DNA of 64,000 bases. It comes from Algoriphagus limi (GTDB lineage: Bacteria; Bacteroidota; Bacteroidia; Cytophagales; Cyclobacteriaceae). The stretch covers positions 1,620,296 through 1,684,295 of the forward strand of contig NZ_JANWGH010000001.1 of NCBI RefSeq assembly GCF_024919275.1, given 5' to 3'. The translations under genes and the position numbers were made by a program. This document shows, piece after piece, positions 1-64,000 of this stretch. How positions within the stretch are numbered: position 1 is the first letter of the stretch; the number at the start of each line of letters is the position of its first letter. A model generated the notes under the pieces. It saw nothing but the letters and a program-made list of their open reading frames with translations, was not told where the DNA came from and did not search any database.

Positions 1-2
1 TT

Positions 3-1013
3 TGTTTGATGGCTCTTGTTCAGGTGGCTTTTGCTACCGAAATGCCATCCTTCGATCACCAAATCAACAAGGATTCTGTGATCGTAGAATTCGGAAAATC
101 CGGAAGAGTCGTCATTATCGTGGACAGTAAAGACGATTTTGAGAAATTGAAGTCCATGAATATCAATGAAATCATCCGCTCTTTGGATTTGGAAGAAAAT
201 GAAGATACCGGTGAATTGACCATCGTGGAAATCCGTAAAAAAGACGGTACGACCAAAGAAGTGGTTAAAGTACGTGAGGATGGCCTGGAAACCGAAGTTC
301 AAATTGGAGGCATGCGTGTCTATGTAGATGAATCTGGGGAGAATACCAAAGTCAAAATTGAAACCAATAAATCCAAAAAACAGGAACCGCCTTTCCGCAC
401 CTATTTCAACATAGATCTCGGTGTCAACAACTACCTCAATCCAGATGGGCAGTTTCCTTCCTCTGACAATCCTTATGCTGTAAAAGGCTGGGGTAGCTGG
501 AATTTAGGTCTAAACTGGATGGCTGCTCAGCGGATTTCCAAAGGTTTTTACTGGGATTTCGGAATAGGTTTCCAATTCTACAACTTCAAGTTTGAAAACC
601 GCGACTTCCAGGCTGTAAGAGGAGACAACCAAATTGAGTTCATCCAGCGAAATGATGTCAATGGCTTCAAAAGCAAAATCTCTGCTTCCTACATCACAGC
701 CATGACTATGCTTGAATTGGACTTTGGTAAAATGAATGATAATGGTCGCAGAGGTCTTCGAATTGCAGCAGGACCTTATGCTGGATATAGACTTGGTGGC
801 CAATCCAAATATGTTTACAAAGAACTAGGCGGATCCGGAAGAAAGAAAGACAAGCAAAATACCGGCTTGTACCTGAACAACTTCCGATATGGTGTCCGAG
901 GTGAAATCGGAGTTGGTCGTGTCACCTTCTTTACCACATACGACCTTAATACGCTATTCCAAGAAGATAAGGGCCCTGAGTTAAATCCAATCACTTTTGG
1001 AATCGTATTCTAA
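3..1013 (+). CDS. Outer-membrane beta-barrel protein, 5' end cut by window edge
   Basis: The reading frame is open to the left edge, so the true start and most of the signal peptide lie outside the window. The visible residues before TEMPSF (LMALVQVAFA) look like the end of a signal peptide. An acidic, lysine-rich N-terminal part of about 120 residues is followed by a C-terminal half rich in aromatic and glycine residues with alternating strands, typical of a small outer-membrane barrel. It is a paralogue of the next gene: both share KxWGSW, YNFKFE, KSKISASY, YAGxRLGG, NFRYGxRGE and a GPEL-x-FGI ending. Role unknown; 41 bases separate it from the paralogue, so the two are probably co-transcribed. 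Confidence 0.75.
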   Translation, partial: CLMALVQVAFATEMPSFDHQINKDSVIVEFGKSGRVVIIVDSKDDFEKLKSMNINEIIRSLDLEENEDTGELTIVEIRKKDGTTKEVVKVREDGLETEVQIGGMRVYVDESGENTKVKIETNKSKKQEPPFRTYFNIDLGVNNYLNPDGQFPSSDNPYAVKGWGSWNLGLNWMAAQRISKGFYWDFGIGFQFYNFKFENRDFQAVRGDNQIEFIQRNDVNGFKSKISASYITAMTMLELDFGKMNDNGRRGLRIAAGPYAGYRLGGQSKYVYKELGGSGRKKDKQNTGLYLNNFRYGVRGEIGVGRVTFFTTYDLNTLFQEDKGPELNPITFGIVF

Positions 1014-1054
1014 ATTGATTTTAAATCCTGTCCTTTATTTTAAACTAAACCAAC

Positions 1055-1873
1055 ATGCAAAAGCGCTTTTTATTATTGACTTTCATTACCCTTTTCTCAA
1101 GCATCGCTATGGCCCAGGAAGCGGATACGAGCGGGGTCAAGAAGGAAAAAGTTTATACAGTTCTGGGAAATAGCTGGAAAGTCACCAAATACGATGACGG
1201 AACCAAGGTGATTGAATGGGAAGAAGACGATAAGGATGATTCCCCAAAAATCAATCATAAGCGAAGTAAATTTCATTACAACTTTCTAGAAAGTGAAGTA
1301 GGTATCAACATCTACCCAACTGACAAAGGAGCTCCCCAAGTGAAACCTTGGGGTAGCTGGTTTGTCGCTCTTCATTCTACGGGTACTTGGAAGGTTAGTA
1401 AAAATTTCCACCTCCGATCCACGATGGGGGTCGATTGGTACAACTTCAAATTTGAAGAGCGAAATATCATCGCAGTGAAAAACCCAGGTGGATTGGCATT
1501 TGTAGATTTCGACCAACTTCCTGATGGGCCAGAAGGTACTCCCACCAAGTCCAAAATCTCTGCCTCCTATGCAAGCATTAGCCTAGTACCAACAATTCGA
1601 ACCAATAATGGCAACTTTCGATTTGGTGCTGGTGCCTATGCAGGCCTGAGATTGGGAGGAAGAGGAAAGTACGTCTATGACGATCTCGATGGCGAAAAGC
1701 AAAAAGTCTTCACCAAGTCCAATATGTATGCTGAAAACTTCCGATATGGCCTCCGAGGAGAAATTGGAGTGGGTGATGTGACCTTTTTCTTTAATTATGA
1801 TTTAAATGATTTGTTCCAACCTGGTTTAGGCCCTGAGCTTCAAGCTATGAGTTTTGGAATCCGACTTGACTAA
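1055..1873 (+). CDS. Outer-membrane beta-barrel protein, paralogue of upstream gene
   Basis: A 272-residue protein with a clear signal peptide (hydrophobic LLLTFITLFSSIAMA, cleavage before QEADTS). A charged linker of about 60 residues leads into a barrel-like domain that repeats the motifs of the upstream protein (KPWGSW, YNFKFEERN, KSKISASY, YAGLRLGG, NFRYGLRGEIGVG). It ends in a short hydrophobic strand (SFGIRLD), as expected of barrel proteins. It sits between its paralogue and a GIN-domain surface protein that starts 11 bases downstream, so the three genes probably form one envelope operon. The ligand or partner cannot be deduced. An in-frame ATG directly before the signal peptide sets the start. 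Confidence 0.8.
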   Translation: MQKRFLLLTFITLFSSIAMAQEADTSGVKKEKVYTVLGNSWKVTKYDDGTKVIEWEEDDKDDSPKINHKRSKFHYNFLESEVGINIYPTDKGAPQVKPWGSWFVALHSTGTWKVSKNFHLRSTMGVDWYNFKFEERNIIAVKNPGGLAFVDFDQLPDGPEGTPTKSKISASYASISLVPTIRTNNGNFRFGAGAYAGLRLGGRGKYVYDDLDGEKQKVFTKSNMYAENFRYGLRGEIGVGDVTFFFNYDLNDLFQPGLGPELQAMSFGIRLD

Positions 1874-1884
1874 ATAAAAAACAG

Positions 1885-2814
1885 ATGAAAAAAACTTTAA
1901 AAACTCTTTCTCTTGGTCTGACATTCGTTTTTTTGGCCACTTTTACCTTTGCACAAAATGTGCTTGTTGATGTCAACAAAAGCTATCCAGGCATCAATCG
2001 ACTGGAAGTTGAGGGAGGTTGGCTTGATGTGAGTTATGAAGGAGGCTCAGGCTCTGATGTTCAGGTTGAAGCTTATTTACAATCCACTGATGAAGATCAG
2101 GACATTGTCTTTGTGACCGTAGGAGATGTTCTTAAAATCAAATACGAGCGAAAGTCAAAGAATTGGACTTGGTCCAACGGTCAAAATAAAGGCTGGATTA
2201 AAATCACGGGACCAGATTCCATTGAGATCAATTTCAAAAACAGCTCAGGAAATACCAGTGTTCGAAATGTAGCCTCAGAGGAGACCTACATGAAAGTAAC
2301 TTCCGGTAGAATATCAGCAGAGGGAATTGATGGGGATTTGACCATTGGCGCAACCTCAGGAAGATTAATGGTATCCGATGTTTCCGGTAATGTCATGGCT
2401 TCACTTACTTCCGGTAATGCTGAAATCGATCAAGTATCCGGTGATGTGAATTACAAATCAACCAGCGGTTCTTTGGATGCCAGTCATATCGATGGAGAGC
2501 TAAACGTAGAATTCACTTCCGGAAGAGGAGTTTTGGAAAATATAGGGCAGTTGGGCTCACTGAAATTCACCTCAGGTTCCATTCGAGCGGAGGAAGTAGG
2601 TTTGGGACCAAACACCAGTTTCTCCGGATCCTCAGGTAACTTCCGAATTCAGACTTATTCAAATTTAAGCGACTTCAACTTTGACCTGAGTTCTTCATCA
2701 GGAAGCTTAAAAGTGGGAGACCGAAAAACATCCAAAAAATTAGAAATCGATAATGGTTCAGATGCTTGGATCAAAGGAAGAATTACTTCTGGAAGTATTT
2801 CAATAGAAAACTAA
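1885..2814 (+). CDS. Secreted DUF4097/GIN-type beta-repeat surface protein
   Basis: A 309-residue protein with a signal peptide (LSLGLTFVFLATFTFAQ). The body is a run of short beta repeats built around T/S-SG motifs: VTSGRISAEGIDGDLTIGATSG, then LTSGNAEIDQ, STSGSLDASH, FTSGRGVLE and FTSGSIRAEE, each about 20 residues. This is the pattern of the DUF4097 / putative adhesin head GIN families, which form a right-handed beta solenoid. A surface or periplasmic location is inferred. It is the last gene of the probable three-gene operon and is followed by a strong hairpin terminator. No enzymatic residues are recognisable. Confidence 0.8.
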   Translation: MKKTLKTLSLGLTFVFLATFTFAQNVLVDVNKSYPGINRLEVEGGWLDVSYEGGSGSDVQVEAYLQSTDEDQDIVFVTVGDVLKIKYERKSKNWTWSNGQNKGWIKITGPDSIEINFKNSSGNTSVRNVASEETYMKVTSGRISAEGIDGDLTIGATSGRLMVSDVSGNVMASLTSGNAEIDQVSGDVNYKSTSGSLDASHIDGELNVEFTSGRGVLENIGQLGSLKFTSGSIRAEEVGLGPNTSFSGSSGNFRIQTYSNLSDFNFDLSSSSGSLKVGDRKTSKKLEIDNGSDAWIKGRITSGSISIEN

Positions 2815-2835
2815 ACCAACTCTTTAAATAAAAAT

Positions 2836-2919
2836 AAAGAGGCTATTTCTTTTAATCCCTTTTGTCAGGCTTCGACTCCGCTCAGCTTGACAAAAGAGAG
2901 CATTGAAATAGCCTCTTTT
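2836..2919 (+). terminator. Nested double hairpin terminator with Bacteroidota-type repeat inside
   Basis: The outer stem pairs AAGAGGCTATTTC (from 2837) with GAAATAGCCTCTTT (2905-2918), followed by a T run. Inside the loop is a second hairpin: TTTTGTCAGGC (2860-2870) pairs with GCTTGACAAAA (2885-2895) around TTCGACTCCGCTCA. Flanking genes converge here, so it can end transcription from both sides. The inner element resembles a dispersed palindromic repeat I recall from Bacteroidota intergenic regions. Confidence 0.75.
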
Positions 2920-2933
2920 TGTTTTTGAAAACA

Positions 2934-3428
2934 TCAATCCGGTCTGGAAATCGCTCGCAGAATTTCAGTTTCTTCTTTGTTAAGTTTCAGCAGTCTTTTA
3001 GCCCGGTCCGGAGAAACTCTTGCCAAAGAAAAGAATACTAAGGCAAGCGCAAAAAGGATCACAAACCAAGCACTTTTGAAAAATAACAACCCTATTGTGC
3101 TTAGTAGAGAAATCGCAAATAGGAAAAAGAATCGCTTTTTTGAGGAATCTAGGTAATTGATGACTTTTCCCTCAAAGCTTTCCATGGATCTGGACTTTTT
3201 AAGGTCTTGCCTAAAGATCAGGTACTGCCCAATTAGCAATCCAAAACCCAATCCATTGATTAATCCCTTGAAGAAATCAGGAATTTCAGGCAGGTTCCAA
3301 TGCAGGTTCCCTGAATTATAATACAGGTAAACCAAGCCAAACATTGGCAAGGCCACCAACATCAAGATCAGCAAAGTAACTTCCTGACTTCGGTAATGCT
3401 TTTTCAGCTTCGCTACATCCAATTCCAT
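2934..3428 (-). CDS. Small integral membrane protein of unknown function
   Basis: I place the start at the ATG encoding MELDVAKLKKHY (3428), one base after the stop of the upstream reductase gene, rather than at a longer start inside that gene; this gives 164 residues. Two hydrophobic segments near residues 18-40 and 57-75 and a second pair near 100-140 suggest four membrane helices. The termini are charged, ending in a basic helix with KLNKEETEIL. I do not recognise a family. The one-base spacing suggests translational coupling with the reductase. Confidence 0.6.
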   Translation of the reverse strand: MELDVAKLKKHYRSQEVTLLILMLVALPMFGLVYLYYNSGNLHWNLPEIPDFFKGLINGLGFGLLIGQYLIFRQDLKKSRSMESFEGKVINYLDSSKKRFFFLFAISLLSTIGLLFFKSAWFVILFALALVFFSLARVSPDRAKRLLKLNKEETEILRAISRPD

Positions 3429-3429
3429 C

Positions 3430-4533
3430 TTATTCAATGGTAATTGCGATATCTTCACTTACAGCTCGGGATGAGCAGCAAAGAATGTAACCTTGCTCCA
3501 ATTCTTTTGGACTCAATCCAGCGTCTTCGTCCATTTTCACCTTTCCAGAAGTGATTCTTCCTCTACAGGCAGTACAAAGACCGCTTTGGCAGCTATAAGG
3601 CATATCCAAACCCGCTTCCAATCCTGCTTCTAAAATAGTTTTGTCAGGTGCAACAGTAACTACATGCTCTTCTCCTTCCAAAGTGATTTTCACATCCCGA
3701 GTCATCAAGCCTTGGGTAATTCCCGCCTTCGCATCGGCTTTTGCCTGATCGGCTGCTGCAGAGAAAAATGACTCCCGATGGATTCGTGCTTTATCCACCC
3801 CAAGTTCCTCAAGTACAGATTCGGCTGTTTCCATGATTCCATTCGGTCCACATAGAAAATAGATCTCCTCATAGCGTTGCTCATATTCAGCAATAGCAAC
3901 CAATTCATGGAATTTTTCCTTATTCAGTCGACCACGGGTTCCTTTCCAGTTTTCACTAGGCTGGCTAAGGACATGCTCGATTTTCAATCGGTCTGGATTT
4001 GCCTTTTGCAATTGATCCAACTGATTTTTAAAAATGATCTGCTCCTCATTACGGCTGCTGTAAATCAAAGTAATGATGGATTTGGGTTCGTTGACCAAAA
4101 CAGATTTAATAATCCCCATTATAGGTGTAATTCCACTTCCTCCGGCTACCAAGATGAAGTGACGCTGATTTCCTGAATGAAAATCAACCGTAAAACTTCC
4201 CAATGGAGGTAGCACGTTAATGGTTTTTCCTGGGAAAATATTATCGTTTAGGTAATTAGAAAATAGGCCCTTCTCCACTCGCTTTACTGCAATTCCCGGA
4301 AACGGATCAACAAAAGGAGAGGTACAAAGACTATACGATCTTCTTTGTTCCTTCCCGTCAAAATCCATAATAAGCGTCAGAAATTGACCGGGTTTATATT
4401 CCAGATAAGGCTCTGGCTGTTCAAAATAAATACTTACCGTATCGGGAGTTTCTCGAACCACCTCTCTTACTTTCAGTGGTAGGTAATTCGACGTTTTAGA
4501 TTCAGGCTTTTTCTTCTTGAATAAGTTAAACAT
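3430..4533 (-). CDS. FAD/2Fe-2S oxidoreductase, PaaE/ferredoxin-NADP reductase-like
   Basis: A 367-residue flavin- and iron-sulfur-dependent electron-transfer protein. The N-terminal FAD domain carries RSYSLC at residues 65-70. The NAD(P)H domain carries GGSGITPIMG near 130 and CGPNGIM near 230. The C-terminal plant-type ferredoxin domain has the cluster pattern C-x4-C-x2-C (CQSGLCTAC) and a final Cys in YILCCSS. This order matches PaaE-type reductases of ring-hydroxylating systems and related stand-alone ferredoxin reductases. No paaABC genes are nearby, so the electron acceptor is unknown. It is followed by a small membrane protein gene one base away. Confidence 0.85.
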   Translation of the reverse strand: MFNLFKKKKPESKTSNYLPLKVREVVRETPDTVSIYFEQPEPYLEYKPGQFLTLIMDFDGKEQRRSYSLCTSPFVDPFPGIAVKRVEKGLFSNYLNDNIFPGKTINVLPPLGSFTVDFHSGNQRHFILVAGGSGITPIMGIIKSVLVNEPKSIITLIYSSRNEEQIIFKNQLDQLQKANPDRLKIEHVLSQPSENWKGTRGRLNKEKFHELVAIAEYEQRYEEIYFLCGPNGIMETAESVLEELGVDKARIHRESFFSAAADQAKADAKAGITQGLMTRDVKITLEGEEHVVTVAPDKTILEAGLEAGLDMPYSCQSGLCTACRGRITSGKVKMDEDAGLSPKELEQGYILCCSSRAVSEDIAITIE

Positions 4534-4733
4534 GTCTTTCGGGACAATTTTGGGTGCAAAAATACGGAGCCATTTGAGAAATCGGCTTCTGATTTTAGGT
4601 TTTCATTATGCAAACCCCAAAAAGTCAATTGAAGTTTGCAATTCGATAGAATTATTATTGGCAGCAGGCATTTTTTCAGGCTATCCACTAAATTGCGACA
4701 GAATTAATCTTTCAGCACCCAATACCAATCACC

Positions 4734-6077
4734 ATGGAATTCAATGCCTTGACAGCAGTGAGTTCGGTTGACGGCCGGTATGCCTCCAAAACCGAACCCT
4801 TAAGAGCCTATTTTTCCGAATTTGCCCTGATTAAATATCGGGTTCATGTAGAAGTAGAATACTTCATCGCCCTTTGTGAATTGCCCCTTCCTCAATTGGC
4901 AGATTTCGATTCAGATCTTTTTTCAGCGCTTCGCAACATTGTGAAAAACTTCTCTTTGGAGGACGCTCAATCCATCAAGGAAACAGAGAAAATCACCAAC
5001 CATGATGTAAAGGCAGTAGAATACTTCCTGAAAGAAAAATTTGATGAATTGGGACAGGAGCAATACAAAGAGTTCATCCACTTTGGCCTGACCTCCCAGG
5101 ACATCAACAATACGGCTACACCTCTCATGCTGAAAGAAGGTTTGGAAAAGGTGATTTTTCCTCAATTGAATGAGGTGGTTGAAAAACTGAAAGAGCAGGC
5201 TAAGGCTTGGGAAAATATCCCAATGCTAGCAAAAACTCATGGACAGCCTGCCTCTCCTACCCGGCTTGGAAAAGAAATTCAGGTATTCATTACTCGAATT
5301 GAGAATCAGCTTGAACAGTTAAAAGGAATACCCTATTCAGCCAAATTCGGTGGAGCTACCGGTAATATGAATGCCCACAAAGTGGCTTATCCGAAACAAC
5401 CTTGGAATGATTTTGCGGAGCATTTTGTGAGTCATTACTTGGGGCTTTCTCGTTCTTTCCCCACCACTCAAATTGAGCACTATGATAATTTAGCAGCTCT
5501 TTTTGATTGCCTCAAGCGAGTCAATACCGTCCTGCTTGACCTCTCCAAGGATATATGGCAGTATGTATCAATAAATTACTTCAAGCAAAAAATCAAAGCC
5601 GGAGAAGTTGGCTCTTCTGCCATGCCTCATAAAGTCAATCCAATTGACTTTGAAAATGCTGAAGGGAATTTGGGAATTGCCAATGCACTTTTTGAACACC
5701 TATCTGCCAAACTACCTATCTCCAGATTGCAGCGGGATTTGACCGATAGCACAGTTCTCCGCGTAATTGGGGTACCGTTAGGTCACATGCTGATTTCTTT
5801 GGAATCTCTGAAAAAAGGCCTGGGTAAACTTGAACTCAACGAGGCGGCTATTCATGCGGATTTGGAGGAAAACTGGGCTGTGGTGGCAGAAGCTATCCAA
5901 ACCATTCTCCGAAGAGAAGGCTTCCCAAAACCTTACGAAGCGCTGAAAGACCTCACTCGAACAAACGAAAAAATCACTCAATATTCCATCGCTCGCTTTA
6001 TTGATGGATTGGTGATTTCTGATGAATTAAAATCCGAATTGAAGGCGATTTCTCCTTTCAATTATACGGGGATTTGA
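4734..6077 (+). CDS. purB: Adenylosuccinate lyase
   Basis: A 447-residue enzyme of the fumarase/aspartase superfamily that removes fumarate from SAICAR and from adenylosuccinate in purine synthesis. The superfamily signature SSAMPHKVNPIDFENAEGN near residue 295 contains the catalytic serine loop. KTHGQPASPT (about 170) and HFGLTSQDINNTA (about 118) match the conserved histidine regions. The N-terminus (NALTAVSSVDGRY) is typical of the E. coli-like PurB group. It is a cytoplasmic housekeeping gene that appears monocistronic; the preceding 200 bases are non-coding and divergent from the reductase gene. Confidence 0.95.
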   Translation: MEFNALTAVSSVDGRYASKTEPLRAYFSEFALIKYRVHVEVEYFIALCELPLPQLADFDSDLFSALRNIVKNFSLEDAQSIKETEKITNHDVKAVEYFLKEKFDELGQEQYKEFIHFGLTSQDINNTATPLMLKEGLEKVIFPQLNEVVEKLKEQAKAWENIPMLAKTHGQPASPTRLGKEIQVFITRIENQLEQLKGIPYSAKFGGATGNMNAHKVAYPKQPWNDFAEHFVSHYLGLSRSFPTTQIEHYDNLAALFDCLKRVNTVLLDLSKDIWQYVSINYFKQKIKAGEVGSSAMPHKVNPIDFENAEGNLGIANALFEHLSAKLPISRLQRDLTDSTVLRVIGVPLGHMLISLESLKKGLGKLELNEAAIHADLEENWAVVAEAIQTILRREGFPKPYEALKDLTRTNEKITQYSIARFIDGLVISDELKSELKAISPFNYTGI

Positions 6078-6078
6078 T

Positions 6079-6114
6079 TCAGTAGGCAGTTTTTCAGTAG
6101 GCAGTAGGCAGTGG
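6079..6114. repeat. Short direct repeats of CAGTAGG
   Basis: Between the converging purB and ctlX-like genes the heptamer CAGTAGG occurs three times, twice in direct tandem near 6095-6110. It may be a degenerate simple repeat; no terminator hairpin with a T run is obvious here. Confidence 0.4.
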
Positions 6115-6144
6115 ACTGCTTGTAGAGAAAGGAATGGATAGGGT

Positions 6145-7074
6145 TTAGGCTTTGGGCAAAAAAATCTCAGCCATCATACATCTTGCTGAACCTCCACCTA
6201 GCTTTTCAATAGTGGGAATCTGTGGACTGATAATGGTTGTATGTTTTTCAATCATTTGGATTTGACCCACATTTAGGGAATCATAGGCTGATTGGGACAT
6301 AACAGTGAATTTTTCTCCTCCATCATTTCTAACTTCTAGCATATTTCCAGCAAAGTGGAATTTTTGTTTAGCCGTAATAGGGATTACTTTTTTCCCAGAT
6401 TTGAACAGACTTTCCTGAACCTTTTGTCGATCCAAGGCACGAACAATACTTTCCAAACAAACCACTGCAAATTCTGTCCCCACATGCATCATAACATTGG
6501 TATGGTAGATAGGAACAGATTGCCCCTCTACTTCCTGAGAAGCTTCAAAGGACACTACTTGATAGCCCAATATTTTGGATAGGTATTCTAATGGTATTGG
6601 ATGAGTTCGCTCAGAATAACAGGCATAAATCACCTTTGCATCATGATCCATCACCATACTCCCTGTTCCTTCCAAATACTGCCCATCTTTTTCAAAAAAG
6701 CTTAGATCAACAATGTCATTTACCTTAAATCCAAGGCTCATCAATTGCTCAATAATATCCTTTCGACGTTCCAAACGCCTATTGGGCGAAAACATGGGAT
6801 AAAGAATCAAACGACCATCAGAATGGGTTGAAAACCAATTGTTCGGAAAAATCGCATCAGTTTTTACTGGTTTCTCAGTATCCTCTATTACCAATACCTC
6901 TACTCCCTGATCTCGGAGAAGCCCTACAAAACCATCAAATTCCTGCCTCGCTAAAAATCGGATTACCTGAGAAGGCCGCTCGTCCTGTTGTTGGTAGATA
7001 TTATTGGCAGCGGTATCCTCATTAAACCCGAAGTTAGCTGGACGAACCATCAATATGGTGGAAGTAGTTTGCAT
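6145..7074 (-). CDS. CtlX-like amidinotransferase/citrulline hydrolase family protein
   Basis: The start is placed at MQTTSTILMVRP (7074), one base after the stop of the upstream gene, giving 309 residues; a longer reading would overlap that gene by about 120 bases. The sequence fits the guanidino-group-modifying amidinotransferase fold: RPANFGFNEDTAANN at the N-terminus, FPNNWFSTH and LEGTGSMVMD (acidic substrate contacts), YHTNVMMHVG with the catalytic His, and GGGSARCMMAE at the C-terminus with the nucleophilic Cys. These features match CtlX-type proteins, annotated as hydrolases for citrulline or dimethylarginine use. The substrate is not determinable here. It is probably co-transcribed with the upstream propeller gene. 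Confidence 0.8.
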   Translation of the reverse strand: MQTTSTILMVRPANFGFNEDTAANNIYQQQDERPSQVIRFLARQEFDGFVGLLRDQGVEVLVIEDTEKPVKTDAIFPNNWFSTHSDGRLILYPMFSPNRRLERRKDIIEQLMSLGFKVNDIVDLSFFEKDGQYLEGTGSMVMDHDAKVIYACYSERTHPIPLEYLSKILGYQVVSFEASQEVEGQSVPIYHTNVMMHVGTEFAVVCLESIVRALDRQKVQESLFKSGKKVIPITAKQKFHFAGNMLEVRNDGGEKFTVMSQSAYDSLNVGQIQMIEKHTTIISPQIPTIEKLGGGSARCMMAEIFLPKA

Positions 7075-7075
7075 C

Positions 7076-7948
7076 TTACTTTTGAGCTGGATAACAATAC
7101 AAGACTGGATCAATCGAGAACCGTTTTTCAGAAATCGTATAATAGGTATTTCCGGAAGGTCCAAAGCCAATAGCTTCACCTTGTGGCTCCGGAGCATAGG
7201 GTAGAATGATAGGATCTTCTTTCAAAACTTCTAAAATGGATTGACCTTTTTCCCGCTTCCAATAAAAAACTGACTCATAATTTTTGATTAGAATCTGAGT
7301 TCCATCAGCAGAAATATCCCCTGCCGTTGACATTGTAAAGGCAAGGTTGAAATGCGAATTCAACTCTGTTTTTTTGGGGTTTTCGAAAGCATCTTGGTCA
7401 AAACTGTAAAGTGAGTTTTTGGAATCCCTTTTGGAAAGAATGTAGACTGTTCCATCCCAGGGATCAACTATGAGCGTTTCAGCATCCCGAGCACCTTTGG
7501 GATATTCCAATCTAGCCAATTCAACGGCGACAGTTGCAGATTCGATTTTTTCAGGTTCAGGAAACCGATAAACCCCAATTTCCCCATGCACCCCTGCATT
7601 ATCACCTATTTCACCTACAAATACATAGCTTTTCCCATCTGGACCCGGACCCACAGCAATATCCTCCCAATCCCGATTTTCCAACCCCTCCAATTCCAAT
7701 TTGCCTAATTCCCTGCCTAAAGAATCCAATAAGTAAACCGCTGCTTCTCCTCCACTATCGGTGTGCATATAGATCAAATTTGGATGCTTTCGGGAAAAAG
7801 CCATCCCACTTACCTCTTCCAAGAGAGGGTTTCGGACGGTAGCCACCTTCTCTCCCTCCTTAAAAGGAGGCTTTTGAGTGCCATTCTCTTGCGCAAAAAG
7901 GGGATAAATCAGGAATGATAATAAAAGAGTCAGAATTGAATATCGCAT
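7076..7948 (-). CDS. Secreted beta-propeller protein (phytase-like/SdiA-regulated type)
   Basis: A 290-residue protein with a signal peptide (ILTLLLSFLIYPLFAQ). The body has propeller-like repeats: EEVSGMAFSRKHPNLIYMHTDSG, then NRDWEDIAVGP, YVFVGEIGDN, ARDAETLIVDP and TVYILSKRD. The EVSGMAFS...TDSG start and DWEDIA motif are typical of extracytoplasmic proteins annotated as SdiA-regulated or esterase-like phytase domains. No catalytic function is proven for these. It ends one base before the CtlX-like gene, so the two are probably translated from one message; export to the periplasm is inferred from the signal peptide. Confidence 0.65.
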   Translation of the reverse strand: MRYSILTLLLSFLIYPLFAQENGTQKPPFKEGEKVATVRNPLLEEVSGMAFSRKHPNLIYMHTDSGGEAAVYLLDSLGRELGKLELEGLENRDWEDIAVGPGPDGKSYVFVGEIGDNAGVHGEIGVYRFPEPEKIESATVAVELARLEYPKGARDAETLIVDPWDGTVYILSKRDSKNSLYSFDQDAFENPKKTELNSHFNLAFTMSTAGDISADGTQILIKNYESVFYWKREKGQSILEVLKEDPIILPYAPEPQGEAIGFGPSGNTYYTISEKRFSIDPVLYCYPAQK

Positions 7949-8090
7949 GCTTAAAAATAAAGATATGAAGGAGGAATTCCCTGAAATCGAGGTAATTTTA
8001 ATCTGTGAATCCGTAATTCTATAAATAGATGATACTCAAGATAAGAATATGCGGATCCACGTCTACAGTCCAATGTTGATAGTGATTTAA

Positions 8091-8525
8091 ATGGAAAAGA
8101 TGGATCCACTTTTGAAAAAAATGAATTATCGGGAAGGACAGAAAATCAAAATCTGGAATTTACCGAATGAACTATCAGCTCTTTTAGAGGTCTGGACTAA
8201 AGAAGGGTTCATGGCCGATGCTAATGAAAAAGTTGATTTTTTACTTGGCTTTGTTCAAGATGAAGAATCGATCCGAGCTCAATTTGAAGAAATGAAAGAA
8301 TTCCTCAACGGAGATGCAATTCTTTGGTTTGCCTACCCAAAAGGCAGTTCAAAACGCTACAAAGCAAGCATCAATCGGGATAAAGGCTGGAAAGTTTTGG
8401 GAGAAAATGACATGGAAGCCGTCCGACAAATCGCAATCAATGAAGACTGGTCGGCCCTGCGATTCCGTAAGATTCAATATATCAAAACCATGACCAGAAA
8501 ATTTAGTGCAAAAGATCAATCTTGA
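8091..8525 (+). CDS. Small cytoplasmic protein of unknown function
   Basis: A 144-residue protein without signal peptide or membrane segments. The pattern LLKKMNYREGQKIKIWNLP followed by VDFLLGFVQDEESI and DAILWFAYPKGSSKRYK resembles the DUF3052-like group, where a conserved W/FAYPK motif occurs; this is a tentative match. A second ATG four codons in is an equally good start. The next gene begins about 60 bases downstream on the same strand. No function can be given. Confidence 0.6.
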   Translation: MEKMDPLLKKMNYREGQKIKIWNLPNELSALLEVWTKEGFMADANEKVDFLLGFVQDEESIRAQFEEMKEFLNGDAILWFAYPKGSSKRYKASINRDKGWKVLGENDMEAVRQIAINEDWSALRFRKIQYIKTMTRKFSAKDQS

Positions 8526-8582
8526 TCGATGGAGTGGTCTTGGTGACTTTGGTCTCCGAATAAGGGGATTTAATTTCCTTAG

Positions 8583-9470
8583 TTGGAGATTGTTTTACTC
8601 AAAACCTGCACTTTGGTCAAAGAATTCTTCAAGAAGCAAATCCGGATTTTCGATATTCTGGACGAACATTGGGAAAGCCCCCGTGTGAGCAAGATGATTA
8701 GCAACTTGGTTGTTATCTTCTTTGTGGCTGGACTACTGATTGGACTACTGAATTATTTAGGGATTTCGAATCCACTCCAACATGTTTCTTCCTTTTTCGC
8801 CATCGAATTGGCATTCAACGTACTCCTGATTTTTGAAATTCTTGGCCTCATTTTTTTAATCCCGCATTCTGTGGCCGATTCTGTAGGAAAGCAATTTGAA
8901 ATCATATCCTTACTGCTTTTACGGGATGCCTTCAAGGAGTTTGGGCATTATTTGGGAGAATTAAATTGGGGAATGGACTTTCTATGGGAATTAGCACCTA
9001 TCGTTTCCGATGCTTTTGGAGCTATTTTGCTCTTTTTGATCACGGGGCTCTTTTACCGGGCTCAACGACATATTCAAATCACCGGGAATTATGAGGAACA
9101 AAGTGGCTTTTCCAATATCAAAAAGCTTATTTCCATTTATCTAACTTTGACGTTTTTCCTTTTGGGAGTTTATGATCTCTTTACCGCCTATCAGACCAAT
9201 CATTTTAATTATAGTCTGGAGCTATTTTACACCCTCTTGATTTTTGCGGATGTATTTATCTTGCTGTTCTCACTCCGCTACACCACCAAATACCTCAACT
9301 TATTTCGCTATTCCTCCTTTGCCTTGGCTACCATCTTTTTACGCTTGACCCTATCTGCCCCAGCCTATTTCAATGTTCTTTTGGCGGTAATTGCCGGTTT
9401 GATGGTGCTTGGCGTTACGGGTATTTATAATGGAATGCTAAAAAAATCGAAGGAAGGAACCGAAGTGTAA
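8583..9470 (+). CDS. Polytopic membrane protein of unknown function
   Basis: A 295-residue protein with about seven or eight hydrophobic segments (first near 39-60, then 73-95, a long central amphipathic part, then repeated segments from 135 to 285). The cytoplasmic N-terminus contains FDILDEHWESPRVSK, which looks conserved. No ATG exists in frame before the first membrane segment and a stop codon lies immediately upstream, so translation must start at a TTG (8583 or 8613) or at the internal ATG at 8694, which would drop the DEHWE motif. No known family recognised. The gene precedes the tRNA-Asn locus. Confidence 0.6.
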   Translation: MEIVLLKTCTLVKEFFKKQIRIFDILDEHWESPRVSKMISNLVVIFFVAGLLIGLLNYLGISNPLQHVSSFFAIELAFNVLLIFEILGLIFLIPHSVADSVGKQFEIISLLLLRDAFKEFGHYLGELNWGMDFLWELAPIVSDAFGAILLFLITGLFYRAQRHIQITGNYEEQSGFSNIKKLISIYLTLTFFLLGVYDLFTAYQTNHFNYSLELFYTLLIFADVFILLFSLRYTTKYLNLFRYSSFALATIFLRLTLSAPAYFNVLLAVIAGLMVLGVTGIYNGMLKKSKEGTEV

Positions 9471-9543
9471 AAAAGTAAGTTGTTGATAGCGAAGTCAAAA
9501 GGAAGAAAAGGAGAATTTCTTCAAGATTTTTTTTGAAAGTGCA

Positions 9544-9575
9544 TTTGGAAAAAATCAGATAGCCTTCTACATTTG
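9544..9575 (+). promoter_or_regulatory. Bacteroidota-type promoter of tRNA-Asn
   Basis: TTTG (9544-9547), a 20-base spacer and TACATTTG (9568-9575) match the Bacteroidota housekeeping promoter (TTTG/TAnnTTTG). Transcription would start around 9582, about 25 bases before the tRNA. Confidence 0.75.
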
Positions 9576-9606
9576 CATCACGTTATCGGAAAGCGGTACG
9601 AAACAC

Positions 9607-9680
9607 TCCTCCTTAGCTCAGCTGGTTAGAGCACATGACTGTTAATCATGGGGTCCTTGGTTCGAGCCCAAGAGGGGGAG
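9607..9680 (+). tRNA. tRNA-Asn (anticodon GTT)
   Basis: All arms fold. Acceptor TCCTCCT (9607-9613) pairs with AGGGGGA (9673-9679). The D arm is GCTC/GAGC, the anticodon arm CATGA/TCATG encloses CTGTTAA with anticodon GTT, and the T arm CTTGG/CCAAG encloses TTCGAGC. The discriminator is G at 9680 and CCA is not encoded. A consensus promoter precedes it and a strong terminator follows 10 bases later. The 3' end (AGGGGGAGC) recurs in degenerate copies at 20.2, 23.0 and 28.5 kb. Confidence 0.95.
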
Positions 9681-9941
9681 CAAAACAAGAAAGAGGTCAT
9701 TTTGACCTCTTTTTTTGTTTTAAATCCAACTCAACTTCATTTAAATGAAGACTTTTAGGGTTGCAACTTTTTATGAACCCTTCTTCAAATAAACTAGCCA
9801 AAAGAACATAATAGGATCTTATTGATTTTAAAAACCACATATAATTCAAGGATTGAATGGGATTTTATAGTTTTTCTTCATTTTCGAAAAGAATTATATT
9901 GAAAAATCCCAAGACGGAAGATTCCATAGGTCAAAGATTTA
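9681..9941. other. Non-coding stretch after tRNA-Asn
   Basis: Apart from the terminator this stretch contains the palindrome GTTGCAAC (9760-9767), about 50 bases behind the terminator. The same octamer sits at the same distance behind the terminators of the copies at 20.3 and 23.1 kb. No gene is visible. It is the left flank of the accessory region. Confidence 0.5.
9691..9720 (+). terminator. Terminator of tRNA-Asn
   Basis: The stem AAGAGGTCA / TGACCTCTT with loop TTT is followed by a run of T. The same stem recurs almost unchanged behind the repeats at 20.26 and 23.03 kb. Confidence 0.85.
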
Positions 9942-11780
9942 TCAATCTGGTAGTCTACTTATTTCTTTCTTTAACTGAACTATGGAGGCGGAATCAAATG
10001 GAAATCTAGCTATTCTGAAGGAAAGCGAAATTTGTTCTACTTTTTTAAAGTAATTGGGAATAATGATATTAGATAAGTATCCTAAATAATCGAAATCATT
10101 AGTTCCTAAAAGATTTTTCCGATTTTCCTGAAATAGATTTTTGTTTTCTAAAGATTCATCAAAATACTGAAAAGAGTCTGAAAGAAATCCTATTTCATGA
10201 CTGGAAATGATATTTTTCGTTTGCGAACTTTCTCCACCAAAGCAATTATTTTCCTGTAATGACAAATTAAAAACCCCAACTTTTTGATTCGTTTTATAAT
10301 AAGATTGATCTCCTGACCAACCAATCTTATTGGAAATAAGATTAAGTTGTTTAGTCCCCTCTCCAATGTAAACTCCAGCTTCAAGGTTTCCACTTATAAA
10401 ATTATTGCAAATCGAATTATTAGATGAATAACCCTGCCTAACCTCTTTATTAATACGAATTCCGAAAGAATTTGGAATAGCATTCTTCCCTGAAATATCT
10501 GTACCTATTTTATTCCCAAAGATTAGGTTTTCAAAAGAATCCATTAAAATTAGACCATTTTGAAAATTACCTGAAATCAAATTTGATTCAGCTGGATGAA
10601 GACCTCCAATTATTGTTCCTCCAGAATTTCGTAATACAATTCCGTTTTTATTTCCCAAGGAAAACTCTCCAGAAATATCTGTCCCAATTAGATTACCTTT
10701 AATTTTAATATCTGAAAATCGATCTCTGACTGCATTTAGGTTAGAAACGGATTTGTTTTTCGAATCCACCATAATCCCCACCTCGTTCCCAGAAATCAAA
10801 TTTCCGAGATTTTCATCTCCAATAGAGATACGTGATGAGGATGAGTCTATAAGAATTCCTACCAAATTTCCGTTAACCTTGGTCCCAGAATAATCTGTAC
10901 CAATCTTATTTTGGAGAATTGTATTTCCAACTCCCTGAACTTCTAAGCCAATTGTATTTCCTGAAATTAGATTTCGGAAAACAAAATTATTTTCACTGGG
11001 AAACCCAAAATAAACGGCAATGATATTTCCTTTCTTTTCATTCCTATCAGGGAGGACCCCGAAAAAATTCCCGTTTACTTTATTTGAATTCCCAGTTATA
11101 CATGAAACACCAGTATAATTTCCTAAAAAGTAATTTGCTTCTTTTTCTAAATCTCCACCTATCAAATTTTCATTCCCCCACAAAGAAACCCCTGCTCCAT
11201 TACCTTTTTTTGGATTGTCTTCCAATGATCCAAAAATGTTATTCTGAATAACAGAATGATCGGATTCGACTTTTATTGCCATGTTTCTAAATGACTGGAA
11301 AATCAATCCATTAATAACACTTCCACTACTTTTTTCTCGTAGTAGGAACCCTGTTTGTGCCTCAGGAATATTACGATGTCTTTCCAAATCAAACTCAATA
11401 TTTGCCCCATCTATCACGATTCCCTTTTCCAAATCAATTTTACTTTCATTAACTGTCCCATAAATTTCGACAGGATATAAAATAGCAGGAAGGTAAGACT
11501 GTAGTACAATTCTTTTGGATCTAATGTCTTTAAGGTCAAAAATTACTTTATCACGCAATTTTGAAGCATTGGCATTTTGAAGGGCTGCTCTTAGCGTACA
11601 GTTACCCTTAAGATCAGCACAGATCTTATCCGACAAATCCACATCTTCTAAATCCTCTACGCTATTTACAATGTAGGTGCGTTGGGCAAAATCTATATCC
11701 TGAAAACTAAAAAATAGCGTAAAGAGTAGAAGAAGCCACCATGAATTTTTTTGAGCAGGAAAGGCTTGACTATTATCCAT
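9942..11780 (-). CDS. Exported right-handed parallel beta-helix (NosD-like) protein
   Basis: A 612-residue protein with an N-terminal hydrophobic export signal (WWLLLLFTLFFSFQDIDFAQ). A CSLREAI-like opening (GNCTLRAALQNANA, about 60) is followed by many turns of a beta-helix marked by NLISGN, GNKIGTD and NGI/VGI repeats through residue 520. This matches NosD/pectate-lyase-like parallel beta-helix domains used for carbohydrate or surface binding. No catalytic triad of a known lyase is visible. The gene starts 5 bases after the sensor kinase stop, so kinase and helix protein form one operon. No type IX secretion tail was recognised; final location outer surface or periplasm is inferred. Its DNA is noticeably A+T rich. 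Confidence 0.75.
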   Translation of the reverse strand: MDNSQAFPAQKNSWWLLLLFTLFFSFQDIDFAQRTYIVNSVEDLEDVDLSDKICADLKGNCTLRAALQNANASKLRDKVIFDLKDIRSKRIVLQSYLPAILYPVEIYGTVNESKIDLEKGIVIDGANIEFDLERHRNIPEAQTGFLLREKSSGSVINGLIFQSFRNMAIKVESDHSVIQNNIFGSLEDNPKKGNGAGVSLWGNENLIGGDLEKEANYFLGNYTGVSCITGNSNKVNGNFFGVLPDRNEKKGNIIAVYFGFPSENNFVFRNLISGNTIGLEVQGVGNTILQNKIGTDYSGTKVNGNLVGILIDSSSSRISIGDENLGNLISGNEVGIMVDSKNKSVSNLNAVRDRFSDIKIKGNLIGTDISGEFSLGNKNGIVLRNSGGTIIGGLHPAESNLISGNFQNGLILMDSFENLIFGNKIGTDISGKNAIPNSFGIRINKEVRQGYSSNNSICNNFISGNLEAGVYIGEGTKQLNLISNKIGWSGDQSYYKTNQKVGVFNLSLQENNCFGGESSQTKNIISSHEIGFLSDSFQYFDESLENKNLFQENRKNLLGTNDFDYLGYLSNIIIPNYFKKVEQISLSFRIARFPFDSASIVQLKKEISRLPD

Positions 11781-11785
11781 CCTCT

Positions 11786-14700
11786 TTAATTAAAAGCCCA
11801 AAAACTTGCAATCTTCTGAAGACCATTAGACCAAAAATCCTTGAGGATCAGATTCTTGTCTAATGCAATGGATATTTTAACCTCTGTTCCTTTTGAAGGT
11901 GAGGATTCCAAAGTTATTGATCCATTATATTTCTCAACTCTGTACCTTAGAATATTCATTCCATTTCTTTCTGAAGAGGAATCTGGATTAAACCCTATTC
12001 CATCATCTCTTACGTGGATGTTGAGAGAACGCTGCTCATAAAAGACTTTGACCTCTACTTTTCTTGCTTCTGAATGCTTTCTGACATTATTGATCAATTC
12101 TTTCAAAATCAGATAAATATCCTTTCGCTTGGATAGAGATAGGGTCGCCTGACTAGTAGAATCGGGCATGGCAATTTGATAACTAATAGTAGTCTGATCT
12201 AAAGATTCGCTTATATATCTCCTCAACCTTGAAAAATACTCTCCTAAATCATCCTCCTTCATTTTGATATTCCCGACTAATTCATGAAGGGCTTCGGAAG
12301 AATCATGAATTTCCTGATCAATATTCGATAACATCATTTCTATTTCTGGTTGACCCTGAAACTTATTCTTATGGATAGCCGAGATTAATTGAATTGTTGT
12401 CAACCTTGCTCCAATATCATCGTGAAGATCCGCGGATATCTCTTCTTTTACTCGTTGTAAACTGAGCAAATGCTTAATCTTCATCCTGTAATACCAATAA
12501 AAAATCGAAATTATAGTCAAGACTACCAATACCTTAAACCAAGTAGTCTGCCAAAAAGAAGCATGAATAATTACTGGTAAGGTTTTAATTGGCGCACCTT
12601 CAAAATTATCATTGGTTAGTTTGATCTTAAATAAATAAGTTCCTGGATCAAGATTCGTGTATGATGCATACCTTCTATTTCGAGCCTGAACCCAATTCTC
12701 ATCATATCCTTCCAACTGGTAGCTGTAATGAAGGTTATCGGGAACATTCTTTGAAATCGCGGAAAAGAAGAACTCCAAAGAATTCTCTTTACTTGAAAGT
12801 TCCAGTTCATCCATGTAGTGAATAAGGCCAATACTACTTTCTACCTGCTGACTATTTACTTTTATATCAGATATTAAGATTTTGGACTGATAATCATCCC
12901 AAGAATAATTCTCCCCCTCCAAACAAAGGATACCTTTTTCAGAGGAAAAGCAAATTTTCCCATCCTTTCGTTTATAAGAAAGACCAGGTAAAAATTCATT
13001 GATAAGAATCCCATTTTTATGGTTTAGATATAGGATTTCTTCAATACCAATTTCAGAATTGGACTTTATGAAATTTAATTTAAAAAACCCATTATGAGTA
13101 CTACACCAAACAGTGCGCGTATCTTCAAATTCCATCCCCATGATAAAATCATTGGGAAGCCCATCTTCACTGGTCACGTTTACTACTTTGCCATTTTCAA
13201 GATTTACCAGAATTAGACCATTTCCTAAAGAGCCCAACCAAAGCCAATTATTTTGGTAATTCATCGATTGAATATCCAAGTCTATTGGGATCACTTTAGT
13301 TAAAAAATCCTTTTGTTCAAGTCTCCCTTCAGAAAAATCATAAAATCCAATGCTTCCATTTGAAAAATAAATTGCCGCTTCATTTTCATTAATTGAGCAG
13401 AACTGAGAAACTGAATAATCCACAACCTGAAAAAATTCCTGCCTAATTAGGTCCAGTTTAAAAAGCCCCAATTTATTTCCGAATAGTATACTCCCAGGGA
13501 ATGCCTTTGACTCATAGATAAGAGTACTTTCGTGACTGAGATCATGATTCCTTATAAACTCATCGGACGACTTCTGTAAAGGATGTGAAACTTGATTTAC
13601 GGGATCAAATACTAAACTTCCATTTTTCAATGAATTTATAAAAAATCGATCTCCACCTTGAATGGGAACTATAGAATTTATTTCAGGCTCATCTGCCTCT
13701 TTGAAAAAATCATACCTCCCAAATATCCCTTTAGGTGTTAATTCCTGATCATAAATTAAAATTTCATCATTTTGAGGGATGTAAATTGAGCTCTGATCCC
13801 CACTAGTTTTAAGTTGCAATTTCCCATCAAACCTTATTTCTTCTGGCCAATTTGTCGTTACTAGAGGTATACTAGGATCCAGAGAGTAAAGTCCATTTTT
13901 TCTTGTGCCAACCCATATTTTACCATTCTTTGCCCCATAAATGCAGTAGACATCCTTCGGGTTTTTCTCTAACTTGACTTGGAAAGCATGATTATTCATT
14001 TCGTCTATTACCATCAATCCTTCACCTAGAGTTGCAAGCCAAATCCCCCATTGGTAGGTAGAGAATTTTCTTTCATAAAATATTTGAAATACGTGCAATT
14101 CAGTCAAAAAATTCTTCAAATCAGAGAAAGCTGAATATTCCTGATAAATAGAATCATCAGAATATTTTTGAGTCCAAATTCCAGCTGAAATTGAGGAAAG
14201 ATCTACCCCGGCACTATTCTCAATGCCATGAGTGAAATTTATATCCAATAAGTATTGAGATACTACTCCCAGTTTTATTTGATTTACTCCTTTGTCTGTA
14301 AGTACCCAAAGGCCATCTTCTTTATTTTTAAAAATATGGTTGACCCGGTTAGAACTAAGATTTTGTTTAGTACATTCGTCATAATGACTTATCAATTTGA
14401 GATCCAGATCTGTTATAAATAATCCCCGATCATCTGTTCCTAGGTAAATTCTATTTTGATCAATAAAAATTGAGGTAAGTTTCACAATTTCTCTTTCTCC
14501 ATCTTTGAAATACTTTAAGGGATGGGATTTCTCTGTTAGAAGATCCATGTATTCCAGTTTGCCACCCTTTGTGATCATCCAAAGTTTATCACCTTCAACA
14601 TAAAGCTTCCCTAGGTTAAAAGCTGAATCATTCACTTGAAAATCAAAAGACTTTCGAAAGACTTTAAAATTATCCCCATCAAAACGGGTCAAAAAGTTGG

Positions 14701-14875
14701 GGCTTGCTATCCATAAAAAGCCAATTTCATCTTCTACAATATCCAAGACAGTATTTTCGGGTAAACCTTGTTCGATGGAGTAGTTATTCATTAAAAATTC
14801 TACTTCATCTTGAGCAAATGCCTTATCACAGAAAAATAAAATGAGGCAATATATAAGTATGAAAGTATATTTCAT
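11786..14875 (-). CDS. Membrane sensor histidine kinase with Reg_prop beta-propeller and Y_Y_Y domain
   Basis: A 1029-residue protein. After a signal peptide (ending FCDKAFAQ) comes a large periplasmic propeller of Reg_prop-like repeats (VLDIVEDEIGFLWIAS, GRIWVGT-like units), then a Y_Y_Y domain (LHYSYQLEGYDENWVQARNR) around 700-780 and one membrane helix (VLVVLTIISIFYWYY). The cytoplasmic kinase is of the HisKA_3/NarX-LytS type with phospho-acceptor His in ADLHDDIGARLT, N box LILKELINNVRKHSEA, and DDGIGF and GMNILRYR ATP-binding motifs. It has no receiver or DNA-binding domain, so it needs a separate regulator; the NarL-type regulator at 17722-18357 is the obvious partner. A terminator separates it from the upstream gene. 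Confidence 0.9.
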   Translation of the reverse strand: MKYTFILIYCLILFFCDKAFAQDEVEFLMNNYSIEQGLPENTVLDIVEDEIGFLWIASPNFLTRFDGDNFKVFRKSFDFQVNDSAFNLGKLYVEGDKLWMITKGGKLEYMDLLTEKSHPLKYFKDGEREIVKLTSIFIDQNRIYLGTDDRGLFITDLDLKLISHYDECTKQNLSSNRVNHIFKNKEDGLWVLTDKGVNQIKLGVVSQYLLDINFTHGIENSAGVDLSSISAGIWTQKYSDDSIYQEYSAFSDLKNFLTELHVFQIFYERKFSTYQWGIWLATLGEGLMVIDEMNNHAFQVKLEKNPKDVYCIYGAKNGKIWVGTRKNGLYSLDPSIPLVTTNWPEEIRFDGKLQLKTSGDQSSIYIPQNDEILIYDQELTPKGIFGRYDFFKEADEPEINSIVPIQGGDRFFINSLKNGSLVFDPVNQVSHPLQKSSDEFIRNHDLSHESTLIYESKAFPGSILFGNKLGLFKLDLIRQEFFQVVDYSVSQFCSINENEAAIYFSNGSIGFYDFSEGRLEQKDFLTKVIPIDLDIQSMNYQNNWLWLGSLGNGLILVNLENGKVVNVTSEDGLPNDFIMGMEFEDTRTVWCSTHNGFFKLNFIKSNSEIGIEEILYLNHKNGILINEFLPGLSYKRKDGKICFSSEKGILCLEGENYSWDDYQSKILISDIKVNSQQVESSIGLIHYMDELELSSKENSLEFFFSAISKNVPDNLHYSYQLEGYDENWVQARNRRYASYTNLDPGTYLFKIKLTNDNFEGAPIKTLPVIIHASFWQTTWFKVLVVLTIISIFYWYYRMKIKHLLSLQRVKEEISADLHDDIGARLTTIQLISAIHKNKFQGQPEIEMMLSNIDQEIHDSSEALHELVGNIKMKEDDLGEYFSRLRRYISESLDQTTISYQIAMPDSTSQATLSLSKRKDIYLILKELINNVRKHSEARKVEVKVFYEQRSLNIHVRDDGIGFNPDSSSERNGMNILRYRVEKYNGSITLESSPSKGTEVKISIALDKNLILKDFWSNGLQKIASFWAFN

Positions 14876-14947
14876 TCCTACTCACTAATTACACAAAAAT
14901 ATAAACAAACAATCTGAAAGCATCGCACAAATGGCTGAATGGAAATA

Positions 14948-14981
14948 AAAAAGCTGCTCTTAATAATGAGCAGCCTTTTTT
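14948..14981 (-). terminator. Terminator after subtilase-like gene
   Basis: The stem GCTGCTC (14953-14959) / GAGCAGC (14968-14974) is followed by a T run when read on the minus strand. It separates the subtilase-like gene from the sensor kinase gene. Confidence 0.75.
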
Positions 14982-14995
14982 CAACTAAACTTCAA

Positions 14996-16648
14996 TCAAA
15001 AGGTCAGTGTCACCTCATTTGAACATTGGTTTGTCCCTGAAATACAGATCTTATAACTTTTAGGCGCCAAATTTCTTCCAGAAATGAATCGAACCCAAAA
15101 TCCATCGCCTATTAAGTATCCATCATCTGTTGAGGCTATTTTTAATCCATTCTCATAAATATCCACTGTCCCACTTTCATTTTTAATGGGTTGCCAATTA
15201 AGAAGAATTTGATATTCATTCCTTTTCATTGGACTGACTTTTCCAGTTATATCCAATACATAATTTACCCGATTAGGGTCAATGCTTCCAGTTCCATCCA
15301 TGCTCATTCCACTATAGAGCATATGATTATTTACCGAATTAGAAAAGCTCACCACATTCTTGGTGGATGTGTTTTTGAGAAATTGATAGACTTCAGTTGG
15401 TGAAGCCATAGGATTATTTTCCAAAAATTTGGCGGCCACACCTGCAGCCACTCCAGCTGCAACAAAATTCGGATTCATATTAAATCCATCTCTCCATATC
15501 TCTACGTATCCTCCATTTGTCTCGGACCAATCGGTGGTCGTGGTAAACAAGTCTATGCAATCACCATAATTACTTGATATTTGTTTTCTGTCCTCTATGG
15601 TGGCCAATCCCACGGTGAATATGTAGGGTTTATAAGAACTTGCCCAGGTACAAGCATTTTCTCGCCAAGCTCCTGAACTTGATATTAGGGAAAAACCTGC
15701 ATTATACAAGTTCTCAATTACTGTAAAATATGCTGTATTTTCCAAAGGCCCTACTAGACCTACTAGAACAATACCAGGCCTCTGACCATTTGCCAGAATC
15801 CAATCATATGCAGCTAATAAGGAAGACAAGTAACCTATTTCATCACAACAAGTATCATTTGTCCTAACTCCAACCAAATTCACTCCTTTGGCAGGGCCAT
15901 AGGATGTTCCCCCGACATTCAATGCCATATTGGTTGTAGATCCATTAAGATCCTCCCCTTCACCTATCAGATCAATAGTGACTGCCCTATTCTCAAACTC
16001 TTCTGGCATATCCCAAATTCCTCCAACAGGAATATAGGCTGTTACCCCGCTTCCTGTCTCGTTGTAGGTGTAAGTACCGCTGAATGGTAATTGGCGTTGA
16101 TCTATTCTATCCAGATATTTGGGAGCATCAATTTGAATAGTCCCCCCAGTTCCTGGATCGGAAGGTTCGCCACCACCATCCCCTCCTCCATCATCACCTG
16201 GTTGATCTTTTCCAGGAGGGGTTTTTCTTTGGTTATAATAACTGATTTCATGATCTGGTTCAATGGATTTTACTTTCGGATCTTTGCGTATTACTTCAAA
16301 TTCTTCCTCCGTTAAATCCAGCGTAAACCCAGTTAAAGCATGTCCGTAAACGGACTTAATTTTATCAGAGTCAACATCATATCGTACCAGGATATCATTT
16401 GCGATTTTCCGCATTCCAGCCTGTACATCCTCATATTTATCGGATTTTCGGAAATTGATTTCATTGCTGTTTAAAGTCACGATGTACCTTCCCGGCACCA
16501 CATTGGATGTATTCTCTCCCAATTTGGATAGAGTATCCAATTTAGGCTCCATTTGGCCACTATCTTCGCAGGAGACAGCAAAAAGTAATAAAATAAGACT
16601 CCCTAAAAAGGGACTTAGCCTGCTTTTGTTATTCCCTAATCGTATCAT
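14996..16648 (-). CDS. Subtilase-like lipoprotein with I9 prodomain, catalytic residues lost (pseudoprotease)
   Basis: The start at MIRLGNNKSR (16648) gives 550 residues and a proper lipoprotein signal (LLLFAVSC, Cys27); a longer start lacks support. An I9-type prodomain spans about 50-135 (PGRYIVTLNS, VYGHALTGFTLDLTEEEF, VKSIEPDHEI). A Gly/Asp/Pro linker (143-170) leads to a proteinase K-like S8 domain (LDRIDQRQLP, GSGVTAY, GVNLVGVR, SSNYGDCIDLF). A C-terminal FnIII-like domain ends YKICISGTNQCSNEVTLTF. Aligned by eye to aqualysin/proteinase K, the catalytic Asp is Val208, His is Asn240, oxyanion Asn is Ala327 and Ser is Phe395. The frame is intact. It is therefore probably a binding or scaffold protein, not a protease. 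A palindrome lies about 110 bases upstream. Confidence 0.85.
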   Translation of the reverse strand: MIRLGNNKSRLSPFLGSLILLLFAVSCEDSGQMEPKLDTLSKLGENTSNVVPGRYIVTLNSNEINFRKSDKYEDVQAGMRKIANDILVRYDVDSDKIKSVYGHALTGFTLDLTEEEFEVIRKDPKVKSIEPDHEISYYNQRKTPPGKDQPGDDGGGDGGGEPSDPGTGGTIQIDAPKYLDRIDQRQLPFSGTYTYNETGSGVTAYIPVGGIWDMPEEFENRAVTIDLIGEGEDLNGSTTNMALNVGGTSYGPAKGVNLVGVRTNDTCCDEIGYLSSLLAAYDWILANGQRPGIVLVGLVGPLENTAYFTVIENLYNAGFSLISSSGAWRENACTWASSYKPYIFTVGLATIEDRKQISSNYGDCIDLFTTTTDWSETNGGYVEIWRDGFNMNPNFVAAGVAAGVAAKFLENNPMASPTEVYQFLKNTSTKNVVSFSNSVNNHMLYSGMSMDGTGSIDPNRVNYVLDITGKVSPMKRNEYQILLNWQPIKNESGTVDIYENGLKIASTDDGYLIGDGFWVRFISGRNLAPKSYKICISGTNQCSNEVTLTF

Positions 16649-16756
16649 TTTTGAATAGTTTGATATGAAATACCTTATATAATGAATCATGAAATGAGGA
16701 ATGCAAATGCATTTCAACAAAATCGTCATTAAAACTACTCCAATTGGAAGTGTCAG

Positions 16757-16780
16757 AAAATCACCTTTTTAGGTGATTTT
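16757..16780. promoter_or_regulatory. Candidate operator, palindrome copy 1
   Basis: Perfect arms AAAATCACCT and AGGTGATTTT flank TTTT. It lies upstream of the subtilase-like gene and is separate from the terminator of the preceding FISUMP gene. Near-identical palindromes lie upstream of the FISUMP and response-regulator genes. Confidence 0.6.
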
Positions 16781-16803
16781 ATTAATATCATTAAATAAAA
16801 AAA

Positions 16804-16825
16804 GCATCAGAGAAATCTCTGATGC
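16804..16825 (-). terminator. Terminator after FISUMP gene
   Basis: The stem GCATCAGAGA / TCTCTGATGC with a two-base loop (AA) is followed on the minus strand by seven T. It ends the FISUMP transcription unit. Confidence 0.85.
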
Positions 16826-16900
16826 CTAAAGAACTAATCGCTAAAAAGTCTATCTATTATTTATTGAATTATTTCCTTCTTGAAAAATGTCTTCTACCAG

Positions 16901-17617
16901 CTACTCTTGAATGCACTTAATGTAAGCTCCTGAATTAAGCATATACCTTTGACTCCCTTTCAACATTGAATATTGTACATTTTTCCCAGTGTATCTTTCA
17001 ACCATGAAAGCAAATGGATTCTCTAAAACTTGACGATTTTGAGGCCGGATCCATTTAACCGAAAAATCTATTAGAACCTCATCACCATTCATTGTTAAAT
17101 TCCTTTTATTTAAAAATCCTCCATCGAACTTGCGCTCACCCCCTAATAGTCCTTCAAGACTCATCCATTGAGGAACTATAGGATATTGCCCTGCATCAAA
17201 TAACCCTCCAAAATAATCAACTACAGCAACCAATTCATTTTCAGAAGGCAAGCGCCAATCTTCGGGACAAATTTCACAACAGTTGACTAAATACCCATTA
17301 TAGATTTTTCCATACGTTTCATCGTTGGCTGGATCATTTTCAAACCAAGTGTATGCTCCATAGGATATTTTAGACCATTCTTCTGGATCCTCAACTTTAG
17401 GTATAGGAGTGCCATCTCTAAACCTACTAACCCGTAAGTCCTGACGCAGCCATTTTTTCCCGAGAAGTGTTAAGACCTCATATTCATTTCCATCAATATC
17501 TTTTACGATTTCAATGGGCTCCTCCTCAATTATAGTTTCATCATCGGAAATACAAGAAACAATTAACCCCACTGCGAATAAAAGAAGGAGAAACTTTCTC
17601 AGTTTATTAAAGTCCAT
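16901..17617 (-). CDS. FISUMP-domain lipoprotein
   Basis: The start at MDFNKLRKFLLLLFAVGLIVSC (17617) yields 238 residues with a lipoprotein signal (lipobox LIVSC). The body fits the Fibrobacter succinogenes major paralogous domain: DGNEYEVLTLLGKKWLRQDL, RDGTPIPKVEDPEEW, GAYTWFENDPAND, YGKIYNGYLVN, CPEDWRLPSENEL. These domains occur in exported proteins of Bacteroidota and Fibrobacteres; their function is not established. Acidic residues directly after the lipid Cys (CISDDETIIEEE) suggest surface or outer-membrane sorting (inference). It carries a candidate operator about 75 bases upstream of the start and its own terminator, so it is a single-gene unit within the accessory block. Confidence 0.8.
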   Translation of the reverse strand: MDFNKLRKFLLLLFAVGLIVSCISDDETIIEEEPIEIVKDIDGNEYEVLTLLGKKWLRQDLRVSRFRDGTPIPKVEDPEEWSKISYGAYTWFENDPANDETYGKIYNGYLVNCCEICPEDWRLPSENELVAVVDYFGGLFDAGQYPIVPQWMSLEGLLGGERKFDGGFLNKRNLTMNGDEVLIDFSVKWIRPQNRQVLENPFAFMVERYTGKNVQYSMLKGSQRYMLNSGAYIKCIQE

Positions 17618-17676
17618 GGTTGAAAGATTTTGTGATTCACTTTTTAACCATAAACTTAAAATGAAACTCAAGCTCG

Positions 17677-17702
17677 AAAAATCACCTTTTTAGGTGATTT
17701 TT
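17677..17702. promoter_or_regulatory. Candidate operator, palindrome copy 2
   Basis: Arms AAAAATCACCT and AGGTGATTTTT flank a TTT centre, the same sequence as copy 1 with longer arms. It lies 60-85 bases before the FISUMP start and behind the response-regulator stop. A weak terminator role for the upstream gene is possible, but copies 1 and 3 are not placed as terminators. Confidence 0.6.
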
Positions 17703-17721
17703 CATCTAAGCATTTAAAAGA

Positions 17722-18357
17722 TTAAAGGATAATCCTTTCCTCAAGGACTTTTGCAATGGCTTCCTTCCCACAATTGACATGAAGTTTTGTGTAAATGTTT
17801 TTCAGGTGGGATTTGCAGGTATCGTAAGACACAAAAAGTTCAGATGCGATGTACTTGATGCTATAGCCTTTGATCAAAAGTTTAAGAACTTCAATTTCTC
17901 TGGGAGTTAAATTATAGCGCAAAACTTGATTAGGGCTTTTATGAAAAGTTGCGAGAACCTTCTTTGCTATTGTCGGTGAAAGGGGTGCTCCTCCTTCTCT
18001 CACTTCCTTTAAGGCTTGAAAAAGTAATATTGGGGATGTTTTTTTTAAGATATATCCATCGGCTCCTGCACATAGACTATCAAAAATTTTATCATCATCC
18101 TCAAATTGCGTATATATCACTATGGAGATTTTTGGATCAATTTCTTTTATCTGAGGAATTGCAGTAATTCCGCTTTTTACAGGCATATCTATATCCAAAA
18201 TAACAACATCTGGCCTCAAATTTTCTATTTGCTCCTTTGCGTTTAAAACATTGGAAAAGCCAGCTAGTACTTGGTATTCTCCGCTATTATTAATAAGTAC
18301 CTCAAGGGAATCCCTTAAGTTTTCATTATCCTCAAAAATCACGATGGAAATTGGCAT
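17722..18357 (-). CDS. NarL/FixJ-type response regulator
   Basis: A 211-residue two-component regulator. The receiver domain (1-120) has acidic pocket residues FEDNE, phospho-acceptor Asp55 in VVILDIDMP, and the conserved Thr and Lys in IVIYTQF and GYILKKTSP. The C-terminal LuxR-type helix-turn-helix (about 145-205) reads LTPREIEVLKLLIKGYSIKYIASELFVS, then HLKNIYTKLHV. No kinase is adjacent; the only kinase of matching class in the window is the HisKA_3 protein at 11786-14875. A near copy of the candidate operator lies 35-55 bases upstream of its start, suggesting autoregulation (inference). It is transcribed towards the FISUMP and subtilase-like genes. Confidence 0.9.
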   Translation of the reverse strand: MPISIVIFEDNENLRDSLEVLINNSGEYQVLAGFSNVLNAKEQIENLRPDVVILDIDMPVKSGITAIPQIKEIDPKISIVIYTQFEDDDKIFDSLCAGADGYILKKTSPILLFQALKEVREGGAPLSPTIAKKVLATFHKSPNQVLRYNLTPREIEVLKLLIKGYSIKYIASELFVSYDTCKSHLKNIYTKLHVNCGKEAIAKVLEERIIL

Positions 18358-18390
18358 TCCTCAATTTAAAAAAATTCAAAATAAAGTTAC

Positions 18391-18410
18391 AATCACCTAT
18401 TTGGGTGATT
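18391..18410. promoter_or_regulatory. Candidate operator, palindrome copy 3
   Basis: AATCACC and GGTGATT arms flank TATTTG. It lies 34-53 bases before the response-regulator start, in a divergent intergenic region where no terminator is expected. Confidence 0.6.
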
Positions 18411-18576
18411 TTGAATAAAAATCCAGGTAGTTTGAATTAGTAAATCTTACAATTTGAAATAGATCTCCACAAAATAATTCTTGGACAACTATTGTTCTTG
18501 ATTGGGACGAATATGGGAAATATCATCCTAAATTCGGTAGATATCAAACAACTCAACGCTTTTCAATTTGGATTAG

Positions 18577-18627
18577 AACTTCCTTCAATCGAAAAGGAAG
18601 CTGACTTCGGTTGTAACTGTCGTTGAT
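18577..18627 (+). repeat. Half copy of the tRNA-tail-associated repeat
   Basis: By eye about 43 of 51 bases match 22956-23006. Shared parts are AACTTCCTTCAATC, AGGAAG, GACTTCGGTTG and CGTTGAT. Both copies can form a hairpin (CTTCCT/AGGAAG). This copy lacks the AGGGGGAGC tail and terminator. Confidence 0.65.
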
Positions 18628-18800
18628 TTATTTAGAGAGTTTCAAAATCAAATACTTATCAGGAAAATCCTATCAAAGTGCCAAAATATTATTCTTCAAT
18701 AAATATTATACCCAAAAAATTAGTGTAGGAAAAAATAGGAAGAATTCTAAGTAAATTAGTCAATAAAAAATTTATGGTTAACCCAAAAATCTCAGGACTA

Positions 18801-19334
18801 ATGAAAAAGCAAATAATATTAACATCACTAGGCTTTCTCCTTTGTGTTGTACTGGTAAATGCACAAGACATTTCTGGTAAATCATTTAATAAAAAAGGAT
18901 ATCAGGCATGGGTAAAATTGAAGGATTCAAGCATTATTCACGGCTTGCTTTGGAACGTCGATTCATCCTTTATTGAAATTAAAACTGATGATGTAAAAGG
19001 TTGGAAGAATCCAGAATCAAATGCTCCTCTCAAAAAAATCCAAATACAAGATATTCAATCTATTGAAACCAAAAAAGTCAGAGCAGTTCTCAAGGGCTAT
19101 GGCTGGGGAGCTATTATTGGGAATAGTTTAGGTTTGGTGGCAGCAGGGGTGGCAGAACTTTCCTGGCCAGAAAATGATGGACATATGTTATTAGTTCCAA
19201 TGTTTGGATTAACAGGTTCATTTATCGGTTTAATTGGAGGGGCAGCAAACGATAAAAAATTTGAAATTGGTGGTAATTCAGGAAACCTAGAGGCCAACCT
19301 TCCTGAATTAAGCAAAAGAGCATTTTGGAAATAA
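18801..19334 (+). CDS. Exported protein of unknown function with glycine-rich hydrophobic C-terminal half
   Basis: The start at MKKQIILTSLGFLL (18801) gives 177 residues with a signal peptide ending LVNAQ. Residues about 30-95 form a beta-rich domain (GYQAWVKLKDSSIIHGLLWNVDSSFIEIKTDD, then IQDIQSIETKK). This resembles small exported proteins in which a D-S-S-I-x-G-x-L strand pattern recurs. The C-terminal half has two glycine-rich hydrophobic stretches (GWGAIIGNSLGLVAAGV, FGLTGSFIGLIGGAA) that look like a membrane hairpin. Function unknown. It precedes a lipoprotein gene by nine bases and is probably co-transcribed. Confidence 0.65.
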   Translation: MKKQIILTSLGFLLCVVLVNAQDISGKSFNKKGYQAWVKLKDSSIIHGLLWNVDSSFIEIKTDDVKGWKNPESNAPLKKIQIQDIQSIETKKVRAVLKGYGWGAIIGNSLGLVAAGVAELSWPENDGHMLLVPMFGLTGSFIGLIGGAANDKKFEIGGNSGNLEANLPELSKRAFWK

Positions 19335-19343
19335 TTAGTCAGT

Positions 19344-20027
19344 ATGATAAAGGCCTTCCTTTTTTTTATAATCATTTTTCTTTTTAATTCTTGTTCAAAA
19401 ACTGAAGAAGAGATGGAAACCATTTGGGTTTATTCATATAGACTAAATGGCCCTATGAACTTTGGTGTTCAAAAAGGTGATCAATATTTAATTTCTAATG
19501 CAGAGGAGTTTTATGATGATTTTTATGATGGAAGTGTCTGGACTTTGAAAAAGAAAGGTTTCAATATCAAAGGGTTTGATTTCGAAGAAGGATATTTTTA
19601 TAAACTTTTGGTAAAAAACGGGTTAAACGAAAATGAAGTTGAGCTCAAATCAATCTTAGAGAAACAAAAAGATCATATTGATGAAATCCAAGGAAGTTGG
19701 ATAACAATCCCTGAGGACTTGATTCTTTATAAAGAAATCTATTTGTCTATTTCGCCAGCTATAAGATTTTTAAAAGGCTCCTCTACCTGTATTTCTTTTG
19801 AGGGAAATCTTGGTAAGGTGGTTAATCAAAAATTCTTATTTAAATCCTATCGTTCAAATTTTCAAGAACTTTGTTGGGATTTATTAACCGATACCGAAAA
19901 ACAAGAGCCACCTTTTAGGAATTGGGTGATTCTTGATTTCGACAAATTTGAAATTACAAGTGAAGGAAAACTACAATTTCATAACTCAAAAGAAAATTTG
20001 ACAATTAAGTTTCAGCGTTTAGAATAA
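19344..20027 (+). CDS. Lipoprotein of unknown function
   Basis: A 227-residue protein with a short lipoprotein signal (FLFFIIIFLFNSC, lipid Cys at about 17) followed by an acidic segment. The rest is a soluble domain with no recognised family; IWVYSYRLNGPMNFGVQ and PPFRNWVILDFDKFE are noticeable. Two Cys residues lie near 150-175. It lies nine bases after the exported protein gene and is the last gene before the tRNA-tail repeat at 20.2 kb. Codon use is A+T rich, as in the neighbouring accessory genes. Confidence 0.6.
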   Translation: MIKAFLFFIIIFLFNSCSKTEEEMETIWVYSYRLNGPMNFGVQKGDQYLISNAEEFYDDFYDGSVWTLKKKGFNIKGFDFEEGYFYKLLVKNGLNENEVELKSILEKQKDHIDEIQGSWITIPEDLILYKEIYLSISPAIRFLKGSSTCISFEGNLGKVVNQKFLFKSYRSNFQELCWDLLTDTEKQEPPFRNWVILDFDKFEITSEGKLQFHNSKENLTIKFQRLE

Positions 20028-20472
20028 TTTTGGTTATTCCTCCAAAATGGAGAAAAAGAAAAAACTTAGGTTTAAGCATCCTTTCAAACTAAAATCAAGT
20101 ATTTAATGGATGCCTTAATAGAGTTCCTTTTCTTAAGAGGAATTCCATTCAAAATGAATTAAATAATTGAATTAAGAAATTCATTATAAATCTCATTCAA
20201 CGCCATAGAGAGGCTACTTCGGTTGCAACTATTGTTGATAGGGGGAGCCAATTTAAAAAAGAGGTCAGAGATGACCTCTTTTTTTGTTTTTTACCCCTCT
20301 CCTTTTCGAGGAAATCAGGTTTTTGAGGTTGCAACATTTTTTTCATTTGAAGAAATTTGAATTTAACATTCTTATTTCCCAATCCAACAATATGGAATTC
20401 AATCCAAAAACATCTCTTTAATTAATCTTTAAAGGAGTTTTTCTTATTTTATTGCTTAAAATTTTCAGTTAA
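20028..20472. other. Non-coding stretch holding repeat copy B
   Basis: Beyond the repeat and its terminator (20214-20335) I see no gene or canonical promoter in these 445 bases. Confidence 0.5.
20214..20335 (+). repeat. tRNA-tail/terminator repeat, copy B
   Basis: Order: CTACTTCGGTTGCAACTATT, GTTGAT, AGGGGGAGC (20240-20248, identical to the last bases of tRNA-Asn plus the next base), the stem AAGAGGTCA/TGACCTCTT (20259-20280) with T run, and about 50 bases later a second GTTGCAAC (20328-20335). The right half matches the region behind the real tRNA; the left half matches copy C. The rest of the tRNA is missing. Confidence 0.7.
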
Positions 20473-21591
20473 ATGCAGGAAATTCTTGCCATAGGATTTT
20501 TTCAGGGATTGATTTTAAGTTCCCTTCTGTTTCTTAAATCCCGTCAAAACAAGAATTTCACTTGGTTGATGGGATTGTTTGTGTTGCTAATTTCTGCATT
20601 TATTGCTGGTCCACTATTGAATCAATGGATAGGTGAACCATGGGGATCTTTTCTAGTAGACCCTTTATTTCTTTTAATTGGCCCCTCCTTCTACGGATAT
20701 ATTTTATTACTCTCAAGACCAGAAAAAGAAAAAAGTCTAAAATTTCACACGATACCATTCTTTCTTTATTTACCACTCTTAGCCTTTTTTGCCTCAAAAG
20801 TTTATAAGACACAAGCAGACCCTCAATCACTTAAACTAATCTATAGTTCAGGGTTTGCAGTTGGATTGGGAATTATCAAGTTCGCTCATTTATTGATTTA
20901 TGTTGGTTTAAGTTTTTGGGAACTGAGAAACCATCAAGACCGAATCCAAAAAATATTTTCTAATCTCAAGGGAAAGGACCTTCTTTGGGTAAAGTATATT
21001 CTGATTTCTTTTTTAGCTCTTAGCTTGATTTCTTTGGGTTTTTATCTTTTTGCACTACAAAATCCCAATTGGCAGAATGAGATCACTTTTTTCAATTTGG
21101 TCTTACTTTCCGTTTTTTTAATCTCCCTAACTTTTTATTCTTTTCATCAGAAGAGCATTTTCGACTTTAGGTTCAAGTCTAAAGAAATACAATTCTCTTT
21201 CGCTTCGGAAAAAGAAAATCCAAAGTATGAGAAAAGCGGATTAAAAGAACATGAAGTAACCAAAATCAATCAAAAGATTGATCAATGGATTCAAAATAAG
21301 GGATATCTTGATCCCGAAGTAAACTTAGGCGTTATGGCTGATGCCATTGGAGTTTCACCTTATCGCATTTCAGAAGTACTTGGAAAATACCGAAAAACCT
21401 CATTTTACGACCTGATCAATTCTCATCGAATCCGCGAAATTCAGCAAGCCCTTTCAGATCCCAACTATGCACATTTAAGCATTTTGGGGATTGCTTTTGA
21501 GTTTGGCTTCAATGCCAAGTCTACTTTTAATACGGCCTTTAAAAAATTTACCGGCATGAGTCCTTCTGAGTTTAAAAGATCAAATAACTGA
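20473..21591 (+). CDS. AraC-family transcriptional regulator with membrane-embedded N-terminus
   Basis: A 372-residue protein. The first 230 residues contain about seven hydrophobic helices (from IGFFQGLILSSLLFL to ITFFNLVLLSVFLISLTFY). The C-terminal AraC DNA-binding domain (about 265-370) shows INSHRIREIQQAL and LSILGIAFEFGFNAKSTFNTAFKKFTGMSPSEFK, with two helix-turn-helix units. This layout is common in Bacteroidota and suggests a membrane-bound sensor-regulator. It is followed by a PAF-acetylhydrolase-like gene on the same strand, a likely target. The pair is framed by repeat copies B and C. Confidence 0.85.
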   Translation: MQEILAIGFFQGLILSSLLFLKSRQNKNFTWLMGLFVLLISAFIAGPLLNQWIGEPWGSFLVDPLFLLIGPSFYGYILLLSRPEKEKSLKFHTIPFFLYLPLLAFFASKVYKTQADPQSLKLIYSSGFAVGLGIIKFAHLLIYVGLSFWELRNHQDRIQKIFSNLKGKDLLWVKYILISFLALSLISLGFYLFALQNPNWQNEITFFNLVLLSVFLISLTFYSFHQKSIFDFRFKSKEIQFSFASEKENPKYEKSGLKEHEVTKINQKIDQWIQNKGYLDPEVNLGVMADAIGVSPYRISEVLGKYRKTSFYDLINSHRIREIQQALSDPNYAHLSILGIAFEFGFNAKSTFNTAFKKFTGMSPSEFKRSNN

Positions 21592-21714
21592 TTTTCAATA
21601 CCCTAAGAATCCTGAACCTCACCACTTTAAAAAAAAAGGTTCGGACTAATTGGGATGAGCATTGATCCTGTGGATGATCCAGAGTTTTGCGACATCAAAT
21701 CAAACAAAAAAACT

Positions 21715-22887
21715 ATGTCAGCAAAATCAACATTCAAAAACAAAGCATTTTCAATTTCAGGAGCCCTTGTACTACTAGTGTTTAGTCTAAGTATAATGGC
21801 TTTTAAATCTGCCAAAATCCCCGCCCCAACAGGAGACTATTCAGTGGGCTCTGTTGAACTGGAGCTCCAAGATGCAAATCGAGGAGGTAGGAAACTAAAG
21901 GTCATTCTTTTCTATCCCGCAGCGGAAATTCATCAAGAGATTATTCCTTATCATCCCTATCCGGATTCTCTGGAAAAGGATCTTAATTCCCTCTATGGAA
22001 TTCCCAAAATCCTGATCAAAAAACTCAGTCGATCCAGTATCCCATCTAAAAACTTGGCTCAAGCTCAGGAAATCGCTGAGGGATTTCCCCTGCTTTTATT
22101 TTCACATGGCTACAACGGAAGTCGCTTTCAAAATAGTTTTCTTCTACCTGATCTGGCTTCTCACGGCTATGTGGTAGTGAGTATCGAACATACGGGTTCG
22201 GCGGCAGGAACTGTCTTTGAAGATTTAAGAACAGGAGGATTGACTCCATTTGATTCAGTGACCCATAAAGAACCATACAGTGATAGGGAAATCCTCAAGT
22301 GGAGCGATGATCAGATTTTTGTTCTAGACCAATTGTCAGAAATGGTCTCAGCCCAACAAATGCCAGTGGAGCTGAGCATAAATTTAAAGAAAGTTGGTGT
22401 CTTTGGTCATTCCTTTGGTGGAGCTACTTCTGCTAATTCTATGATTAGGGATAAACGATTTTTAGCCGGAATCAATCTAGATGGATTTTATTTTGGAAAA
22501 GGTCATTTAAAGGGATTCAACCAGCCCTTTATGGAAATAAGAGCAGATAATCCCGCTGCAGAAACCATGAGTGAAAAAGACCTGGAGGAATGGAAAATGA
22601 CCCGAGAAGAATATCATGACTTTTTATTCATAGAATGGAAATCAAGGTTGAGAGGACTAGCAAGAGGTGGTTATGAAAGCTATATAATCCGCAGATCCAA
22701 TCACATGAGTTTTTCAGATTTTTCACTTATGTTCCCATTAGGTTTTTTAACTGCACCAAATAGAGAAAAACATCATGAAGTCACTCGGCAATTAGTCAGA
22801 TACTTTTTTGATTTCCACCTAAAAGGAGAAGAGAAAAAACAAGTTGACTCAAAATTGAAATCTCTAGTCCTTACCCAGTCTGAATAA
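21715..22887 (+). CDS. Exported alpha/beta hydrolase, PAF-acetylhydrolase-like
   Basis: The start at MSAKSTFKNKAFS (21715) puts a hydrophobic signal/anchor (ISGALVLLVFSLSIMAF) at the N-terminus and gives 390 residues. The hydrolase core has the oxyanion region LLLFSHGYNGSR and the nucleophile elbow GHSFGGATS (the Ser about 230 residues in). The order HGYN, then SHGYVVVSIEHTGS, then GHSFGG and a late His (RRSNHMSFSD) matches the PAF-acetylhydrolase/lipoprotein-associated phospholipase A2-like group and similar lipases. The substrate, perhaps a short-chain ester or oxidised phospholipid, is inferred from the family only. Downstream lie non-coding bases and repeat copy C. Confidence 0.8.
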   Translation: MSAKSTFKNKAFSISGALVLLVFSLSIMAFKSAKIPAPTGDYSVGSVELELQDANRGGRKLKVILFYPAAEIHQEIIPYHPYPDSLEKDLNSLYGIPKILIKKLSRSSIPSKNLAQAQEIAEGFPLLLFSHGYNGSRFQNSFLLPDLASHGYVVVSIEHTGSAAGTVFEDLRTGGLTPFDSVTHKEPYSDREILKWSDDQIFVLDQLSEMVSAQQMPVELSINLKKVGVFGHSFGGATSANSMIRDKRFLAGINLDGFYFGKGHLKGFNQPFMEIRADNPAAETMSEKDLEEWKMTREEYHDFLFIEWKSRLRGLARGGYESYIIRRSNHMSFSDFSLMFPLGFLTAPNREKHHEVTRQLVRYFFDFHLKGEEKKQVDSKLKSLVLTQSE

Positions 22888-22955
22888 TGAAGACCATTTC
22901 ATTCTCTCCAAATGTTTTAAATAGATTGAAAATCAATCTGATTTAGATAATCTTC

Positions 22956-23099
22956 AACTTCCTTCAATCTTAGAGGAAGTAGACTTCGGTTGCAACTTTC
23001 GTTGATAGGGGGAGCCAAATCAAAAAAGAGGTCAAATTGACCTCTTTTTTTGTTATTATCCCTTCTAGAACTTTTAAATCAGGTTGATAGAGTTGCAAC
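22956..23099 (+). repeat. tRNA-tail/terminator repeat, copy C (most complete)
   Basis: Order: hairpin ACTTCCT/AGGAAGT, GACTTCGGTTGCAACT (GTTGCAAC at 22989-22996), a CAAC/GTTG mini-stem, AGGGGGAGC (23007-23015), stem AAGAGGTCA/TGACCTCTT (23026-23046) with T run, and a second GTTGCAAC (23092-23099). It shares GTTGATAGGGGGAGCCAA exactly with copy B and 43 of 51 left-half bases with 18577-18627. Confidence 0.7.
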
Positions 23100-23125
23100 T
23101 TCAAGTTTGGTGATTTCATAAATCA

Positions 23126-23291
23126 TTACTTAAAGTGTTTCTGATAAATTACACTCATTTGATCAAATTGGTCATAATCTTTTTTCAATTCGAAACTGTT
23201 CCTCGAACCATCAAGAGAACTATAAAAACCCATTCTTGAACTTCCTAACAGAAATATTTCAATTTTAAAAGGATAGTATTCACTGAGGAAG
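23126..23291 (-). pseudogene. Possible remnant of a coding sequence
   Basis: On the minus strand one frame reads about 50 codons without stop before TAA (23126-23128), with protein-like composition (SEYYPFKIEIFLLGSSRMG, FELKKDYDQFDQMSVIYQK). Only an internal ATG (23233) is available, giving 35 residues. It overlaps nothing else and follows the dipeptidase stop by a few bases in a different frame. It may be a decayed 3' gene end left by rearrangement, or chance. Confidence 0.3.
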
Positions 23292-23304
23292 CAAAAAATA
23301 ATTT

Positions 23305-24708
23305 TTAAAAATTCTTGTAAAGAAATTCCACTGTATTGGTAAAAAAGAATCGTTCAACGATTTCCTCTGCTGTTATGGAATAATTTTCTTTGATTGACAT
23401 GTTCCCCTTTTTCAAATAGTTATCTGCAAGTAGTAGCAATTCCTTGGACAATGGCTCCAGACCTTCTGCAGTCAATAAACCAGGAAAAGGGTAAATACTT
23501 CCATCGAAATCAGTACCCAAACAGGTGTTCCCCCAAGCAAACAATCCATTTCTATCACAAACTTCAGCAAAATGCTTCAATTGATTCCAAATAAGTGAAG
23601 CGGAAATTTGGAGATTTTTGTTCTTATTTTTTGTCTTGAATAAACGGTTCAGTTTACCTATTTCTACATGGATATTTAAATCCATTTGAAAAGCAAAAAG
23701 CCCTCCTGACTGTACCAATTTGATAATTTCCTCATCATAAAAATTCAATTCGGTCTGATTAAAAATATTGACAATTGAAGAAGATGCTTCCTTATACTGA
23801 AATGTCCCGCCAACCAAGGCTCCATGGCTTATGATTAAAGGAATGGATTCATTAGGGTATTCTTCTGCCAACAATCGATAATAGTCCATTCGCGTGTTCA
23901 AACTCATGTGTTTGAGATCAATCAATATCCTTCGACCATTGCTTTTGCTCAATAATTCACGAACCACTTCTCTACCTAAATTAGTCAACCCAATACCAAG
24001 ATTTTTCTCTTGATTGACCAAGTTGCCCAATCTTTGGAGGCTTCTAGCGTGTCCGCATAGGTCATTATTGAAGTTATGGGCTAGTCCAATAAAAAAGGGA
24101 GGGAACTCCCAATTTTTCACTTTCTTGATATTAGCGATTACTTCATCTTTGTCCACTCTCCGACCATAGTCTTCTAATCCGGTATTGAAAACATGTGCCC
24201 CTTCTATCGTAAAGATCACACCAATTTCATTATCCGTTTTCAGGTTAACTTTCAAACCATCAATATCCTTAAGGGGCTTCCAACTAGTTTGGATCCCGTC
24301 AATTCTGTTCATCTTCTTTGAATTGATAAAAAATTGATATTCATTTTGAAGATCCTCAAAGTAATTGGTGTGTTTTTGAATATACCTAACCCGCTCATAT
24401 CCTATTTCTATTCCCCAATTGGCCATTCGGGCGGCCATGACATCCAATACATAGGGATTATGGAAAAAACCCTTTTCAAAGGGATAAAGGGAAACAAGAG
24501 CTAATTTCCCATTAGCTCTCGACATTGTACTTAAATCTGATTGCGAAAACTTGGTAATACCTGTTCTCTCATAAATTTTTCGAGTAAAAAAGTCTTGCTC
24601 TTTGGTATACCAAATATCTGCTTTTGGATGATTTTGATTTGTAAATGAATGTCCAAATGCTTTTAGATTCGGATGGCAATGAAGGTCGGTATATTTGAAA
24701 CCTGCCAT
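23305..24708 (-). CDS. Peptidase family M19 (membrane dipeptidase-like)
   Basis: A 467-residue protein of the renal dipeptidase/amidohydrolase superfamily. Metal-binding features are visible in order: TDLHCHPN at residue 7 (HxH type), TIEGAHVF near 173 (bridging Glu), LIDLKHMS near 270 and ISHGALVG near 296 (His ligands), and TDFDG near 400 (Asp). No signal peptide is visible, so a cytoplasmic location is likely. It is longer than typical bacterial M19 enzymes (about 350-400 residues). The desaturase gene ends 12 bases upstream, so it is the last gene of a probable four-gene unit with two lipid oxygenase-type enzymes and an acyltransferase. Confidence 0.8.
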   Translation of the reverse strand: MAGFKYTDLHCHPNLKAFGHSFTNQNHPKADIWYTKEQDFFTRKIYERTGITKFSQSDLSTMSRANGKLALVSLYPFEKGFFHNPYVLDVMAARMANWGIEIGYERVRYIQKHTNYFEDLQNEYQFFINSKKMNRIDGIQTSWKPLKDIDGLKVNLKTDNEIGVIFTIEGAHVFNTGLEDYGRRVDKDEVIANIKKVKNWEFPPFFIGLAHNFNNDLCGHARSLQRLGNLVNQEKNLGIGLTNLGREVVRELLSKSNGRRILIDLKHMSLNTRMDYYRLLAEEYPNESIPLIISHGALVGGTFQYKEASSSIVNIFNQTELNFYDEEIIKLVQSGGLFAFQMDLNIHVEIGKLNRLFKTKNKNKNLQISASLIWNQLKHFAEVCDRNGLFAWGNTCLGTDFDGSIYPFPGLLTAEGLEPLSKELLLLADNYLKKGNMSIKENYSITAEEIVERFFFTNTVEFLYKNF

Positions 24709-24720
24709 GGATTTAGAGGA

Positions 24721-25893
24721 TTACATATTCTGTTCCCATATACTCTCATCAGCACTATTACTTTTAATTAGTGCATAATGGTCACGGAAAGCTTTCCAAA
24801 TAGAAATTGACTTATATGCTAATCCGTTTTCAATACAAAAATTTTTGATTTCCTCTGTTACTTCTTTAGCATAGAGATAACTGATTTTTGGAAATAAGTG
24901 ATGAGCAACATGAAAATTAAAATTGGCCATTATATACCTGGTAAACCAGTTTTCCTCCACCAGGTCATTGGTAGTATAAAGCTGATGTCTTAGCCAGCTA
25001 TTCGATAAGGTATGGTTCTCCTCTACTAAAGGAAATTGGTTGTTGATATTGACATGAGGCGGTAAAAGAACAAAAAGGCCAAAAACCCCAGCGACAAAGA
25101 ACATCAGTATTCCTGCTATTATCACTTCCAAAACAGAGAATTGCGTTAGATAAATGGGTAAAAGGAAAATGTACCCGACAAATAAAAGTTTAAAAATAAA
25201 CAGCTTCACATATTCAATAGGCGGTATGGGCCCAAATTTCCCCTTACCTAAAATATGCTTAATAAAATCACGAAAATCACGAACCAAAAACCAGTTTAGC
25301 AGAAAAAATGGATACAAAACAATTATATAATGCTGGTATTTAGTAAGCCATTTACCTTTTTCATTCGGGTGAACTTTCAAAAATTTACTTTTTTCAATAT
25401 CACTATCCCAACCCGCAACATTCGGATAATTATGGTGGAAAATCACATGCCTCTTTTGCCATATAAAACTATTTGCACCTAAAACATCAAAAATAAGCAT
25501 GTATAGATGGTTATAGTGTTTTTTAGAAAAAAGATTTTCATGGCAAACTTCATGAATTAGGTTCAAAAAAATAACAACCACCATTAACCCCATTAAAGAG
25601 TAGCACAATAAGAAAGTCAGATAATTGTCCGTAGATAAAGCAAATAAATAAAAACTCAAGTAGAGCATTGGGAAGAAGAAAGCTTTAAAAATTAATTCGT
25701 TCTCTCTCTTTTTTAATACTTTCATTCTTGCAAAAACCTTGGACTTTAAGTCTGCAGCCAAATTCTTATCCTTAATATTTGAATCATATACGGGATATCT
25801 TGCTATTGATTTGTTAGAATTCTGCATAATTTCATATTTAGGAAGGAAATGAACGTCTATAACCTTTGATACTTCCAAATCTTTTTTACCCAA
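24721..25893 (-). CDS. Membrane fatty-acid desaturase family protein
   Basis: A 390-residue integral membrane di-iron enzyme. The three histidine boxes are present: HEVCH near 129, HVIFHH near 152 and HVAHH near 328. Hydrophobic hairpins surround them (FLLCYSLMGLMVVVIFLNL, LLFVGYIFLLPIYL, VIIAGILMFFVAGVFGLFVLL). It probably inserts a double bond into an acyl chain, or acts as a related hydroxylase; regiospecificity cannot be read. The first 22 residues are dispensable-looking and a second ATG at residue 23 is an alternative start. It lies between the M19 gene (12 bases) and a sterol desaturase-type gene (45 bases), which suggests joint modification of one lipid. Confidence 0.85.
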   Translation of the reverse strand: MGKKDLEVSKVIDVHFLPKYEIMQNSNKSIARYPVYDSNIKDKNLAADLKSKVFARMKVLKKRENELIFKAFFFPMLYLSFYLFALSTDNYLTFLLCYSLMGLMVVVIFLNLIHEVCHENLFSKKHYNHLYMLIFDVLGANSFIWQKRHVIFHHNYPNVAGWDSDIEKSKFLKVHPNEKGKWLTKYQHYIIVLYPFFLLNWFLVRDFRDFIKHILGKGKFGPIPPIEYVKLFIFKLLFVGYIFLLPIYLTQFSVLEVIIAGILMFFVAGVFGLFVLLPPHVNINNQFPLVEENHTLSNSWLRHQLYTTNDLVEENWFTRYIMANFNFHVAHHLFPKISYLYAKEVTEEIKNFCIENGLAYKSISIWKAFRDHYALIKSNSADESIWEQNM

Positions 25894-25938
25894 AGAGTTT
25901 TAACCTTTCTTTATGTGAAATAATAGAAAGTACCGAAT

Positions 25939-26832
25939 CTAATTTTCTCGTAAAATTCTTTCTACTTTAAAAGGAGTTTTGAAATCATCTAACTCCTGTT
26001 TTTCAACTTGATCAAAAATTTTCCATTTTTCTGACCCGGGAGGACCAAAAAGAAAATGAATTTTCGATTTGAAATTTGAAATCTTTGATAGGTTCCTAAC
26101 TATATCAATATATTCATGTAAGATGATTTTCGCTGGATTTTTTGTGTGAATATTATGCGTAATACCGTAAATCGGTTTTTCAACTTCTGGTTGATATGTA
26201 CCAAAAATGTGATCGAAAAGAATCAATATTCCTCCCATATTTTTATCCAAATAATGAGGGTTGCTACCATGATGAACCCTATGGTTAGAAGGCGTATTGA
26301 AAATTAAATCTAAAAAGCCAAGTTTCCCGATTCGCTCAGTATGTACAAGAATATTCCAAATCGTAGAGATTGATTCATTAAGTAAAATCATCCATGGTGG
26401 AATTCCGAATAAACATAAAGGAGCCCAAAAAAGAAATCGGTAAAAAGTATGGATAAAATTGACACGAAATCCTACGGAAACATTGTAATACAATGAGGAA
26501 TGATGAGTAACATGGGCAGCCCAAAATATTCTGGATTTGTGTCCTAGTAAATGAAATAAATACATAATAAAATCACAAGACAAAAAGCCTAAAACCCATA
26601 ACCAGACAGATAATTCAGGCTTAAAGAAGGCAAATTCATATACCCCGCTGTAGAGACCAAAAGCAACTCCTTTCATAAATAATCCCACTGTTAGAATACA
26701 CATTCCAACAACAAAATTTGCCAACATATCCTTCACCTCATTTTCGAAATGACTCTTCTTCCAGGTGAGGTACAATTCAACCATGAAAATCATTATCATC
26801 ACGGTCGCTCCAATAGAATCGATATTGACCAT
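25939..26832 (-). CDS. Sterol desaturase/fatty-acid hydroxylase superfamily protein
   Basis: A 297-residue membrane di-iron enzyme with four or five hydrophobic segments in the first 160 residues. His clusters follow the superfamily pattern: HLLGH (about 93), HVTHH (about 106), and later NHRVHHGSNPHYLDKN (about 190). Members hydroxylate sterols, fatty acids or long-chain bases. Here it is paired with a desaturase and a GNAT-like protein in one direction, consistent with tailoring of an unusual membrane lipid. Members of the genus Algoriphagus make sulfonolipids, so that class is a possible substrate, but no sulfonolipid-specific gene is in the window. Confidence 0.85.
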   Translation of the reverse strand: MVNIDSIGATVMIMIFMVELYLTWKKSHFENEVKDMLANFVVGMCILTVGLFMKGVAFGLYSGVYEFAFFKPELSVWLWVLGFLSCDFIMYLFHLLGHKSRIFWAAHVTHHSSLYYNVSVGFRVNFIHTFYRFLFWAPLCLFGIPPWMILLNESISTIWNILVHTERIGKLGFLDLIFNTPSNHRVHHGSNPHYLDKNMGGILILFDHIFGTYQPEVEKPIYGITHNIHTKNPAKIILHEYIDIVRNLSKISNFKSKIHFLFGPPGSEKWKIFDQVEKQELDDFKTPFKVERILREN

Positions 26833-26976
26833 AAAAGCTTCTTACATAGATTAAAAGACTGATATATATAAAGTTATAGAAAAAAATCTCACTAAATTCA
26901 AAATTTTAGCTTCAGATTATTGAGTTTTTCTAAAAATTCGACTCTGAGTTTTTTACTTAAAAAACTGAACATTCAT

Positions 26977-28146
26977 TTACAAAATGGGATGCCTTTCAAA
27001 CTTTTTATTTTCATCAAACAAAAACCGGTAGGTCACTAATGTTCTGAAATGCTTCCCTCCCAAATTTTTGGAAATATTCAGCATTTTCGGATTGAAATCT
27101 CCTTGCCAATAAAGTTCAAGTTTTTTGTAGGAAGTCTGAGATTTGATGACTTGCTCTGCTTCTACGATCATATAATAATCGAGTCCCATTCCCTGAAACT
27201 CGGGAACTACTCCAAAGGCCAAGCCTATAAAATTCTGGTTTTTAGCAAATCTTTTAATTAGATAAAATTTCAGCTTTGAAAAAAACCCAAATTTGCCATG
27301 AAGGTACTTGATCATTTGATTGATATCGGGAAGATTGACCCACATAACTATAGGTTCATCTTTATAGTAGACAAACCAAATCAATCTCTCATCCATAACA
27401 GGCTTGATTGATTTAAAAAGTTTTAAAGCCTGTTGGGGAGTTATATCCTTATTTCCTTGATGTTGAGCCCAAGCTTTATTGTAAACAATACTCAGATCAT
27501 TAGCATATTTTTCCAAGTTGTTTTTTTTGATATGCAGTGCCTTAAAATCTGAGTCCACTGAATATTTTTTATAGGCTTCATAAAATTTGGGAGCCAATTG
27601 ATGACTTTCTCCAGATACTGAGAGACTCCAGCATATTTGATTATAAAAATTTTTAAACCCGTAAGACTCAAACAATTTTTTATAATAAGGTGGATTAAAG
27701 TTCATATTGTAAATCGGAGGATGAAACCCTTCTACCAACAAGCCCCACCATTTATCTCTATCACCAAGGTTTATGGGGCCATCCATCGCCTCCATTCCTC
27801 TTTCCTTCAACCAAGCTTTGGCTGTATCAAATAACAATCGTGCAGTATCTTGATCATCAACACAATCAAAAAAACCAAAACCTCCAACTTTTATATCATC
27901 CCCTTTATTTATATATCTCTTATTTACAAAGGCTGCAATCCTACCTATAAGTTTTCCTTGACTAGTTTTTATAACCCATCGGATGGCCTCAGATCTTTCT
28001 AAAAGTTTATTTTTCTTTTTATCAAAAACTGAAAGAACATCCTTATCCAAAGGCTGTATCCAATTTGGATATGACTTGTTGATTAAGTTATGAACCTTCA
28101 AAAAATCGCGTTCTAATTTTCTCGAGTTAACTTCAATAACTTCCAT
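26977..28146 (-). CDS. GNAT-like N-acyltransferase family protein
   Basis: A 389-residue cytoplasmic protein. The acetyl/acyl-CoA binding signature of the GNAT fold is seen near residue 315 as VVPEFQGMGLDYYMI (V-x-P-x-x-Q-G-x-G). The N-terminal half contains VGGFGFFDCVDDQ and MDGPINLGDRDKWWGLLVEG, and the middle ESYGFKNFYNQICW. This architecture is widespread in Bacteroidota as long GNAT-like proteins of unknown substrate. It is the first gene of the minus-strand set ending with the M19 dipeptidase; 144 bases separate it from the hydroxylase gene, so a separate promoter is possible. An aminoacyl-lipid role is conjecture. Confidence 0.7.
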   Translation of the reverse strand: MEVIEVNSRKLERDFLKVHNLINKSYPNWIQPLDKDVLSVFDKKKNKLLERSEAIRWVIKTSQGKLIGRIAAFVNKRYINKGDDIKVGGFGFFDCVDDQDTARLLFDTAKAWLKERGMEAMDGPINLGDRDKWWGLLVEGFHPPIYNMNFNPPYYKKLFESYGFKNFYNQICWSLSVSGESHQLAPKFYEAYKKYSVDSDFKALHIKKNNLEKYANDLSIVYNKAWAQHQGNKDITPQQALKLFKSIKPVMDERLIWFVYYKDEPIVMWVNLPDINQMIKYLHGKFGFFSKLKFYLIKRFAKNQNFIGLAFGVVPEFQGMGLDYYMIVEAEQVIKSQTSYKKLELYWQGDFNPKMLNISKNLGGKHFRTLVTYRFLFDENKKFERHPIL

Positions 28147-28669
28147 AGAGCGAAATTTATAGCAAAAATTATCACTGTTATTTCTTAAAAAAAAGAGTTC
28201 GATTCAAAATTTATTGCAAGAAAATTCTTAAAGAAAATCTTTAGATTAGAAAACCTCTGAATTTAATTTTTAATCAAAAAATCCTAGTTCTCAAGATTTT
28301 CAAAATGATGATATCATCTAAAACTTTTCCCAAAAAAGTAGAGTAGCAAATTTTAACTAAAAAGACCAGATCAATTTCTAGGTCTTAATCTTATTAAGAA
28401 TAAGCATCATGAATCCTATCAATTTCTTCAAACCTTATCTTGACTTATCGTCATTTTACTACTTGTAATTATCTAATCAAACTCACGAAAAACATAGTCC
28501 CAGCTGCAGCTATTGTCAACAGGGGGAGCTTAAGAAAAAAGCCTCTAGAATTTAATTCTAGGGGCTTTTTGTTTTTCAAGCTAATTCTTCGATTTTGCTC
28601 TCTGATTTTCCATTAGTAAAACTCACTCACTTATCCCTTTTCAAAAACAATTTTAATCGTATCCCAACA
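28147..28669. other. Intergenic region with repeat copy D
   Basis: It holds the repeat and terminator at 28499-28575 and a weaker hairpin (AGACC/GGTCT) near 28362-28385. No gene longer than about 20 codons and no canonical promoter are apparent. Confidence 0.45.
28499..28575 (+). repeat. tRNA-tail/terminator repeat, copy D (divergent)
   Basis: CCAGCTGCAGCTATTGTCAAC precedes AGGGGGAGC (28521-28529), then a stem GCCTCTAGAA/TTCTAGGGGC (28541-28565) with T run. It parallels copies B and C in layout (CTATTGT, AGGGGGAGC, terminator), but GTTGCAAC is replaced by GCTGCAGC and the terminator stem differs. Confidence 0.55.
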
Positions 28670-29146
28670 ATGAAAAAATCTATTTTCCTTGCCCTTTCTT
28701 TATTTGGCTTATTTGCATTTACAGCTCAAGCTCAGGAATTAAGTCAAAATGCATCTTCCGGAGAATTCAAAGTCATAACAGTCGTTGAATCCATCGTTCC
28801 TATGGGAATTGGACGATCTCGAATCATCGACAGTCAAACCGAAGTAGATGCTTCGATTTTTACGACCGAACGGACAGATGGAAAAAAGAGTAATCAAAAG
28901 GAAATCAGCCGTTCGGATATCAAGGTAGATGAACTGGAGGAAACCAAGCTTTTAAACTTCTTCAGTGCAACGGGTATTAACTTTCAAAATATCGCTTCCA
29001 ACGATGCGGTCATCGCTTCTAAAATCAACAGCATGTTGGCTCAAGGCTGGGAACTCAAGTATGTGACCTCTGGAGTGGAAAGTGATGGGGGTGCAGAAGA
29101 CGGTCAGGGAATCTTTATTACCCGCTTGTTTTTCTACCGTAAATAA
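28670..29146 (+). CDS. Exported protein of unknown function
   Basis: The start at MKKSIFLALSLFGLFAFTAQAQ (28670) gives 158 residues with a clean signal peptide; the 25 codons upstream are not convincing. The mature part is small and mixed, with FKVITVVESIVPMGIGRSRI and, near the end, INSMLAQGWELKYVTSGVESDGG and GIFITRLFFYRK. The LAQGWELKYV pattern resembles the small DUF4177-like domain. A strong terminator follows 19 bases after the stop. Its role is unknown. Confidence 0.65.
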   Translation: MKKSIFLALSLFGLFAFTAQAQELSQNASSGEFKVITVVESIVPMGIGRSRIIDSQTEVDASIFTTERTDGKKSNQKEISRSDIKVDELEETKLLNFFSATGINFQNIASNDAVIASKINSMLAQGWELKYVTSGVESDGGAEDGQGIFITRLFFYRK

Positions 29147-29165
29147 TTTCTCAAAAGCACATTAA

Positions 29166-29195
29166 AAAAGAGGTCTTATTGGACCTCTTTTTTTC
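29166..29195 (+). terminator. Terminator after the exported protein gene
   Basis: The stem AAAAGAGGTC / GACCTCTTTT is followed by T residues. It lies between convergent genes and can serve both. Confidence 0.8.
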
Positions 29196-29690
29196 TTAAT
29201 CTTCCAGGACCAAACCTGATGACACATCTAGATGAATTTTCCATCTGCCATCGACCTTATCTTTTTTCATAATCACTAAAAAAGTGTAATCAAGCGCAAT
29301 ATTTTCTCCTTCTGAATTGGTGTAAAACAAGGTACTAGTACCATAATCATAAGCTACGGAATCGCTTACGACAACTGTCCTTTTTGGTCGCATTTGGATA
29401 CTGTCGATGCTAAATTGACCACTAGGATTCCGCATTAATTGAAGATATTCTTGCCAATCCTCAGTTCCTGGATTCACTCCAATCATATCACTAGTAGTAA
29501 ACTGACTTAATTCGGAATATCTTTTTTCCTTAAAGGCAAGGAGAAATTGAGCTCTGCTTCTTTCAATAGCCTCCAACTCAGCTTCTACATCAAATGAAGG
29601 AATTTGAGCGTCATTAATTTGCTCATCATTTGGCTCTTCCCCACAGGAAAATGCAATAACACCCATGAGGATAATTAAAACTCTTTTCAT
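29196..29690 (-). CDS. Lipoprotein with SnoaL/DUF4440-like domain
   Basis: The start at MKRVLIILMGVIAFSC (29690) gives 164 residues and a lipoprotein signal with lipobox AFSC. After an acidic linker comes EAELEAIERSRAQFLLAFKEKRYSELSQFTTSDMIGVNPG, then VSDSVAYDYGTSTLFY, and GRWKIHLDVSSG. This order of a helix pair, a strand region and a final WKIH strand fits the SnoaL-like/DUF4440 (NTF2-like) fold. Such proteins bind small ligands or are accessory; no enzyme function is assigned. The longer reading from 29759 adds residues before the signal peptide and is unlikely. Confidence 0.7.
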   Translation of the reverse strand: MKRVLIILMGVIAFSCGEEPNDEQINDAQIPSFDVEAELEAIERSRAQFLLAFKEKRYSELSQFTTSDMIGVNPGTEDWQEYLQLMRNPSGQFSIDSIQMRPKRTVVVSDSVAYDYGTSTLFYTNSEGENIALDYTFLVIMKKDKVDGRWKIHLDVSSGLVLED

Positions 29691-29759
29691 GATTTTGGAT
29701 TTTAGTAATTTTAGACAAAAAGATTTTTTAGCATCAAAGAATAAGTTGTTGATCTTCAT

Positions 29760-30096
29760 AATGATGTATTCAACAATTGAAAATAATCAAGAATAGGTAT
29801 AAGGTGTAAAAATTCCTGGTTTTTTCTCCCCTCAAACAAGTTTCGCCCAGCCCCTACTTCAATAAGAAAACATTTTCGACCTCAAAAAGACCCCCAACTA
29901 CCTTCTCGTTGTAAAAGATGAGGATGGCTTTGGACTTTATCGCATCTTCAATTCTGTACTTTTGATAGCTGAATAGGTTTCGGGTTTTGATCAGTTATTG
30001 AAATTGGTATTCTTTGATTAAAGGATTGTCGAGAGTTAAGTTTTCTTTTCTTTGACAGATTCCTTTTCGCCACAAAATCCTCAAAAAGAAAATGCG
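29760..30096. other. Non-coding stretch with a short coding-like fragment
   Basis: At 29872-29976 (+) one frame reads 34 protein-like codons (DLKKTPNYLLVVKDEDGFG, LYRIFNSVLLIAE) between stop codons without a normal start. It may be gene debris; nothing else is seen. Confidence 0.3.
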
Positions 30097-30514
30097 ATGG
30101 AGCAAATACAAACAGAAAGCCTGGGAAACCTGAAGGACTTCAAAAAATGTAAAAAAGATCTTCAGATGGAGCGGACTAGGGCGGCATTTGAGCGGCTTCA
30201 GCTAGCATGGACGAACCTCACTCACTATCCTGGCAATTGGAATCGGTGCTTATGAGTTTTTCTTCAACCGACTCGAATCAGGTAAAAAAGCTCTTTTTGA
30301 GGAATTTACAGGAAGAGAAATGGCCTTGATTCTTTTTTTAGTTGCCATTATCGTGATGATCCTGTCTCTCATACAGCATCGCCAAAGTATGGCTCAGCTT
30401 AAAAAGAGCTATTCAGCCAGCCGATACTCCATTGCTTCTTTTCTTTCCGTTCTGATATTGTTTTTAGGATTATTTCTTCTTGGAATGCTCATTTGGAAAT
30501 CATTTTTACTCTAG
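30097..30514 (+). pseudogene. DUF202 (YidH-like) membrane protein gene, frameshifted
   Basis: The first frame from ATG 30097 reads MEQIQTESLG, then MERTRAAFERLQLAWT. The expected continuation of the DUF202 family (ERTxxAxxRxxLAWxRTSL) is found in another frame from 30212: RTSLTILAIGIGAYEFFFNR, then a second and third membrane helix (LILFLVAIIVMILSL, FLSVLILFLGLFLLGMLIW) to the stop at 30514. The break is at TGGAC/GAACC (30208-30214), where two bases are missing or one is extra. The rest of the domain is intact, so the lesion looks recent, or it is a sequencing error. An in-frame TTG at 30052 would extend the start. Confidence 0.7.
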
Positions 30515-30551
30515 CTCACCATTAAGAATCTAAGCCCAAAACATCGGGATT

Positions 30552-30686
30552 CTAATTAATTTTCCTTAAAGCCACTTTTAGTCCCTCTTCTAAGGACTCG
30601 GATTGAAGAAATGAACCTATTGTTTCCTTTAGCTTACCCCTATCTGGAACAAGTTTATTCAATTGCTCCATTTCCTTCAGATTCAT
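30552..30686 (-). CDS. Small protein of 44 residues downstream of serine dehydratase
   Basis: The reading frame starts at ATG 30686, begins MNLKEMEQLNKLVPDRG and ends LEEGLKVALRKIN before TAG. It is predicted mostly helical, soluble and lysine/glutamate rich, and an in-frame stop lies just upstream. It begins 42 bases after the stop of the serine dehydratase gene on the same strand and could be co-transcribed. I do not recognise it. Its composition is protein-like, but such a short frame may be fortuitous. Confidence 0.4.
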   Translation of the reverse strand: MNLKEMEQLNKLVPDRGKLKETIGSFLQSESLEEGLKVALRKIN

Positions 30687-30728
30687 ATGAGGGCTAGTTC
30701 AGTTTGACTTCTTTTCCTTTTTACCTCT

Positions 30729-32297
30729 TTAGCAACTCTTAAAAAACTGCTTTTGAACCAGTCTTTGCTCGATTTCCTTGGCGGTTTTGGTAATGGATAA
30801 ACCTCCCAAATTGGTACATCGAAGGGTATTGGGAATGCTTTTTCCCACTTCATACATGGTTTCAATCACCTCATCCAGAGGGATAAGCGCATCATAATCC
30901 GCTAAGGCCATATTAGCACAGGAAAGGGAATTGGATGCTGCCATCACATTTCGGTTTAGACATGGAGCCTCTACCCGATTCCCGATTGGATCACAAATCA
31001 TTCCGAGGGAACTTTGCAAAGCCATAGAAGCTGCGGATAAACTTTGATTCAAATTTCCACCTCCCAAATAAACCAAGGAAGCGGCAGCCATGGTCGCTCC
31101 CGATCCACATTCTGCCTGACATCCGCCAACTTCAGCAGCGAAAGTTGAATGTGAAGCAATAAACACCCCGATCAATCCTGCGATCAACAAGGCCTTGACC
31201 GTTTCTTCTTCAGAAAGTCCCAAAGAATCTGCCACTCCCAAAACTGCCCCAGGCATCGCTCCGCAGGATCCTGCTGTTGGTGCTGCGACAATCACGCCCA
31301 TAGAGCTCTTCACCTCCATGATGGCCGAAACATACATGATAATTCGATTGAGCACATCCCCGTCCACCAATCGCTTTTCCTCCATCATAGACTTAAACTT
31401 GACAGATTGAGGACCCAAAATCCGATCCTCGAATTGAGTGCCTTTCAAGCCAGTTTCCACGGCATTCTTCAAGATCAGCCGAATCTCCTCCATTTTAGCG
31501 AAGACTTCCTCTTCGGAAAAATCCCCTCGCATGCTTTCATACCTAGCTGCCAGTTGCCAAAGGGATAGATTCTTATCCTGATTATAGGCCAGCATTTCCT
31601 CCACGGTAATAAATGGAACCTGAGTGTTTTTAGAAGAAAGAACAGGTAAAACCGGGCGAATCTCCTTGATCATTTTTACTCCCTCGATTTGGGCCAATTC
31701 TTCTTTCAGAATTGAATCGATAGGAGCCTGAGCTGTCAAAAGAACCATTTTTGAATTCCCTGAAAGCAGCTCCAAACTGTCCCAATCACCAGCTTGCTCC
31801 AGATAGTTCATCACCTGAATTGGCAGATCCGTATAGACCAAAGTCATGAATCGGTCGCCTGCCAAGGACACGTTGGCCCCATCGATCTCGACTAGCTCGA
31901 TCATACCTCCTCCAGTAGAAATTGCTACCAAGCGATGCGACTCCCAAGGATTGGAAAGGGTGATCTGGTAAGCATTGGGATGCTTGTTTTCCAATTCTAC
32001 AATTCGAATAGTATAAGCTATCCCTGCTCCCTTTAGATGGATTTCCGAATCTACTAAGCGTTCATCATAAGCTTCCCAACCTAAAAACCCACCAAAGAGT
32101 CCCATATCTGAGCCTTGGTCTTTATGGGTTGTTGCCAAAGATCCATCGGGATCAAAATCAATTTCAATCTTTGAAATTTTCCCATCCATCAAATCATGAC
32201 AAATCCTCCCAATTCGTAGGGAAGCTGCACAATGGGAACTTGAAGGACCTCTCATCACCGGCCCGACCACATCATTAAAAATACTTGGGTAACTCAT
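30729..32297 (-). CDS. L-serine ammonia-lyase (iron-sulfur type, fused)
   Basis: A 522-residue enzyme that deaminates L-serine to pyruvate and ammonia. The N-terminal beta domain starts with SIFNDVVGPVMRGPSSSHCAASLRIG, the hallmark of SdaA/SdaAB enzymes. The C-terminal alpha domain holds SCGAMPGAVLG, VGGCQAECGSGATMAAA and CDPIGNRVEAPCLNRN, whose cysteines bind the oxygen-sensitive 4Fe-4S cluster. At 522 residues it is longer than E. coli SdaA (about 450); the extra length lies between the domains around 200-260. It is cytoplasmic. A small gene follows on the same strand. Confidence 0.92.
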   Translation of the reverse strand: MSYPSIFNDVVGPVMRGPSSSHCAASLRIGRICHDLMDGKISKIEIDFDPDGSLATTHKDQGSDMGLFGGFLGWEAYDERLVDSEIHLKGAGIAYTIRIVELENKHPNAYQITLSNPWESHRLVAISTGGGMIELVEIDGANVSLAGDRFMTLVYTDLPIQVMNYLEQAGDWDSLELLSGNSKMVLLTAQAPIDSILKEELAQIEGVKMIKEIRPVLPVLSSKNTQVPFITVEEMLAYNQDKNLSLWQLAARYESMRGDFSEEEVFAKMEEIRLILKNAVETGLKGTQFEDRILGPQSVKFKSMMEEKRLVDGDVLNRIIMYVSAIMEVKSSMGVIVAAPTAGSCGAMPGAVLGVADSLGLSEEETVKALLIAGLIGVFIASHSTFAAEVGGCQAECGSGATMAAASLVYLGGGNLNQSLSAASMALQSSLGMICDPIGNRVEAPCLNRNVMAASNSLSCANMALADYDALIPLDEVIETMYEVGKSIPNTLRCTNLGGLSITKTAKEIEQRLVQKQFFKSC

Positions 32298-32411
32298 GGA
32301 TTTTGAATTGGTGGTAATCCATTGAATTTAAGAAAAAAACAATTGGATTTAATTTTTGGATCAACCCAATTTAATGCACTATCAAAGATGGTATTCCTTA
32401 GAAATAAAAAA

Positions 32412-32437
32412 GGCCTTCAGACTAAATTCTGAAGGCC
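32412..32437 (-). terminator. Terminator after the MotA/TolQ/ExbB-like gene
   Basis: The stem GGCCTTCAG / CTGAAGGCC is followed on the minus strand by T6. It lies directly behind the stop at 32446. Confidence 0.85.
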
Positions 32438-32445
32438 AATTTGAT

Positions 32446-32763
32446 TTAAACAAAACGAGGTTTTTGAATCACCCGAATCACCAAGGAAACCATAAAGATG
32501 AGCAATCCAAAAATCGTGGAAATGGTACTATACTTTAATCCTCCTGCGATCATGGCTTGGTTGATATTTCCTCCAAAGGATTCTATTCCTTCAAACATCC
32601 CATATAGCCCGATCACTTGACCGAGAATTCCGGTTGCCAAAGCAAAGATCCCCAGTTCCTTGGTCCATTCTGGAAATTTAAAGGCCGATACTACTACTGC
32701 GATCAGTTGGAGAGTCAAAATACTCATGATAATGGGCCCTCCTGCAAAGAATAAATCAATCAT
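32446..32763 (-). CDS. Small membrane protein resembling MotA/TolQ/ExbB family
   Basis: The start at MIDLFFAGGPIIMSIL (32763) gives 105 residues with three hydrophobic helices (about 3-28, 38-58, 78-98). The segment LYGMFEGIESFGGNINQAMIAGGLKYSTISTIFGLL resembles the G-L-x-G-T-V-x-G-M-x-x-A-F region of proton-channel proteins of the MotA/TolQ/ExbB family, but it is shorter than ExbB (about 220). No ExbD/TolR partner is adjacent, so a stand-alone role is likely. The longer frame starting at 32844 has no supporting features. Confidence 0.6.
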   Translation of the reverse strand: MIDLFFAGGPIIMSILTLQLIAVVVSAFKFPEWTKELGIFALATGILGQVIGLYGMFEGIESFGGNINQAMIAGGLKYSTISTIFGLLIFMVSLVIRVIQKPRFV

Positions 32764-32913
32764 AATTTTTTGGTTTTGGTACAGACCAAAATTACTTTGA
32801 ATAGCCTCCAAAAGGTAAGTAATAAACCCGGCTAGGCAAGTCAAAAACAGGATTTGAGTAATTCGGGATTCGGCAAAAACCGCTTCTCCGATCTATTTTA
32901 CCTATTTTTAGCC

Positions 32914-33615
32914 ATGTCCAAATTGATACGACTCGAAATCGCCTTTTGGCTGCTGACTGCTTTTCTGATGGGACTCCTCGTGCAAGATGCCTTTTCCAGT
33001 TCCCAGGGAAGTTGGCTTGCAGGCTGCCTATTATTGATCCCAACCTTGACCTTGCAAAAAGGAATTGCTTGGGCGTTGAACTTTTCAGGATTGAAACGAA
33101 TTGTCCGACTTTTCTTAGTTGGGGTTTCATCCCTTTATTTGGCTTATCTAGCCATTGCTTTTGTGTATTGGTATTTCTTGGGATTCAACTCCAACTATTT
33201 TGAAAAATCCATCATCAACCCCATTCTCTTGTGGGTCATTATGGGATTTTTTACCGGATTGTATTTTTTCTTTTTTCGAAAAAAGGCAGAATCCAACACT
33301 ACTCCCGAAACCATCAGCTTTTACAGTAATCGAAAGTTGGTTTCTCTGAAAGCCGAAGAAATAGTATTCATCGAAAGCCTAGGCGAATACACTTCCGTCC
33401 AATTAAAAAATGGCCAATCCTTGAAAAATGGCGTAAAAATCAGCGAATGGACCAATCGTCTACCAAAGTTCCAGAGAGTACATCGATCCTTTTTAATCAA
33501 TCCTGATTTTGCGATTTACAAGGGACAGGAAATCGAACTGAATGGGGAGTTCACCATTCCCATTTCCCGATCCTATAAGGAATTGACGCGAGAATATTTC
33601 CTGAAGGAATCTTAA
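32914..33615 (+). CDS. LytTR-family DNA-binding regulator with membrane N-terminus
   Basis: The start at MSKLIRLEIAFWLL (32914) gives 233 residues. Four hydrophobic helices occupy about 8-130. The LytTR DNA-binding domain spans about 145-230: ISFYSNRKLVSLKAEEIVFIESLGEYTSVQL, then WTNRLPKFQRVHRSFLINPD and ISRSYKEL. The conserved F-x-R-x-H-R-S-F-x-I-N sequence is clear. Membrane-anchored LytTR regulators without receiver domain are common in Bacteroidota. It is divergent from the MotA/TolQ-like gene across 150 bases, a possible target. No kinase is adjacent. Confidence 0.85.
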   Translation: MSKLIRLEIAFWLLTAFLMGLLVQDAFSSSQGSWLAGCLLLIPTLTLQKGIAWALNFSGLKRIVRLFLVGVSSLYLAYLAIAFVYWYFLGFNSNYFEKSIINPILLWVIMGFFTGLYFFFFRKKAESNTTPETISFYSNRKLVSLKAEEIVFIESLGEYTSVQLKNGQSLKNGVKISEWTNRLPKFQRVHRSFLINPDFAIYKGQEIELNGEFTIPISRSYKELTREYFLKES

Positions 33616-33620
33616 TAAGC

Positions 33621-36071
33621 CTATTCAAAGGATAGGCTCTCCAAATTCTTCATAATCCCCACTTTATCCAGCACTATCACTCCCTCTTCTGATTGGTCGA
33701 AAATGAATCGGATTTGATACAAATTCTTGGGCTGAAAAGCTGGGTTTAGTGATTTCAGTTTTTGAAGGTCAAATTGATACAATTGGAAAACACTTTCTGT
33801 CTCGTCCTTATCATCCAAAAACTGAATTTTCATCACTCTGGACTTGATAAGCCTTTGCAAAGGAGAAAACTCACTTAACATAAAAGTTACACGTTCACCT
33901 TGTTGATCGGTCAATTCTATGGTGAAATCAATCGGAGAAAGAGGCTTTTCTGCTTCACCCTCCTTTTCTTCTTCTATATTTTCTGATTCTACGACTTGCT
34001 CCTCGTCAACCTCGTTTTCTCCTATTGATTCATTCTCAAGTTCCTCTTCATTGGATTCATTCTTTTTGACCCATTTCCCCCTGCTTTTGGGATTGGAGCT
34101 TTCGTTGGATTCTGCCAAGGAGAAAATCAAAACCGAACTCGAATCCGGCCTAGAGTTATTCTCTCCCAGACTTATGATATAGCTCGCCCTAACCGAATCC
34201 GGTAATTGGGGTTTGGGGCTTGATTCCCATTCCACAGAATCTCCTCCAAATTCCTTGTAATTCCAACCAAGGAAAACAGCTCTTGTTCCTTTCAAACCAT
34301 ATTTTGGAATGATTTCCCCTTCTCTCCACACGGTTAGATTTTCGCCCTTCGCATTCCCTTCTTCAGTTAAACTGACCACATCAAAATCCTCGTCAAAATC
34401 AGCCCAAAACTGACTGTTGGAATCTTCAAACTGACTGAGATAGATTGTTTCAGGAAGCCAGTTTCTCCCTTTTCTAGCATCTGCAAAAAGTGGTAAATAA
34501 TCTCTTTTCTTGAGTAAGGTAGTTTCTAAAAATGCGCTGATATACACTTTGGCAATTTGCTCCTGATCAGCCGCATCCATCAGTTGGTTTTTATTTAAAA
34601 TTCCTGAAAATGTGGCCAGCACATCATTATCTCCCCAACTGGTGTTGAACTGACCATGATTAGCTCCGGCGATATAGATTCCTGCCTTAAAATGATACGC
34701 GGAATCTGTAAATGAAATTCGTTCAAATTGCTTTGCCGCATCAAAAGATTCCACATCTGAATCCTGAGCCCCATGTATCCCCAAATAGCTAACATTTTCA
34801 ATTTTGGTTAGGCTATTTCCAGGCTTATACTGTCCATCCACAGGAGCTATAGCAATGACAGACTGAATATCAAAATGGTAACCCAAAGGAATGCTCGCAT
34901 CATCGGGATAAAAGTCTAGTTGGTTAAGCATAGCTGCATGACCAACTGCCTCACCCCCTCTGGAATGACCAATCAAGGCCAGTTTATCCATGGCGATTTG
35001 ACCAGAGAGTTCATGCTGCGGGTCTTCATTCCATGCCTTCCATTGCTTAAGATGCTCCAATAGTAACCAAGCTCTTGCATCATTTTCCTTTTCCAATCCA
35101 TCAGGAATATCTGACCAAGATCCATTAATAAAATTCTCATCAACCGACACCAATATTATTCCTCTAGAAGCTAAAAGTTCTCCCAGATAAGCATACCCGG
35201 GATCCGAAAAATCCTGCATGGGATGATTTCCGTGCACGATCAAAACCAACGGAAAAGGTCCTTTACCTTTAGGCTTCCAAACCCGTCCATTTATGGGCAA
35301 CTCCCGATAATCAAATCCCCAAAAATAGCTTCTATACTTCCCGGAAAGCCCTTCCCAATGATCTAAAAATGCGGTGCCATCGACAGAAGGGGTTACGTAC
35401 CGAACACCTTCAGCATATTCCTCTCTTCGAATATCTTTTCCTGAGCCATAGGTGAAATAATCCACTTCATAGTTTCCATTATTTCCCGGAGAATCTCCCT
35501 TCAAAGGTTCAATTTTATCCTCAACGAGTTTTGCAGCATTGATCAGGGGTCTGATATCCAAACCTCGGATGGATAGAAAATAAAGAAATGCAACTAAGCC
35601 AACGATTCCTAAGCCAAAGCCCAAAACAGCGACTACCTTCTTTGGCATTTTCAAATGCTTAAAATGTCCCTTTTTAAACAAGGGAAATCCTGCTCCCAAC
35701 AATGAAAAAACCACAACCAAATACAGGACAATTCGCTCGTCTTGCATACGGACAATAAAGAGCAGAGGTATGGCTAAGAACAAGGCAATTTTGTAGGATC
35801 TTGGTATTTCATAAAACTGCTTAACCAGCCAAACACTTAAATAAGATCCTAAGAGAGAAATTAGAATAATACCTGCTCCCAAGGCCAAAATCCAAGGATC
35901 CTTGAAATTGATAGTCGTTCCTAATACCTCGATTACAAAAAAGATAACTGAACCGATAATCAATCCGATAGCTGCCCCTTTTACAGATAAAAGTCCGGGT
36001 TTGATTTTTTGAAGTTGCTTTCCGATCCAAGATTTTAATCGTAAAAAATAGCTTTTCAGGGATTGCTTCAT
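33621..36071 (-). CDS. Large membrane-anchored alpha/beta hydrolase
   Basis: An 816-residue protein. Five or six hydrophobic helices lie in residues 25-175. An alpha/beta hydrolase domain follows (about 205-560) with LVLIVHGNHPMQDFSDPGY (oxyanion region), SRGIILVSVDENFING, and the nucleophile elbow GHSRGGEAVGH. A late His in GANHGQFNTSWGD completes the likely triad. This resembles the chlorophyllase/PAF-acetylhydrolase-like hydrolases. Residues about 640-720 form an acidic, low-complexity stretch (SNEEELENE, EEEKEGEAEK) before a C-terminal beta domain. Substrate unknown. It converges with the LytTR gene (6-base gap). Confidence 0.8.
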   Translation of the reverse strand: MKQSLKSYFLRLKSWIGKQLQKIKPGLLSVKGAAIGLIIGSVIFFVIEVLGTTINFKDPWILALGAGIILISLLGSYLSVWLVKQFYEIPRSYKIALFLAIPLLFIVRMQDERIVLYLVVVFSLLGAGFPLFKKGHFKHLKMPKKVVAVLGFGLGIVGLVAFLYFLSIRGLDIRPLINAAKLVEDKIEPLKGDSPGNNGNYEVDYFTYGSGKDIRREEYAEGVRYVTPSVDGTAFLDHWEGLSGKYRSYFWGFDYRELPINGRVWKPKGKGPFPLVLIVHGNHPMQDFSDPGYAYLGELLASRGIILVSVDENFINGSWSDIPDGLEKENDARAWLLLEHLKQWKAWNEDPQHELSGQIAMDKLALIGHSRGGEAVGHAAMLNQLDFYPDDASIPLGYHFDIQSVIAIAPVDGQYKPGNSLTKIENVSYLGIHGAQDSDVESFDAAKQFERISFTDSAYHFKAGIYIAGANHGQFNTSWGDNDVLATFSGILNKNQLMDAADQEQIAKVYISAFLETTLLKKRDYLPLFADARKGRNWLPETIYLSQFEDSNSQFWADFDEDFDVVSLTEEGNAKGENLTVWREGEIIPKYGLKGTRAVFLGWNYKEFGGDSVEWESSPKPQLPDSVRASYIISLGENNSRPDSSSVLIFSLAESNESSNPKSRGKWVKKNESNEEELENESIGENEVDEEQVVESENIEEEKEGEAEKPLSPIDFTIELTDQQGERVTFMLSEFSPLQRLIKSRVMKIQFLDDKDETESVFQLYQFDLQKLKSLNPAFQPKNLYQIRFIFDQSEEGVIVLDKVGIMKNLESLSFE

Positions 36072-36275
36072 AAAAAAAGGAATTAAAAGAAAATGCTTGA
36101 AATAAAGGAAATTAGAAAACCTCTATCTCAAGTAGGGTAATTTTTTAAGTAATTCCAATTTGCCTAAGAATTCCTGAAAATAAATCACCTTACAGAGGGT
36201 ATTCTTGAATTGACATTATAAATAAAAAATCTCTCTTTATACATATTAGAGTATAACACTATCCACCAAAAGTAA

Positions 36276-36488
36276 TCAACTCATTCCATGTTCCTTCAAC
36301 TCCTCTTTCAGAAGTGTTTTGAGACTTTCGAGGTAGTCTGCCAAAACCTCCTGATCGATTTTTGGATTCTTCTCGGATGGAATTGTGATAGGATTTTCAT
36401 TCAGCTTTTTGTAAAGCTCTGGGAAGTTGTTTTCAATATTTGTAGTCAATTGCATTATTTCCCTCAAAAGGCTTTGAATAGTTCTCAT
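36276..36488 (-). CDS. Small helical protein of unknown function
   Basis: A 70-residue soluble protein (MRTIQSLLREIMQLTTNIENNF, later LADYLESLKTLLKEELKEHG) predicted to form two helices linked by a proline-containing loop. It has no signal peptide. It stands alone between non-coding stretches of about 170-200 bases on the same strand as its neighbours. No family recognised; the amphipathic helices suggest a small structural or regulatory protein. Confidence 0.55.
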   Translation of the reverse strand: MRTIQSLLREIMQLTTNIENNFPELYKKLNENPITIPSEKNPKIDQEVLADYLESLKTLLKEELKEHGMS

Positions 36489-36655
36489 GGCATTAAAATT
36501 TTAGATTTTCCTCATTTTCCACTGCTAATCACAAAATGGTCATTTTGGATTGATCAAAACTAGGCAGATTCTTCAAGGATTCTTCTGATAATTATCACCT
36601 AATCAGCTGATTTGGGTATTCCATTGGTTTCGCTTATTCCTTTTGAATTAATAGT

Positions 36656-37615
36656 TTACGAGATCCTTTGGAATACAAGCCTGTTTCCATTCTGAATCAA
36701 ACTCACCTGACTACAATGAGATAAATGGGTGAATTCGTATGGTTGTTCCGGATCAAAAACATCATCGGTAATGGATTTGAATTCCCCTGTACATTCCTCC
36801 ACTCCTTCAGGAGAAAAACGAGTTATTCGAAAGCACTCCTCTCCCTTTTCCAAGCAAAACCAAGAACCGGCAACTTCACCGGCTAACCATTGACTTTGTA
36901 TTGGGATATTTTTCGGTTTTGGAGGTTCAGGTAGCGTTCCATGTACCGTTTCCCAGGTGTAAGCTGTTATGCTGTGATACTTTCCTACTGGAATTTTTTC
37001 TCCTTCAGAACTGACAACCAATTTATTTTTCAACAAATCCACATTTGTAATTGGCATAGGTTTTAAATGCCATAGGTAATTCAATAAGACTTGCTTCAAA
37101 CCCGAAAGATTTGGACTTCCTGCAAGAATTCCAGAACGAACAAAGCGACAACAATTAGTTCCATCAATTGTAAATGGCCCAAAAGGAATTGATCCCCGGC
37201 TTTGCATTTCCTTTACTTTTTCGAATGCTCTATCAAAATTGATTTCACAATAGGATGCCATCAAAGGTCCCATTCCAAAAGTCCAGGGGTTATCTTGAAT
37301 CTCTTGGAGGATTTCTTGAAAATTTTGAATGTTACCTTTTTCCCAAATAGCTTTTGTGCGAATCGACAACACCGAGTCGGTGGATTCATCCCGAATCCTT
37401 CCATATTGATACGGAGCATGGTAGCGACCACAATCAAAATACCTACAAATCCCCTCCTCTTTTTGAAATAAAACCAAAGAAGCATGACCCACTTGGTAAT
37501 GAAAGTCTTTGTTAAAGCCAAGAAAAGTCATAGGCTTATCATACCAAGTCCCGGTCTGCTTTCCTACAAATTCAGGCCAAGCAATAGCGATAGCAACTCC
37601 ATTTTGAACACTCAT
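36656..37615 (-). CDS. Protein of unknown function, possibly permuted papain-like (YiiX/LRAT-type)
   Basis: A 319-residue protein without signal peptide. The first half has HYQVGHASLVLFQ (about 40) and later FTIDGTNCCRFVRSGILAG (about 150). A G-H-x-x-L-V strand followed further on by N-C-x-x-F-V is the order of active-site His then Cys in circularly permuted NlpC/P60 proteins (YiiX, LRAT). The C-terminal part (about 230-319) is a small beta domain with SWFCLEKGEECFRITRFSP. I recall similar sequences as uncharacterised Bacteroidota proteins (perhaps DUF6695; uncertain). The substrate may be an acyl or peptide amide. Confidence 0.5.
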   Translation of the reverse strand: MSVQNGVAIAIAWPEFVGKQTGTWYDKPMTFLGFNKDFHYQVGHASLVLFQKEEGICRYFDCGRYHAPYQYGRIRDESTDSVLSIRTKAIWEKGNIQNFQEILQEIQDNPWTFGMGPLMASYCEINFDRAFEKVKEMQSRGSIPFGPFTIDGTNCCRFVRSGILAGSPNLSGLKQVLLNYLWHLKPMPITNVDLLKNKLVVSSEGEKIPVGKYHSITAYTWETVHGTLPEPPKPKNIPIQSQWLAGEVAGSWFCLEKGEECFRITRFSPEGVEECTGEFKSITDDVFDPEQPYEFTHLSHCSQVSLIQNGNRLVFQRIS

Positions 37616-37644
37616 TAGATCAATTTTTGGTTAGCGCTTAACAA

Positions 37645-38235
37645 TCACGGTAAAGTCCTGAATACCCAATCCCAAAAGGGAGTGGTAACCCCGTAGGCTT
37701 TATTCTCATTTACATGGTGATGAATATGATGATTTCTCCAAAGTACTTTCAAGCTGTTTTTTGGAGGTTTCCGAGTATGGATCCAATAATGAACAAGTAG
37801 ATATAATGCATAGCCTGAAATGAATCCAGGAAAAAACCCATAGGCCAAGGAGCCGATTAGGAACTTGAATAGGAAAAACACTACTAAAGAAACTCCTAAT
37901 GCCAAAGGCATGGGTAGGGTAAGGCGTTCGCGATCGGAAGGAATATCATGATGGATACCATGAAGTTTTGACTGCCAATTTTTCCCCTCTCTATAATTAC
38001 CAGCATGAAAAACATAGCGATGAATCAAATATTCAAAAAATGAGAAGGCAAATAGCCCAGCAAATACCAAAAGGATTTGAAGGCCTAGTGGCACCAATCG
38101 AAAATAAACTCCATAAAGAAATATGATCAGTGCCAATCCGAATAAAGAAGCTATAACCGCAATCGCATTGGATCTGGAAAATCGCTCCAAAAAAGGATTT
38201 TCAAATAGTTGTTTACTTGAATTTGCTGCCTTCAT
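37645..38235 (-). CDS. Fatty-acid hydroxylase/sterol desaturase family protein
   Basis: A 196-residue membrane di-iron enzyme with three or four hydrophobic helices. The histidine motifs of fatty-acid 2-hydroxylases are present: EYLIHRYVFH (about 70), LHGIHHDIPSDRERLTLP (about 90), HYWIH (about 147) and NHHIHHHVNENKAYGVTTPFWDWVF (about 168). The size and the DRERLTLP motif match the soluble-anchor-free bacterial fatty-acid 2-hydroxylase group that hydroxylates acyl chains of sphingolipid-type lipids. It starts shortly downstream of a promoter-less 240-base gap and is followed by the permuted papain-like gene. Confidence 0.85.
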   Translation of the reverse strand: MKAANSSKQLFENPFLERFSRSNAIAVIASLFGLALIIFLYGVYFRLVPLGLQILLVFAGLFAFSFFEYLIHRYVFHAGNYREGKNWQSKLHGIHHDIPSDRERLTLPMPLALGVSLVVFFLFKFLIGSLAYGFFPGFISGYALYLLVHYWIHTRKPPKNSLKVLWRNHHIHHHVNENKAYGVTTPFWDWVFRTLP

Positions 38236-38475
38236 AGTGATCGGGGGAAAGACATCATCCTTTAGGAAATTTAAAACTACTTTTTGAAAAGATTCAAATA
38301 GAGAAATAAAATTTTTTCAATATCACCAATTGCAAAATTTGATAACAGAAAACCCAAAAACACTCTAATCTCAATACTTCCCGACAAACCTCATCCCATT
38401 CACTGACTTTCCTCATGATTTTTTTAAGGGTTATGCCGTATCATCGTTCATTCAAATAATCAAAACCCAGAAGCT

Positions 38476-38964
38476 ATGTCGCAACCTCAGCCCTTATCTT
38501 CAGCCCAAACCACCGCTTTGGTGTTGTTAAGGCTATTAGTGGGATGGCATTTTCTCTATGAAGGTGTCATCAAACTTTACACACCCTCATGGACAGCCAA
38601 AGGCTACCTGCTCAGCGCTACTTATATGGAATCCTTGTTCCATTGGCTTGGCAGTGAATCCATGATTTCCATTGTGGATACCCTAAATATCGCCACCCTT
38701 CTTTTTGTTGGTGCAGCCCTTATTCTGGGCTTTCGAACCAAACTGGCAAGTATTCTTGGAATAGGCCTTCTGTTGCTTTATTTCTTTGCACATCCGCCAT
38801 TTCCAGGACATCCGCAAGGAGCTACTGAAGGAAGCTATTGGATCGTGAATAAAAACCTCATCGAGGCAGTAGCACTACTTGTCGTTTACCTTTTCCCAAC
38901 TTCCCTGACTTTTGGTTTGGAGAGGTTATTCCACAAAAAAGAAATCCAAACCCAATCCCACTAA
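38476..38964 (+). CDS. DoxX-family membrane protein
   Basis: A 162-residue integral membrane protein. LVLLRLLVGWHFLYEGVIKL (helix 1, with the DoxX motif R-x-x-x-G-x-x-F-x-x-G-x-x-K) is followed by further helices at about 72-92, 96-115 and 130-155. Members of the DoxX/TQO small subunit family are membrane components linked to redox or thiosulfate reactions, though most are uncharacterised. In Bacteroidota DoxX genes often precede Gfo/Idh/MocA oxidoreductase genes, as here (14 bases to the next start). Co-transcription is likely. Confidence 0.85.
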   Translation: MSQPQPLSSAQTTALVLLRLLVGWHFLYEGVIKLYTPSWTAKGYLLSATYMESLFHWLGSESMISIVDTLNIATLLFVGAALILGFRTKLASILGIGLLLLYFFAHPPFPGHPQGATEGSYWIVNKNLIEAVALLVVYLFPTSLTFGLERLFHKKEIQTQSH

Positions 38965-38977
38965 ACCCAGCAAGCTC

Positions 38978-40606
38978 ATGTCAACAGATAAAAAACTATT
39001 CAGCGGATTTACCCGACGAGACTGGTTAAAAAGTCTGGCAGGCCTTCCCATCTTAGGATCGGTTTGGGCAGCTGGATTGGATACAACCAAAAAGTCTAAA
39101 CTCGAAAAAGAACTTCTTCTTGAAAGACTAAATATCAAAGCAAGTCCACCGCCACCTTCAGGATCCATGGCAGGTGACCCGGTTCGAGTGGGATTGATAG
39201 GTTTCGGTATTCGTGGCGAACAACTTATGCGGGCCTTAGGTTTTGCAACTCAAGAGTGGCAGGAAGCCATGGCAAAATCCAGCCAGGAAAATCCAAACGA
39301 CAAACGTTTGGAGGATTTCAAAGCACAGGAAAACCTCAATGTAAAATTGACTGGTATCTGCGATATCTTTGATGTCCGGGCAGAAAATGCGCTTCGCTCC
39401 TTCAACACCCCTGACAATCCTTGTAAGCGATACGATAGTTATCTGGATCTTATCCATAGCGGAGATGTAGATGCGGTGATAATCGCTACTCCGGATCATT
39501 GGCATGCTCCAATGGCACAGGCTGCAGTGGAGGCAGGTGTCCATGTGTATGTAGAAAAACCCATGACACATACCATTTCCGAAACCTACATGCTACGGGA
39601 TGCTGTCAGGAGAAATCCAGGAACAGTCTTGGCGGTTGGACACCAGCACCGACAAACTTTAAGTTTCTTAACAGCACAAGATGCAATCGCTAAAAATACC
39701 CTGGGTCATGTTTCCTTGGTAGTAACCAACACCAACAGAAATGATGACAATGGTGCTTGGCAATACCCTATTCATCCCGATGCTAATACGGAGACTATTG
39801 ACTGGAATGCCTTCTTAGGTAATGCTCCTTACGAGCCATTTAATAAGGAACATTTCTTCAGATGGAGAAAATGGTGGGCTTACGGTTCAGGATTGTCTGG
39901 TGACCTTTTGACCCATGACTATGATCGGATCAACTGTGTCTTGAATATGGGAATTCCGAAATATGTGACTGCATCGGGAGGTATCTATACCCACCGAGAC
40001 GGCCGAAATGTTCCGGATGTCATGCAAGTCAACATGGACTTCCCTGAATTCAGTACAGGATCCAGCCAGGAAAGTGGTAAGGAACAAGGAATGACTTTGG
40101 TTTACAGTGCAACCCTTGGAAATCAATTTGACCGAGGCACTGTACTAATGGGACATGATGCCAGTATGGAACTTGGCAATATCCTGACCATCTATGCTGA
40201 TCCTCGATCTACCCAGTACAAGGATATGATTCAGGAAGGAAGAATTGATCCTTCTGTACCAATCTACCAATATGACCCAAGTGCCGATGGTGTAGATGCT
40301 GTGACTTCTGCAACAGCGAAGTATTTCGCAAACAAAGGTTTGCTATGGACATACCGAGATGGAAAACGGGTAGATTCTACCTTCTTACATATTCGGGAAT
40401 GGCTAAGCTGTATCCGAAATGGTGGAAACCCAAGTTGTGGAATCAATGAAGGTTTTGAAGAAGCCATCACCGCACATATGGCAGGACTATCTTATAAAAT
40501 CGGTAGAAGAATCGAATGGGATGCCGAAAACGAGCAAGTGATCGCGCTTCCTGGTGAAGACTTGGATGCCATTTTATTAGATAATACCGTCAACTATCAA
40601 TCCTAA
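38978..40606 (+). CDS. Tat-exported Gfo/Idh/MocA-family oxidoreductase
   Basis: The start at MSTDKKLFSGFTRRDWLKSL (38978) gives 542 residues with a twin-arginine signal (RRDWLKSLAGLPILGSVWAAG). The Rossmann motif is VRVGLIGFGIRGEQLMRAL near 72. AVIIATPDHWHAPMAQAAVEAGVHVYVEKPM (about 165) contains the conserved E-K-P. The C-terminal half has the alpha/beta Gfo/Idh/MocA substrate domain (FFRWRKWWAYGSGLSGDLLTHDYD). Periplasmic, NAD(P)-dependent action on a sugar or cyclitol is inferred from the family; the substrate is unknown. Such Tat-exported enzymes fold with cofactor in the cytoplasm. A bidirectional terminator follows. Confidence 0.9.
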   Translation: MSTDKKLFSGFTRRDWLKSLAGLPILGSVWAAGLDTTKKSKLEKELLLERLNIKASPPPPSGSMAGDPVRVGLIGFGIRGEQLMRALGFATQEWQEAMAKSSQENPNDKRLEDFKAQENLNVKLTGICDIFDVRAENALRSFNTPDNPCKRYDSYLDLIHSGDVDAVIIATPDHWHAPMAQAAVEAGVHVYVEKPMTHTISETYMLRDAVRRNPGTVLAVGHQHRQTLSFLTAQDAIAKNTLGHVSLVVTNTNRNDDNGAWQYPIHPDANTETIDWNAFLGNAPYEPFNKEHFFRWRKWWAYGSGLSGDLLTHDYDRINCVLNMGIPKYVTASGGIYTHRDGRNVPDVMQVNMDFPEFSTGSSQESGKEQGMTLVYSATLGNQFDRGTVLMGHDASMELGNILTIYADPRSTQYKDMIQEGRIDPSVPIYQYDPSADGVDAVTSATAKYFANKGLLWTYRDGKRVDSTFLHIREWLSCIRNGGNPSCGINEGFEEAITAHMAGLSYKIGRRIEWDAENEQVIALPGEDLDAILLDNTVNYQS

Positions 40607-40626
40607 TACTTTCCTGGTTTAAATTG

Positions 40627-40659
40627 AAAAAGAGGCTGTCCAATGGACAGTCTCTTTTT
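40627..40659. terminator. Bidirectional terminator
   Basis: The stem from AAAAAGAG and CTGTCC to GGACAG and CTCTTTTT has one internal G/T pair and loop AAT. A and T runs on both sides let it serve the converging oxidoreductase and amidohydrolase genes. Confidence 0.85.
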
Positions 40660-40673
40660 TTGCTTCAAAAAAT

Positions 40674-42107
40674 TTACCGTTCCACTAAAATATACTCTGC
40701 ATATCGAAGACCAGAGGCTAAGAAATTTTTCCTGTTTTTGGCTCGATCTTCAAAACCTTCCAAAGTCTCCCTATTTATTTTTCTTCCATTGACAGCCACA
40801 ATTTTGGGTTTTTGTAGCACTGACAAATCTTCCAGAGGATTGGAATCAGTCAGAATAAAATTAGCCAACTTCCCTTCTTCAATGGTTCCCATTTGATTAA
40901 GAAAATCATGGACCTTAGCCGGGTTGGCAGTAGCGGTTTTTAATGCCTCAAAAGGGCTCATTCCAGCTTCCTGATAAAAGGCCAGTTCCTGATGAATCGA
41001 ATAGCCAGGCAAAGTCACGCCGATTCCAGCATCCGTTCCACAGACAATATTTACCCCATTTTCATGCAGTTTTTGAATGATGGTAATATGGAAATCATGC
41101 TGATTTTTTATACGATCTACCACCTCAGGGTCTGAGGCTTTGGTCCCCTGCCACCGATCAAATTGAGCTTGGCTATCTACGTCCCGAATCAGGGGATTAA
41201 TAGCAGCCAACTCTTCCTGATTTAAAATATCATCCTCTGTAAGTAGTCTATAGATATTATAGAAAACCACAGCGGTTGGACATAAAGCTGATTGGGGATG
41301 AGTGGTATATAAGTCGATAACCCCTTGGAGTTTTGCAGTGTCTAATTGGAATTCCAAAGGTTGCTGAACGATATCCTCCACATGCTCTATGGTCTTGATT
41401 TGATCTCTGAAATGGTAGCTGTAAGGAACCAAAGCCGAAGGATGGGAGACTAAATCCATTTCACTTTCAGCCGCCTGCTCAAGAATCGCATCAAAAAGTT
41501 CTTCAGTCAACCCATTGTATGTTTTGATAAAATCATAGCCTCGCTCCTTGTAGGAAATGATTTTTTGCTTGGCTTGCTCTGGGCTCTGAAGTTGCAAATT
41601 ATCATCACCAGGATAGTCGGGACCACTCAATTTAGGACCAGAGGTGAAAAATGCCGGAGCCAAAAGATTGCCTTTTGCCAAATTATCCTTCATGCGAAGA
41701 TGCATGGGAAGCCCCCATAGATTCCGAACGGTTGTAACTCCATTTGCCAGATACAAACCCAATTCATACTCATCCCAGACATGGACATGCATATCCATCA
41801 ATCCAGGAGAAAGGTAAGCTCCTTGAGCATCCAAAATAGGAAGTCTTTGGGAATCCAAGTTTTGACCTATTTCAGAGATAATTCCTCCTTCGATTCGGAC
41901 ATCACGATTCATCAGGATTGTATCTTCAGTCATCGGAATCACATGGACATTCTGGATTAAATAAGAATCTTGTCCAGCTTCCGCTACTCGATTCACTTTG
42001 AGATAGGATGTTTTACTAGAATCAATAATTAGTATAGCCGCTAATACAAGCAGCACCAATCCTACAAATCCTAAAAGTCCAAATGCTATTCCTTTAATAA
42101 ATTTCAT
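40674..42107 (-). CDS. Membrane-anchored amidohydrolase
   Basis: The start at [22 protein letters not shown] (42107) gives 477 residues with an N-terminal membrane anchor and an extracytoplasmic amidohydrolase domain. Metal-site motifs are [13 protein letters not shown] (HxH, about 100), LVSHPS and IKTIEHVED (His ligands, about 220-240), and [10 protein letters not shown] (Asp, about 335). [35 protein letters not shown] at the end is the usual C-terminal beta-sandwich. It belongs to the imidazolonepropionase-like/prolidase-like group; the substrate is unknown. It is 7 bases after a DUF4386 protein gene and probably in its operon. Confidence 0.85.
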
Positions 42108-42114
42108 GATGATT

Positions 42115-42780
42115 CTATTTCGATTTAAAGGCCGCAACAATCAACCAAATTGCCATAGCAATTTCTCCCAAACCCATAGGAAGAGCCAGATAAGTCTCCG
42201 CTTGAGTGAGCATGGAATCCCAGCTTGGGTTTAAAGCCTTTCCACCATGAATAATGAAATAGCAAAGACCCGCAAAAGTGACAAGCCCAGCCAAAATCTT
42301 GGGAATAAAGGCGCTTTTCCAACTTAAGAATCCGATTCCTATTAGGTGAAGCCCAAACACGATTAAGCCTTGGGACCAATATTTTTCAAAGCCAGCAAGA
42401 AAACCTAACACGTCACCTCCAGAGAACAGCTCAGAAACTGCTTGTGCTGCATGTTTAAGTTCGTTTATTCCAAATACCAAAAAAATGCAATAGGCAATCC
42501 TCAGGATGGCGGAGGATAAAGACAATTTAATATTCTGAGCTTTGAAAATTTGGAAAAACCCAATTGCTACAATTACATCCAAAAGCAAAATACCTACCCA
42601 GCCTGCAATTCCATAATGAAATTGATCGAGAGAGTTTTGGATATTTTGAACTGTTTGCACTTCATCCCCAGGAATCACAAGTTGCTGATAAACAAAGCCA
42701 TAGGAATAGCCCGCGAGTCCAGCCATTAACAGAAGGGAGAATCCTGTCAAAAGGGAATTTTTCTTTTGGGTAGAGTTCAT
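42115..42780 (-). CDS. DUF4386-like integral membrane protein
   Basis: A 221-residue protein with about six hydrophobic helices (first [20 protein letters not shown]; last [15 protein letters not shown]). Features consistent with DUF4386 proteins include [20 protein letters not shown] in the middle and [33 protein letters not shown]. Function unknown in the family. It lies just upstream of the amidohydrolase gene, with which it is probably co-transcribed; the pairing may be incidental. Confidence 0.75.
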
Positions 42781-42925
42781 TGAGCGGGTATTGATGAAAA
42801 AAATATTGCTGTTTACGAAAACAACTTACTCCTAAAAATTTCCCCTGCCAAAAATTACTAGCGGTAACTCTCCCTTTTTGGCTTCAAAGGACTATCTTGA
42901 AAGCTACTTAAACCTATTCCAATTT

Positions 42926-44401
42926 ATGATTGAATTGATTGAACGTGCCTCCCGATTTTTGCCTCGTACAGCCGTGGTGGATCAGGGAAAACGTTTCAGC
43001 TACCAAGACCTATTAGACCGAAGCGAGCAAATTGTAGGCAAGCTTCTTGGAAATAGATCCGATCTACAAAGTCAACGAGTAGCCTTCATTGTGCCGCCCT
43101 CTTTTGATTATTTGGCGATACAATGGGGAATATGGAGAGCGGGTGGAATCGCTGTTCCCCTTTGCACTTCATATCCTTTTCCTTCCTTGCAATACGTCAT
43201 CGAAGATACTCAGGCCAGTTTCTTGATCGTCTCCCCTGAATTTGAAGAACTCCTTTCTCCTTACCGAGACAGTCAAAGCCTCACTTATCTTTCCACCAAT
43301 GATCTGGAAAATAATTCTTCAAGTTCTTTACCGAATATAAATCCAGATCGGGGGGCGATGATTTTGTATACTAGCGGAACAACCAGTTTACCAAAAGGAG
43401 TTTTGACTACGCATGCAACGATTACCGCTCAAATCAAAAGTTTGGTGGAAGCGTGGCGCTGGTCAGAAAATGACCACATCTTATCCATTCTTCCTCTTCA
43501 CCATGTGCACGGAATCATCAATGTGAATTCCTGTGCTTTGTGGTCTGGAGCAACGGTTCAGTTTTTACCCAATTTTGATGCGGCTCGGGTCTTTGATATT
43601 TTCTGTGAAGGGGAAGTAAATGTTTTCATGGCTGTTCCAACGATTTACTTCAAGTTGATCGCTTTTTATGAAACACTTCCAGAATCAAAGCAGGACGAGA
43701 TTCGAAATGCATTGAAGAAATTTAGATTTATGGTTTCCGGGTCTGCGGCTTTACCCGTTTCCGTAATGGAAAAATGGAAAAGCATTTCAGGACATACCTT
43801 GCTGGAGCGATATGGAATGACTGAGATAGGGATGGCTATTAGCAATCCTTATGAAGGAGAACGAAGACCCGGACACATCGGCCAACCACTACCCGGAGTC
43901 TCGATTAGGCTTTTTGATGAAAATGGACAGGAAGTTGCAGCTGGTCAAGCTGGCGAAATTCAGGTAAAAGGAGCAAATGTTTTTACTGAATATTGGGGAA
44001 AACAAGAAGCCACCGCCAAAGCCTTTACGGAAGACGGTTGGTTCAAAACCGGAGATATCGCTCTCGTTGAGGACGGATACTTTCGAATCCTAGGAAGGGA
44101 TTCTGTGGACATTATCAAGTCCGGAGGATATAAAATCTCAGCTCTTGAAATTGAAGAAAAAATCAGAATGCACGAATCAGTAAAAGATTGCGGGGTAGTT
44201 GGAATTCAAGATGAGGAATGGGGAGAAAAAGTCGTAGCTGCCATTGTACCAAATCAAGAAATTGAAATCCCAGCTTTGAAAGCTTGGCTCAAAACCGAAT
44301 TACCTTCCTATAAAATCCCTAAGGAATTTCTCTTTTTGGATGAATTACCACGAAATGCCTTAGGCAAAGTGACCAAAAATGAACTCAAAAAACTATTCTA
44401 A
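42926..44401 (+). CDS. Acyl-CoA synthetase, malonyl-CoA synthetase (MatB)-like
   Basis: The start at MIELIERASRFLP (42926) gives 491 residues; an upstream TTG start is less likely. It belongs to the AMP-forming synthetase superfamily: P-loop-like ILYTSGTTSLPKGVLTTH (about 163), ERYGMTEIGMAI (about 305), GWFKTGDIA (about 385) and RDSVDIIKSGGYKIS (about 405) with catalytic Lys in LGKVTKNELKK near the end. The order and length resemble malonyl-CoA synthetases (MatB/ACSF3). The two genes immediately downstream encode MadL- and MadM-like malonate transporter parts, which strongly supports malonate as substrate. The first gene of the operon (3 bases to the next). Confidence 0.85.
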   Translation: MIELIERASRFLPRTAVVDQGKRFSYQDLLDRSEQIVGKLLGNRSDLQSQRVAFIVPPSFDYLAIQWGIWRAGGIAVPLCTSYPFPSLQYVIEDTQASFLIVSPEFEELLSPYRDSQSLTYLSTNDLENNSSSSLPNINPDRGAMILYTSGTTSLPKGVLTTHATITAQIKSLVEAWRWSENDHILSILPLHHVHGIINVNSCALWSGATVQFLPNFDAARVFDIFCEGEVNVFMAVPTIYFKLIAFYETLPESKQDEIRNALKKFRFMVSGSAALPVSVMEKWKSISGHTLLERYGMTEIGMAISNPYEGERRPGHIGQPLPGVSIRLFDENGQEVAAGQAGEIQVKGANVFTEYWGKQEATAKAFTEDGWFKTGDIALVEDGYFRILGRDSVDIIKSGGYKISALEIEEKIRMHESVKDCGVVGIQDEEWGEKVVAAIVPNQEIEIPALKAWLKTELPSYKIPKEFLFLDELPRNALGKVTKNELKKLF

Positions 44402-44404
44402 GTC

Positions 44405-44773
44405 ATGACCATTTACGGCGTAGCTCTTTTGGCAATTTCATTTCTCCTAGGTCAGTGGATGGGTGAATTATTAGGGGATTGGCTAGGAATACAAGCAAAT
44501 GTGGGAGGAGTCGGATTTGCGATGATATTCCTGATGCTTGGAAAAGAATGGCTGGTTCAGAAAAAGCAAATGACCGCCGAAATGACAGGAGGAATCGCTT
44601 TTTGGAGTAAAATGTATATCCCTGTAGTCATCGCTATGGCTGCCAGTCTTAATGTAAAATCCGCCATTTCATCAGGAAGTCTTGCATTGATTGCTGGTAT
44701 TATACCCGTCTTGGCCAGCTTTCTTGCTTTCCCTTGGATCATGAAAAAATTCAATCCTAGACATCATGGATAA
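44405..44773 (+). CDS. madL: Malonate transporter subunit MadL
   Basis: A 122-residue membrane protein with four hydrophobic segments. The start MTIYGVALLAISFLLGQWMGELLG and the segment IFLMLGKEWLVQKKQMTAEMTGGIAFWSKMYIPVVIAMAA match MadL, the small subunit of the two-component malonate:Na+ symporter first described in Malonomonas. It takes up malonate together with MadM, whose start codon overlaps its end by 8 bases. It lies directly behind the malonyl-CoA synthetase-like gene. Confidence 0.88.
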   Translation: MTIYGVALLAISFLLGQWMGELLGDWLGIQANVGGVGFAMIFLMLGKEWLVQKKQMTAEMTGGIAFWSKMYIPVVIAMAASLNVKSAISSGSLALIAGIIPVLASFLAFPWIMKKFNPRHHG

Positions 44774-45524
44774 TCTGGTTGGGTTGATAGAAAAGAACGG
44801 GCTGATTTTCGGCTTTTTGTGTATTGGAATTATTTTCCTTGTTGGGGAAATGCTTTCCAAAACCATTTTCAGAGCCAAAATCCCTGGTTCTGCCATTGCA
44901 ATCTTCCTGGGTTTGCTCTTAGGATATTTAGGAGGACTTTGGTCTGATGGAGAAAAGGGTATAGCTGGAATCTCACTATTTGCTGGGATTGGATTATTGG
45001 GTGGTTCCATGTTTAGGGACTTCACCATCGTGGCAACTGCTCTTGGAGCCAACTTGGAATTGATCCGAAAGGCAGGTTGGCTGGGATTGATTTCACTTCT
45101 TTTCGGGATTGTCCTATTTTTTGTTTTGGGAGTTTTGCTTGCATTCGCTTGGGGATTTCGGGATGCAGCAAGCCTATGTACAATTGGAGCGGGAGCATGC
45201 ACTTACATCGTGGGGCCGATAACGGGAGCTGCCGTTGGAGCTTCCTCCGAGGTGATCGCCTTGAGCATTGCAACAGGAGTGGTCAAAACTATCGCTGTCA
45301 CCATCTTTACTCCTATTGCTGCAAAAAGAATTGGATTAAAAAGCCCTGAATCAGCTATGGCATTTGGAGGCATGATGGGAACATCTAGTGGAGTTGCTGC
45401 CGGACTCGCGGCCACAGACCCCAGCCTTGTTCCATATGGAGCAGTGACCGCAACTTTTTATACTGGTGTAGGCTGTTTGTTGTGCCCATCATTGTTCTAT
45501 TTGATTCTCAATCTATTTTTCTAA
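44766..45524 (+). CDS. madM: Malonate transporter subunit MadM
   Basis: A 252-residue membrane protein with about eight hydrophobic segments (IFGFLCIGIIFLVGEML, LGLLLGYLGGLW, SLLFGIVLFFVLGVLLAFAWG and others). The stretch SLCTIGAGACTYIVGPITGAAVGASSEVIALSIATGVVKT matches MadM, the large subunit of the malonate:Na+ symporter. It overlaps madL by eight bases, so the subunits are translationally coupled. Uptake plus activation to malonyl-CoA is then encoded in one operon; no malonyl-CoA decarboxylase is in the window. Confidence 0.88.
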   Translation: MDNLVGLIEKNGLIFGFLCIGIIFLVGEMLSKTIFRAKIPGSAIAIFLGLLLGYLGGLWSDGEKGIAGISLFAGIGLLGGSMFRDFTIVATALGANLELIRKAGWLGLISLLFGIVLFFVLGVLLAFAWGFRDAASLCTIGAGACTYIVGPITGAAVGASSEVIALSIATGVVKTIAVTIFTPIAAKRIGLKSPESAMAFGGMMGTSSGVAAGLAATDPSLVPYGAVTATFYTGVGCLLCPSLFYLILNLFF

Positions 45525-45585
45525 TATTCGTTACGATTCCATGTTGGAGGTTTTTACTAGCTTTCCATATAAAATACCTACCCAA

Positions 45586-46440
45586 ATGAAGCCATTAATC
45601 TTCCTAGCGATCGTATTCCTTCCATTTTTTGCCAAATCCCAAACTGTATGCTCAGCAGAAAGTCGGGAGCGTCTGGAAATGGCTTTGGACTTTATGAAAG
45701 ATTTGGATTCTGAAAATCTAAGCATCTATGAATTGGTGGTTGAAATTGGGAAGAGTTTTCAAGGAACAGCTTATGTCGAAAAAACCTTGGAGATTCCTGG
45801 ACCAGAGCAATTAGTCATTGACTTACAGGGGGTGGATTGTACGACATATTTGGAGACCGTTGTAACACTGGCAAGGATTGCTAAAATGGGAGAGTCTACT
45901 TTTGAGGCTTTCGAAAATGAACTTGAAAAAGTCCGTTATCGCAATGGTAAAAACGAAGGCTACCCTAGCAGATTGCACTATTTTTCAGATTGGATTTATG
46001 TCAATCAACAAAAGGAGATGCTTCAGGATATTACCCAAGCTATTGGAGGAAGCCCCTACCCTAACAAGCCAACGTTCATGTCTGAAAACCCGCAATTCTA
46101 TCCTCAATTAAGCAACCGGGAATTTGTCGAGCAATTGCAAAATATCGAGGCAGGAATTGGACTTCGTGATTATTTCTTTATCCCAAAGGATCAAATCAGC
46201 ACGCTTGAAAGTCAAATTCAATCCGGAGATTTGATTGCTATCACCACTTCCATTTCCAATTTGGATATGGTTCATGTAGGATTTGCCGTGGAACAAAACG
46301 AACGCATCCATCTGATGCATGCTAGTTCGGCGAACAAGGAAGTGGAAATCTCCGAAAAGCCTTTGCATGATTATCTGGCAGGTAATCGTAGCCAATCAGG
46401 AATCATGGTCGCCCGCCTCATTTCACCTTCCTCGAATTAA
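45586..46440 (+). CDS. Exported DUF1460 NlpC-like amidase
   Basis: The start at MKPLIFLAIVFLPFFAKSQ (45586) gives 284 residues and a signal peptide; the upstream codons are not supported. The sequence fits DUF1460, a Bacteroidota-rich group with a papain-like cysteine-amidase fold: IGKSFQGTAYVEKTLE (about 40), nucleophile Cys in LQGVDCTTYLETV (about 80), YPSRLHYFSDWI (about 127) and the His in MVHVGFAVEQNERIHLMHASS (about 225). Structural members act on peptidoglycan (N-acetylmuramoyl-L-alanine amidase type). It is periplasmic by prediction and follows the malonate operon by about 60 bases, perhaps by chance. Confidence 0.82.
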   Translation: MKPLIFLAIVFLPFFAKSQTVCSAESRERLEMALDFMKDLDSENLSIYELVVEIGKSFQGTAYVEKTLEIPGPEQLVIDLQGVDCTTYLETVVTLARIAKMGESTFEAFENELEKVRYRNGKNEGYPSRLHYFSDWIYVNQQKEMLQDITQAIGGSPYPNKPTFMSENPQFYPQLSNREFVEQLQNIEAGIGLRDYFFIPKDQISTLESQIQSGDLIAITTSISNLDMVHVGFAVEQNERIHLMHASSANKEVEISEKPLHDYLAGNRSQSGIMVARLISPSSN

Positions 46441-46520
46441 TCAGCTTTAAGAGGTAAGCCCAAATTGAAATGGTAATCCATCTCAATTCCTCATGTTTTG
46501 AAAAATAATGTAAATAAAAC

Positions 46521-46566
46521 TTGACATATGTAAAATCTTATTTACATTTGTAAAGTGAACTTTACA
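46521..46566 (+). promoter_or_regulatory. Promoter with overlapping operator of the Xre-regulated operon
   Basis: TTG (46521-46523), a 19-base spacer and TACATTTG (46543-46550) form a consensus Bacteroidota promoter. Two palindromes cover it: an imperfect one (46528-46547, ATGTAAAATC and TTATTTACAT) across the spacer and the -7 box, and a perfect one (46549-46566, TGTAAAGT-GA-ACTTTACA) at the start site. Binding there would block transcription of the gene pair that encodes the Xre regulator. Confidence 0.7.
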
Positions 46567-46575
46567 TAACGAATT

Positions 46576-46977
46576 ATGGAAACCATGAAATTGGAACGAA
46601 CAAAACGAATTAGAAAGCTAGCAGTATGGACCTGGACGTGGGTAGTGACTATGGCGATTGCGACATTTGGTCCGGAATTTATTTGGGATAATCACTCATT
46701 CTTGACTCCTTTTGCCATCATAGTAAACTTGGCTAATGGGATACTAATGATTCTCGCAAATCGGGATTTATTCAATCACTTTGATGAATTGGAGCGAAAA
46801 ATTCATTTGGAATCAATGGGTATTACTCTTGGCCTTACGGTCGTAGTGGGCTTGACCTTTTCCCTATTAGACCAAAAAGACTTGATTCCTTTTGATGCAG
46901 AAATCGGCTTTTTGGTGATGTTTACTGGCCTTTGTTACCTCGCTGCGGTATTAATTAACACACATCGCTTCAAATGA
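46576..46977 (+). CDS. Small membrane protein encoded with an Xre regulator
   Basis: A 133-residue protein with four hydrophobic segments (VWTWTWVVTMAIATFG, FLTPFAIIVNLANGILMILA, ITLGLTVVVGLTFSLL, IGFLVMFTGLCYLAAVLI). The charged HFDELERKIHLESM between helices 2 and 3 is a pattern common in DUF2178-like small proteins encoded with Xre regulators. The stop overlaps the start of the regulator gene by four bases (ATGA), so translation is coupled. Role unknown, possibly a signal or effector of the regulator. Confidence 0.75.
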   Translation: METMKLERTKRIRKLAVWTWTWVVTMAIATFGPEFIWDNHSFLTPFAIIVNLANGILMILANRDLFNHFDELERKIHLESMGITLGLTVVVGLTFSLLDQKDLIPFDAEIGFLVMFTGLCYLAAVLINTHRFK

Positions 46978-47171
46978 AAAATAAGATCCGAGACCTCCGA
47001 GAACAAAAAGGGATGACTCAAGAGGAATTGGCGGAATTCATTGGCGTATCCCGACAGACGATCAATGCTATTGAAAAGCAAAAATTTGATCCTAGTTTGC
47101 CCACGGCCTTCAAAATGGCAAAACTCTTCGGTCTACCGATAGAGTCCATCTTTCAGTTTGAAGAAAAATAA
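46974..47171 (+). CDS. Xre/Cro-type helix-turn-helix regulator
   Basis: A 65-residue single-domain DNA-binding protein. The five-helix Xre fold is plain: IRDLREQKGMTQEELAEFIG, then VSRQTINAIEKQKFDPSLP and AFKMAKLFGLPIESIF. This subtype (SRQTINAIE) is common together with small membrane proteins of four helices. It is the second gene of the pair and probably represses its own promoter through the palindromes at 46528-46566. Confidence 0.92.
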   Translation: MKNKIRDLREQKGMTQEELAEFIGVSRQTINAIEKQKFDPSLPTAFKMAKLFGLPIESIFQFEEK

Positions 47172-47182
47172 TAGATCCTTTT

Positions 47183-48829
47183 CTAATTCATCCGAAGAAT
47201 CGATACATAGAAATTAGGATTAAGCTCTAAATTCTGACCTTTTAATCCGGTTTGTTCCTGCCAGTCAGTGGTAGGATAAAGCCGGATTTTTTTATCCCCT
47301 ACCGTGACATCCAACGGCATATCAAAGGAGGAAATACAATTCATCCAACGGTAATGCAGGGTATTATCTTTTGAAAAATAGTATTCCAAGGTTGGGATGC
47401 TAGTCTCCCGAAGATACTGATCAAAGAAGGGCTTTAAATCAATACCCACTTGCTGAGAAATGTAATTTTCAACTTGTCGAGTCGAAACTGTCTGATGATA
47501 AAACTCTTTGTTTAGACCTCGTAATATGGATCGCCACTTTTCATCATCCTGAATGATTTCCCGAAGGGTATTGAGCATATTACCACCCTTGTAATACATA
47601 TCTCCAGAGCCACGTCGATTTACTCCATAGGTTCCAATGATAGGGCGATCGTTTTGGATACGGGCTCTAGTTCCTCGCACATATTCCTGCCCAGCTTCTT
47701 TTCCATAATAATATTCCACAAAGAGACTTTCGGAATAATTCGTAAAGCTCTCATGAATCCACATATCGGCTACATCCCGATAAGTGATATTATTGGCAAA
47801 CCACTCATGACCTGACTCGTGGATGATTATAAAGTCAAATTTCATCCCCCAACCTGTACCACTCAAATCTGTTCCTCTATAGCCGTTTTGATAGCCATTG
47901 CCATAGGTTACCGAACTTTGATGCTCCATTCCCAAATAGGGTGCTTCAACCAGCTTGAATCCATCTTCATAAAATGGATAAGGACCAAACCAATGCTCAA
48001 AAGCCTCAATCATTCTCCGAGTATCCTGAAACTGCTTTTCAGCCTTTTTCAGATTTTCCCGAATCACATAATAATCCATGGTCAGAGTCCCCTTCTCACC
48101 CTCATATTCCTCACCGAAATGCACATAATCCCCGATGTTGATATTCACTCCGTAGTCATTGATTGGATTAGAAACAAACCAGTGAAAAGTTTTAGAATCT
48201 GAGTTTTCTTCCACTCCTCGAAGGCGGCCATTGGATACATCCATTAAATCCTTTGGAACCGTGATAGAAATCAGCATGCTATCCACTTCATCAGCAGGAT
48301 GATCTTTACTTGGCCACCAAATACTGGAGCCTATGCCCTGATTGGAAGAGGCAATAAAATGCTTTCCATTGGAATCCTTGGTCCAGGTAATCCCCCCATC
48401 CCATGGTGGACGAATTGCTTCTTTAGGCTGTCCTTCGTATTGGATTTCTATTTCATTAAATTCACCTGGCTTTTGTTCTTTTTTCAGAGAAATAAAATGC
48501 GCTGCCCCATCTCGTTCAAAAGAAAGCGATTCTCCATCCTGCATCACTGAGATGATTTGAAGAGGTTCTTGAAGGTCAATTTGAAGAACTTTTCCAGCCT
48601 CTTTTACTCGATATCTAACCAGATTTTTTCCCTTGATGGATTTGCTTTCAGGAAAAACCTCCACAGACAAGTGATAATAATTCAAATCCCACCAAGCCCG
48701 CTCAGGTGTGATGCTTCCACGAAGGGTGTCAGCTCGAGTAAAATTTTCTTGGGAAAAACCCTCCTTTGTAACCCCAAGAAAGAAGACAAGTAAGCAGCTT
48801 AAAATCGCCTTTTTATTTCCAAACAGCAT
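47183..48829 (-). CDS. Exported M1-family metallopeptidase (aminopeptidase-like)
   Basis: A 548-residue protein with a signal peptide (ILSCLLVFFLGVTKEGFSQ). The zinc motif HESGHEW followed by WIHESFTNY (H-E-x-x-H, then the Glu ligand) is intact, and LGMEHQSSVTYGNGY is the M1 substrate-binding loop with GMEH in place of GMEN. A gluzincin beta domain precedes it. At 548 residues it lacks the large C-terminal ERAP-like domain found in PepN. It trims peptides in the periplasm (inference). A seven-copy heptanucleotide repeat directly precedes its start and may affect expression. Confidence 0.9.
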   Translation of the reverse strand: MLFGNKKAILSCLLVFFLGVTKEGFSQENFTRADTLRGSITPERAWWDLNYYHLSVEVFPESKSIKGKNLVRYRVKEAGKVLQIDLQEPLQIISVMQDGESLSFERDGAAHFISLKKEQKPGEFNEIEIQYEGQPKEAIRPPWDGGITWTKDSNGKHFIASSNQGIGSSIWWPSKDHPADEVDSMLISITVPKDLMDVSNGRLRGVEENSDSKTFHWFVSNPINDYGVNINIGDYVHFGEEYEGEKGTLTMDYYVIRENLKKAEKQFQDTRRMIEAFEHWFGPYPFYEDGFKLVEAPYLGMEHQSSVTYGNGYQNGYRGTDLSGTGWGMKFDFIIIHESGHEWFANNITYRDVADMWIHESFTNYSESLFVEYYYGKEAGQEYVRGTRARIQNDRPIIGTYGVNRRGSGDMYYKGGNMLNTLREIIQDDEKWRSILRGLNKEFYHQTVSTRQVENYISQQVGIDLKPFFDQYLRETSIPTLEYYFSKDNTLHYRWMNCISSFDMPLDVTVGDKKIRLYPTTDWQEQTGLKGQNLELNPNFYVSILRMN

Positions 48830-48833
48830 AAAT

Positions 48834-48882
48834 AATTCCTAATTCCTAATTCCTAATTCCTAATTCCTAATTCCTAATTCCT
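48834..48882. repeat. Seven perfect tandem copies of AATTCCT
   Basis: The 7-base unit is repeated seven times without error (49 bases). It occupies nearly the whole gap between the DPP IV-like stop and the M1 peptidase start. On the coding (minus) strand each unit reads AGGAATT, so the last one puts AGGA about 10 bases before the ATG. Confidence 0.95.
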
Positions 48883-48890
48883 AAATAAAA

Positions 48891-51083
48891 TTATTTCGCT
48901 CCCGGAGGACAATGTTTTTTCAAATAATCGGTGTACAATTTTCGCAAATGCATATTGGTTCCTTCCCCTTCAGAAATGGAGTGGGATCGGTTAGGATATG
49001 GCATGAATTGAAATAATTTTCCATGCTTAATCAGCTCATTGACAAGCATATCTGCATTGGCATAATGCACATTATCATCTGTCGTACCATGAATATAAAG
49101 CAGGTTTCCTTGTAGATTTTTTGCGTGCGTAATCGGTGAACCTGCAATAAAATCTTCCAAATTCTCCTGAGGCAAACCCATATATCGTTCTTGATAGATA
49201 TTGTCATAGGTCAGCTGATTGGCAACAGCTGCAATAGAAATACCAGTCTTATAAATTTCAGGATATTGGAAAAGTAAATTCAAGGTAGCTGAACCTCCTC
49301 CGGACCATCCCCAAACAGCCACTCTATCAGGATCTACAAAGTCCCATTCCAAAATTTGCTTTGCTGCCTCAGCTTGGTCTGAAATATTCAATCGACCGAT
49401 TTTTCGATAAATACTTTTTCTCCAAGCCCGTCCTTTTGGAGCCGGAGTTCCACGATTATCAATTGAAATATAGATATAGCCATCTTCAGCCATATCTCCC
49501 TCATATAATCTATTTCTTCCAACCCCGTAGGTATCCTTTACATTCGCTCCCCAAGGTTCGGTGTAGACATAGAAAACCACTGGGTACTTTTTGCTTGGAT
49601 CAAAATTATTCGGCTTGACCATCCAGCCATCCATTTCGGCTCCATCAGCGGTTTTAACTTTGAAAAACTCTAATTGGCTTTCTCCTTGATTTGCAGAGAG
49701 ATTTTTCTCGATACTTCGGGAAGGGGCCAAAGGTTGATGATTTGGTAAGCCAATCCACTCCGAAGATGGCCTGGTAAAATGGTTTTGGAATTGGTGGAAG
49801 GCATACTTTCCTGAAGGGGAAACCTCATAATTATGGGTTCCCTTTAATGCTGCAGGAGAAAGCAATTCTGCTTTCCCTATTCCATCCATACTAGTAGAAT
49901 ACAGGTATTTTTGAGTAGCATTTTCATGAGAAGCATGGAAGTAGATTTGGTTTTCTTTCTCATCGAAATGAAGCAAATTGATTACGTCATAATCACCTGT
50001 AGTAATCTCAGTTGCCTTTCCATCCAAGCCAATTCGGTAAAGGTGTCGCCATCCGTCTTTTTCGCTAAACCACAGGAACTCCTTTCCATCATTTATCCAT
50101 TTGAATTCATGCCGATAAGTCAAAGCATAGACATTTTCCCAGTTGGAAAGAACATCAATCCAAGCCTCATCCTGTTCTTCAAAAATGACTTTTGCCTGAT
50201 TATTGGGCACGTCAACTGCATAAATCTTAGAATGGTTTTGCTTTCGGTTCAGTTGCTGAACCAAAAGTAAATCCGGGTTATTCCACTCCATTCGTGGTAA
50301 ATAATGCTGTTGCGGATCTCCGGGAATGTTGAGCCACGTAATCCCTTTATCATTTAGATCAATCACTCCGATTTTTGCAGGAGAAGGAGACTGACCCACT
50401 TTCGGATATTCCACAGGAATGATCTGTGAGTAGACAGAATCAATATTATTGATCATGTAGAAATCCCGAATCTGATTGGCATCAATCTGCCAAAAAGAAA
50501 TTTTATCTCCATCCGGGCTCCACTGAAAACCATCTCTACAAGCAAATTCTTCTTCATAGGCCCAGTCAAATGTTCCATTGATCAATTTCCTATTGCCATC
50601 ATGCGTCAATTGCGTAATTTCCTCCGTAGCCAAGTCCTCCACATAAAGATTAAACTCACTTACATAAGCAATCCGGGATGCATCAGGCGACAGCTTCGCA
50701 AAGCGCAAAGAAGACTCAGGAAGCCCCTTACCTACCTGCTGTAACTTCTTGGTACCCAAATCCAAAACCCAATAATCCCCTTGGGTATCCAATCTCCAAA
50801 CCCGCTTCGTATTGGTGTAAATCAACACTTTCTTTCCATCCTCAGAAAAAGAAAAATCCCGAATAGTCAGAGTCGAATTATCAGGAGTTTGGAGCCATTC
50901 CGAAGGAACAAAAGTTGAAGGTGAGTTTTCCGGAAGGCTAAATTTGATAATACTGTTTCTTTCAGCAATGAAATAAGAATTCCCATCTTCGGACCAATGT
51001 CTCGTTTGGGCTTGGGAGATTTGAGCGATGAACCAAACCTGTACAAAAAGGAAAATGTATCGGAGGATAAGTGATTTTTTCAT
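48891..51083 (-). CDS. Exported S9-family prolyl peptidase (dipeptidyl peptidase IV-like)
   Basis: A 730-residue protein with signal peptide (IFLFVQVWFIAQISQAQ). A beta-propeller of DPP IV type fills residues 30-480 (TFDWAYEEEFACRDGFQWSPDGDKISFWQ contains the E-E substrate-binding pair). The C-terminal hydrolase has nucleophile Ser in GWSGGGSATL (about 600), Asp in TTDDNVHYANADM (about 680) and His in NRSHSISEG (about 710). It removes dipeptides ending in proline in the periplasm. It is followed by the heptanucleotide repeat and the M1 peptidase gene, so the two may act on the same peptides. Confidence 0.93.
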   Translation of the reverse strand: MKKSLILRYIFLFVQVWFIAQISQAQTRHWSEDGNSYFIAERNSIIKFSLPENSPSTFVPSEWLQTPDNSTLTIRDFSFSEDGKKVLIYTNTKRVWRLDTQGDYWVLDLGTKKLQQVGKGLPESSLRFAKLSPDASRIAYVSEFNLYVEDLATEEITQLTHDGNRKLINGTFDWAYEEEFACRDGFQWSPDGDKISFWQIDANQIRDFYMINNIDSVYSQIIPVEYPKVGQSPSPAKIGVIDLNDKGITWLNIPGDPQQHYLPRMEWNNPDLLLVQQLNRKQNHSKIYAVDVPNNQAKVIFEEQDEAWIDVLSNWENVYALTYRHEFKWINDGKEFLWFSEKDGWRHLYRIGLDGKATEITTGDYDVINLLHFDEKENQIYFHASHENATQKYLYSTSMDGIGKAELLSPAALKGTHNYEVSPSGKYAFHQFQNHFTRPSSEWIGLPNHQPLAPSRSIEKNLSANQGESQLEFFKVKTADGAEMDGWMVKPNNFDPSKKYPVVFYVYTEPWGANVKDTYGVGRNRLYEGDMAEDGYIYISIDNRGTPAPKGRAWRKSIYRKIGRLNISDQAEAAKQILEWDFVDPDRVAVWGWSGGGSATLNLLFQYPEIYKTGISIAAVANQLTYDNIYQERYMGLPQENLEDFIAGSPITHAKNLQGNLLYIHGTTDDNVHYANADMLVNELIKHGKLFQFMPYPNRSHSISEGEGTNMHLRKLYTDYLKKHCPPGAK

Positions 51084-51294
51084 AGGGGATTAATGTCGTC
51101 TAATAATCAAATCTATAAATCATTCGAGATCTTGAAGAAAATCATCCAAAAAAGATACGAGTTTAGTCCTTTCTTTTTCTTAAAATTCAATTTTTAAATA
51201 CCTCACTACTTTCCTTTCATCAAAAAAATGAAAGGCTGACAATTCATTTAAAGACCAATCCTTAATTTCAAAGAATCACATACCTTTTTCATAA

Positions 51295-52611
51295 ATGCCT
51301 GACTCTACACATCTTTCAAATAAAGGAATCTCGGCTTCCAAAAGTCCAATGCGAATAGACCTTGAGATCTATTACGAGGCCATGGAAAACTTATACCATT
51401 CCGAAACCAACCCAGATGGAGCATTACCTATGAATGTGGCAGAAAATCATTTGTGTTGGGATATGCTTCGGAATAGAATTGAAAAAGTAACCCGAGAAAA
51501 TACCATCCCTGATTGGGTAGCAAGTTATACGGACCCAGCAGGTGCCCCAAGTTTTAGAGAGGCTACTGGCGAATTTTTTTCAAAGTTCTTGATGCATGTA
51601 CCCGTCAATCCGGATAGCTTAGCCTTTTCTGGAGGAGCCACTTCAACTATCGAGATGACCAGCTTTCTACTGGCCAACCCAGGTGATACTGCGGTCATTC
51701 CAGCTCCAAGTTATCCTGTCTACACAGGTGATATCGGCACACTGCCTGAGGTGAAGCGATTTGACCTTCAGGTTCCTTCAATGCCTCTAAGTTCAGAGTA
51801 TCAATTTGATCTACAGCTTCTACAAGATGCCAAAGAAAAAATCGAGGCAAATGGAAGTGCATTCCGAATGTTGATTTTGACCCAACCTGATAATCCAACT
51901 GGAAGAATTTATTCGGAAGATTTTCTAAGGAAAATCGCTGATTGGTGTATCGAACACCAAATCCATTTGATAGTAAATGAGATCTATGGTCTTTCCCAAT
52001 TGGATATTAAAAACCCAAGTCTTAACAAATACTATCCCGAAGTCTCTCCTTTCATTTCCTTTGGAAAGATCATGGCAGAATACCAAAGTCCATTTCTTCA
52101 TTTTTGGTATTCTTTTTCCAAGGATTTTGGAATTTCAGGATTTCGAATTGGTGTCCTCCATTCGCATAATGAAGACTTGATTCACGCCTACAGGAATGCA
52201 GGTTTGGGACATTCCATCTCCAATTATACCCAATGGGTGATTCAGGAAGTTTTGTTGGACCATGATTTTTTAAAGGCCTTTTTTAAAAGTTTTCAGCAAA
52301 AACTGACTGAGTCCTATTTAATCGTATCCCAAACTCTTCAAAATCTCAACATCCCCTTTAATCCCTCCCGAGGAAGCTTGTTCGTTTGGATGGATTTATC
52401 TGAGTTTTTGGATGAGGAAAGCTTGAAGGGTGAAGAAAAACTTTGGCTTGAGATCTACGAGAAAACCGGAATCCTGATTACTCCAACCAATGGATTTGGC
52501 CATACTGAAAAAGGCTGGTATCGGATTGTAATTACGAGTTTGAACCATGAGGAATTGAAAGTCGCGATGAAGAGATTGAGTGATTTTATTCAAATAAAAA
52601 GAAAGGGATAA
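51295..52611 (+). CDS. PLP-dependent aminotransferase, class I/II (ACC-synthase-like)
   Basis: A 438-residue fold-type I enzyme. LPMNVAENHLCWDML and YTDPAGAPSFREATGEF at the N-terminus, LTQPDNPTGRIY (about 200), VNEIYGLSQ (about 225) and the PLP lysine in YSFSKDFGISGFRIG (about 270) are conserved. The N-terminal pattern Y-x-D-P-A-G-x-P and the spacing resemble ACC synthase-like and related aminotransferases that act on free amino acids; the actual substrate cannot be read. The stop codon shares one base with the start of the next gene (TAATG), so translation is coupled to the serine hydrolase. Confidence 0.85.
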   Translation: MPDSTHLSNKGISASKSPMRIDLEIYYEAMENLYHSETNPDGALPMNVAENHLCWDMLRNRIEKVTRENTIPDWVASYTDPAGAPSFREATGEFFSKFLMHVPVNPDSLAFSGGATSTIEMTSFLLANPGDTAVIPAPSYPVYTGDIGTLPEVKRFDLQVPSMPLSSEYQFDLQLLQDAKEKIEANGSAFRMLILTQPDNPTGRIYSEDFLRKIADWCIEHQIHLIVNEIYGLSQLDIKNPSLNKYYPEVSPFISFGKIMAEYQSPFLHFWYSFSKDFGISGFRIGVLHSHNEDLIHAYRNAGLGHSISNYTQWVIQEVLLDHDFLKAFFKSFQQKLTESYLIVSQTLQNLNIPFNPSRGSLFVWMDLSEFLDEESLKGEEKLWLEIYEKTGILITPTNGFGHTEKGWYRIVITSLNHEELKVAMKRLSDFIQIKRKG

Positions 52612-53687
52612 TGAAAAAGCTTTGGTTAATCACATTATTGACTCTTTGCCTTTCTTTCCGAGGGAATAGTCAGGACTTCCAAGAAATCTTAGAAAGTGAA
52701 ATTCAAGAAAATATGCCGGGGATTTCCTTCAGTATCTTATCAGAAGATGGGAAAATTTCTTGGTCTGGCGCAGCTGGTGTCATTGATTTGGAGACCAAAA
52801 AATCATTAAGCAGCGAACATAGTTTCCGAATTGCTTCCGTCACCAAGACTTTTGTGGCAGCAAGTATACTTCGATTGATGGAAATGGATTCCCTTCAATT
52901 GGAAGATCTGCTTGCCGACCATATCAGTGAAGAACATACCAAAATTTTATCCGAAGACTACCCCATGGATCAAATTACAATTCGGCAGGTTTTGAGACAT
53001 GCTGCTGGATTTTTTGACCATACACATGCACCTGAATTTTTTGATACGATTTTACAGAATCCCAAACACGAGTGGACTCGAACTGAGCAAATCAAAATGG
53101 GAATAGAGAAAGGTGAACCAATTGGCCCTCCTGGACAGCAGTTCAGCTATTCAGATACAGGCTATATTCTTTTGGGAGAAATCATCGAAAAGTACACCAG
53201 AAAAGATTTGGATGAAGGAATAAAGGAATTAGTCGGATTGGAAAAACTACAATTATTCCGAACGGATTTTGAGCGAAAAGACCCCATAACAGACTCTCTT
53301 AGAATTCATCAATACCTTCAGGGAATGGACACTTATGGTTTCAGCCCCACCATGGATTATTACGGCGGAGGAGGTTTCCTTTCCACTACCGCGGAGCTAA
53401 CAGCTTTTTTTAAAGCACTTTTCAATAATCAAATCTTTGAAAATCCAGAAACACTGGAAATTATGCTTGAGCCGGTGGAATACGAAAAACCCGCAGCAAT
53501 GGATTACCAAATGGGGATGTACCGGGTAAAAATCAATGGAATGATGGCCTATACCCATACCGGTTTTTGGGGATCTCAGGTTCTGTACATTCCTGAAAAA
53601 GATTTGTATATGGCGGCTAATTATTCACAAGTTTGGAGAGGAAGTGCTGTCGCACCGGTTTTCTCAAAAATCTTGGATGCACTTTGA
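52611..53687 (+). CDS. Exported serine hydrolase, class C beta-lactamase family
   Basis: A 358-residue protein with a signal peptide (LITLLTLCLSFRGNSQ). The S-x-x-K motif is SVTK (RIASVTKTFVAASIL, about 80). The second motif appears as YSDTGYILLGE (Y-x-D instead of Y-x-N) and the third as HTGFWGSQ (H-T-G). These residues fit D-alanyl-D-alanine peptidase/esterase members of the beta-lactamase class C family rather than antibiotic resistance. It is coupled to an aminotransferase; the substrate may be a small ester or amide. Predicted periplasmic. Confidence 0.88.
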   Translation: MKKLWLITLLTLCLSFRGNSQDFQEILESEIQENMPGISFSILSEDGKISWSGAAGVIDLETKKSLSSEHSFRIASVTKTFVAASILRLMEMDSLQLEDLLADHISEEHTKILSEDYPMDQITIRQVLRHAAGFFDHTHAPEFFDTILQNPKHEWTRTEQIKMGIEKGEPIGPPGQQFSYSDTGYILLGEIIEKYTRKDLDEGIKELVGLEKLQLFRTDFERKDPITDSLRIHQYLQGMDTYGFSPTMDYYGGGGFLSTTAELTAFFKALFNNQIFENPETLEIMLEPVEYEKPAAMDYQMGMYRVKINGMMAYTHTGFWGSQVLYIPEKDLYMAANYSQVWRGSAVAPVFSKILDAL

Positions 53688-53823
53688 ATTCCCAATTGAT
53701 TGCTAATCTAAAAATCGAGCAATCCACTGCTCGAAATCGGACAAGCACTAGTTTAAATACAAATCCAAATCACACAAAATCAACTACTTATCAAGATGGC
53801 ATTTATCTTGATCTGAAAATAGA

Positions 53824-54015
53824 ATGATCAATTTCCTACTTTGGCTGATTCTGCTGGTTCTTTGCTGGCCAATCGCCATCATAGCATTAATCCTCTACCC
53901 TATCGTTTGGTTGATTTTACTTCCTTTTAGGCTACTAGGCTTAGCGGTAGATATCTCATTTGACCTAATAAGAAATATTTTCGCCCTTCCTTTCAGGATG
54001 CTGGGAGTGAAATAA
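53824..54015 (+). CDS. Small two-helix membrane protein
   Basis: A 63-residue protein dominated by two hydrophobic stretches (MINFLLWLILLVLCWPIAIIALI and YPIVWLILLPFRLLGLAVDI), with a final amphipathic RNIFALPFRMLGVK. It has no cytosolic domain. The start is ATG; 136 non-coding bases precede it. No family recognised. It precedes a convergent sulfatase gene. Confidence 0.6.
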   Translation: MINFLLWLILLVLCWPIAIIALILYPIVWLILLPFRLLGLAVDISFDLIRNIFALPFRMLGVK

Positions 54016-54048
54016 ATTTGATATATAAGATAAGGACTCAGAGGAAAA

Positions 54049-54070
54049 CTCGCTTAGTTTTCTAAGCGAG
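54049..54070. terminator. Hairpin overlapping the sulfatase stop
   Basis: CTCGCTTAG (54049-54057) pairs with CTAAGCGAG (54062-54070) around TTTT. The sulfatase stop codon lies inside the stem. On the minus strand a T4 follows; a moderate terminator between convergent genes. Confidence 0.55.
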
Positions 54071-55754
54071 CTTCTATTTCTTCTCGTCTAGCTTTAATTT
54101 GCTCTACTCGCTCCTTATTGATCCCAAATACTTTTCCTTCTTCTGCATCTTCCAATAATTGGTCAATATATTTCTGACTTAGCTCATTATTGTCTTTGTA
54201 TTTGACACGGAGCTCTTCCAATCTCTTGTGCAAATCTTCTCGGATTTCAGCATAAGCGGGATCGTTATAGACATTTTTCAACTCCATCGGATCCTTCTTT
54301 CGATCGATGAGTTCCCATTCATCCACGACATAATAGTAATGGATCAATTTATATTCATCTGTCACGATCGCATAGTGGCGATTGACCATATGCTCGGCAG
54401 GATACTCGTAGTAGTGATAATAAACAGCATCCCGCGTCCACTTCTCCTCATTTCCAGTAAGAATCGGGATCATGCTCTCTCCTTGCATATCATTAGGAGC
54501 AGGAATCCTCGCAGCATCCAAAAATGTCTGAGCAAAATCTAGGTTTTGTACCAAAGCATCTGAACGGCTACCTGCTTCCACCTTTCCAGGCCAAGCCACT
54601 AAAAGTGGAGTTTTGAAGGATTCATCATAGACAAATCGCTTATCAAACCAACCATGCTCACCCAAGTAAAAGCCTTGATCAGAGGTGTAAACAATGATGG
54701 TGTTTTCCATCATATCATTAGCTTCCAGATAATCCAATAGGCGACCGACATTTTCATCTACTGACTTAATCGTTCCGAGATAATCCTGCATGTATCGCTG
54801 ATATTTCCAACGCATCAAATCTTCCTCGGTCATGCTCGGATATTTGGCTTTTAGTTCTTCTGCAATTTTGCCATATACCCGTTCAAAACTTTCCCTTTGC
54901 TCTGGAGTAAAACGGTCAAAGGAATTATTAAATCGAGGCTTATCATATCCTATTTCCTCCAAGCCAATTTCATCCATAGCCTCCGGAGAAATCTTATGAT
55001 CTCCAGCCCAACTCATATGATGAAGAATGCTCATTTCCGCTTCAGCTGCCGGAGAAGTTCTTCCTGAATAGTCATCAAACAATGTTGCAGGCTCAGGAAA
55101 TGTTTTGTTGGTGAATTCATCCAAATGCCGCTCTGCCATCAACCAAGATCGATGTGGGGCTTTATGTAGATAAAAAAGCAAGAATGGATCTTCTTTCTTT
55201 CGCTCATTTTGGAGCCAATCAATCGTCATATCCGTGATAATATCCGTCACATATCCCTCCACTTTAATATTCCCTTCATTTTTAGTGATAAAATCTGGAT
55301 TGTAATAGGCTCCCTGCCCAGGTAAGATCTTAAATTGATCAAAGCCTTTTGGATTATTTCCAAAGTGCAACTTTCCAAACATCGCTGTCTGATAACCTGC
55401 ATCCTGGAAGAGTTGAGGAAAGGTCACATTGGTCGTATCAAAAGGAAAATGGTTATCGATTTTCCCATTAAGGTGACTATGCTTTCCAGTTAAAATGGTG
55501 GCTCTACTCGGTGCACAGATGGAATTGGTTACTGATGCTTGAGTAAACAACATTCCCATTTTAGCAATCCGATCAATATTTGGAGTTTCAATCAAATGAT
55601 CACTGTAAGCGGAGATCGCCTGATAAGCATGATCATCCGACATGATGAATATGATATTGGGTCGTTCTTGAGAAGTTTTTTGCTCCTCTGATTGGCAGGA
55701 AGTCAATAGTCCTACTCCCAGTAAAATTCCTAAGACAACATACGAGTTTTTCAT
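54054..55754 (-). CDS. Sulfatase (S1 type) lipoprotein, tandem copy 1
   Basis: A 566-residue lipoprotein (lipobox LLTSC, Cys20). The type I sulfatase signature SICAPSRATILTGKHSH places the formylglycine precursor at Cys80; metal ligands include FIMSDDHAY (Asp40/41) and YTSDQGFYLGEHGWFDKR (about 355). It removes sulfate esters outside the cytoplasm. It is closely similar along its full length to the next gene (e.g. identical PNIIFIMSDDHAYQAISAYS and GHFP-like blocks), differing mainly in the 210-300 region and the C-terminus. Maturation needs a formylglycine-generating enzyme, not in the window. 26 bases separate the pair. Confidence 0.92.
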   Translation of the reverse strand: MKNSYVVLGILLGVGLLTSCQSEEQKTSQERPNIIFIMSDDHAYQAISAYSDHLIETPNIDRIAKMGMLFTQASVTNSICAPSRATILTGKHSHLNGKIDNHFPFDTTNVTFPQLFQDAGYQTAMFGKLHFGNNPKGFDQFKILPGQGAYYNPDFITKNEGNIKVEGYVTDIITDMTIDWLQNERKKEDPFLLFYLHKAPHRSWLMAERHLDEFTNKTFPEPATLFDDYSGRTSPAAEAEMSILHHMSWAGDHKISPEAMDEIGLEEIGYDKPRFNNSFDRFTPEQRESFERVYGKIAEELKAKYPSMTEEDLMRWKYQRYMQDYLGTIKSVDENVGRLLDYLEANDMMENTIIVYTSDQGFYLGEHGWFDKRFVYDESFKTPLLVAWPGKVEAGSRSDALVQNLDFAQTFLDAARIPAPNDMQGESMIPILTGNEEKWTRDAVYYHYYEYPAEHMVNRHYAIVTDEYKLIHYYYVVDEWELIDRKKDPMELKNVYNDPAYAEIREDLHKRLEELRVKYKDNNELSQKYIDQLLEDAEEGKVFGINKERVEQIKARREEIEARLEN

Positions 55755-55780
55755 AAGCCTAATTTGATCTTCCGAGCTTC

Positions 55781-57469
55781 TTACTGCTCGGTGCTGAGTT
55801 TTCTGTCCTTAAATATTTTATCAAGCAATTCCTTGTTTTTACCCCCTGCGTAGGAATTGTTTTTTTGGAGATAATCCAGATACTCTTGTAGGTATCGTTG
55901 AGAAATTTCGGAATTGTCCCCATACTTTTCTCTTAAGCCATCCAATTTTTGATGCAACTCTTCTTTAATCTTTGCATAAGCGGGATCATCGTAGACATTT
56001 TTCAACTCCATGGGATCATTAATTCGATCAATCAACTCCCACTCATTGGTATCAAAATAATAATGGGTCAGCTTATACTCCTTGGTAACGATCGCATAGT
56101 GGCGCTTGACCATATGGACAGAAGGATACTCGTAATAATGATAATATACGGCGTCCCGTGTCCACTCTCCTTCTCCGGTCAGGAGTGGCAACAAACTCTC
56201 TCCTTGCATATCAGACGGTGCCTCAATGCCCGCAGCAGCTAAAAAGGTCTGCGCAAAATCAAGGTTTTGGACCATCTCATCAGTTTTGCTTCCTGCATCT
56301 ACTTTACCAGGCCAAGCCACCAAAAGTGGGGTTTTGAAACTTTCATCGTACACAAATCGCTTATCAAACCAACCGTGCTCACCTAGATAGAAACCCTGAT
56401 CAGAAGTGTAAACGATGATGGTGTTTTCCATCAAGTCATTCGCTTCTAGATAATCCAAAACGCGCCCTACATTTTCATCTACTGCCTTGATGGTGCCGAG
56501 GTAATCCTGCATATATCGCTGGTAGCGCCACCTCATTTTATCTTCTTCACTCATACTTGGGTAGGCCTTCTTGAAGTCCTCTATAACCTTATTATAAGCC
56601 TCATCCCAAACAGCTCGCTGTTCCGCATTCATCCTGCCAACCTCCCCTTCAAAAGCAGCCTTATCCCAACCTGAAGTGGGTTCTAAGCCTAGTTCATCCA
56701 TCGCTTCGGGAGTAATTTTCGAATCCCCAGCCCAGTGCATGTCTTTGAGCAAATTCATCTCCGCTTCTTTGGCAGCACGGCCTCGGCCAGAATAATCATC
56801 AAAAAGAGTAGCTGGCTCAGGAAATGTTCGCTGAGTAAACTCGGCCACATGTCTACCAGCAGGAAGCCATTCCCGATGCGGGGCTTTATGCAGATAAAAA
56901 AGCAAGAAGGGATCTTCTGCTTTTCGCTCATTCTGTAGCCAGTCCAAGGTCATATCCGTGATAATATCCGTGACATAACCCTCTACTTGAATTCTCCCTT
57001 CATTTTTGGTGATAAACTCAGGATTGTAATATTTCCCCTGGCCTGGAAGAATTTTAAACTGGTCAAAGCCTTTGGGATTATTCCCGAAGTGTAACTTACC
57101 AAACATGGCCGTTTGATATCCTGCCTCTTGGAAAAGTTGGGGGAAGGTGACATTGGTTGTATCAAAGGGAAAATGATTATCAACCTTTCCATTGATGTGT
57201 GAGTGCTTTCCTGTCAAAATCGTCGCTCTACTTGGCGCACAAATGGAATTGGTGACCGTTGCATTAGTGAAAAGCATACCCATTTTAGCGATCCGATCAA
57301 TATTGGGAGTCTCAATCAAGTGTTCGCTATAAGCTGAGATCGCTTGATAGGCATGATCATCAGACATAATGAAAATGATATTGGGGCGATCAGAAGTCTT
57401 TTTTTGCTGACAAGAAAAAGCCAAAAACAAAAGGAATAGACTTCCAAAAAGGGCTGAGATTGATTTCAT
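55781..57469 (-). CDS. Sulfatase (S1 type) lipoprotein, tandem copy 2
   Basis: The start at MKSISALFGSLFLLFLAFSC (57469) gives 562 residues and a lipoprotein signal (Cys20); a longer start at 57547 has no signal logic. The formylglycine site is Cys77 in SICAPSRATILTGK; metal motif SDDHAY and the DQGFYLGEHGWFDKR loop are intact. It is highly similar to copy 1, a tandem duplication, with divergence in the segment around 215-310 that follows PEPATLFDDYSGR and is likely part of the substrate pocket. It is probably co-transcribed with copy 1 and preceded by the receptor gene's terminator. Confidence 0.92.
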   Translation of the reverse strand: MKSISALFGSLFLLFLAFSCQQKKTSDRPNIIFIMSDDHAYQAISAYSEHLIETPNIDRIAKMGMLFTNATVTNSICAPSRATILTGKHSHINGKVDNHFPFDTTNVTFPQLFQEAGYQTAMFGKLHFGNNPKGFDQFKILPGQGKYYNPEFITKNEGRIQVEGYVTDIITDMTLDWLQNERKAEDPFLLFYLHKAPHREWLPAGRHVAEFTQRTFPEPATLFDDYSGRGRAAKEAEMNLLKDMHWAGDSKITPEAMDELGLEPTSGWDKAAFEGEVGRMNAEQRAVWDEAYNKVIEDFKKAYPSMSEEDKMRWRYQRYMQDYLGTIKAVDENVGRVLDYLEANDLMENTIIVYTSDQGFYLGEHGWFDKRFVYDESFKTPLLVAWPGKVDAGSKTDEMVQNLDFAQTFLAAAGIEAPSDMQGESLLPLLTGEGEWTRDAVYYHYYEYPSVHMVKRHYAIVTKEYKLTHYYFDTNEWELIDRINDPMELKNVYDDPAYAKIKEELHQKLDGLREKYGDNSEISQRYLQEYLDYLQKNNSYAGGKNKELLDKIFKDRKLSTEQ

Positions 57470-57553
57470 AAAGCTGGGGTTTGGATTAAATGTAAAAAAC
57501 TTAAACTCAGGAATAAACCCTTTCGGAGAATTTCCACGAAATGCCAATCAAAA

Positions 57554-57582
57554 AAAGCCATCCTGAAAATCAGAATGGCTTT
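57554..57582 (-). terminator. Terminator after the TonB-dependent receptor gene
   Basis: The stem AAAGCCATCCTG / CAGAATGGCTTT has one mismatch and is followed on the minus strand by T7. It isolates the receptor gene from the sulfatase pair. Confidence 0.8.
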
Positions 57583-57604
57583 ACCTTTTATCCACTTTTT
57601 CGAA

Positions 57605-60031
57605 TTAGAACTTCAAACCGAAGGTCAAGTAGAAAGTCCTTCCATCGGCAGGCATAATTCCTGGTCCAGGATATCCTCCCGCTCTTCTTGTGAAATAACG
57701 CTCATCGGTCAGATTGTTAATCCCCGCTTTGATGGAGTGCTGCTTCCAAATATTCCAGGATGCAGATAAATCCTGAACTTGATATGCTGGAATCAATCCA
57801 ACGGTGGAAGCTGCATTAGGAGTTACTGTGTTGGATGCATCAGAAAATGCTTCCCCAATGTCACTCAATTGCCAGGTCATAGAAAACTTACCCAAGCTAT
57901 AAGTAGCTCCAAATCGATTGATTTTTCGAGGTGCATTTTCTACTTGGTTTCCTTCCAAGTTTCGGACAGCCAACTCCCCATCACTAACAGTGGTAATTTC
58001 GAAATCACCATAAGTTGCATCAATGAAGGCCAGGGAAGCAAACAGGTGTAGGTATCCGAATCGGGAACTTTCAAAAATCGCAGTAATCGGATCAAATTCT
58101 ACATATCCCTCAAATCCCTGACTGATTGAATTCCCCAAGTTGGTTCGGAACTGATAGATGCTTCCATCCTCTCTTGCCTGCGCAATAGTACCGATTCGGT
58201 CTTGATAATTAAGTCGGAAGTATCCTACATCAAACTTCAAGGAAGGGAATACTGACCCTCTGAATCCAAAATCAAAATTATATCCTTTTGAGTCCTGCAA
58301 ATTCGGATCGATCACGTCTGTCGTAGCCGGAGGTGTCAAATCAGAAATCAACACAGGGCGATATGCTTGGGAGAAATTCGTGTAGAATTCAGCGCTTTTA
58401 CCCACATGGTACTCAGCTCCCAAACCAAACAATACAAAGCTTCTGGAGCGGGAAACTGGCTCTAAAAACTGCGGTGTTCCGTTAACTACGTTGAATTGGC
58501 CTTGATTTTCAGAAAGAATGTTTTCTACACGAAGACCTGCTGTGAAAAGCAGTTTTTCATTGAAGCGGAACACATTCTCAGCAAAAGCTGCCCAGTTTCT
58601 ATTGGTGTAATCCAACTTTCTGCTGAAATCTCCATCTGCTACTGAGAAATCCATATCAGAGCCTGTGGTCCCAACTCCACGCTGATTTCGATCAATATTT
58701 CCATTGAAATAGCGAAGTCCTGTCATCAAGGTCTGTTCCTGACCAAACAATTCATAGGAAGAGCTAAGACGGATTTCTGAACCGTATGTCGTATAATAGT
58801 CCCGATCTACTTGACGATTTCCTAGATCATCTTCCTGATTGATCGGACGCATGAAACCGACACTATTTCGCTCTGCGAAGGTTCCGAAGACTTTCCAGCT
58901 CAACTTGGTGTTTTGAGACACCAAATACTCAGCTGACAAAGCCGGAATAAACCAAGGTGTATTGAACCAGTTTCGGCTACGGGAACTCTGCTGAGAATCT
59001 TGCTCAAACTGTGCATCAGTCAAACCTCCTGGCTGCTGAGTCTCAGTAGTCATGTAGGTCATTTCATAACCCAACTTCAGTCTGTTACTTGCCGCATAAT
59101 TGACTTCTAAATGTGCATGGTCTGTATTGAAGAAGCCATTTTCTCTCCAGCCATCACCTCTTCTTTTTTGGTAATAAGCCGTATAATTCCATTTCCCCTC
59201 TGTTCCTCCGATATAATTAAAGGAGCTGAATAGGCCATTGCTTCCTACCGTATTGATTGATTCTGCAGTAAATCGAGTAGACTTGTCCGGCTTTCTCATT
59301 ACAAAGTTCATCAAACCACCGAACTGTGGTCCATATTGCAAAGAAGATGCTCCCCGGATAATTTCGATTTGCTCTACCACCTCCAATGGCGGTGTAAAAT
59401 AGGCTTCAGGATAGCCCATTGGATCTGGAGTAATATCATATCCATTCATTCGGACATTGAACTCCCAAGATCTATTTGGGCTCAAACCTCTGGAAGCCAC
59501 TCCCAATTGAATACCTGAACCATCATTTTCCCAAATGGAAATCCCTGGCGTTCTTCCGAAAACCTGACGGCTATTGTTCATCGCCAAATTGGCATCAATC
59601 TCAGCGATTCGAATCACCTCATTCTTTTTCCCTGCATTGATTCTAAAATCAGAAACTTCAGGAAGCCTATCCTGACCCAAAATCCCTCGGCTTGCTGAAA
59701 TATTAAATTCTGAAAGCAAGTACTCATCTTCTTTCAAAAGAATATCCAATTCTTTGGTCTCTCCCTCCTCAATGGAAAACTCTTGAGACCAATTCTGAAA
59801 TCCAACTAGACTCACAATCAATTGGTAGGTCCCTTTTGGGAAATCCTTCAATTCATAATTACCATTCAAGTCAGATTGAACTCCTCGAACAGTACCTTCC
59901 AACAACACAGATGCACCTTGAACAGGATTGCCTTTTTCGTCAGAAATCTTTCCTTTCAAAATATTCTTTTGTGCAAAGACTTCTGCCGAAAAGAATAGAG
60001 TGCAGATTAGGAAACCGTATACAAATTTCAT
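57605..60031 (-). CDS. TonB-dependent outer-membrane receptor
   Basis: An 808-residue receptor with signal peptide (LICTLFFSAEVFAQ). A carboxypeptidase-regulatory-like domain (about 22-110: GKISDEKGNPVQGASVLLEG, GNYELKDFPKGTYQLIVSLVGF) precedes the plug (about 140-250: NNSRQVFGRTPGISIW, IEIIRGASSLQYGPQFGGLMNFV). The 22-strand barrel follows and ends in the aromatic residue of FYLTFGLKF. The plug pattern, a single receptor without SusD partner and the FecA-like NGYDITPDPMGYPEAYFTPP suggest import of a metal chelate or other small solute rather than a glycan. A consensus promoter precedes it. Confidence 0.93.
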   Translation of the reverse strand: MKFVYGFLICTLFFSAEVFAQKNILKGKISDEKGNPVQGASVLLEGTVRGVQSDLNGNYELKDFPKGTYQLIVSLVGFQNWSQEFSIEEGETKELDILLKEDEYLLSEFNISASRGILGQDRLPEVSDFRINAGKKNEVIRIAEIDANLAMNNSRQVFGRTPGISIWENDGSGIQLGVASRGLSPNRSWEFNVRMNGYDITPDPMGYPEAYFTPPLEVVEQIEIIRGASSLQYGPQFGGLMNFVMRKPDKSTRFTAESINTVGSNGLFSSFNYIGGTEGKWNYTAYYQKRRGDGWRENGFFNTDHAHLEVNYAASNRLKLGYEMTYMTTETQQPGGLTDAQFEQDSQQSSRSRNWFNTPWFIPALSAEYLVSQNTKLSWKVFGTFAERNSVGFMRPINQEDDLGNRQVDRDYYTTYGSEIRLSSSYELFGQEQTLMTGLRYFNGNIDRNQRGVGTTGSDMDFSVADGDFSRKLDYTNRNWAAFAENVFRFNEKLLFTAGLRVENILSENQGQFNVVNGTPQFLEPVSRSRSFVLFGLGAEYHVGKSAEFYTNFSQAYRPVLISDLTPPATTDVIDPNLQDSKGYNFDFGFRGSVFPSLKFDVGYFRLNYQDRIGTIAQAREDGSIYQFRTNLGNSISQGFEGYVEFDPITAIFESSRFGYLHLFASLAFIDATYGDFEITTVSDGELAVRNLEGNQVENAPRKINRFGATYSLGKFSMTWQLSDIGEAFSDASNTVTPNAASTVGLIPAYQVQDLSASWNIWKQHSIKAGINNLTDERYFTRRAGGYPGPGIMPADGRTFYLTFGLKF

Positions 60032-60068
60032 TATTTATATTTATTTGGATTGATTTTAAATAGTGGTG

Positions 60069-60099
60069 CAAACTTATGTCTAAAATCGATACAAGACAA
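60069..60099 (-). promoter_or_regulatory. Promoter of the TonB-dependent receptor gene
   Basis: On the minus strand TTG (60099-60097), a 20-base spacer and TAAGTTTG (60076-60069) match the Bacteroidota consensus. The start site near 60062 would give a leader of about 30 bases. Confidence 0.7.
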
Positions 60100-60248
60100 T
60101 CTTTATTTGGAAAAAATCTAAATAAAATTATGCTTGATTTTATAACTTTTTAAAAATGAATAAGATAGGTTTTCAAAACCCCAGATCAGGCTCTTAAAGA
60201 AGGGAGAATCAAAAAATCCTGTATCTTAAACTTCCCAATTTCCAGCCC

Positions 60249-61688
60249 ATGAAAAACCTGCTTTTATTCTGTTTTCTCCTACTCTCCTATTTTTCTTTTG
60301 CTCAAAAAAATCGACCAAACATCTTGCTAATCGTTGCGGATGACTTGAATCAAACCGCCTTGGGAGCTTATGGAAACAGGCTGGTTTCCACCCCAAATAT
60401 TGATCGTCTTGCCTCGGAAGGAATGCTTTTCCAAAATACCTATCCACAATATCCTGTTTGTGGGCCCTCCAGAGCTTCTTTTCTTTTTGGCTATTATCCT
60501 TCTGCCACTGAAACTTATGGCTATACCAGTGGAAGAGAAAATGTTGGTGCAGACCGAAAATCGCTTCCGGAGTTTTTCAAAGAAAATGGCTATTACACGG
60601 CACGAATAAGCAAAATCTTCCACATGGGCGTACCTATCGATATCGAAACAGGAAGTGATGGACAAGACGATGCAGCATCCTGGATAGAGCGATTCAATTC
60701 TCCCGGACCTGAATGGCAATCAGAAGGATTAGCCGAATTGGTTCAAAATAATCCTGATGGAAAAATCGAGCGAAAAGGTGGCAACGTCATGACGATTGTT
60801 CAAGCTGAGGGAGGAGATCTAAGCCAATCCGACGGAAAAACAGCTCAAAAAGCAATCGAACTTATTCAACAACAAAATAGAGACAAGCCCTTTTTCCTTG
60901 CGGTTGGATTGGTCAGACCTCATGTCCCATTTGTCGCTCCAAAGGAATATTTCGATTCCTATCCCTGGCAAAGCATAGTTCCTCCACCTGTGATTGAGGG
61001 AGATTGGGAGGATATTCCGAATAAAGGAATCAATTACGTAACCACTCAAAATGCCGAAATGAATTATATCCACAAGCAGAAAGCTATAGCCGGATATTAT
61101 GCTTCGGTATCTTTTATGGATGCTCAAGTTGGAAAAATTCTAGATGCATTGAAGCAAGCTGGGCTTTCTGAAAACACGATAATCATCTTCACTTCTGATC
61201 ACGGCTTCCATTTGGGTGAGCATGAATTTTGGATGAAAGTATCTTTGAAAGAAGAATCCGTTCGAGTTCCCTTTATTATTAAAGCTCCTGGTTATTCCCC
61301 GGGAAAAAGCGAATCATTTGTAGAATTGGTAGACTTGTACCCCACACTTTTGGATTTAACCAATTCCCAAATTCCCAAAAGATTACAGGGAATAAGTCTA
61401 AAACCTCTTCTAAAAAATCCTCAACAGGAAGTCAGACCCTTTGCCTTTTCAGTCACCCAAGGTGGTTCAACTTACCTGATACGCACCAAGCGCTGGGCAT
61501 ACATTCAATACGGAAAAAACGCAGAAGAAGGAATGGAGCTCTTTGATATGGAGCAGGACCCGGGGCAATATCAAAACCTTGCCTATGATGATTATTTCCA
61601 ATCCCAAGTGGAAGAAATGAAAGCCCTTCTAAATCAGAAAATCAAAGAAGTCCAGACTAATGATCTTGGAAAAACTTATACCCCATGA
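60249..61688 (+). CDS. Exported sulfatase, iduronate-2-sulfatase-like
   Basis: A 479-residue protein with signal peptide (LLFCFLLLSYFSFAQ). The formylglycine site is Cys71 in YPVCGPSRASFLFG. RPNILLIVADDLNQTALGAYG (Asp31/32) and FTSDHGFHLGEHEFWMKVSLKEESVRVPFIIKAPG are metal and substrate motifs. The CGPSR variant, YPQYPVCGPSR and the FHMGVP stretch match the iduronate-2-sulfatase-like S1 group. It is the first gene of a two-gene operon: its stop overlaps the start of the next sulfatase gene by four bases (ATGA). Sulfated polysaccharide or glycosaminoglycan fragments are the likely substrates. Confidence 0.92.
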   Translation: MKNLLLFCFLLLSYFSFAQKNRPNILLIVADDLNQTALGAYGNRLVSTPNIDRLASEGMLFQNTYPQYPVCGPSRASFLFGYYPSATETYGYTSGRENVGADRKSLPEFFKENGYYTARISKIFHMGVPIDIETGSDGQDDAASWIERFNSPGPEWQSEGLAELVQNNPDGKIERKGGNVMTIVQAEGGDLSQSDGKTAQKAIELIQQQNRDKPFFLAVGLVRPHVPFVAPKEYFDSYPWQSIVPPPVIEGDWEDIPNKGINYVTTQNAEMNYIHKQKAIAGYYASVSFMDAQVGKILDALKQAGLSENTIIIFTSDHGFHLGEHEFWMKVSLKEESVRVPFIIKAPGYSPGKSESFVELVDLYPTLLDLTNSQIPKRLQGISLKPLLKNPQQEVRPFAFSVTQGGSTYLIRTKRWAYIQYGKNAEEGMELFDMEQDPGQYQNLAYDDYFQSQVEEMKALLNQKIKEVQTNDLGKTYTP

Positions 61689-63136
61689 AAAAACTCATTC
61701 CAATTCTTGTCCTAATCCTTGGTTGGGCTTGTGCCGAAAAACCAGAACCTCAAAAACCGAATGTGCTATTTCTTTTTGCAGATGATCAACGGGCTGAAAC
61801 TCTAGGAATAGCTGGAAATCCCTATATCCAAACCCCAACTCTTGATCAACTGGCCCAAGAAGGAACTCGCTTCACCAATGCCTATGTGATGGGTGGAAAT
61901 CATGGAGCCATTTGTATGGCAAGCCGGGCGATGCTCTTTAGCGGAAAAAACCTCTTCAAAGTTTATGATCGATTAAATGGAGTGCAGACCATGACAATGG
62001 ATTTTGCCAATGCAGGTTATACCACATTTGGAACAGGAAAATGGCATAATGAGAAGGAAGCTTTTGAGGCTAGTTTTCAACAAGCCAATAATGTATACTT
62101 GGGGGGAATGGCAAATCATTACGAGGTAGACCTACGGAATTATGGTCCAGATGGAAAGCTGGGAGAATCCACCAAAAAAGGCTATTCCACTGAAATTTTT
62201 GCTCAATCTGCCATTGACTTTATTCAATCACAAAAAGAAAGCAGTGATCCCTTTTTCTGCTATGTTGCCTTCACTGTTCCACACGATCCTTACTCGCCCG
62301 AGGCAAATTACATCAACTACTACCCTGATGGCTCGCTTCCATTGCCGGGGAATTATATGCCCTACCATCCATTCGAATTCGATCATTTGACTGTTCGGGA
62401 TGAAAATCTGACTGGTTGGCCTCGAAAGCCCGAAGTGATTCAAATGATTTTGTCAGATTATTATGCCTTGATCACACATTTGGATACACAGGTTGCCAAA
62501 ATTCTTGATGCGCTTCGGGAAAGCGGAAAATTGGAAAATACAATTATTGTCTATACTGCCGACAATGGATTAGCAGTAGGAAGTCATGGGCTTTTGGGGA
62601 AACAAAGCCTTTATGAGCATAGCATGAAAGTTCCTTTAATCATAAAAGGGCCAGGTATTCCTTCCAATCAGGAATTGGATGCTTTTGCTTACATCCACGA
62701 CCTATATCCCACCTTGGCCGATTTAGCGGGATTACCTCCAAGAGAGGATGTGGATGGAAAAAGCCTTGTTCCCGTGATTCATGGAGAAAAAGAATCGGTC
62801 AGAGATGCACTTTTCACCGCCTATAGAAATACAGTTCGCGCGATTAGAACTGACAAGTGGAAACTGATTCGATACCCTGAACGAGACCACACGCAATTGT
62901 TTGATTTGGAACATGATCCTTTGGAGATCAATAATCTGGCTGAAAACCCAAACTTCTCGGAAGAAAAATCCCGATTGATTTCTTTGCTTCAAGAAAATCA
63001 AAAGGCCGTGGGAGATACAGTTTCTTTTACCGCTGCTGTAATCAAACCCATGGCTTATGATCCTGACACACTCAAGCGGAAACCAGACCAATGGCAACCT
63101 GAATACACTCTGAGGCGATATTTTGAAAAGGAATAA
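61685..63136 (+). CDS. Sulfatase lipoprotein with C-x-A-x-R site
   Basis: A 483-residue lipoprotein (lipobox GWAC, Cys16). The formylglycine site is Cys77 in GAICMASRAMLFSG, the C-x-A-x-R variant of the sulfatase signature. The N-terminal NVLFLFADDQRAETLGIAGN (Asp33/34) and YTADNGLAVGSHGLLGKQSLYEHSMKVPLIIKGPG are intact. The unusual GNHGAICMASR sequence marks a subgroup different from the three other sulfatases nearby. Co-translated with the iduronate-2-sulfatase-like gene, so the two probably act on one substrate in sequence. Confidence 0.9.
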   Translation: MKKLIPILVLILGWACAEKPEPQKPNVLFLFADDQRAETLGIAGNPYIQTPTLDQLAQEGTRFTNAYVMGGNHGAICMASRAMLFSGKNLFKVYDRLNGVQTMTMDFANAGYTTFGTGKWHNEKEAFEASFQQANNVYLGGMANHYEVDLRNYGPDGKLGESTKKGYSTEIFAQSAIDFIQSQKESSDPFFCYVAFTVPHDPYSPEANYINYYPDGSLPLPGNYMPYHPFEFDHLTVRDENLTGWPRKPEVIQMILSDYYALITHLDTQVAKILDALRESGKLENTIIVYTADNGLAVGSHGLLGKQSLYEHSMKVPLIIKGPGIPSNQELDAFAYIHDLYPTLADLAGLPPREDVDGKSLVPVIHGEKESVRDALFTAYRNTVRAIRTDKWKLIRYPERDHTQLFDLEHDPLEINNLAENPNFSEEKSRLISLLQENQKAVGDTVSFTAAVIKPMAYDPDTLKRKPDQWQPEYTLRRYFEKE

Positions 63137-63252
63137 ATTTCTTCTCGAATTACTGGATTAATTTATTTACCTACAGCCATTTGCTGATGAATATCATAGG
63201 ATTTTAGCTATAAAAGATTTTCATTTCATAGTGAACAAAAACCTGAAAAGCT

Positions 63253-63915
63253 ATGAAGGAGATCTTAAATATCAGGTTGACAGATGTGGTAGTGGAAGGG
63301 GAATTAGCTGTCCCCGATCAATCCAAAGCCTTGGTATTATTTGCCCATGGAAGCGGAAGTGGAAGGTTTAGTCCTCGCAATAATTTTATAGCTCAATTTC
63401 TGAATAAAAACAGGATCGCTACATTTCTGTTTGACCTGACTACTACACAGGAAAAAGAGAAAGGAGAATTCAATATTTCTCTATTTGCAGATCGGTTGAT
63501 TCAATTAAGTAAGTCACTTCATTCTAATCCAAAGGTGGCCAAACTCCCCATTTTTTACTTTGGAGGAAGCACGGGAGCTACAATAGCAGTGGCTGCGGCT
63601 GCCCAGTTGAAACCCCTAATCTCTGGAGTGATTTCACGAGGTGGAAGGTTGGATTATGCGGTGGATTACATTCCGGAAGTGATCTGCCCGATGCTTTGGC
63701 TAGTTGGCAGTTTGGACCAGGAAGTACTCAGGATAAACAAGGCTTGTTACAAGCATTTCCCAGAAAGAAATGATTTGAAGATAATTTCTGGAGCAGGACA
63801 CCTTTTCGAAGAACCGGGAAAACTCGAACAGGTAGCGGAGGAAACCAAGGATTGGATATTCAAGGTGCTTCAGGGTAAACCAAATTCGAGTAAGGATAAA
63901 GAAATGTATTTCTAA
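63253..63915 (+). CDS. Alpha/beta hydrolase of the type linked to phosphoribosyltransferases
   Basis: A 220-residue cytoplasmic alpha/beta hydrolase (dienelactone hydrolase-like). The oxyanion strand is LVLFAHGSGSGRFSPRN, the nucleophile Ser lies in YFGGSTGATIA (G-x-S-x-G), Asp in VGSLDQEV and His in ISGAGHLFEEPG. The GSGSGRFSPRN loop and the GAGHLFEEPG end are the known signature of hydrolases encoded beside, or fused to, phosphoribosyltransferase domains. The next gene, 11 bases downstream, begins with exactly such a domain. The substrate is unknown. Confidence 0.85.
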   Translation: MKEILNIRLTDVVVEGELAVPDQSKALVLFAHGSGSGRFSPRNNFIAQFLNKNRIATFLFDLTTTQEKEKGEFNISLFADRLIQLSKSLHSNPKVAKLPIFYFGGSTGATIAVAAAAQLKPLISGVISRGGRLDYAVDYIPEVICPMLWLVGSLDQEVLRINKACYKHFPERNDLKIISGAGHLFEEPGKLEQVAEETKDWIFKVLQGKPNSSKDKEMYF

Positions 63916-63926
63916 ATCTCAAGGCG

Positions 63927-64000
63927 ATGTTTAAGGACCGAAAAGATGCCGGAATTAAGCTAGGAGAAGCATTACTCTCTTATCAAAAAGACAAGCCGAT
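63927..64000 (+). CDS. Phosphoribosyltransferase, 3' end cut by window edge
   Basis: From ATG 63927 the frame reads MFKDRKDAGIKLGEALLSYQ and stays open to the edge. The M-F-x-D-R-x-D-A-G-x-x-L start is typical of stand-alone type I phosphoribosyltransferases found beside alpha/beta hydrolases. Only 24 codons are visible, so the call rests on this start and the neighbouring hydrolase gene. Confidence 0.7.
   Translation, partial: MFKDRKDAGIKLGEALLSYQKDKP

Follow-up and report, generated by a model that had tools for sequence, protein, structure and literature searches.

A subtilase-fold lipoprotein without catalytic residues beside a two-component system in Algoriphagus limi

The window analyzed here is a stretch of 64,000 nucleotides from Algoriphagus limi, and all positions are counted from its first letter. 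It contains a minus-strand gene for a subtilase-like lipoprotein (pseudo-subtilase) in a cluster with the following features, the palindromes and the tRNA gene being given without strand.

9607-9681: tRNA-Asn gene, flanking the kinase/pseudo-subtilase cluster
9942-11780, minus: secreted repeat protein, beta-helix-like by eye, no Pfam match
11786-14875, minus: sensor histidine kinase with Reg_prop repeats, Y_Y_Y and HATPase_c (Pfam), HisKA_3 just under the cut-off
14947-14980, minus: terminator-like hairpin after the pseudo-subtilase gene (hairpin scan)
14996-16648, minus: pseudo-subtilase lipoprotein, 550 aa (ORF, Pfam, phmmer, AlphaFold2 model, fold match)
15464-15466, minus: codon of Phe395, catalytic Ser position (33-row alignment)
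15668-15670, minus: codon of Ala327, oxyanion Asn position (33-row alignment)
15938-15940, minus: codon of Ser237, catalytic His position (33-row alignment)
16025-16027, minus: codon of Val208, catalytic Asp position (33-row alignment)
16759-16778: palindrome AATCACCTAAAAAGGTGATT, putative operator upstream of the pseudo-subtilase gene (motif scan)
16802-16827, minus: terminator-like hairpin between the FISUMP and pseudo-subtilase genes (hairpin scan)
16901-17671, minus: lipoprotein with a Fib_succ_major (FISUMP) domain (Pfam, 1.4e-14)
17680-17699: identical palindrome upstream of the FISUMP lipoprotein gene (motif scan)
17722-18357, minus: response regulator with receiver and LuxR-type HTH (Pfam)
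18391-18410: palindrome with one mismatch upstream of the response-regulator gene (motif scan)

The pseudo-subtilase gene (14996-16648) consists of 550 codons without a stop, and an alternative upstream start at 16729 would give a protein of 577 aa. A signal with Cys27, which we take to be of the lipoprotein type, begins at start 16648. It is followed by an Inhibitor_I9 prodomain (residues 54-135; 40.5 bits versus a Pfam cut-off of 21.2), an acidic/Gly linker (∼138-168) modelled with low confidence, a subtilase domain (∼170-450) and a beta-rich tail (∼460-550). The Peptidase_S8 score is under the Pfam cut-off (16.4 versus 21.8 bits). The intact frame, signal and prodomain listed in a preliminary description of this DNA are therefore real. 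The same description named the tail as fibronectin type III-like; it is indeed beta-rich, with seven strands at residues 467-548 in an AlphaFold2 model, but a Pfam search of the tail gave no match, and the fibronectin identity is not confirmed.

As assessed by phmmer, the best matches among solved structures are the keratinase chain 5wsl (1.8e-40) and aqualysin-1 (4.2e-40), and proteinase K is matched more weakly. The AlphaFold2 model (mean pLDDT 76, pTM 0.77; input alignment of 33 rows) predicts that the subtilase fold is kept, with detail at the altered site uncertain because the input alignment consists mostly of active relatives. Residues 170-448 of the model superpose on aqualysin I (4dzt) with Z 35.5 and rmsd 1.8 over 264 aligned residues (VIA-align). 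The unprocessed pro-subtilisin 3whi matches residues 52-451, prodomain included (Z 33.1, rmsd 2.9), and PCSK9 is matched with Z 32.5. By sequence and fold the window protein belongs to the proteinase K branch of the Peptidase S8 fold. Its closest solved relatives on both counts, aqualysin I and the Meiothermus keratinase, are active, secreted enzymes and not lipoproteins.

The Asp-His-Ser triad and the oxyanion Asn of an active S8 peptidase are absent from the window protein. The phmmer alignments and a 33-row alignment concur in placing Val208 at the Asp, Ser237 at the His, Ala327 at the oxyanion Asn and Phe395 at the Ser position. This agrees with the preliminary description, which had claimed a subtilase-like lipoprotein with all four positions replaced and had named Val208, Ala327 and Phe395 correctly; its choice of Asn240 for the His was wrong, since Asn240 lines up with the second His of HGTH. 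Sequence alignment and the overall fold match, the two means used to look for a triad preserved at other places of the fold, gave no sign of one. By comparison, D, H, N and S are all present in the 22 active relatives of the 33-row alignment (22/22) and in the 26 active rows of a wider 39-row set (26/26), from which the 33-row alignment omitted two pseudo-subtilase fragments and four active rows. They are also present in 26 of 27 subtilase relatives from the window's genus and order, the 27th having D, H and N and ending before the Ser. Among 100 positions that are near-invariant in the 22 active relatives, the window protein keeps 7/19 at the catalytic motifs versus 53/81 elsewhere (p 0.036). 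The same bias of loss toward the catalytic motifs reaches p < 0.05, uncorrected, in eight of nine pseudo-subtilase rows and is not significant in the Indibacter row (p 0.13).

At least 12 pseudo-subtilase genes, of which three are interrupted or truncated, occur across four genera of Cyclobacteriaceae, in five genomes. The window genome carries one, Cecembia lonarensis LW9 three, Mongoliibacter ruber DSM 27929 three, a Mongoliibacter MAG three and Indibacter alkaliphilus LW1, whose source is a haloalkaline lake (PMC3715674), two. The three defective copies are the type-C gene of M. ruber (types are defined below), interrupted by an in-frame TAG, the second Indibacter gene, which is split, and the type-A gene of the MAG, which is truncated by the end of its contig. 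These genes come from a family search of 390 genomes with up to three candidates scored per genome. A class-wide search of 395 genomes (E ≤ 1e-40, up to three candidates per genome) gave no further members; in both searches residues were read for part of the matches, so that further dead copies may have been missed. A scan of genome contigs and viral contigs with the single protein returned no relative, and a scan of genome contigs with the type-A alignment led to four named hosts. Within its genus the window gene is present in 1 of 72 genomes, and the twelve matches that rank next in that search are active enzymes as judged by their residues (12/12).

The closest relatives of the window protein are 52-57% identical to it and, contrary to what would be expected of one inactive copy among active orthologues, they are dead too. 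We distinguished three types. The four full type-A sequences (window, M. ruber, Cecembia and Indibacter) all carry N-P-N-F in the Ser motif, and their oxyanion motif reads G-A-W, so that the oxyanion Asn is Ala and the Ser is Phe in 4/4; their Asp positions are V, P, Y and V, and their His positions S, T, S and V. In type B (three genes) all four catalytic residues are gone. In type C (three genes) His and Ser are gone in 3/3, Asn is kept in 3/3 by alignment and Asp is kept in 2/3. Read from the sequences, types A and B have lost the catalytic residues completely and type C has lost them in part. The nine full-length pseudo-subtilases form one branch with a support of 100/99 in a tree that omitted two fragments, and for which the program warned of long branches and of unusual composition in the three type-B rows. 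The preliminary description had called for orthologues with the same replacements, and type A in three other genera lacks the same residues; a lone mutant is thereby ruled out.

Forty residues that active relatives rarely have are fixed throughout type A, and 20 of the 40 fall within residues 321-399, a stretch that makes up 76 of 500 eligible positions (p 5e-8, the stretch having been picked after viewing the residues). They include A327-W328, W335, W374 and N-P-N-F395. Because these type-A-specific residues cluster in 321-399 and the losses concentrate at the catalytic motifs, the sequences suggest that the cleft has been rebuilt in type A. The Asn, Glu, Trp and Phe residues that are fixed in the region of the former oxyanion and Ser motifs could also be taken as a new catalytic site built from other residues on the same fold. 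We regard such a cryptic enzyme as highly improbable: across the four full type-A sequences the Asp and His positions vary (V/P/Y/V and S/T/S/V), and the Asn and Ser positions are Ala and Phe in all.

Other members of the pseudo-subtilase family evolve under purifying selection. dN/dS is 0.161 (95% 0.099-0.239) for the type-A pair of M. ruber and the MAG over 282 codons, 0.132 (95% 0.093-0.184) for the type-C pair of the MAG and M. ruber over 382 codons, the M. ruber copy being the one that carries a TAG, and 0.147 (95% 0.094-0.202) for the type-C pair of Cecembia and the MAG over 553 codons. Over the 105 codons of the subtilase part of the type-A pair it is 0.077. Most other pairs were left out as dS was saturated or near-saturated. 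The selection estimate proposed in the preliminary description thus yields values well below 1 in three family pairs and applies to relatives of the window gene, whose own best relative, at 57% identity, is too distant. A relic, i.e. a decaying protease gene still open by chance, would account for the presence in 1/72 genus genomes and for the broken copies elsewhere, and the distance of the window gene itself from any relative leaves it some room. It is the explanation we hold least probable: relatives in other genera lack the residues as well, dN/dS is 0.13-0.16 in the three pairs, which makes decay unlikely for those family members, the frame is intact and the gene has a palindrome of its own. 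The pseudoenzyme was described beforehand as maintained, and this is supported by the type-A relatives in three other genera, the low dN/dS in three family pairs and the intact frame.

The 20-base palindrome AATCACCTaaaaAGGTGATT has three sites at up to one mismatch in the 3.77-Mb genome, all in this cluster. A further 33 genome sites have two or three mismatches, versus 14 in all for a reversed-pattern control. The window's kinase gene has no palindrome site upstream. One palindrome upstream of regulator and target genes is the arrangement of an autoregulated LuxR-type two-component system, and being common to the subtilase and regulator genes it makes the link to the kinase and regulator stronger than had been proposed. 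What may not hold is the single unit into which the preliminary description placed these genes: the neighbours are real, but the hairpins and the palindrome suggest separate transcription. Terminator-like sites number 16 in the region versus 5.9 in shuffles, and the FISUMP and pseudo-subtilase genes both end in such hairpins; sigma-70 promoter matches are at chance level (32 versus 34.8). As hairpins bracket the pseudo-subtilase gene and a palindrome of its own precedes it, the sequence suggests that it is its own transcription unit.

Seventeen loci of the genus carry a homologous kinase gene, and 13 related kinase-regulator loci among them were treated as one group. AATCACATnnnnATGTGATT-like palindromes precede most kinase genes and many regulator genes of these pairs, and by eye a sigma-factor-like gene adjoins the regulator in several of the genus kinase-regulator loci. 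At up to 4/16 mismatches the window's motif lies upstream of 10/13 kinase and 6/13 regulator genes versus 3.6% of random spans; at up to three mismatches the figures are 3/13 and 4/13 versus 1.1%. We had also widened the motif on the same genus loci after viewing their sites, which makes the following counts partly circular and is why they were repeated with the window's motif: at up to four mismatches it precedes 12/13 kinase and 11/13 regulator genes versus 7.5% of random spans, and at up to two mismatches it has 19 sites in 238 kb versus 0.6 expected. At the latter threshold there are no sites in 340 kb around active subtilases, in the remaining 4/17 kinase loci or in six distant loci of other genera, and at up to four mismatches the window's motif is found upstream of neither kinase nor regulator in those four. 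Two Cecembia contigs have two sites at two mismatches in 30 kb, with none expected. This footprint ties the palindrome, as a putative operator, to the LuxR-type regulator class.

Parts of the cluster recur in other genera. The window regulator is 76% identical to a Cecembia copy (90% in the HTH part). Its identity is 60-62% with three regulators of further genera in the family, and 40-46% with the four of its own genus that were compared. Homologues of the secreted repeat protein on Cecembia contigs are 36-44% identical. One Cecembia contig reads, in transcription order, kinase, beta-helix-like gene, regulator, pseudo-subtilase of type B and two FISUMP genes, and then a next set with kinase, beta-helix-like gene, pseudo-subtilase of type A and part of a further kinase. 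The subtilase-FISUMP neighbours are found again in Cecembia and in Indibacter, where the copy is of type A. In M. ruber (types B and C) and the MAG (type C) the nearby regulator is only 30-32% identical, and the type-A genes of M. ruber and Indibacter have no such regulator within ∼9 kb. Control by this two-component system is therefore not universal for type A. Six more distant kinase-regulator loci have a FISUMP-domain protein near one and a beta-helix-like protein near one.

These neighbourhoods bear on which way the signal would run. The pseudo-subtilase might be an input to the kinase, binding a peptide or cell-surface signal and contacting the periplasmic propeller, with the palindromes providing positive feedback. 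The kinase adjoins a pseudo-subtilase in the window and on two Cecembia contigs, and in Cecembia several kinases lie beside several pseudo-subtilases. Between the window and Cecembia the propeller has diverged further than the kinase core (40% versus 60% identity), as might be seen in matched sensor pairs, though this is common, and relay of a signal by such proteins has a precedent in the CspC:CspA pair (PMC12880746). Yet the palindrome marks the pseudo-subtilase as a downstream target, homologous kinase genes have no subtilase match nearby at 17/17 genus loci and at the six more distant loci (6/6, one on a contig of 4.5 kb), and type A in M. ruber and Indibacter lacks this kinase nearby. We therefore consider the input role unlikely, although worth keeping in mind. 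Since the palindrome precedes the pseudo-subtilase gene, the sequence makes an output, i.e. a binding lipoprotein, more likely than a kinase input.

Horizontal transfer of the cluster appears likely from its sequence context because it is present in 1/72 genus genomes, the Cecembia regulator is the nearest to its own of all regulators compared and a tRNA-Asn gene lies beside it. This tRNA-Asn gene is a possible insertion site of the cluster. By GC content the cluster is not clearly set apart.

Taken together, we favor the view, to which we assign a probability of roughly 0.6, that the window protein is a maintained, catalytically dead lipoprotein of the proteinase K branch of S8, which is induced by the two-component system, stays unprocessed and works by binding, not cutting. 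We infer its ligand, location and role, for which last the preliminary description had proposed sensing, inhibition or binding, as follows. When triggered, the propeller-sensor kinase would act on the regulator, which would induce its own gene together with those of the FISUMP lipoprotein and the pseudo-subtilase. The prodomain would stay on as a lid, because the catalytic residues for self-cleavage are missing. The former substrate cleft, with A327-W328, W335, W374 and N-P-N-F395, would then bind a peptide or other ligand, possibly jointly with the FISUMP protein, whose own model is poor (mean pLDDT 55.5). The variable proteins predicted for diversity-generating retroelements have been reported to include Fib_succ_major domains (PMC4159848), which would fit a binding role for the FISUMP partner.

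The well-kept I9 domain also raises the idea of an inhibitor or decoy, in which the prodomain, attached to an inactive subtilase, would block a related active protease or a subtilisin of foreign origin. Potential targets exist in the window genome, which has an active-type relative with D, H, N and S (G000:C2) and a second relative with the motifs by eye. In an unprocessed protein, however, the model suggests that the prodomain is occupied by its own subtilase domain, and the subtilase part is constrained at least as strongly as the whole (0.077 over 105 codons of the type-A pair), which use of the prodomain only would not need. These points make an inhibitor quite improbable, and binding by the subtilase part remains our preferred reading.

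Among known proteins the closest parallels are CspC and CspA of Clostridioides difficile, which like the window protein combine a bacterial subtilase fold with a degenerate site, and which act in signalling (PMC6636752, PMC12880746). The CspC prodomain is described as unprocessed owing to the triad substitutions (PMC6636752), and the CspC:CspA pair as relaying germinant signals (PMC12880746). On this analogy, we expect the window protein to remain unprocessed and to function through binding. CspC is reported to have G485, T170 and D105 at the triad places, the Asp being kept, whereas the window protein lacks the Asp too. As described, the Csp proteins have a jelly-roll insertion and a spore function; the window protein has instead a lipoprotein-type signal, a beta-rich C terminus and a two-component system nearby. 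Its predicted fold has no room for a jelly-roll insert of ∼130 residues, as 264 of the 279 residues at 170-448 align with the 276-residue chain of aqualysin I, the protein used for this comparison. Proteinase K-type chains top both the sequence and the fold match lists of the window protein.

PCSK9 belongs to the same proteinase K branch and is described as acting non-catalytically with its prodomain bound (PMC13276728, PMC8551645). It still self-cleaves once, in these accounts, whereas the window protein lacks the residues for that. PIMMS2 of Plasmodium is a described subtilisin-like pseudoenzyme with a signal peptide and a transmembrane domain (PMC5520436); it is eukaryotic and of other architecture, and P. 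berghei PIMMS2 is reported to keep the triad residues without the surrounding motifs (PMC5520436). Among the open-licence papers listed in our literature searches there was no pseudo-subtilase from Bacteroidota, and the bacterial subtilase-fold pseudoproteases among them were the Csp proteins of Clostridioides and one relative. Bacterial pseudo-subtilases were thus already known (CspA, CspC), and what is new here is the palindrome before the subtilase, FISUMP and regulator genes.

The window adds a second, unrelated setting for a subtilase-fold pseudoprotease. Because a regulator, a putative operator and active relatives occur in the same genome, the change from protease to binding protein becomes directly testable. 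To our knowledge, the targets of propeller-type two-component systems are mostly unknown, and the footprint defines a putative operator for a class of such systems in Cyclobacteriaceae. A broader and more speculative view, which we put forward as a long shot, is that some Cyclobacteriaceae possess a transferable, expanding recognition system, in which dead subtilases, FISUMP proteins, beta-helix-like proteins and propeller kinases co-duplicate and diverge as matched surface receptors under one self-amplifying regulator. If so, the protease fold would serve as a variable binding module.

Two further observations concern the relatives of the cluster. A lipoprotein gene of Cecembia (L179, 3069-4139) without a subtilase match encodes nearly the same signal as the pseudo-subtilases, and its upstream 20-mer is that of one pseudo-subtilase; promoters and signals seem to have been copied between family members. 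The immediate neighbours of an active subtilase gene in Indibacter are a FISUMP gene and a regulator gene of a different type, with a trpS-like gene (by eye) close by. The dead types B and C of M. ruber adjoin a regulator similar to the one in Indibacter, together with a trpS-like gene (by eye), and active and dead subtilases may therefore have replaced each other at one locus.
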